In this document: positions 1-21,840 of the stretch, one piece after another
Numbering within the stretch: the first letter of the stretch is position 1
How the letters are laid out: each line of letters begins with the position of its first letter
DNA from: a virus
IMG/VR virus record: IMGVR_UViG_3300042528_000009
Coordinates: 1-21,840 of that record
Length of the DNA stretch: 21,840 nucleotides
Direction: 5' to 3' (one strand)
The notes under the pieces: generated by a model
Seen by the model: the letters and a program-made list of their open reading frames with translations, nothing else
Told to the model about the DNA's origin: nothing
Databases searched by the model: none
Position numbers and translations under genes: made by a program

Positions 1-900
1 GCCAACCGCTATGGTTGCGGCTGTTCCGGTTGGGCCGGGTGCGCCAGTTGGGCCGGGCGATCCTGTGGCTCCTGTTGGCCCTGTGGGGCCGGTTGGGCCA
101 GCAGGGCCGGGTGCGCCTGTTGCTCCAACGGGGCCGGGTGCTCCTGTTGGCCCCGGCGCTCCAGTGTTTCCTGTTGGGCCTGTTGGCCCGGTCGGGCCGG
201 GACTACCTGTAGGGCCGGGCGCGCCTGTTGGGCCAAGCTGGGTATACATCACCTGCGTTGCCGTCAGGATGACGCTCGGTGTAACCGGATAATTGCCGCT
301 TGCCGGTATTGCTTCTAGCGAAACGCTTGTGTTATTTGTTTGCCAGAAAATTTCGATGTAATCGTTTGCGGCAACATTCAAAACATAATTGACCGTGAAA
401 ACTTCACTGCGAATGGAACCGCTTTGTTTGTCTTGAACGTCAAAATGCGAATTGCTGTCGGCTAAATTGCTACCGTTTTTCTTCAGCCAAACTTGCGTTG
501 ACCCAACTTGATTGCTTGTATTGGTGAATTGAATCGAAAACGTGATGCTGTAAACGCCGACATATTGGAATGTCAATCGCGAACCAGAAGCAATAGAAAC
601 ACCGCTGTTTGCCGCGTCAGCATTATTTAACGTGACAGCGTATGCCGTATTTGCCGCTGCTGCTGTTTGGTCTGCTGTTGACCAAAACGAACCCCAATAA
701 CCTAAAGCGCCGCCCGCCCCGGTCGGGCCTGTCGGGCCGGTAGCCCCGATTTGCACAATGCTTTGACTGCCGCCAACATCTTTTTTTATAAACAGCTTGC
801 CGTCAGTTGTGTTAACCGCAAACTCACCTAAATCGAGATCGGATGTTGTCGGCACTTTGCCAAGAACAGATGATCGCTTAACCTGAATTTTGTTTGGCAT
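1..900 (-). CDS. Collagen-like tail fibre protein, C-terminus cut by window edge
   Basis: An open frame of 300 codons starts at ATG 898-900 and is still open at position 1. A purine-rich ribosome site (AAGAAGGG) lies 8 nt upstream of the start. Residues 1-45 read as a phage fibre anchor ([20 protein letters not shown], then [14 protein letters not shown]), resembling the N-terminal domain of Mtd-type tropism proteins. A short Gly-Pro-Thr run follows, then about 150 residues that look like a beta-rich C1q/TNF-like domain, then 24 Gly-X-Y triplets (19-234), and finally GTAATIAVG at the edge. Collagen-like triplets in phage fibres form trimeric stalks. It is the last visible gene of the adhesion cassette, 39 bp after the preceding fibre gene, whose N-terminus is related. 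It probably encodes a trimeric adhesion fibre. The receptor-binding end is not in the window. Confidence 0.85.
19..234 (-). repeat. 24 tandem collagen-like Gly-X-Y triplets
   Basis: Twenty-four consecutive Gly-X-Y codon triplets without interruption, mostly GPT, GAP, GSP and GAT. The 9-nt units are degenerate at the DNA level (GGCCCAACA, GGCGCACCC and similar) rather than exact copies. Proline is common at X and threonine or proline at Y, as in bacterial and phage collagen-like stalks. Unit number could change by recombination without breaking the frame. Confidence 0.9.
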
Positions 901-939
901 ATGCCTTTCCCTTCTTGGCTATTGAGCCGGGATGATGCG

Positions 940-2139
940 TCAGTATGTGCCGCCGTCTACGTTGATATCGTAAGTTGCTGCTGCGGTCAGTTGGCCTTGT
1001 GCGTTGACCGTAAACACTACGGTTTGAGTGCCGTTAACGTTGCCATACGTTGCTGCCGTAACCGCCGTGTTTGTGATGCTGAACTGATTACCGGTCAGCG
1101 TCAGACCCGTGCCTGCGGTGTATGTGCCAGCACCGCTGAACTGCACAAACTCAATTGGGTCTGTGCCAATGACGTTTACCGGCTCTGTCTGAACCCAACC
1201 CGTGTTGTCCAGCACCGTGCCAGCAGAAACAAAAGTAAAGTCGCCACCAGCAATTTCTGCTGCGGTGTCGAAATCGCTAGCACGGGTCAGAACAGTTGAA
1301 CTGGTGTAAACATAAATGCCGTTGTTGGCAAGGTTGGCTTCGTTCTTAACCAGAATTCGAAAACCATTGCTTAGCGTCACGCCATCAAGCACGGTTAACG
1401 GGTTGCTCAAAGTCAACGTAGCGCCAACGCCTGCTGTGCCGTTGTTGTAGGTGACTGTGCCGCCTGTGATGCTTGCCAGGGATGCGGTTGTACCGGCTTC
1501 GCACGATGCGTGAACGTGCAAGCCTTGTGCGATGCCGTCAACGTAGTTTTTTGTCGCAGCGTCTTGCGGGTTGACCGGCTCAGGCAAGTTGCTCAGCGTG
1601 AAATTGTTCATGCTGAAATTTGCCGTTGGCGCAGCCAAGTCGGTCAGGCTTGCTTGGCTTGCTGCTGTGGCAAGACCTTTGGCATTTACCGTGATCTTGG
1701 TGAATGCGCCTACGTTGCTGTTCACCGTTGCCAGCGTCAGCGCAATGTCAGCGTTTGCAGACCCGTCAAAGCTTGCCGAACCCGTAGCATCTGAACTGAC
1801 GCTAATGGTGCGGGCTGTCGTCAGTTGATTGGCCTGCGTTGCCGTAGTTGCGGTTGTTGCGTTGGTGGCTGTTGCAGCGTTGCCGGTAATGTCAGCCGCA
1901 ATCGCGCTGCTGAACGTCTTTGTGCCGCCAATCGTTTGATTGGTGCTTACGTCTACGAATGCGCCATTGCCAGCAATCGGGATGATTGACGTAGCCGACC
2001 CGCCGCTACCGCCTGTGCCCGTGCCATAGTACAGGATATTGGTCTGTTCGTTAAACGCCATCTCGGCGTTGGCAAGAGTGGTCGGCGCACCAGCGCCACC
2101 GCCGTTAGCCCTGCGTTTAATGCGGATGGTGTTAGCCAT
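940..2139 (-). CDS. Tail fibre protein with fibre anchor and beta-rich repeats
   Basis: 399 residues, ATG at 2139, with an AGGGG ribosome site 11 nt after the upstream stop. Residues 1-40 (MANTIRIKRR, then GAPTTLANAEMAFNEQTN) match the anchor of the downstream collagen-like fibre in pattern. A low-complexity alanine/threonine stretch follows (NAATATNATTATTATQANQL), then segments typical of phage fibre shafts (NFTLSNLPEPVNPQDAATKNYVDG). The last ~190 residues form a domain rich in GT, TLSN and GGDFTFVSAGT motifs that is common in environmental phage fibres. It ends in VDGGTY, close to the end of the neighbouring small protein (ADGGNF). It is probably a structural fibre or fibre-base protein. 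No enzymatic motif is visible. Confidence 0.8.
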   Translation of the reverse strand: MANTIRIKRRANGGGAGAPTTLANAEMAFNEQTNILYYGTGTGGSGGSATSIIPIAGNGAFVDVSTNQTIGGTKTFSSAIAADITGNAATATNATTATTATQANQLTTARTISVSSDATGSASFDGSANADIALTLATVNSNVGAFTKITVNAKGLATAASQASLTDLAAPTANFSMNNFTLSNLPEPVNPQDAATKNYVDGIAQGLHVHASCEAGTTASLASITGGTVTYNNGTAGVGATLTLSNPLTVLDGVTLSNGFRILVKNEANLANNGIYVYTSSTVLTRASDFDTAAEIAGGDFTFVSAGTVLDNTGWVQTEPVNVIGTDPIEFVQFSGAGTYTAGTGLTLTGNQFSITNTAVTAATYGNVNGTQTVVFTVNAQGQLTAAATYDINVDGGTY

Positions 2140-2150
2140 GATTTACCCCT

Positions 2151-2453
2151 TTAGAAATTACCGCCGTCAGCGATTTCGGTTTGCGGCACGTTGACCCATT
2201 GATTGCTTACGAACATCAGCGCATCGTAATTCGCTGCGCTTGTGATGCTGATCGGATACCCGCCTATCGTGTTTGGCCCCGGTGGCCCAGCAGCACCGGA
2301 CACGCCACGGCTTACATTGACCACCTGCCGCGCCTGTGGCGTGACTTGTACGTTGATTTCTGAACCGCTTTGAATTGCAGCGGTGATGTTGTTCCCGTCC
2401 AGAACATTGACTGTCGTGTTGCTAGGGACGGCTTGAACGGTTATGTTCGCCAT
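2151..2453 (-). CDS. Small tail-fibre-associated protein, short collagen-like motif
   Basis: 100 residues, ATG at 2453, preceded by a TAAGGGG stop/ribosome-site junction. The N-terminal half is a threonine/valine-rich beta segment. Around residue 52 there is a short Gly-Pro run (GAAGPPGPNTIGGYP), and the C-terminal part (NYDALMFVSNQWVNVPQ) resembles the distal piece of phage fibre proteins. It ends in ADGGNF, like the VDGGTY end of the next gene. It sits inside the fibre cassette and is probably a small fibre or adaptor subunit. No named family is recognised with certainty, and it could be a fragment of a once larger fibre that has been kept as its own gene. Confidence 0.65.
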   Translation of the reverse strand: MANITVQAVPSNTTVNVLDGNNITAAIQSGSEINVQVTPQARQVVNVSRGVSGAAGPPGPNTIGGYPISITSAANYDALMFVSNQWVNVPQTEIADGGNF

Positions 2454-2462
2454 GCTTGCCCC

Positions 2463-2951
2463 TTACACTTTTACGATTGCGTCTGACCGAACGATGAAGA
2501 ACAAGAAAATGATGTTGTCCTCGGCGGGCGATGATCCAACTGCCGGGAAACTGATTTTGATTCGCCCCGAAAATCCTGCGCCGTTCACATCGTTGATCGC
2601 TAGCGACACATCGCTGCTAATCAAGCCCCACGACGAATCGTCTATCAGCAACGTGAACTGTCCAAGCGCATCGTTGCGATTGGCTATGCTCAGGTTGATC
2701 GGCGTTGGGGTTGGCGTGTAGTTGCCAATGTCGAACGACAACCCATAGCGGGTGTCCTTGACGTTTGAAAGTGTGCGCCGAACGATTTGTGCGTCAATCG
2801 TTGCGCCGGTTAGGTTGACAGGCGTTACATTGTCTTCGCCGGTAAGCGCAAGATTCCAGAATGTACGCTGTTGCCAAACAAGCTCACCAGCAATGATCGG
2901 GTTATCAAAGCCCGACACCTGCGTGAGCGAATTTTTGTTAAAGACAGCCAT
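2463..2951 (-). CDS. Conserved tail-region protein, possibly baseplate/fibre adaptor
   Basis: 162 residues, ATG at 2951, with a strong GGGGAAG ribosome site directly upstream. It is the first gene after the predicted promoter. The middle contains a pattern seen in phage upper-baseplate N-domains (WNLALTG, then PVNLTGATIDAQIVRR), followed by alternating beta-strand-like segments (GQFTLLIDDSSWGLI, GRIKISFPAV) and a hydrophobic stretch near the end (NIIFLFFIVRSD). No signal peptide or catalytic motif is visible. The family resemblance to BppU-like N-terminal domains is weak. Position at the head of the fibre cassette suggests it could link fibres to the tail tip. Confidence 0.6.
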   Translation of the reverse strand: MAVFNKNSLTQVSGFDNPIIAGELVWQQRTFWNLALTGEDNVTPVNLTGATIDAQIVRRTLSNVKDTRYGLSFDIGNYTPTPTPINLSIANRNDALGQFTLLIDDSSWGLISSDVSLAINDVNGAGFSGRIKISFPAVGSSPAEDNIIFLFFIVRSDAIVKV

Positions 2952-3023
2952 TGCTTCCCCAATCCTCGGGTGTTGACGCGCCGCCGATTGCTCTCAGCGG
3001 AACGGATCGTGTCTTGTCTCTAG

Positions 3024-3052
3024 ATTATCAGGCTGATCGTTTATTGTGTCTA
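3024..3052 (-). promoter_or_regulatory. Predicted sigma70-type promoter for the fibre cassette
   Basis: On the minus strand, TAGACA (3047-3052; 5 of 6 to TTGACA) is separated by exactly 17 nt from GATAAT (3024-3029; 5 of 6 to TATAAT). The predicted start is near 3017, about 65 nt upstream of the ATG at 2951. It lies in the second-longest non-coding gap of the window (2952-3057), just after the stop of the tail-fibre-assembly-like gene. No terminator precedes it, so read-through from the tail operon would also reach these genes. Confidence 0.55.
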
Positions 3053-3057
3053 CGTTT

Positions 3058-3534
3058 TTATGACCACTGCTCTTGCGGTTTTGTGGGCCAAACTAGATTG
3101 CCCGGCTGTGGGTTTACAGCAATATCTCGCAGTGCCGCCCGATAAACGATAAAATCCGCTTGGTTCAGCAGATGCGGATTTGCGCTTGGGTTTATCACGT
3201 CAGGCTCATTCACCCAATCAGTCTCGGCCAATAACTGCATAGCCTTAGCACTGTTTTGCTCGGCAGTAGGCGCTGGGATAGGCGGGGCTGGAGGGATTAG
3301 CTTAATGATTAAATCGCTGTTATCAAAATACCATACATCAGCCACAACATCATCAGCGCAGTCTACCCAAAACAGCGGCAACGCAATCGGAAACGAATCG
3401 TTTGCAACCTCTGCCACGCGATCCGAGTTTGGTATCTCAGTAAATACAGGGCTATATTTATCAGTTAACGGGTTTACAACCCATTCTGTAATTTGAGCAA
3501 CTTGTGCGTTTGGATCAATCAAAGCTTTTTTCAT
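3058..3534 (-). CDS. Tail fibre assembly chaperone-like protein
   Basis: 158 residues from the ATG at 3532-3534. An in-frame ATG at 3547-3549 would add MVRLN, but the later start is chosen because GGTGAGG lies 6 nt upstream of it and it falls just after the preceding stop. The N-terminus (MKKALIDPNAQVAQITEW) is typical of proteins coded next to phage fibres. The C-terminal half (AMQLLAETDWVNEPDVI, then a YRAALRDI segment, then WPTKP) matches the pattern of tail assembly chaperones (Phage_tail_APC/Tfa-like). These help fibres fold or trimerise. It follows the glycine-rich adhesin, which is a likely client. Confidence 0.7.
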   Translation of the reverse strand: MKKALIDPNAQVAQITEWVVNPLTDKYSPVFTEIPNSDRVAEVANDSFPIALPLFWVDCADDVVADVWYFDNSDLIIKLIPPAPPIPAPTAEQNSAKAMQLLAETDWVNEPDVINPSANPHLLNQADFIVYRAALRDIAVNPQPGNLVWPTKPQEQWS

Positions 3535-3542
3535 ATTTAGCC

Positions 3543-4307
<765 letters not shown>

Positions 4308-4316
4308 GATTTCCCC

Positions 4317-4661
4317 TTATGGTGTGCCGCCGCCAGCAATATCGCTGAGCGCAGTAAATACGCCAGATGAATTCATCGACGCGATAGTTGTTGCGTTGTA
4401 TTTGAAAATTAATTTACCGCCTGATTCTTCAACGGTGAAATTAGTTGTTTGAATGCCGTTGGATTTAATTCCCCAATTCCCTGTAGCACCACTGCCAGAT
4501 GTAGATGGCACATCAAGATTTGATCTTGCCGTTGCTTGGTTCGATGCGCCTGTGCCACCGTTGGCAATTGGAACAGCGTTTACCAAACCGTCCGTAGCAT
4601 CAAGCTGGCCTGATGTATTTAGGTTGTTGGCAAGCTGGGAAAGGTTATATGCTTGTGTCAT
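4317..4661 (-). CDS. Small tail fibre-domain protein
   Basis: 114 residues, ATG at 4661, 9 nt after the TipJ-like stop at a TAAGGA junction. The N-terminal half (YNLSQLANNLNTSGQLDATD, then IANGGTGASNQATARSNLDV) is the classic repeat that links phage fibre shafts, and the C-terminal half (WGIKSNGIQTTNFTVEESGG) is beta-rich. It ends in AGGGTP. It resembles a fragment of a longer side-tail-fibre shaft coded as a free-standing protein. No receptor-binding or enzymatic motif is seen. It is probably a fibre subunit or an adaptor to the tail tip. Confidence 0.65.
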   Translation of the reverse strand: MTQAYNLSQLANNLNTSGQLDATDGLVNAVPIANGGTGASNQATARSNLDVPSTSGSGATGNWGIKSNGIQTTNFTVEESGGKLIFKYNATTIASMNSSGVFTALSDIAGGGTP

Positions 4662-4670
4662 GGGTTGTCC

Positions 4671-7600
4671 TTACGCTGCACCATCTCGGGCAAAGGTCTG
4701 CTGATTCAGCAGGGTGAAATTGTTGTTGATGGCGCTTGTCAGGTTATATCCCGCAGTAGTGGCAGTGTAATCGTAAGAACTGCCCTTTGCAAACAATGCG
4801 CCGTTTGCGTACAGTTGCATCGACAATGGATTGTTTGGGAACACATAAGACAGCGCCCCGCTTGTGGAATACGCCACCGTGTTGGTGATGTTGGAAGCTG
4901 GGACTCCGAGATTGTTTGCTGCCATTTGAATGATGACAAATCGGCCCGTCAAAGCCCCAGGAAAACCGCCAAGTGCTGGCGGGGTCAAATCATAATCAAT
5001 TTCATTGAGCGATGCGCCATTGATGAACAGCAATTCAAACCCGTTTTGAATTGTAATTTCTGTCGGCGTGTACGTTGAAATCGCAGTAACGTCAACCTCA
5101 ATTCGACTAAATGGGCGATACGCGCTCCCTGCTGCTCGATAGCGATAGATCGGCAATCCAGCGGTCACGCCCGCCAAAGTGGTTGTGAATGTAATTGTCT
5201 TGGTTGATGTGTTGACGGTCGAAACCGTGTATTGTGTCGGCGAACCCGTGTTGGCAAATGTGATGACGTTGCCCGCTTCAAGCAACTGATAAGGCGCATC
5301 GGTGTAAACAACCGTATTGCTTCCGACCGTATTGACCGCCGTTTGTAACGGCTCATAAAACGCATCAGTGCTGACTGCCCGCATGTTGAGGACAACTACG
5401 GTTTCGCCCGCCGCGCAGGCGTTGTTCATGACCACCGTTGTTGTGGTTTCTGTGTATTCACTAGTGCTGAGCAAAACCCCGTTGCGGTAGACCAAAACAT
5501 TGCCGACAACGTGCGTCACCGCAAAACTTGTTTGCCCGCCTGTTGCTGTGAAAATGTTTTCTGTGAAATAAAACGCATCGGGCTGAGTGAAACCGACTAC
5601 TCGACCATAAACGTCAATCGTCAATGTGGCCGCGTTGAAAGTCTTGCTGTAAACACCCGAACCAAAATTTAGGAATCGCTCCAACGATACAACCATCGAG
5701 CCGTTCGTGTTGTTCGTGATGTTCAACAACCCGTCTGCGCTGCTCACGGCTGTTGTACCCACTCGCGTAAGCTGACCCGTCCTTGCATCTAAGTCTATGT
5801 AATTGTTCCCATCGGGCAAACCAGACCACAACGATGTATCAAATTTCGCCGTGTCAGTCGGAACAAATGTGCCGGTCTGATTAGACTGTGCTGCGCCACC
5901 AATATCAAAACTAAACTTGCGATTTTGTCGATTGGAAAACAGCAAGTAATTTGTCGTGCCGAAATTGCTGCTGGCTTGATACCATGTGTACGCGCTCGCG
6001 CCGCCGCCCGGAGGATTTGCTGTGGTGTTGTTGAACAGGCCGAAATAAGCCTTGTTCCTTGGGTTTGTGCTAAAGCCAACTGTGCCCGTTGCGTTGTCGG
6101 CATACGCCACCGCAATATAACGATTGACATATTGAAACGTCAGTGGTCGCCACACCAGCACACTGGATGCCGTACTAAACGCACTGCTACCCAAAGCATT
6201 TACCATGCGCGTGAAGAAATACCAATCTCCTTGCGGTATTTCCGTCAACGTGACCACGCCCATGCTTGAACCTGGGTTGTACGGGTTGCCGCCAGGGTTT
6301 ACAGCCGTTGTCCCTGCAAAGATGCGCTGTGCGTCTGTGGGGCTTGCAAACGCCGAATAATACACTTCTGCATATTGAGCGATCCCGTTTGATGACGCTG
6401 TAACCGCAACACCAAAAGACGGAACCGCCGCGCTTGGCAAAATGTTTGTAATGGTCGGCGCAGGGACACTGCCAAATCCTAATGGCGAGCCAATGCCGGT
6501 ATTTGGTGCAGGCGTAAATTGCGTGACGTTTGCATCATCAAACACCGCCGCATTAAACTCCATTAAAGTCAAATTGGCAGTGATTGATCCATCAGCATCA
6601 AATTGCTCAACAACTTGAGAAACCCTAAACAGTTTTGCAACCCAGCCGTAATTTGCATTTGTTACGGTAACAATATCGCCAGCTTCTAATTGCAAGCCAG
6701 AATAATTGATGTCGACCTTGATCTGCAAATCTTCCCGCGCCGCCTCCAACAAACGATTAGCAATAACCTGCGCTCGGACGTTGTTGTTAATTAGATTTAA
6801 ATTGACGGTTTGCTTATTTACGGGTTCGTTGGCATAAAGCAAAGACGGATTAATCTCTGCCAAATCGTACAAAGCTGTGTTGAACGAATCTTGATTATTG
6901 CCGTCTGGAAATTTGACCTCAATGATGTTGTAGCTTGAGGACAAATCAATTGGCGAAATTTGAATTGCCGACACCATGCGGGAATCGTCAATAGCCATCG
7001 CCACCGTGTAAGTGGATGATTGAACAATCACGCCCCACTTGGCTGTGATTTCGTTGTATCGGATCAAGCAATCAGCGCATGATGCCATTGCTTGGATGTT
7101 GTCCATCACTGCCACATCAGTGGTCAGCACTCCATCAAATTTAAATCGCGGCTGGAATGCTGACCCGCCCGTAAATGTTGTGTAGGCTACAGGTGTGACG
7201 CTATAAACATTTAATGCCGTTAAACTGGTGTAATCAATTTGTGACGTTGACAATGCCGCACCGTATCTTGTGGATTGCAAATAATCAGCAATGCAATCGC
7301 CAGGGTTTGTTCTACTGTTGGTGACTTGGAATCGAGTAGCTTGCAAGCTGGTTAGATTAGCCGTTTGGCTGTATGTCATCTCAATGATGGCAAACGCCGC
7401 ATTTGTCATCAGCTTTGATGCATCCCACTGATAAACCAGATCGCCATTGCTCATAATTTGAATGGCGGTTTGTGCTGTGTTCACGCCTGACGATGAGCCA
7501 TTGCGGAACAAATAAATATTGAGCCTGCCCGACACCGCGTAATCAGTCACTCCGGTGGATTCATCCAGCAGCCCGATTACTTTATATTGATCGACCCCAT

Positions 7601-7988
7601 CAAAGATGCACCGTTTGCCGCCCCAATACACGAATCCAAAATTAATTGTGTCTGGGGTTTGTCCTGGCTCTGTGTTTGTCACTTCGCATAGCGTCATGAC
7701 GTAAAACAATTTTTGGTTATTGCTGGTGATGCTCAGGTCGGTGACGATGCCGCCGACATAAGCCGTGCCGTACACAATGGGAACCTTGTTGCTGCCCGCT
7801 GGGGGTACTTGTGTCGGGCTTCCAGGGTTTGGCGTTGCGTCATTGGTTCCAAATCCCTTCGGCGCAAATGCTTTGCTGATGATTGACGATGCAACCATGT
7901 TGATGGCAAACGCTGTCGCGGTTGCAGCAAAACCAGCAGCAATAACCCCTGAGCTTACCAAATAACTGGCAATTATTGATCCCGGCAT
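4671..7988 (-). CDS. TipJ-like tail tip / host specificity protein
   Basis: 1105 residues from the ATG at 7986-7988, which overlaps the GNAT stop as TAATG. A TTG at 7998-8000 would add four residues, but the coupled ATG is preferred. Residues 1-45 are hydrophobic and Ala/Ile/Ser-rich. Next comes the family signature NKVPIVYGTAYVGGIVTDLS (about residues 65-84). Around residues 250-500 is the hub-like region (a CADCLIRYNEITAKWGV segment, later LQLEAGDIVTVTNANYGWV, the usual TipJ 'GD.V.V' motif). The C-terminal half is made of beta-rich modules, including NVLVYRNGVLLSTSEYTE, a repeat common in phage fibre proteins. It corresponds to lambda gpJ, which closes the tail tip and contacts the receptor. 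Lambda gpJ is 1132 residues. Confidence 0.9.
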   Translation of the reverse strand: MPGSIIASYLVSSGVIAAGFAATATAFAINMVASSIISKAFAPKGFGTNDATPNPGSPTQVPPAGSNKVPIVYGTAYVGGIVTDLSITSNNQKLFYVMTLCEVTNTEPGQTPDTINFGFVYWGGKRCIFDGVDQYKVIGLLDESTGVTDYAVSGRLNIYLFRNGSSSGVNTAQTAIQIMSNGDLVYQWDASKLMTNAAFAIIEMTYSQTANLTSLQATRFQVTNSRTNPGDCIADYLQSTRYGAALSTSQIDYTSLTALNVYSVTPVAYTTFTGGSAFQPRFKFDGVLTTDVAVMDNIQAMASCADCLIRYNEITAKWGVIVQSSTYTVAMAIDDSRMVSAIQISPIDLSSSYNIIEVKFPDGNNQDSFNTALYDLAEINPSLLYANEPVNKQTVNLNLINNNVRAQVIANRLLEAAREDLQIKVDINYSGLQLEAGDIVTVTNANYGWVAKLFRVSQVVEQFDADGSITANLTLMEFNAAVFDDANVTQFTPAPNTGIGSPLGFGSVPAPTITNILPSAAVPSFGVAVTASSNGIAQYAEVYYSAFASPTDAQRIFAGTTAVNPGGNPYNPGSSMGVVTLTEIPQGDWYFFTRMVNALGSSAFSTASSVLVWRPLTFQYVNRYIAVAYADNATGTVGFSTNPRNKAYFGLFNNTTANPPGGGASAYTWYQASSNFGTTNYLLFSNRQNRKFSFDIGGAAQSNQTGTFVPTDTAKFDTSLWSGLPDGNNYIDLDARTGQLTRVGTTAVSSADGLLNITNNTNGSMVVSLERFLNFGSGVYSKTFNAATLTIDVYGRVVGFTQPDAFYFTENIFTATGGQTSFAVTHVVGNVLVYRNGVLLSTSEYTETTTTVVMNNACAAGETVVVLNMRAVSTDAFYEPLQTAVNTVGSNTVVYTDAPYQLLEAGNVITFANTGSPTQYTVSTVNTSTKTITFTTTLAGVTAGLPIYRYRAAGSAYRPFSRIEVDVTAISTYTPTEITIQNGFELLFINGASLNEIDYDLTPPALGGFPGALTGRFVIIQMAANNLGVPASNITNTVAYSTSGALSYVFPNNPLSMQLYANGALFAKGSSYDYTATTAGYNLTSAINNNFTLLNQQTFARDGAA

Positions 7989-8443
7989 TACATCACCCAA
8001 AATTCTTCAAGTTTTTTAAAGCCGAATTTTTCATATTTAAGATTCGGGCTGCTTACCATTTTGCTGATAAAACAATTGGCAATGCGGCCCGCTTCCTTCA
8101 TCTTAACCGCTTCGTTTAAATACTCACGCAACAATCGGTAGCCTGTTGTGCCGCCTCTGGCTTCTTGATCCACCCAATACGCAAATTCAGTCAGCATCAA
8201 ATGCTTAGGCGACCAAACAGATGGCATCACGGCCGCGATTAAAACGCCCACAAGGCGCTCGTCTTGCTCTGCCACTATCACCACACCCTGGCCCGCCATC
8301 AGATGCGCCAGCATCGTTTTAACGTGTTCCGCATCATCAGCATCAGCTAGGAATCCGTAAGGCATGTGCGAACGGTAATCCCGCAGCTTGTCCAAAATCT
8401 GCGGCACATCAAATGGTGATGCTTTACGAATTTGGGGCCGCAT
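7988..8443 (-). CDS. GNAT-family N-acetyltransferase in tail locus
   Basis: 151 residues from the ATG at 8441-8443. A GTG at 8485 would add MFRSLKRLTISSAK but overlaps more of the preceding gene. The chosen start overlaps that gene by 20 bp and has only a weak ribosome site, so coupling is likely. The fold pattern is clear: MRPQIRKASPFDVPQILDKL at the start, a beta-4 strand (RLVGVLIAAV, residues 63-72), the acetyl-CoA pyrophosphate loop RGGTTGYRLL (96-105; a Thr where many GNATs have Gly), and the motif B YEKFGF (137-142). It transfers an acetyl group from acetyl-CoA to an unknown acceptor. Its place between tail-hub genes and TipJ suggests a role in virion assembly or tail modification, but this is inference. 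Confidence 0.85.
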   Translation of the reverse strand: MRPQIRKASPFDVPQILDKLRDYRSHMPYGFLADADDAEHVKTMLAHLMAGQGVVIVAEQDERLVGVLIAAVMPSVWSPKHLMLTEFAYWVDQEARGGTTGYRLLREYLNEAVKMKEAGRIANCFISKMVSSPNLKYEKFGFKKLEEFWVM

Positions 8444-9029
8444 CTTTGCCGAACTGATAGTTAATCGTTTCAATGAACGGAACACGAATCATGCTTGTGT
8501 CGCCGCTGTTGTAGAACTGCCAGGAACTGTTGTTTGTGTATCTGCCTGCAATTCTGTTTTGCAAAATCAACTGAATTGACGATGCCGATACGCTGATTGT
8601 TCCAACGTACATACGCGCCTCATCCATCCATTGCTCGCCAATGGAGAACGATGTAATGATGCCGTTGAAATACTGATACAAACCGCCCGTGCCGCCCGTT
8701 GTAATCAATGCGCCATTGGTGTCAAAAAACCCATGCCAAAGCTGGATCGGTGAGCCTTTGACGTTTTGGCCCAGGACAAAACCAAGCATAGATGTGTCGA
8801 TGCCCGACAGCGAAACGGTGGTGTCGTTGGCAGTGGATTTAATGTCGCGCTGCACCTGCCCGATTGCCAAGAGTGTCCCGACCGATTGAAAAGGGCTTGC
8901 GTCAACTGCTGCAATGGTCATATTTGATGGCGCAGTGGTCATCAAATAGGTTCCGCTTGTGGTTGTGATTCGCAGGAAATCAGCAATACGGATATTGCTT
9001 GTACCCTCAACTGGCGTGATTACGTTCAC
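8424..9029 (-). CDS. Minor tail / tail hub protein (DUF2163-like)
   Basis: 201 residues from GTG 9027-9029, which overlaps the previous stop as GTGA, with GGAG 8 nt upstream. A TTG at 9065 is possible but would create a 40-bp overlap. The pattern VQRDIKSTANDTTVSLSGID followed by GSPIQLWHGFFDTNGALITT and a YFNGIITSFSI strand is typical of a conserved hub-associated tail protein found between the tape measure and TipJ in many uncultured phages, similar to DUF2163. It ends in INYQFGKDAAPNS. It occupies the lambda L/K position but has no NlpC/P60 peptidase motif (no Cys-His pair in context). It is probably a structural hub component. Confidence 0.65.
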   Translation of the reverse strand: MNVITPVEGTSNIRIADFLRITTTSGTYLMTTAPSNMTIAAVDASPFQSVGTLLAIGQVQRDIKSTANDTTVSLSGIDTSMLGFVLGQNVKGSPIQLWHGFFDTNGALITTGGTGGLYQYFNGIITSFSIGEQWMDEARMYVGTISVSASSIQLILQNRIAGRYTNNSSWQFYNSGDTSMIRVPFIETINYQFGKDAAPNS

Positions 9030-9706
9030 AGCACCTGCTCCATTGCCACGAATGGCCCCGACCAATTGATAAAAGAATCATTGGCAGTTGGCACAAGACT
9101 ATAAGTTGGGTATTCCCTCAACACCACAGGAAACGTAACGCCTGTGTATGTTGTGCCACCCATTGCAACCGTCGTGCCGAATTCGCCAGCAACGCATGGA
9201 ACCGTGCTTGTCAATGTCACAAGCAGATTGCGATGAACTGGCACATTGACTGTGCTGCCGCCGCCTCGCTGCACATCAGCGGTTACGATGTAAGAATATA
9301 AACCCACTTGCACAAAATCGCCAATGCGAAACAAATAATCGGTAGATGCTAATGCGGGCAAAGACCCCAGCACCAATACCTTGTTTGCGCTTGACACTTG
9401 CCACAGACAATTCCCAATCTGGGTGCTTGTCATTTGCCCTTGATACTTGACGTAATTGAGCCAGCCGGTCTGCCCAAAATTCAAATATTGCTGCAATGAT
9501 TTGTCGGGAATTCGCAGGCTGTTGAGTATTGACCGGCTTTCAGAATATCGCAGGTAATTCATCGGGCGCATTTCAAACTGAAATGGAACCACCGTTAGAA
9601 TTTCCGATGTGACCAGCTTTTGATTGCGGCTCAACGTCTGACCGACAAAGCGTTGGTCATTAATGCCCACAGCTTCGCAGATCGACAAAATGGTTTGTAG
9701 GCTCAT
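9026..9706 (-). CDS. Minor tail protein, possibly distal tail protein
   Basis: 226 residues, ATG at 9706, one base after the tape measure stop, so translation is probably coupled. The N-terminus (MSLQTILSICEAVGINDQRF) is helical, and the rest is beta-rich (VLVLGSLPALASTDYLFRIG, then SYIVTADVQRGGG). The central segment NYLRYSESRSILNSLRIPDK looks conserved but I cannot name its family. By position (first gene after the tape measure) it corresponds to lambda gpM or a distal-tail (Dit) protein that joins tube and hub. It contains no enzymatic motif. The assignment rests mainly on synteny. Confidence 0.55.
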   Translation of the reverse strand: MSLQTILSICEAVGINDQRFVGQTLSRNQKLVTSEILTVVPFQFEMRPMNYLRYSESRSILNSLRIPDKSLQQYLNFGQTGWLNYVKYQGQMTSTQIGNCLWQVSSANKVLVLGSLPALASTDYLFRIGDFVQVGLYSYIVTADVQRGGGSTVNVPVHRNLLVTLTSTVPCVAGEFGTTVAMGGTTYTGVTFPVVLREYPTYSLVPTANDSFINWSGPFVAMEQVL

Positions 9707-9707
9707 G

Positions 9708-11765
9708 TTATCGGCTCATTGGTAAAGACCGCTGGGCGCTTTGATTTGCCGCCCAAACCGCTTGCTTATTTTGCGCCAAAAACTGCATCCCTGACTGCGT
9801 GTCAATTGCGCTCATCTGCTGGATATATGGGCCGTTGTAATTGATCGTTTGCCCACCCATTGCGTTTGCCAATTGATTTGTGGGAACGATCATGCCGCTT
9901 CTTTGCGGCACAAACAACTCCGGGCCGCGCTCACCAACAATATACGGACTGTTCCCTAATACTGGGCCACCGTTTGCCATCATTGGGATGACGCCAGCAT
10001 TTGGATTTGCTAGATATTGGTTAAAGTCTGCTGGCAATGCGTTTTGTGCTAAACCGGGGCCAATAAAACCACCTGAGCCTACATTACCAATTAACCCACC
10101 GACTAAACGCGAAAACAAAGCACTTGCTTGCGCTCGCATTTGAATCAAGATCAAATCTTGAATAATGCTCCGGGTCAAATCTTTAAAACTCAATTTGCCC
10201 GTTTGAACAAATTTAGTTAAAGCCGCATCCATACTGCCGACCATTGATCGAAAAGCATCTCCACCATATTGGAATGCAGTTCTTGCGTTTTGCGCTTGTT
10301 GTATTGCAGCCGCAAAGAAACCAATTGTCCCCATATCTTCCGATTCCATTTCCACTAGGAATTTATGACGCTCCCTTGCGACAGCAAATTCAGCTTCCGT
10401 AACTTGTTTTTGCCGCCACAATGCATCTTTTTTTTGTTTGTCTGTCAATGCTTGATTTTCGTTTATCTCTTTTACTTTATCAGCATATTTAAATTGCAAT
10501 TGCAGAACTTCTTCGGCAAGTTTTACATCCCTGTCTTTCATTAACAGTGCTTGTTTTTGCAAATCAAAAATAGTTAATTGACGTTTTGCAGTTTCCTCAT
10601 CTGCTCTTGCTTGTCGAGCATAAAACAATTGCGCTTGCTGTCTTTGATCGTCTTGCTGGGCAAATGCCCGCGCATCTTCTTCCCTTTGATTCTGTCGATC
10701 AAATTGAGCATCTACGATTCGTTGCTGCCTTTTGTTTTCTGCTTCTTCTTCTGCTTCGCGGTTTTTTCTTTGATAATCAAATAGCTCTTGATTTTCTTTG
10801 TTTATGCGCTCTCGGTCTTGCTCCCTTAACTGCATTACTCGTAATCTTATTGCCAATTCTTTTTTGGCAGCTTCTTCTGCTTCTTTATCAACTCCAGCCT
10901 TAACTGGCCGTCTTTGTATAACCGGCGCTCCAGCATTTGCAACGCCAGCCACATCAGCCGGTGTTGGTTCATTGCTTTCGGGTTTAGGTGTTTGTTTATT
11001 TCCAGCGCCATATCTAATTTGCGGAAAAATCATTTTCCACAAATCGGAATCTTCAAATTTTTTACCTTCTAAAAAAAGTTTTTTTATTTCATCAGTCAAA
11101 AACTTCATTGTTGGGCCAACAGTTGACGCCATCTTTTCTGATGCCCTGCGGCTCATTTCCGCAAGATTGTCATAAGCATCTGCCGCCGCTTTTATTCCGT
11201 CTTCATGCTGTTTCGTAATTGTTGTTAATTTGTTAATTTCTTCGCCAAATCCTTGGGCATCAACTCCTTTAAAGGATTTACCAAAAACCTCCATGCCTTT
11301 TGCGCTGCGGGTCAGCGCGTCATCCATTCCAGCAAGGCCGATTGCTGTTTTCCTGAACAACTCATCAATGCTAAGTGTCTTTAGGTCTTGCAGGGAAACG
11401 CCCAAGCCCTTTAGCGTTTTTTGCGCCTCAAAAGAACCTTCCGCAGCTTTGTCAATGTACTGGGTAAAACTGGACAGAAACTTTGATGCGTTACCTGCCT
11501 CGCCGCCGCTTTTAGACAGCGCATCGCGCAATTGAATAATTGACGAAACCGCTACGTCATTTGCTTTTGCAACATCTACAATTTCATCAGCGTATCTTGC
11601 CGCCGCGAGACTTGCCCCTGCAAATGTAGTCGCTGCAATTGCTCCATATTGCTGGGCAAACTGCCCAATTGATTGCAGCCCGCGTTTTGCACCTTCAATA
11701 CCGCGTGTAAATTCCGCGCTGTCAAGCCCCAGCGTAACGCCCAATCGACCAATAAAGTTTGTCAT
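9708..11765 (-). CDS. Tail tape measure protein
   Basis: 685 residues, ATG at 11765 overlapping the upstream stop as ATGA. The N-terminus (GRLGVTLGLDSAEFTRGIEG) is the usual tape-measure start. Residues ~290-470 are strongly charged and coiled-coil-like (RRQEDARAF-type Lys/Glu/Gln/Arg runs). Around residues 500-560, FVQTGKLSFKDLTRSIIQDL matches the lambda gpH C-terminal domain. Near the end, GGPVLGNSPYIVGERGPELF is the very common tape-measure tail motif. The protein sets tail length, occupies the tube lumen and is ejected with the DNA. At the usual ~1.5 Angstrom per residue it predicts a tail of roughly 100 nm. It follows the G/T chaperone genes as in lambda. Confidence 0.94.
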   Translation of the reverse strand: MTNFIGRLGVTLGLDSAEFTRGIEGAKRGLQSIGQFAQQYGAIAATTFAGASLAAARYADEIVDVAKANDVAVSSIIQLRDALSKSGGEAGNASKFLSSFTQYIDKAAEGSFEAQKTLKGLGVSLQDLKTLSIDELFRKTAIGLAGMDDALTRSAKGMEVFGKSFKGVDAQGFGEEINKLTTITKQHEDGIKAAADAYDNLAEMSRRASEKMASTVGPTMKFLTDEIKKLFLEGKKFEDSDLWKMIFPQIRYGAGNKQTPKPESNEPTPADVAGVANAGAPVIQRRPVKAGVDKEAEEAAKKELAIRLRVMQLREQDRERINKENQELFDYQRKNREAEEEAENKRQQRIVDAQFDRQNQREEDARAFAQQDDQRQQAQLFYARQARADEETAKRQLTIFDLQKQALLMKDRDVKLAEEVLQLQFKYADKVKEINENQALTDKQKKDALWRQKQVTEAEFAVARERHKFLVEMESEDMGTIGFFAAAIQQAQNARTAFQYGGDAFRSMVGSMDAALTKFVQTGKLSFKDLTRSIIQDLILIQMRAQASALFSRLVGGLIGNVGSGGFIGPGLAQNALPADFNQYLANPNAGVIPMMANGGPVLGNSPYIVGERGPELFVPQRSGMIVPTNQLANAMGGQTINYNGPYIQQMSAIDTQSGMQFLAQNKQAVWAANQSAQRSLPMSR

Positions 11766-12118
11766 GTTTTAAACCTGTCTTGCCGAAATCCGGGCGCAGC
11801 CGTCATGTACGTTTTCAAAGCGTTATTGGTGGCTTCTTTTTGCTGCTCTGGAGTCAGTGGCGGCACAATGTAATCATAAGCGGATGACAAAATCTTGGCT
11901 AGCTTAAAATCCGGTGTGTTTGGCGCACGCATGTAATTAAACACACCCGCCGTTAATTGCCCTAAAACTGTTATCACCCCTTGATTGCCCAGCACCCCAT
12001 CCGAATACATTACTTGGATTTGGGCCATCGTCATTTCGTCCAACTGCGCTAGGCTGTCGTGTGTGTGCCCATTGAAGATCATCGCGCATTCAACCTGCGT
12101 CCTCAATGAGCTAATCAG
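11762..12118 (-). CDS. Tail assembly chaperone, T part made by -1 frameshift (G-T fusion)
   Basis: This frame is open from the frameshift point at 12118 to TGA 11762-11764 (118 residues). Its only start candidates upstream of MIFNGHTHDS are a TTG at 12106 and none with a good ribosome site, which fits expression as an extension of the G protein by -1 slippage at GGGAAAC. The product reads LISSLRTQVECAMIFNGHTH and onwards, with a helical middle and a charged end (LTPEQQKEATNNALKTYMTA). The fusion would be about 280 residues, close to lambda gpGT. In lambda the T part recruits the tail tube protein while G binds the tape measure. The stop overlaps the tape measure ATG by 4 nt. A free-standing small protein from ATG 12080-12082 is possible. 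Confidence 0.75.
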   Translation of the reverse strand: MISSLRTQVECAMIFNGHTHDSLAQLDEMTMAQIQVMYSDGVLGNQGVITVLGQLTAGVFNYMRAPNTPDFKLAKILSSAYDYIVPPLTPEQQKEATNNALKTYMTAAPGFRQDRFKT

Positions 12119-12603
12119 TTTCCCCGCGTTTCCTTGTAACTTGGGCTGATTGCCTCGGTGATCTTTTCAATCAAAGCAACTTGCACAGTCCACGGCCATT
12201 CTGATTCCACTTCTTCGTATGTCAAATCATCAAGTTTTATGTCAGGCTGTTCAGGAACCAACAGCTTGATATATTCCACAACTCGATTTTCCGTGATCGC
12301 TTTATTTTTTGCCGCTTCCCTCATGGATCGGCCTTTAACCACAATATCGTTTTCTTGATACTGAATTTCCGAATCTGCTGTTGCTTGATCTTTTAGCACA
12401 AGCAAAGGCTCCGACAATTGTTTGTAGATGCGCTCGATGTGTTGTTCGTCGGGATCGCTGATTTTTTTATAGATCGCGTCCGATTCCGCAACAAACGGAA
12501 TGCGAACTTTGAATGTGTGCCCGCCCAGTTCAAAGGAACGGATAAAAATATTTGCGCGTTTGGCTTGGTATTTTTCGCCAAGAAGATTTGAAAGTTTTGT
12601 CAT
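12115..12603 (-). CDS. Tail assembly chaperone, G-like
   Basis: 162 residues, ATG at 12603, 3 nt after the previous stop. The N-terminus (MTKLSNLLGEKYQAKRANIF) runs into a beta hairpin (ELGGHTFKVRIPFVAESDAI) like other tail chaperone G proteins, followed by acidic helices (DPDEQHIERIYKQLSEP) and a C-terminal acidic helix (LDDLTYEEVESEWPWTVQVA). It is coded between the HK97 gp10-like gene and the tape measure, the invariant place for chaperones that coat the tape measure before tube assembly. The last two sense codons form a slippery heptamer, so a fraction of ribosomes make a longer G-T protein. Lambda gpG is about 140 residues. Confidence 0.78.
   Translation of the reverse strand: MTKLSNLLGEKYQAKRANIFIRSFELGGHTFKVRIPFVAESDAIYKKISDPDEQHIERIYKQLSEPLLVLKDQATADSEIQYQENDIVVKGRSMREAAKNKAITENRVVEYIKLLVPEQPDIKLDDLTYEEVESEWPWTVQVALIEKITEAISPSYKETRGN
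12118..12124 (-). promoter_or_regulatory. -1 programmed frameshift site GGGAAAC
   Basis: In the G frame the last codons are CGG GGA AAC TGA, giving the X-XXY-YYZ heptamer G-GGA-AAC directly before the stop. Slipping back one base places the ribosome in the downstream chaperone frame (CTG ATT AGC TCA), which stays open to 11762. Lambda G/T uses the closely related GGGAAAG. A Shine-Dalgarno-like AAGGA lies 6 nt upstream, an arrangement known to stimulate -1 shifting. I see no strong downstream pseudoknot, only a weak TTGAA/TTCAA stem. Confidence 0.8.
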
Positions 12604-12606
12604 GTC

Positions 12607-13161
12607 TTATCCTGATTGTTTAGCTCGGAATTCGGCAATACGCCGTTTTAAAATGTCTGCCAATCGTGTCACTGTGCTTTGTGCATTTGCCTCCAATGCT
12701 GGCCTTAAATAAGGCTGTGCGCCATGTTTTGCGGTTCCGAACTCTTGAGCGATTGCCCGTGCATCAGATTTAATTCCTGCAAAAGATTCTGCATTATCAA
12801 ATCCCATTTTCTTTAATCGTTTCCTTGCCGCAATAAGCCCCTTGCCTTCGCTCATTCGCGCCAGTTTTTTACCTGACGCTGTGGTTACGGCTCCGATAAC
12901 CGTATCGGTTTGGGTAATGTATTTGCTGCGCCGATCTTTTGCCGTTGGCCTTCTTGCCTCAATTTGCAACGACAATGCAAGCCCCATTGTGTCCTTGGGA
13001 GCATTCTGTATTGCTGCCGATAGCACCGGCTTTAACGCCTCGCGCACCGCTGGCACAAGCACCCGTTTTGCGCTTTCCTTCTGCCCAAAATCAGCCTCTA
13101 ATTGCCTCAGTGCTTTGTCAACATCGCCAATGCCTTCCAGCTTGATGACAACGCCGCCCAT
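12607..13161 (-). CDS. HK97 gp10-like minor tail / head-tail protein
   Basis: 184 residues, ATG at 13161 directly abutting the upstream TAA. The start (VVIKLEGIGDVDKALRQLEA) and the C-terminal motif (IAQEFGTAKHGAQPYLRPAL, about residues 136-155) are the diagnostic ends of the HK97 gp10 family, with the NAPKDTMGLALSLQ segment between them. Family members are small proteins involved in tail-end completion or head-tail joining. It is strongly basic in the middle (RRPTAKDRRSKYITQ, KKLARMSEGKGLIAARKRLK). In many phages this gene comes before the major tail gene; here it comes after it, together with a small unknown gene. Confidence 0.85.
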   Translation of the reverse strand: MGGVVIKLEGIGDVDKALRQLEADFGQKESAKRVLVPAVREALKPVLSAAIQNAPKDTMGLALSLQIEARRPTAKDRRSKYITQTDTVIGAVTTASGKKLARMSEGKGLIAARKRLKKMGFDNAESFAGIKSDARAIAQEFGTAKHGAQPYLRPALEANAQSTVTRLADILKRRIAEFRAKQSG

Positions 13162-13395
13162 TTAAACCCCCGGCTTGATGATGCGGTGAAAAATTTCGTT
13201 GTTCAATTCTTTGACGTAATTGACAACTTCGGCAGGGGTCATTGTGTCGGCATGACGCGCCGCAATTTGATGGCAAAGGCTAACGCCGGTCATGCGCTGT
13301 TGCAAATAACCGAACCATTGCTTGCCGTCTTTCTCGGCCTGAGCAGCCAAGAATGCCAGCAGGTCATCGCTGGTCTTTATATCGTGTTGGATCAT
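13162..13395 (-). CDS. Small hypothetical protein between tail tube and gp10-like genes
   Basis: 77 residues from the ATG at 13393-13395. An in-frame ATG at 13435-13437 overlaps the major tail stop (TAATG) and would add 14 residues, but that stretch coincides with a perfect hairpin, so I prefer the later start even though its ribosome site is poor. The sequence (MIQHDIKTSDDLLAFLAAQA, then QRMTGVSLCHQIAARHADTM) looks helical and soluble. No membrane segment, metal site or known motif is seen. Its position in the tail operon suggests a small tail accessory role. The family is not recognised. Confidence 0.7.
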   Translation of the reverse strand: MIQHDIKTSDDLLAFLAAQAEKDGKQWFGYLQQRMTGVSLCHQIAARHADTMTPAEVVNYVKELNNEIFHRIIKPGV

Positions 13396-13402
13396 GTCTT
13401 GT

Positions 13403-13430
13403 AATGCCCCGCCCCGTAGGGCAAGGCATC
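13403..13430 (-). promoter_or_regulatory. Stable mRNA hairpin after the major tail gene (UACG loop)
   Basis: On the minus strand a 12-bp stem (three G-U pairs) encloses a C(UACG)G tetraloop, a member of the unusually stable UNCG class. The 5' arm includes GCCTTGCCC and the 3' arm GGGCGGGGC. It begins 6 nt after the major tail stop codon. No U-tract follows, so it is not a canonical intrinsic terminator. More likely it protects the 3' end of tail-tube mRNA or lowers downstream translation. Confidence 0.6.
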
Positions 13431-13436
13431 CCACCA

Positions 13437-13967
13437 TTAGGTGTTGGTTGACCAGCCGTAACTGTTGCCGCCAACAGGGTGCAAAGTAAAGTTGAACTTG
13501 CTTTCCGCTGCGGTGTTCAAATCCCAGGTCATGCCGCCCACGCGAGCGTTAAAGGCGTAAGCCACGGTGTTGGTGCCGTCATACACAGCGACCACATAGG
13601 TGCGGATAACCGACCCGCTGTAGCCGTCACCGCGAATCAGCAACAGGGCAGGGTCTGCGCTGTTCCAGGCTGCGGTGATGGTCATGCTTGTGACCTGATT
13701 CTGTGTCGTGATCTTCGCGCCTGTCCGGGCACCAGCAACCGCGTAAGCAGCCATTGCATCATCGGCACCGAATGGGGGAATGTTCTCAACGGGAATCAAC
13801 AGGCAGGTGGTGCTTGTGCCAGTACCTCCAGCAGATGAGCCAATTATGTTTGCGACTTGCGCCGTCCAAGTAGACAGTTGTGCATCTGTCAAGGCAACGG
13901 GCGACACCTCGTCTTGCATCCACAGGGTTGCCACATAACCGGGCATCACTTTATTGATAAGAGCCAT
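13437..13967 (-). CDS. Major tail (tube) protein
   Basis: 176 residues, ATG at 13967, preceded by a strong AAAGGAAAG ribosome site in a 41-bp gap, which fits high expression. The protein starts MALINKVMPGYVATLWMQ, has no signal peptide or enzyme motif, and is rich in beta-strand-like segments (TSMTITAAWNSADPALLLIR, then VIRTYVVAVYDGTNTVAYAF), ending in a glycine/serine-rich tail. It lies between the probable tail terminator and the chaperones, the usual place for the tube subunit that stacks in rings around the tape measure. A stable hairpin follows its stop. Family naming is by synteny and character rather than an exact motif. Confidence 0.75.
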   Translation of the reverse strand: MALINKVMPGYVATLWMQDEVSPVALTDAQLSTWTAQVANIIGSSAGGTGTSTTCLLIPVENIPPFGADDAMAAYAVAGARTGAKITTQNQVTSMTITAAWNSADPALLLIRGDGYSGSVIRTYVVAVYDGTNTVAYAFNARVGGMTWDLNTAAESKFNFTLHPVGGNSYGWSTNT

Positions 13968-13991
13968 TTTGCTTTCCTTTAAACAGGGTTG

Positions 13992-14007
13992 AAGATATTA
14001 GTATCTT
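13992..14007 (-). repeat. AT-rich inverted repeat before the tail tube gene
   Basis: A perfect 6-bp inverted repeat, AAGATA/TATCTT, with a 4-nt loop lies 1 nt after the upstream stop and about 24 nt before the tail tube ATG. It is too AT-rich to act as a strong terminator. It may keep the following ribosome site unpaired or be chance. Confidence 0.4.
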
Positions 14008-14008
14008 G

Positions 14009-14428
14009 TCAGTTTGGGATATACAACATGCAATCCATCACCACATGGGCTAGATTTTCGTCATTGTCGTATGTGTTGTAAAGCCATGTCACATCAGCTT
14101 TTGCCAAGAAAAACCCATTTGTTGCTGGGTTACCAAACATGCCACTGTAACCATGCAAGGCTTGCAAAATCTGATTTGAAATCGTAAACCCATTTTCGAT
14201 GTTTTGCGTGTACACCGAAATTTGGAAAACTGGCGTGTCGATACCTTTGTTATTTTGCAATTGGCCCGTGTAGACCGGCTGATGCACGTTCCGCAACATC
14301 CAAACAATGAACTGGGACTGCGTAGCAAAATTGCGGTTAAAGGCTGCGTAAACCGGCACAGGCGTGACAATGGATGCCAATTGATATTGGATCGCTTGTC
14401 CTAGCGCGAACGGGTTTGTTTGAGCCAT
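14009..14428 (-). CDS. Probable tail terminator protein
   Basis: 139 residues, ATG at 14428 immediately after the upstream TAA. The layout (an N-terminal helix, PFALGQAIQYQLASIVTPVP, then an alpha/beta core with VFQISVYTQNIENGFTISNQ and a closing strand VVMDCMLYIP) resembles DUF3168/lambda gpU-type terminators, which cap the tail tube and dock it to the head. It sits between the head-tail joining gene and the major tail protein, the standard place for this protein. No diagnostic motif is certain, so the assignment is largely by synteny. Confidence 0.55.
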   Translation of the reverse strand: MAQTNPFALGQAIQYQLASIVTPVPVYAAFNRNFATQSQFIVWMLRNVHQPVYTGQLQNNKGIDTPVFQISVYTQNIENGFTISNQILQALHGYSGMFGNPATNGFFLAKADVTWLYNTYDNDENLAHVVMDCMLYIPN

Positions 14429-14773
14429 TTATACCGCCGTTACAGGGTCTGTCCGGTAGCAAAGCAATTTAACACTCATTCGATCATTCGACTCACGGGC
14501 ATCAGTGATGCGCCAAGTATGGTTGCGCCATGTAACCGAATAAAGGTTTTGGTTATCGACAATTTCTTTTGCGTTTGGGGTGTATCTGATGGTGAGATTT
14601 ACCAAGTCTTGATACACCCTGTATTTTTCGCTGATCTTTAAACTGTTTGCAACCTCAGAAACTTCGGCCCGCGTGTTAAACCACAACGTTTGGGCTGTGG
14701 TTTGTTGACCAAAACTTGACTGCGAAAAAGTCAAGTTATTGATCGAGATATTTTCATATCGACGAATCGACAT
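14429..14773 (-). CDS. Head-tail joining (head closure) protein
   Basis: 114 residues, ATG at 14773 overlapping the connector stop as TAATG. The pattern LWFNTRAEVSEVANSLKISE, then TIRYTPNAKEI, then LYSVTWRNHTWRITDARESN fits the Phage_H_T_join/SPP1 gp16 family (an R-Y-x-P strand followed by the 'Y.V...W.I...RE' segment). These proteins form the stopper ring that plugs the portal after DNA packaging and receives the tail. Length is typical (about 105-115 residues). Confidence 0.75.
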   Translation of the reverse strand: MSIRRYENISINNLTFSQSSFGQQTTAQTLWFNTRAEVSEVANSLKISEKYRVYQDLVNLTIRYTPNAKEIVDNQNLYSVTWRNHTWRITDARESNDRMSVKLLCYRTDPVTAV

Positions 14774-15441
14774 TACATCACCAGCGGTTTATATGGGCGC
14801 AGCAAAGTTGAAACACCATACGGAATTTCTTTCATTGCAATTTCTGTGGTGTTGCTGCGATTGTTGTACAGATGCACAAACAACAACAGGCCAGCTTGTT
14901 TGATTACCGGATATTGCGCCAACGGGTTTGCCGCTGTGGTGTATTCGCAATAAACTGGGCTTGTCATTGCGGAATTTAGATTGCTGGGCAGGCTTTGCAG
15001 CACAACTTTGTTGCCACTGTTGTCGTAGTAGTACTGGTTAGAAGCAACGGTAACCAGCACAGGCGGGGTGGCCTGCGTCCAATACTTCACTGCGTTGATT
15101 TGTACGCCTGACAGCGACGGGCTTTGATTCTGCGAGACTTCAGGCAAGTCTAACGTCAATGGCGTACCGTAAAGCGACGATGCGTTATACCAGACGCGAT
15201 ATTGCGTCGGGAAAATCGACATGCCAAGAAAATCCTCGATGGCCTGCCGCACCGCCAATTCCAGCGACTCAAGGTAGCCGTCTTGCGATTGATCCTCAAA
15301 CAGATTTAACTGCTGCGCGATGCTTTCCGTGTCAAGCCATTGGGTCGCAATGTCGCGCCCGATTTGCTCAACCTTTTCGTAATTGAACGGATTGCGTGTC
15401 GGCGCACCGTAATTTAGATACCCGACTTGTTCATTTGGCAT
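14773..15441 (-). CDS. Head-tail connector, phiE125 gp8-like adaptor
   Basis: 222 residues, ATG at 15441, with CAGGGG 7 nt upstream. The N-terminal half contains a helical segment (DGYLESLELAVRQAIEDFLG, about residues 54-73), and the C-terminus has the family hallmark: an IKQAGLLLFVHLYNNRSNTT helix followed by IPYGVSTLLRPYK. This is the pattern of phiE125 gp8/HK97 gp6-type adaptors that form a dodecameric ring below the portal. It directly follows the capsid genes and is coupled to the joining protein gene, as expected for the neck module. The middle carries a Ser/Gln/Thr-rich insertion. Confidence 0.82.
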   Translation of the reverse strand: MPNEQVGYLNYGAPTRNPFNYEKVEQIGRDIATQWLDTESIAQQLNLFEDQSQDGYLESLELAVRQAIEDFLGMSIFPTQYRVWYNASSLYGTPLTLDLPEVSQNQSPSLSGVQINAVKYWTQATPPVLVTVASNQYYYDNSGNKVVLQSLPSNLNSAMTSPVYCEYTTAANPLAQYPVIKQAGLLLFVHLYNNRSNTTEIAMKEIPYGVSTLLRPYKPLVM

Positions 15442-15452
15442 GTTGGCCCCTG

Positions 15453-16469
15453 TTAGGCGGCAGACATACGAACACCGGCAAACGGATCGCGCACAGATGA
15501 CACCATGCGCTTTTCGGCAAACATCGTAATAAACCCAGGCTGTGTTTGCTCAAATGCCTTAATGGTCATCTGCTCAGTGTCACCAATGGTCAGGAATCGC
15601 GGCCAGTTAGCCAAATACATCGGGAAAGTGGCTGTCAGGTAAGGATTGGCAATGACCGGGAACCCAAACACATGCCCCAAAGCGCAACCATCTTTTTCGC
15701 CAATCTCAAGAAACAGCGGCAAACCTTGGTTGTCTTTTAGTTGGCGCAGCGTTTGAATCATCGTCGGGGTCATGTGCCACATTGTCCCCGGCAGCATCCA
15801 ATATTGCGGAGGCAGCGCGTTTACCATGTCCACAACCTTGTTGTAGGTCACAGCCGACCCGCCAAGCGACACCGTTGCAAGCGTGTGGATGCCGTTTGTA
15901 ATTGCAGTGCCGCTGGTTCCAAATGCGCTTGCCGCGCCGCTGGCGTACATATCCAAGCCCCGCAGGCCATTTGTGCCACCCGTGCTTGTTGTAGTGCTTC
16001 CAGCTTGATCGTTATTGATTGCCATTGAAGTGGCCTCAAGAGCCGAAAACTCTAGCATCAAATCTTCGGCAATCGTTGGCTCAAGGTTATTAACGTCCGA
16101 CAGCACTGCTGTGCGGATCGGCAATTGAGCCACCAACACGCGCACAGGCAATTGCCAAATGCTGGTGTTTACGTTGGGTGAACCGCTATTAGGCGTAAAC
16201 GTGTAGCCCCAAGGATTCGTGCTGTTTGCTGCGTTACCTGTTTTGGCAACAAATTGCATATCCGAGCCAATGGCAGGAATCTGTCGCGCAGCCAAACGAA
16301 AAGGGTTTGCATATCGCAATGCTGCGAAAGCATCATCAAAAACAACATTACCGCCAACACCCGAACCCGAGCCGGTAATTGCCGACGCTTCTTGCAAATC
16401 AATTTTTGCCTCACCGCCTTCGGTGATTGCCTGCTTAATACCGTTGAGGATTTTTTCGGTGATGGTCAT
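15453..16469 (-). CDS. Second HK97-fold capsid protein (paralogue lacking delta domain)
   Basis: 338 residues, ATG at 16469, with a weak ribosome site. It aligns along its length with the preceding major capsid protein: EASAITG (27-33), KTGNA, TSIWQ, PIRTA, NNDQAGS, GLRGLD, AFGTSGT, LKDNQG, GFPVIANPYL, FPMYLANWPRF, PGFITMFAEKR and SVRDPFAGVR. All have close counterparts there. It lacks the ~80 extra N-terminal residues and several surface-loop insertions of the first copy, including about 13 residues before the YPMYFADW-type motif. The gene is intact. It may be a minor capsid, vertex (pentamer) or alternative shell subunit. Reduced expression is likely because a terminator precedes it. Confidence 0.87.
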   Translation of the reverse strand: MTITEKILNGIKQAITEGGEAKIDLQEASAITGSGSGVGGNVVFDDAFAALRYANPFRLAARQIPAIGSDMQFVAKTGNAANSTNPWGYTFTPNSGSPNVNTSIWQLPVRVLVAQLPIRTAVLSDVNNLEPTIAEDLMLEFSALEATSMAINNDQAGSTTTSTGGTNGLRGLDMYASGAASAFGTSGTAITNGIHTLATVSLGGSAVTYNKVVDMVNALPPQYWMLPGTMWHMTPTMIQTLRQLKDNQGLPLFLEIGEKDGCALGHVFGFPVIANPYLTATFPMYLANWPRFLTIGDTEQMTIKAFEQTQPGFITMFAEKRMVSSVRDPFAGVRMSAA

Positions 16470-16491
16470 GATTTGTCCGTTTATTGTTTGG

Positions 16492-16519
16492 AAAAAAGGC
16501 AGGGGACGAATCCCCCGCC
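16492..16519 (-). terminator. Intrinsic terminator between the two capsid genes
   Basis: On the minus strand a 9-bp stem (one G-U pair) with arms GGCGGGGGA and TCCCCTGCC closes a UUCG loop and is followed immediately by six T. It starts 15 nt after the major capsid stop (TAA 16535-16537) and ends 22 nt before the second capsid ATG. This is a textbook rho-independent terminator. Because co-directional genes continue downstream without an obvious new promoter, it is probably partial. Confidence 0.88.
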
Positions 16520-16534
16520 AATGGCTTCCTGCAA

Positions 16535-17884
16535 TTAGGTCGCGGTGCCGGTCGAGCGATAACGCACACCAGCAAACGGGTCGCGCACAGATGTTGCCAA
16601 ACGCTTTTCCCCAAAGAATGTAATAAATCCTGGGAGCGTCTGGTCATATCTCCGCATAACCATGTTCAGACGGTCAATAATGGTATGGAACCGGCTCCAA
16701 TCCGCAAAGTACATCGGATACAGGCTAGTTGTGCCAGCCGACCCCGTTGCGGTTTGCGATGGCGTGTCCAAATACTTGTTGACCACAACGTCAAAGCCCA
16801 GCAACTGACCAACAATACCCTCAACCGACAGACCTTCGTTACGGTTAAAGATCGGTGCGCCGTTGTTGTCCTTCAAATTCCGAATGCCGTTCAGCAAAAT
16901 CGGGCTAATCAGGAACTTGGCGTTTTCTGTCCAATACTGCTGCGGCAGTGCATAGATCAGATTGATAACATCGTTATATGTGATGTTATTTGCGCCGACG
17001 GTATTGCCGTTGGTGGTAATCTGGTCATAAGTTGCCACGTTATGCAGACCGGTCGTCGAACCGGTGCCGCTAGTGCCGAATGCCGAAACGCTGAACGTGC
17101 CGCCCGCGTAAGTAGCATTTGCGCCAGGGTACTGATCCAGACCGCGCAGGCCATCAGCGCCACCGGTTGCAACCGATGTGCCAGTGCCGCTTTGGTCATT
17201 ATTGGCGATCATCGAAATCGCCTCAGACTGTGCGAATTCGGCCAGCATGTCATCGACAACGTTTGCCTCAAGGCCATCAATGTCATCCAGAGCCGCAGTG
17301 CGGATCGGGAATTGGACGTTGATATCCTTCAGCACGATTTGCCAAATGCTGGTGTCCTCGGTTGTTGCCGCGCCGTTGTTTTGAATGGCGTAGCCCCACT
17401 GTGCGCCAGCGTTGCCGGTCTTGACGCGGAATTGATAGCTTGAACCATCAGTTGCCACGGTGCGGGACATGCCGCGCAGCGGGTTGGCAAGACGCAGCGC
17501 ACGAAACACGGGGTCATACGCGGTGCGTCCACCCTGATTATTACCGCCGCCGGTCAGGGCCGATGCCTCGCTCAAATAGGCTTGCATCTCAGCTTCGTTG
17601 GCAAAAATCTTCAGTTCTTTTTCAAACTGCGATTTGCCGCCAATAACTTGTTTCAGTTGCTCACGAACCGATTTGTTCACTTCTTTGCGAACACTGGGGC
17701 TTGTGCGCTCAATGTAAGCAGGCGCTTGCAGGGTGGAAATTTTGGCTTCCAGGGCTGCGACTTTTTCGGTCAGTTCCGCTTTTGCGGCATCTACTTTGGC
17801 TTCAGCAGCCGCCGTGATTTCGCTAATTTTGGCTTCGTTGGATGCTGCGATAGCGTCCAGCTTTTCAATGATTTTGTCAGACAT
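16535..17884 (-). CDS. Major capsid protein, HK97 fold
   Basis: 449 residues, ATG at 17884, with AAAGGT placed 5 nt upstream within the protease stop region. Residues 1-105 form a charged, alanine-rich coiled coil (IAASNEAKISEITAAAEAKV and onwards), the built-in scaffold (delta) domain of HK97-type capsids. EASALTGGGNNQGG (106-119) is a plausible region for cleavage by the prohead protease. The body has typical HK97 features: RALRLANPLRGMSR, SIWQIVLKDINVQFPIRTAA, the spine-like VVDDMLAEFAQSEAISMIA segment and a C-terminal PGFITFFGEKRLATSVRDPF. It directly follows portal and protease. A strong terminator comes after it. Confidence 0.95.
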   Translation of the reverse strand: MSDKIIEKLDAIAASNEAKISEITAAAEAKVDAAKAELTEKVAALEAKISTLQAPAYIERTSPSVRKEVNKSVREQLKQVIGGKSQFEKELKIFANEAEMQAYLSEASALTGGGNNQGGRTAYDPVFRALRLANPLRGMSRTVATDGSSYQFRVKTGNAGAQWGYAIQNNGAATTEDTSIWQIVLKDINVQFPIRTAALDDIDGLEANVVDDMLAEFAQSEAISMIANNDQSGTGTSVATGGADGLRGLDQYPGANATYAGGTFSVSAFGTSGTGSTTGLHNVATYDQITTNGNTVGANNITYNDVINLIYALPQQYWTENAKFLISPILLNGIRNLKDNNGAPIFNRNEGLSVEGIVGQLLGFDVVVNKYLDTPSQTATGSAGTTSLYPMYFADWSRFHTIIDRLNMVMRRYDQTLPGFITFFGEKRLATSVRDPFAGVRYRSTGTAT

Positions 17885-17886
17885 GA

Positions 17887-18690
17887 TTAACCTTTCAAAC
17901 GTGCATTAAGGGCTTGCATCAATTCGCGTTGCTGAAGTGCTTCAAGAATTGCTGCTTCTTCGGCCACCGCATCGGACTCACTCACGATTTGGGGTTTTTC
18001 GACAGGCTTTTGCTGGGCCTCACGCGCCAACAAAATTTTGTCGAACAACAAAGATGCGGTGGTCGCATCCTTTCGGCAAAGCCCTGCCTCACGCAGAGCC
18101 TTTTCCATCGTGCGAGGGTTTACTCGCCCCTCGGCTGTAAAGTATTCCAGCTTTTGCACTTCGGCTGCTGGATTGTTGGGGTACATCACCACGGACACTT
18201 CGCGCAGCCCGCCTTTGGTGATTTGAAAATAACCCTCATCCCAATAATCGCCCGATCCAGCGGGAAACACTTCGCCATCTTCTTTGACCCACTGAAATTC
18301 TTCAGCGTATGCGCCAACCGAAACGCCGCCAAACATTGCGGGGCTTTCGCTCATGACGTTATATAGGTCTGCGCCCTGTGTGGTGTTCATGTACAGCCGT
18401 CCGGTAGCTGTCATGCCCTCATCGTCAAACGCAAATTCTGTCCATTCGCCAACCGGAATTTGATCTGCGGAATGGTTGACAAACATGGGCAGCGGCCTGC
18501 CCGACGATGTAAATTCTTTCGCCCAATCCATGAAGCCTTCGGGCTTATAGAAAAAACGCCGACCATCTGCGCCTTCACGCGGGCCCCAGGTGGTAACTCG
18601 GGCCTCAATCTTTCCGGTCGGTGCTTTTCCGCTTTGTGCGGCCTCGGTTGCTAGTTTGGCTTCGCACAGGATCAGCATTTGCTTGGTCAT
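17887..18690 (-). CDS. Prohead maturation protease (HK97 gp4 / U35 family)
   Basis: 267 residues, ATG at 18690, with GAGGT 6 nt upstream. The domain covers about residues 25-170: GKIEARVTTWG at the start, His73 in the PMFVNHSADQIPVGEW segment, and Ser124 in FGGVSVGAYAEE, the catalytic His and Ser of the family. The FQITKGGLREVSVVMYPNNP strand follows. The C-terminal ~80 residues are helical and rich in Glu, Ala and Gln. The enzyme cleaves scaffold/delta segments during capsid maturation and then itself. It sits between portal and capsid, the standard order. A second ATG (M5) is possible. Confidence 0.93.
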   Translation of the reverse strand: MTKQMLILCEAKLATEAAQSGKAPTGKIEARVTTWGPREGADGRRFFYKPEGFMDWAKEFTSSGRPLPMFVNHSADQIPVGEWTEFAFDDEGMTATGRLYMNTTQGADLYNVMSESPAMFGGVSVGAYAEEFQWVKEDGEVFPAGSGDYWDEGYFQITKGGLREVSVVMYPNNPAAEVQKLEYFTAEGRVNPRTMEKALREAGLCRKDATTASLLFDKILLAREAQQKPVEKPQIVSESDAVAEEAAILEALQQRELMQALNARLKG

Positions 18691-18823
18691 GTATTACCTC
18701 AACGACGTTTGATCGATCAATGTCGTATATTATTTTAGGTGGCCTCCCGCGTTTAGGTGGCGGGTCAGCATGTGGCTTATATGTTGCCAGAGATGCTACC
18801 ACTATTCGGAAAATAATGGACAA
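18605..18823 (-). CDS. Possible small AT-hook-like protein overlapping the protease start
   Basis: A 72-codon frame fills the portal-protease gap and overlaps the first 86 nt of the protease in another frame. There is no ATG: starts are TTG (18821-18823, 2 nt after the portal stop) or GTG (18800-18802), without a clear ribosome site. The core PPPKRGRPPK (residues 21-30) is an AT-hook motif (R-G-R-P), which binds AT-rich minor groove DNA, and the end is basic (RGRTKRKSTDRK). The core lies outside the overlap, so it is not imposed by the protease frame. It may be a short DNA-binding protein acting around packaging, or a chance frame. Confidence 0.38.
   Translation of the reverse strand: MSIIFRIVVASLATYKPHADPPPKRGRPPKIIYDIDRSNVVEVIHDQANADPVRSQTSNRGRTKRKSTDRKD
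18702..18726. promoter_or_regulatory. Dyad-symmetric element upstream of the protease gene
   Basis: A perfect 12-bp palindrome TTGATCGATCAA (18709-18720) is flanked by a further 5-bp inverted match (ACGAC/GTCGT) with a one-base offset. It ends 2 nt before the GAGG ribosome site of the protease. It could be an operator, or fold in RNA as a two-part stem near the ribosome site. It lies within the possible AT-hook frame. Confidence 0.35.
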
Positions 18824-18825
18824 TT

Positions 18826-20232
18826 TTATTTGCCAATGTTCATTTTCCGGGTCTGATTGCCGCCCCCGCCCCCGGTGTCTTGCGGGCTGCTGCCAGGAAT
18901 TGGTTCCGCTGGTTTTGCGTCACTTTTCAATTGGTCGGCGTTGTCAATTTTACTCATGCCCAAATATTCCCGTGCTTCATTTGTTGTCATGATGCCATTG
19001 GACACGCCAGATTGAGCAAAATTCATTTGATCCAGCGGCGCACCCTTCAGGAAATTTTTGGTGTCGAATTCCACATACAAATTTGGGTAGCCGTTGAAAA
19101 GCTGCTGCTTTAATTTCTGTTGGACGTTCACTAAAACCGGATACATCGTCGATTTATAGAACTCGTCCAGCATCGTTTGCGTGTTGTTGTATTTGCTGTC
19201 CCCCACGCCAACCATGCTTGGCGGAACACCATACACAGCGCAAATCCGCTTCATGGTTTGCAGCTTTAGGTTTGCCAAATCGGTATCTTGCAGCGTCAAG
19301 GGCTTAAGGGCTTCGTATTTCATGCCCTGATCGAGCAGCATTCCTTGTCCGGGTTTGCTCTTGTCGGTCTTTTGGCTTCCGACCATGCTAGACCATGCTT
19401 CTTTCAAGCGTGATGCAATTTCTTTATATTTGCTGTCGGGGATCACCTGCTCAGTGATAAATAACCCGCTAGGCTTTGCGCCGTTCAGCATGACGTAATT
19501 GGCATAAAGATCAATATCTTGATCCAGTCCGACCAACTCAGCAGCCAGGATGCCTTTGTTGAAACCTGCCGAACCTTGCCACGCCTGATCTTTAACGTGC
19601 ATCACCTGATGCATTGCCAGCGGTTCATCTTTGCTGAATCCGTAGCTGGGCGTTGACAGTCGGTAACTAGGATATCGCGCAGGCGTAATCGTGACAGCAA
19701 TCAATGTGCTGTCCAAAATGTACATTTCCAAAGGCGTTTGCGTGTTGCTGTCTTGGTCTTTCCTCCACCACAAGGTGAAGGCTTCGCCAAGCATTTCATG
19801 CCACATCATCCACTGATACCAAAATTCGTATTGGCTTTGGAAGTTATTAGGGTTTTCCAGTAGAGCCAGCACGGATTTGGCTTTTGCTTTGTCTCTTGTG
19901 CCAACTTTGTCCGAGCAGATGGCATCAACATATGTGCCATCGTCGGCCTTCGCCATAATCTTGATTGGCAACTGAGAAATGGCCCGAGCCTTGACGGAAA
20001 CGCACGACATAACCGTGCTGTTGCGTGATAGCAGGCTTGTATCAACCGGCCTGCCTGCATCTGTGGTGCTGCTGGTGGTTACATACAGAATCTGGGTGTT
20101 TACCGTTGGGCGCTTATTGTCGCCTTGATAAACGATGTTGTTCCCAAGCGCCGTTTGCCCATAAAGCGTATTAGACTCATCCGCTTTTGCAGCTTTACGC
20201 TGAAAAATTTCGGGGATACCTGGGATTTTCAT
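18826..20232 (-). CDS. Portal protein, HK97 type
   Basis: 468 residues, ATG at 20232, with TAAGGA at the terminase stop serving as ribosome site. Features in order: an N-terminal arm, NSTVMSCVSVKARAISQLPI (71-90), the LALLENPNNFQSQYEFWYQW helix (121-140) typical of phage portals, LDSTLIAVTITPA (about 173-185), the KPGQGMLLDQGMKYEALKPL segment (293-312) and the crown/stem signature VYGVPPSMVG (333-342). The C-terminus is Pro/Gly-rich (EPIPGSSPQDTGGGGGNQ). Twelve copies form the ring at one capsid vertex through which terminase pumps DNA. Position directly after terminase confirms the call. Confidence 0.96.
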   Translation of the reverse strand: MKIPGIPEIFQRKAAKADESNTLYGQTALGNNIVYQGDNKRPTVNTQILYVTTSSTTDAGRPVDTSLLSRNSTVMSCVSVKARAISQLPIKIMAKADDGTYVDAICSDKVGTRDKAKAKSVLALLENPNNFQSQYEFWYQWMMWHEMLGEAFTLWWRKDQDSNTQTPLEMYILDSTLIAVTITPARYPSYRLSTPSYGFSKDEPLAMHQVMHVKDQAWQGSAGFNKGILAAELVGLDQDIDLYANYVMLNGAKPSGLFITEQVIPDSKYKEIASRLKEAWSSMVGSQKTDKSKPGQGMLLDQGMKYEALKPLTLQDTDLANLKLQTMKRICAVYGVPPSMVGVGDSKYNNTQTMLDEFYKSTMYPVLVNVQQKLKQQLFNGYPNLYVEFDTKNFLKGAPLDQMNFAQSGVSNGIMTTNEAREYLGMSKIDNADQLKSDAKPAEPIPGSSPQDTGGGGGNQTRKMNIGK

Positions 20233-20241
20233 GATGCGTCC

Positions 20242-21840
20242 TTACAAGGTGCGGAAACCAAATCCACTCATTGCGGGATGATCTAAGCTGCAATGCATCG
20301 CAATGATAAGCGCAATAATACCATCTACTTTTGCGCTTTTGTCTGCTTCATTCTTGCGAACCTTGACGTTTCCGTTCACATCTATATAAACCTCGCAGTT
20401 TCCCAACTGCCAGCCCACGAATGGATTGCCATCATGCTTAATCGCGTGTTGCATGATGAGTTTTTCAACGTGTTTTGACGGGTTGCTAAGAACCGCCATG
20501 CCTTGACCCACCTTTTTGACCGGCAATCCCGAATCGTGCAGTCTTGCAACCAGTGACGCTGCGTTGTATGCGTCATAGCCAATTTCGGTCACATGATATC
20601 GGTTTGACTGCTGGATGATGTAATCGCTTATCTCGCGGTCATCCATTACGTTGCCTTCTGTGATGTGCAAAATGCCCGATTGCCGCGCCACACGAAAAAT
20701 ATCGCCGTAATGTTTTGGGATTAGGGAAAACCCTTCCTCGGGCATGAAGAATTTCCATTCGGCTTCAAAATCAGCTTCGTCGTATCGCTTCAAGGTACAA
20801 ACCGCATTAAGGTCGCGCACGGCTGCTAAGTCAAAGCCAATAAAAACCGATTCTGGCTCTCGCTGAGTAATGATGTTGCACTTTGAGTCATCCCAATAAT
20901 TCCGATCAACCCAGGCGCTATTTGCACTGACGTAAAGATTTAAGGTCTTGCATAGAAACTCATTTAAAGCTGCGGGTTTGTGTTTTGCTTCTTCTGCTCT
21001 TTGGGCAATTGCTTCTTCAAAAACGCTTATCCCATGCATCGGGTTTGCTTTTGCCCATGTTGTCGGGTCTCGCCAATCATCGGCAAGATCCAAACTAAAA
21101 AGTAACCCAAACCATCTTGGGTTGTCCGCAGCTTCCCCGGACAGCATTGCTTCCAGCATTTGCATGTCCTCGTAAAACTTGGTTTCTTTTGTAAAACTGG
21201 CGGTGGTGATGTAAATACGCAACGGGTTTTGACGCGCCACCATGCCCGAAAAAAGAACCTCAATGCTGTTGCGATCAACAATTTGCGCCGCTTCGTCAAT
21301 GATGGCGCAAGACGGGTTTTTGCCGTCCCCGGTCTTTTTGGTGTCCCTGCTAAGGGCTTCAAACCGGCTTTGGGCATCGCCCAGCTTTGTGATGCGGTTC
21401 CTGCTTGGATTGAACAGCGCAGCCACATCTGGCGGCATCGCATCAATGAAACCCTGCGCCGCCGTAAACACGATGGATGCTTGGTCGCGGTTTGTCGCCA
21501 AGCAATAGACTTCGGCCCCGGATTCCCCAAAGGCCAGTTCATAAAGCCCAATAGCCGCAATCAGGGTAGATTTGCCAGCCTTCCTGGGGATATAAACAAT
21601 CACATCGCGCACCATTCTTTGCTTTGAGTCTTTTTTTGACCGAAAGCCATAAATGGCGCAAATCAGGAAAATTTGGAAAGGCTGCAAGACTAAAGGCTTG
21701 CCAGCGTCCGGGCCTTTGGTGTGGCACAACGTACCGGCAAACTCTAGAAAATGCTCGACGTAACGGGTGTGGAATTCCCACGCCCACGCCTTATCTTCAA
21801 GCTGGTTTAGGAACCGCTGGCAGGCCAGCCGCACATTGCG
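20242..21840 (-). CDS. Terminase large subunit, N-terminus beyond window edge
   Basis: 532 visible residues, in frame to the last base of the window. A GTG at 21832-21834 could serve as start, but the text VRLACQRFLNQLED is normally interior in this family, so the gene very probably begins beyond the edge. The ATPase half has Walker A (YIPRKAGKSTL, about visible residues 83-93), Walker B (SCAIIDEA, 177-184) and the coupling motif ITTAS (~211). The nuclease half has FIGFDLAAVRDLNAV (first acidic residue ~337), IGYDAYNA (~446) and VDGIIALIIAM (~515). This is the Terminase_1/HK97-like packaging motor: it cuts concatemers and translocates DNA into the prohead. Its stop is 9 nt before the portal ATG. 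Confidence 0.97.
   Translation of the reverse strand, partial: RNVRLACQRFLNQLEDKAWAWEFHTRYVEHFLEFAGTLCHTKGPDAGKPLVLQPFQIFLICAIYGFRSKKDSKQRMVRDVIVYIPRKAGKSTLIAAIGLYELAFGESGAEVYCLATNRDQASIVFTAAQGFIDAMPPDVAALFNPSRNRITKLGDAQSRFEALSRDTKKTGDGKNPSCAIIDEAAQIVDRNSIEVLFSGMVARQNPLRIYITTASFTKETKFYEDMQMLEAMLSGEAADNPRWFGLLFSLDLADDWRDPTTWAKANPMHGISVFEEAIAQRAEEAKHKPAALNEFLCKTLNLYVSANSAWVDRNYWDDSKCNIITQREPESVFIGFDLAAVRDLNAVCTLKRYDEADFEAEWKFFMPEEGFSLIPKHYGDIFRVARQSGILHITEGNVMDDREISDYIIQQSNRYHVTEIGYDAYNAASLVARLHDSGLPVKKVGQGMAVLSNPSKHVEKLIMQHAIKHDGNPFVGWQLGNCEVYIDVNGNVKVRKNEADKSAKVDGIIALIIAMHCSLDHPAMSGFGFRTL

Follow-up and report, generated by a model that had tools for sequence, protein, structure and literature searches.

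A central question in icosahedral assembly is how shell proteins come to form either five- or six-fold rings, and the contribution of the scaffold is not settled. According to a 2026 review, phages of ~40 kb, HK97 and P22 among them, save genome space by relying on one coat protein, and separate penton proteins are rare, with T4 as the phage example (PMC13185644). T4 is described as building its head from gp23, which loses 65 residues, and gp24, which loses 10 and forms eleven vertices (PMC9958956). In the account given for HK97, the scaffold begins with coiled-coil towers, followed by a helix (residues 76-88), a turn, a strand (92-97), and the cleavage site at 103/104. Residues 76-103 form the spoke, whose helix-turn-strand binds the spine helix and P-domain, and which probably locks the subunit in its prohead state (PMC10275583). 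The family 2B two-component encapsulins are reported to co-assemble two HK97-fold proteins with irregular tiling and variable composition (PMC12407261).

The DNA analysed here (the window) comprises a virus record of 21,840 bases with its head genes on the minus strand, among them two adjacent genes for HK97-fold proteins that we call MCP1 and MCP2 (Table 1). Further head-tail genes follow the connector on the same strand. Encapsulins are bacterial compartments without a phage portal or protease, and lie outside phage head operons; here, in contrast, the terminase, portal, protease, and connector genes adjoin the pair. An acetyltransferase gene is found inside the tail module (7988-8485, minus strand, phrog_1249 E 2.3e-20), and an open reading frame at about 8230-8692 of locus L186 resembles it by eye.

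Table 1 Features of the head module in the window.
Feature	Coordinates	Strand	Basis
Terminase large subunit, start near window end	20242..21834	-	PF20441, PF03354
Portal protein	18826..20232	-	PF04860 E 3.1e-63
S78-family prohead protease	17887..18690	-	PF04586 E 6.8e-9
MCP1, 449 aa, major capsid protein of HK97 fold, N-terminal scaffold domain of ~104 residues	16535..17884	-	
MCP1 residues 2-50, candidate coiled-coil tower, predicted as one long helix	17735..17881	-	AF2
MCP1 residues 65-92, predicted counterpart of the spoke (helix 65-82, strand 88-91)	17609..17692	-	
MCP1 residues 104-112, LSEASALTG, putative maturation cleavage site	17549..17575	-	Analogy with HK97 K103/S104
Terminator-like hairpin in MCP1-MCP2 gap, 9-bp stem with 7 GC pairs, then T run	16498..16519	-	
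MCP2, 338 aa, second HK97-fold shell protein without tower-like helix	15453..16469	-	
MCP2 residues 3-24, predicted helix-turn-strand, putative retained spoke	16398..16463	-	
MCP2 residues 25-33, LQEASAITG, putative cleavage site common to MCP1	16371..16397	-	
Head-tail connector, directly after MCP2	14773..15441	-	PF05135 E 3.9e-5, phrog_40 E 1.6e-9

An earlier note made from the letters of the window had described the two products as divergent paralogues with intact frames, which our analysis bears out. Both frames are open from ATG starts and have the claimed lengths, and BLASTP finds 147 identities in 350 positions (42%; 245 bits, E 2e-82). EASALTG begins at MCP1 residue 106 and EASAITG at MCP2 residue 27, as described, and the alignments locate the loops said to be missing from MCP2: 9 aa after GLRGLDQY, 8 aa near MCP1 residues 289-298, and 13 aa near 374-386. 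Both proteins belong to the Pfam family Phage_capsid (PF05065), with E 3.5e-26 and 92.7 bits for MCP1 and E 5.9e-17 and 62.4 bits for MCP2 against a cut-off of 24.2, and both match PHROG major head protein families (phrog_10, 15928, and 617). PF05065 is the only Pfam family matched at E <= 0.001 and no T4-type capsid profile matched, so MCP2 is not counted as a member of the T4 gp24 family. A sequence search of solved structures returned only RcGTA-type capsids for MCP1 (E 1e-4) and no capsid for the MCP2 profile. Predicted alone, as the note had suggested, each protein adopts the HK97 fold. The MCP2 model (pLDDT 72, pTM 0.72) has the RcGTA capsid as its best fold match among those listed (Z 20.7, rmsd 4.1, 253 aligned) and aligns with HK97 prohead I 8fqk_D in VIA-align (Z 17.3, rmsd 3.9, 248 aligned), while the weaker MCP1 model (pLDDT 62, pTM 0.55) matches RcGTA 6tsu_B5 (Z 16.9, rmsd 4.4, 255 aligned). 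Both chains of the family 2B two-component encapsulin are among the fold matches. T4 gp24 is absent among the structural matches listed, an absence that carries no excluding weight.

The locus resembles that of HK97 gp5 in fold, in the portal-protease-capsid gene order, and in a predicted helical N-terminal scaffold; the helices of the models and the conserved motif would suit a fused scaffold of the HK97 subtype. In MCP1, cleavage is predicted at about residue 104, where it is known to occur in HK97 (PMC10275583). The two systems differ in that HK97 makes hexons and pentons from a single protein, whereas here there is a second, tower-less copy. In MCP1, the predicted helix at residues 2-50 (AF2 mean pLDDT 61-74 by block) has no counterpart in MCP2; helix 65-82 and strand 88-91 come next, ahead of the motif (104-112). 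MCP2 has only ~25 residues N-terminal to its motif (25-33), predicted as helix 3-17 and strand 20-24, which is the order of elements in the HK97 scaffold spoke; confidence in this region is moderate (pLDDT 50-64 by block). VIA-align end points, which define the range by its ends only, place MCP2 5/338 on HK97 prohead I 76/382 and 1/338 on D3 prohead I 81/394 (Z 17.2), and MAFFT places the MCP2 N terminus at MCP1 residues 65-92. Comparison of MCP2 residues 1-26 with the MCP1 scaffold by profile gave nothing significant (hhalign probability 0.2%, best hmmsearch E about 0.4), and the case for a spoke therefore rests on predicted structure together with the HK97 paper. Across 124 MCP2 sequences, mean conservation is 0.81 in the first 18 residues, 0.66 in the variable linker, and 0.95 in the motif. 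MCP2 thus seems, from its model, to have dispensed with the tower and kept the spoke. The earlier claim that only one copy has a scaffold holds for the long tower-like helix and fails for the predicted spoke and the cleavage-site motif, which MCP2 keeps. Likewise, the suggestion that MCP2 co-assembles by means of the first copy's scaffold is only half needed, since MCP2 is predicted to have a spoke of its own.

In a collection of 50,697 phage records, the only relatives of either protein at E <= 1e-5 are those of Methylophilaceae phage P19250A, which has both genes. Its genes 0005 and 0006 are the same pair (59.5% and 56.3% identical to the window), with the second annotated as hypothetical. 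The available parts of the literature on P19250A and its relative Venkman carry no remark on a capsid pair, and among the titles and abstract openings found none describes one. IMG/VR scans gave 294 relatives with MCP2, 482 with MCP1, 33 with the P19250A MCP2, at least 591 with an MCP2 alignment, and at least 560 with the connector. The best 80 or fewer loci were kept from each scan, so that the kept loci are the nearest relatives; a genome scan added six contigs from metagenome-assembled genomes (MAGs), and 322 loci were examined, with some contigs occurring twice. Among these nearest relatives, MCP2 is present in 300/300 loci with MCP1 and at least 300 nt after it, MCP1 in 295/295 with MCP2 and at least 500 nt before it, and both genes in 279/279 with the connector and at least 1600 nt before it, including 51/51 of those retrieved with the connector as query (L265-L324). 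The search for phages with the same pair that the note had called for thus found it in every one of the 322 loci with room for it, as well as in the isolate. The order portal-protease-MCP1-MCP2-connector is complete in 208 of the 322, the others being cut, split, or carrying an extra match. Three outgroups, Rhizobium phage X2_25, NatCom_9287, and Burkholderia phage KS9, have portal, protease, and capsid genes in order, with at least one recognisable capsid gene within the ~5 kb fetched. A scan for tandem capsid genes in bacteria gave 18 matches in 12 of 229 genomes and no tandem pair; it missed a known second copy and is given no weight.

Two loci (L099 and L215) lie about 38 kb apart on one 75,987-base IMG/VR contig and are different copies of the head module, the contig being a concatemer, a double prophage, or a chimeric assembly. 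Contigs L181-L186 come from MAGs whose titles name beta-, gamma-, and alphaproteobacteria as well as Nitrosotalea, and because these titles are so mixed they look like poor evidence of the host.

A tree of 69 phages (138 paralogues and three outgroups) puts MCP1 and MCP2 on opposite sides of a branch (SH-aLRT 93 and 98), consistent with a single duplication that preceded the spread of the group; the root is unsure because the outgroups sit on very long branches. Purifying selection is similarly strong on the two copies. Median dN/dS is 0.132 for MCP1 and 0.144 for MCP2 (579 pairs), or 0.114 and 0.090 at dS 0.1-0.8 (206 pairs), values close to those of the protease and connector and higher than that of the portal. 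Identity to the window is 97% for MCP1 and 85% for MCP2 in L015, and 76% and 87% in L016, a mismatch suggesting that the two genes have at times been exchanged separately, as in a mosaic ancestry. An in-frame stop interrupts MCP1 in L042 (TAG) and MCP2 in L131 (TAA), where error, mutation, and suppression are indistinguishable.

The putative cleavage-site motif is where the likeness between the paralogues of one phage most exceeds chance. Over 337 shared columns, identity between paralogues of the same phage is barely above that between paralogues of different phages (0.412 vs 0.407), and the motif window has the largest within-phage excess anywhere along the shared length (z 5.7), with the next separate windows at z 3.2 or less. 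At MCP1 positions 107-108, residues deviate from the common ones in both paralogues of 6 phages, in MCP1 only in 1, in MCP2 only in 1, and in neither in 61 (Fisher p 4e-7, uncorrected for kinship); on the tree this amounts to few independent events (4 agree, 0 disagree, 2 show no difference, p 0.125). The sharing hints at one common protease, presumably the S78 protease acting on both proteins, and by analogy with HK97 we infer cleavage at EASA(L/I)TG in each. General gene conversion as the source of the sharing is not favoured: identical residues use the same codon within a phage in 0.47 of cases in the motif vs 0.52 elsewhere, although compared with pairs from different phages these values are higher by 0.10 in the motif and by 0.07 outside it. 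Local conversion at the motif is possible in P19250A.

The two genes are separated by a median gap of 62 nt, compared with 3 nt between protease and MCP1 and 2 nt between MCP2 and connector. Of 204 distinct pairs, 177 have in this gap, by a strict per-sequence scan, a hairpin with a T run behind it; the corresponding counts in five control segments are 5/204, 0/204, 0/202, 0/202, and 0/142, and the rate in shuffled sequences is 0.6%. The 27 misses include nine hairpins without a T run, one gap with neither, and several others with both by eye that the scan mis-scored. The gaps fold with a median z of -2.6 (68 gaps). Terminator-like sites in the window region occur at shuffle frequency (11 found, 11.8 expected), and the hairpin of the window therefore counts solely through its conservation. 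RNAalifold on gaps from 29 of the 69 thinned phages kept just 3 pairs, because the hairpins vary in length and place, and we relied on the per-sequence scan. In 2 of the 3 outgroups the capsid gene is followed by a hairpin that has no T run, and terminators after capsid genes are known in other phages such as T7. The conserved hairpin would lower the expression of MCP2 together with that of the genes that follow, which suggests that MCP2 is made in low amounts and is no argument for vertices. Further downstream, MCP2 codons 2-40 (16350-16466, minus strand) show synonymous change of about half the gene average in three successive 13-codon windows, and include the lowest 26-codon synonymous window of the five head genes (0.53 vs 0.67-0.83); no RNA structure that might underlie this was found in 40 phages.

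The likeness to T4 gp23/gp24 raised in the earlier note survives as a parallel between probably separate inventions. Both systems have two HK97-fold paralogues and one prohead protease, and the second paralogue has a far shorter propeptide in T4 and is predicted to have one here. MCP2 is an HK97-fold paralogue of the probable hexon protein, and in sequence it has a short N terminus and a shared motif that may mark a short propeptide. The predicted propeptides are about 104 and 25 residues here, compared with 65 and 10 in T4, and the paralogues are 42% identical with the scaffold fused to MCP1, whereas the T4 pair is described as ~20% identical with a separate scaffold core (PMC9958956). T4 has a ~145-kb genome and a prolate head (PMC13185644), and the genome of P19250A is 38.7 kb. 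We take the two pairs to be separate duplications, and by this analogy MCP2 would at most work like gp24.

We put at slightly better than even the chance that MCP2 forms a minor part of the shell, most likely its pentons, and shares its processing protease with MCP1, in a division of labour analogous to gp23/gp24. MCP1 would be the hexon-forming major capsid protein with a full scaffold comprising tower helix, helix-strand spoke, and cleavage site, and one ancient tandem duplication would have produced MCP2, which then lost the tower and kept the spoke. The spoke would allow MCP2 to join the same prohead while adding no tower, the S78 protease would free it at the shared site, and the hairpin would group its output with that of the connector and tail genes. 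Placed at 11 of 12 vertices in a T4-like division, MCP2 would number 55 copies to 360 of MCP1 if the head is T=7, the size assumed from the 38.7-kb genome of P19250A. In the HK97 prohead, as described, a single weakly connected scaffold density lies at each penton, compared with a pair of three-subunit lobes at each hexon, and at ordinary vertices the surrounding scaffold domains hardly touch the penton (PMC10275583). On this picture, a penton might do best without towers.

Alternatively, MCP2 could mix with MCP1 in hexons, and perhaps pentons, with no fixed place, tuning tower crowding or shell properties. We consider this unlikely. The irregular co-assembly of two HK97-fold proteins in two-component encapsulins is a precedent (PMC12407261), and residues that distinguish MCP1 from MCP2 are not limited to the A-domain, being unenriched over the whole domain (p 0.35) and enriched in a part of it picked afterwards (p 0.022). 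However, portal-adjacent HK97 hexons are reported to carry two trimeric towers each, and other hexons a two-lobed density with three subunits per lobe (PMC10275583), trimers that tower-less subunits would break in an HK97-like shell; the presence of the pair without exception in the 322 loci also suggests a fixed role. Both arguments are indirect. It is less probable still that MCP2, rather than serving as a regular penton, is positioned at the unique portal vertex or adjacent to it, or acts as a regulator of prohead-stage assembly. Its gene does adjoin that of the connector and lies behind the hairpin together with the connector and tail genes, but MCP2 retains a complete HK97 fold, and the HK97 portal is described as touched mainly by spacers and coiled coils (PMC10275583), the part that MCP2 lacks. 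A role as alternative major capsid protein of a second particle type, for example of another size, would suit the complete fold and scaffold-like start of MCP2 and appears very improbable given that it has no tower of its own and that the two genes are neighbours downstream of a single portal gene and a single protease gene. We give hardly any credence to a redundant or decaying duplicate, the alternative named in the earlier note: MCP2 is less conserved than MCP1 across the whole group and is split by an in-frame stop in one of the 322 loci, but its dN/dS is like that of MCP1, it is retained wherever this could be tested, and MCP1 is itself split in two loci.

A more far-reaching proposal, which we put at somewhat below an even chance, is that this lineage of ~38-kb tailed phages independently evolved a dedicated penton protein by splitting the scaffold, the penton copy retaining spoke and cleavage site without the coiled-coil tower, with the tower marking hexon from penton and the terminator setting the ratio of the two proteins. 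The conserved pair runs counter to the expectation that a small-genome lineage makes do with a single coat protein. If true, the proposal would mean that the tower and spoke of an HK97-type scaffold have been separated in nature, and that their roles could be tested in the isolate P19250A.
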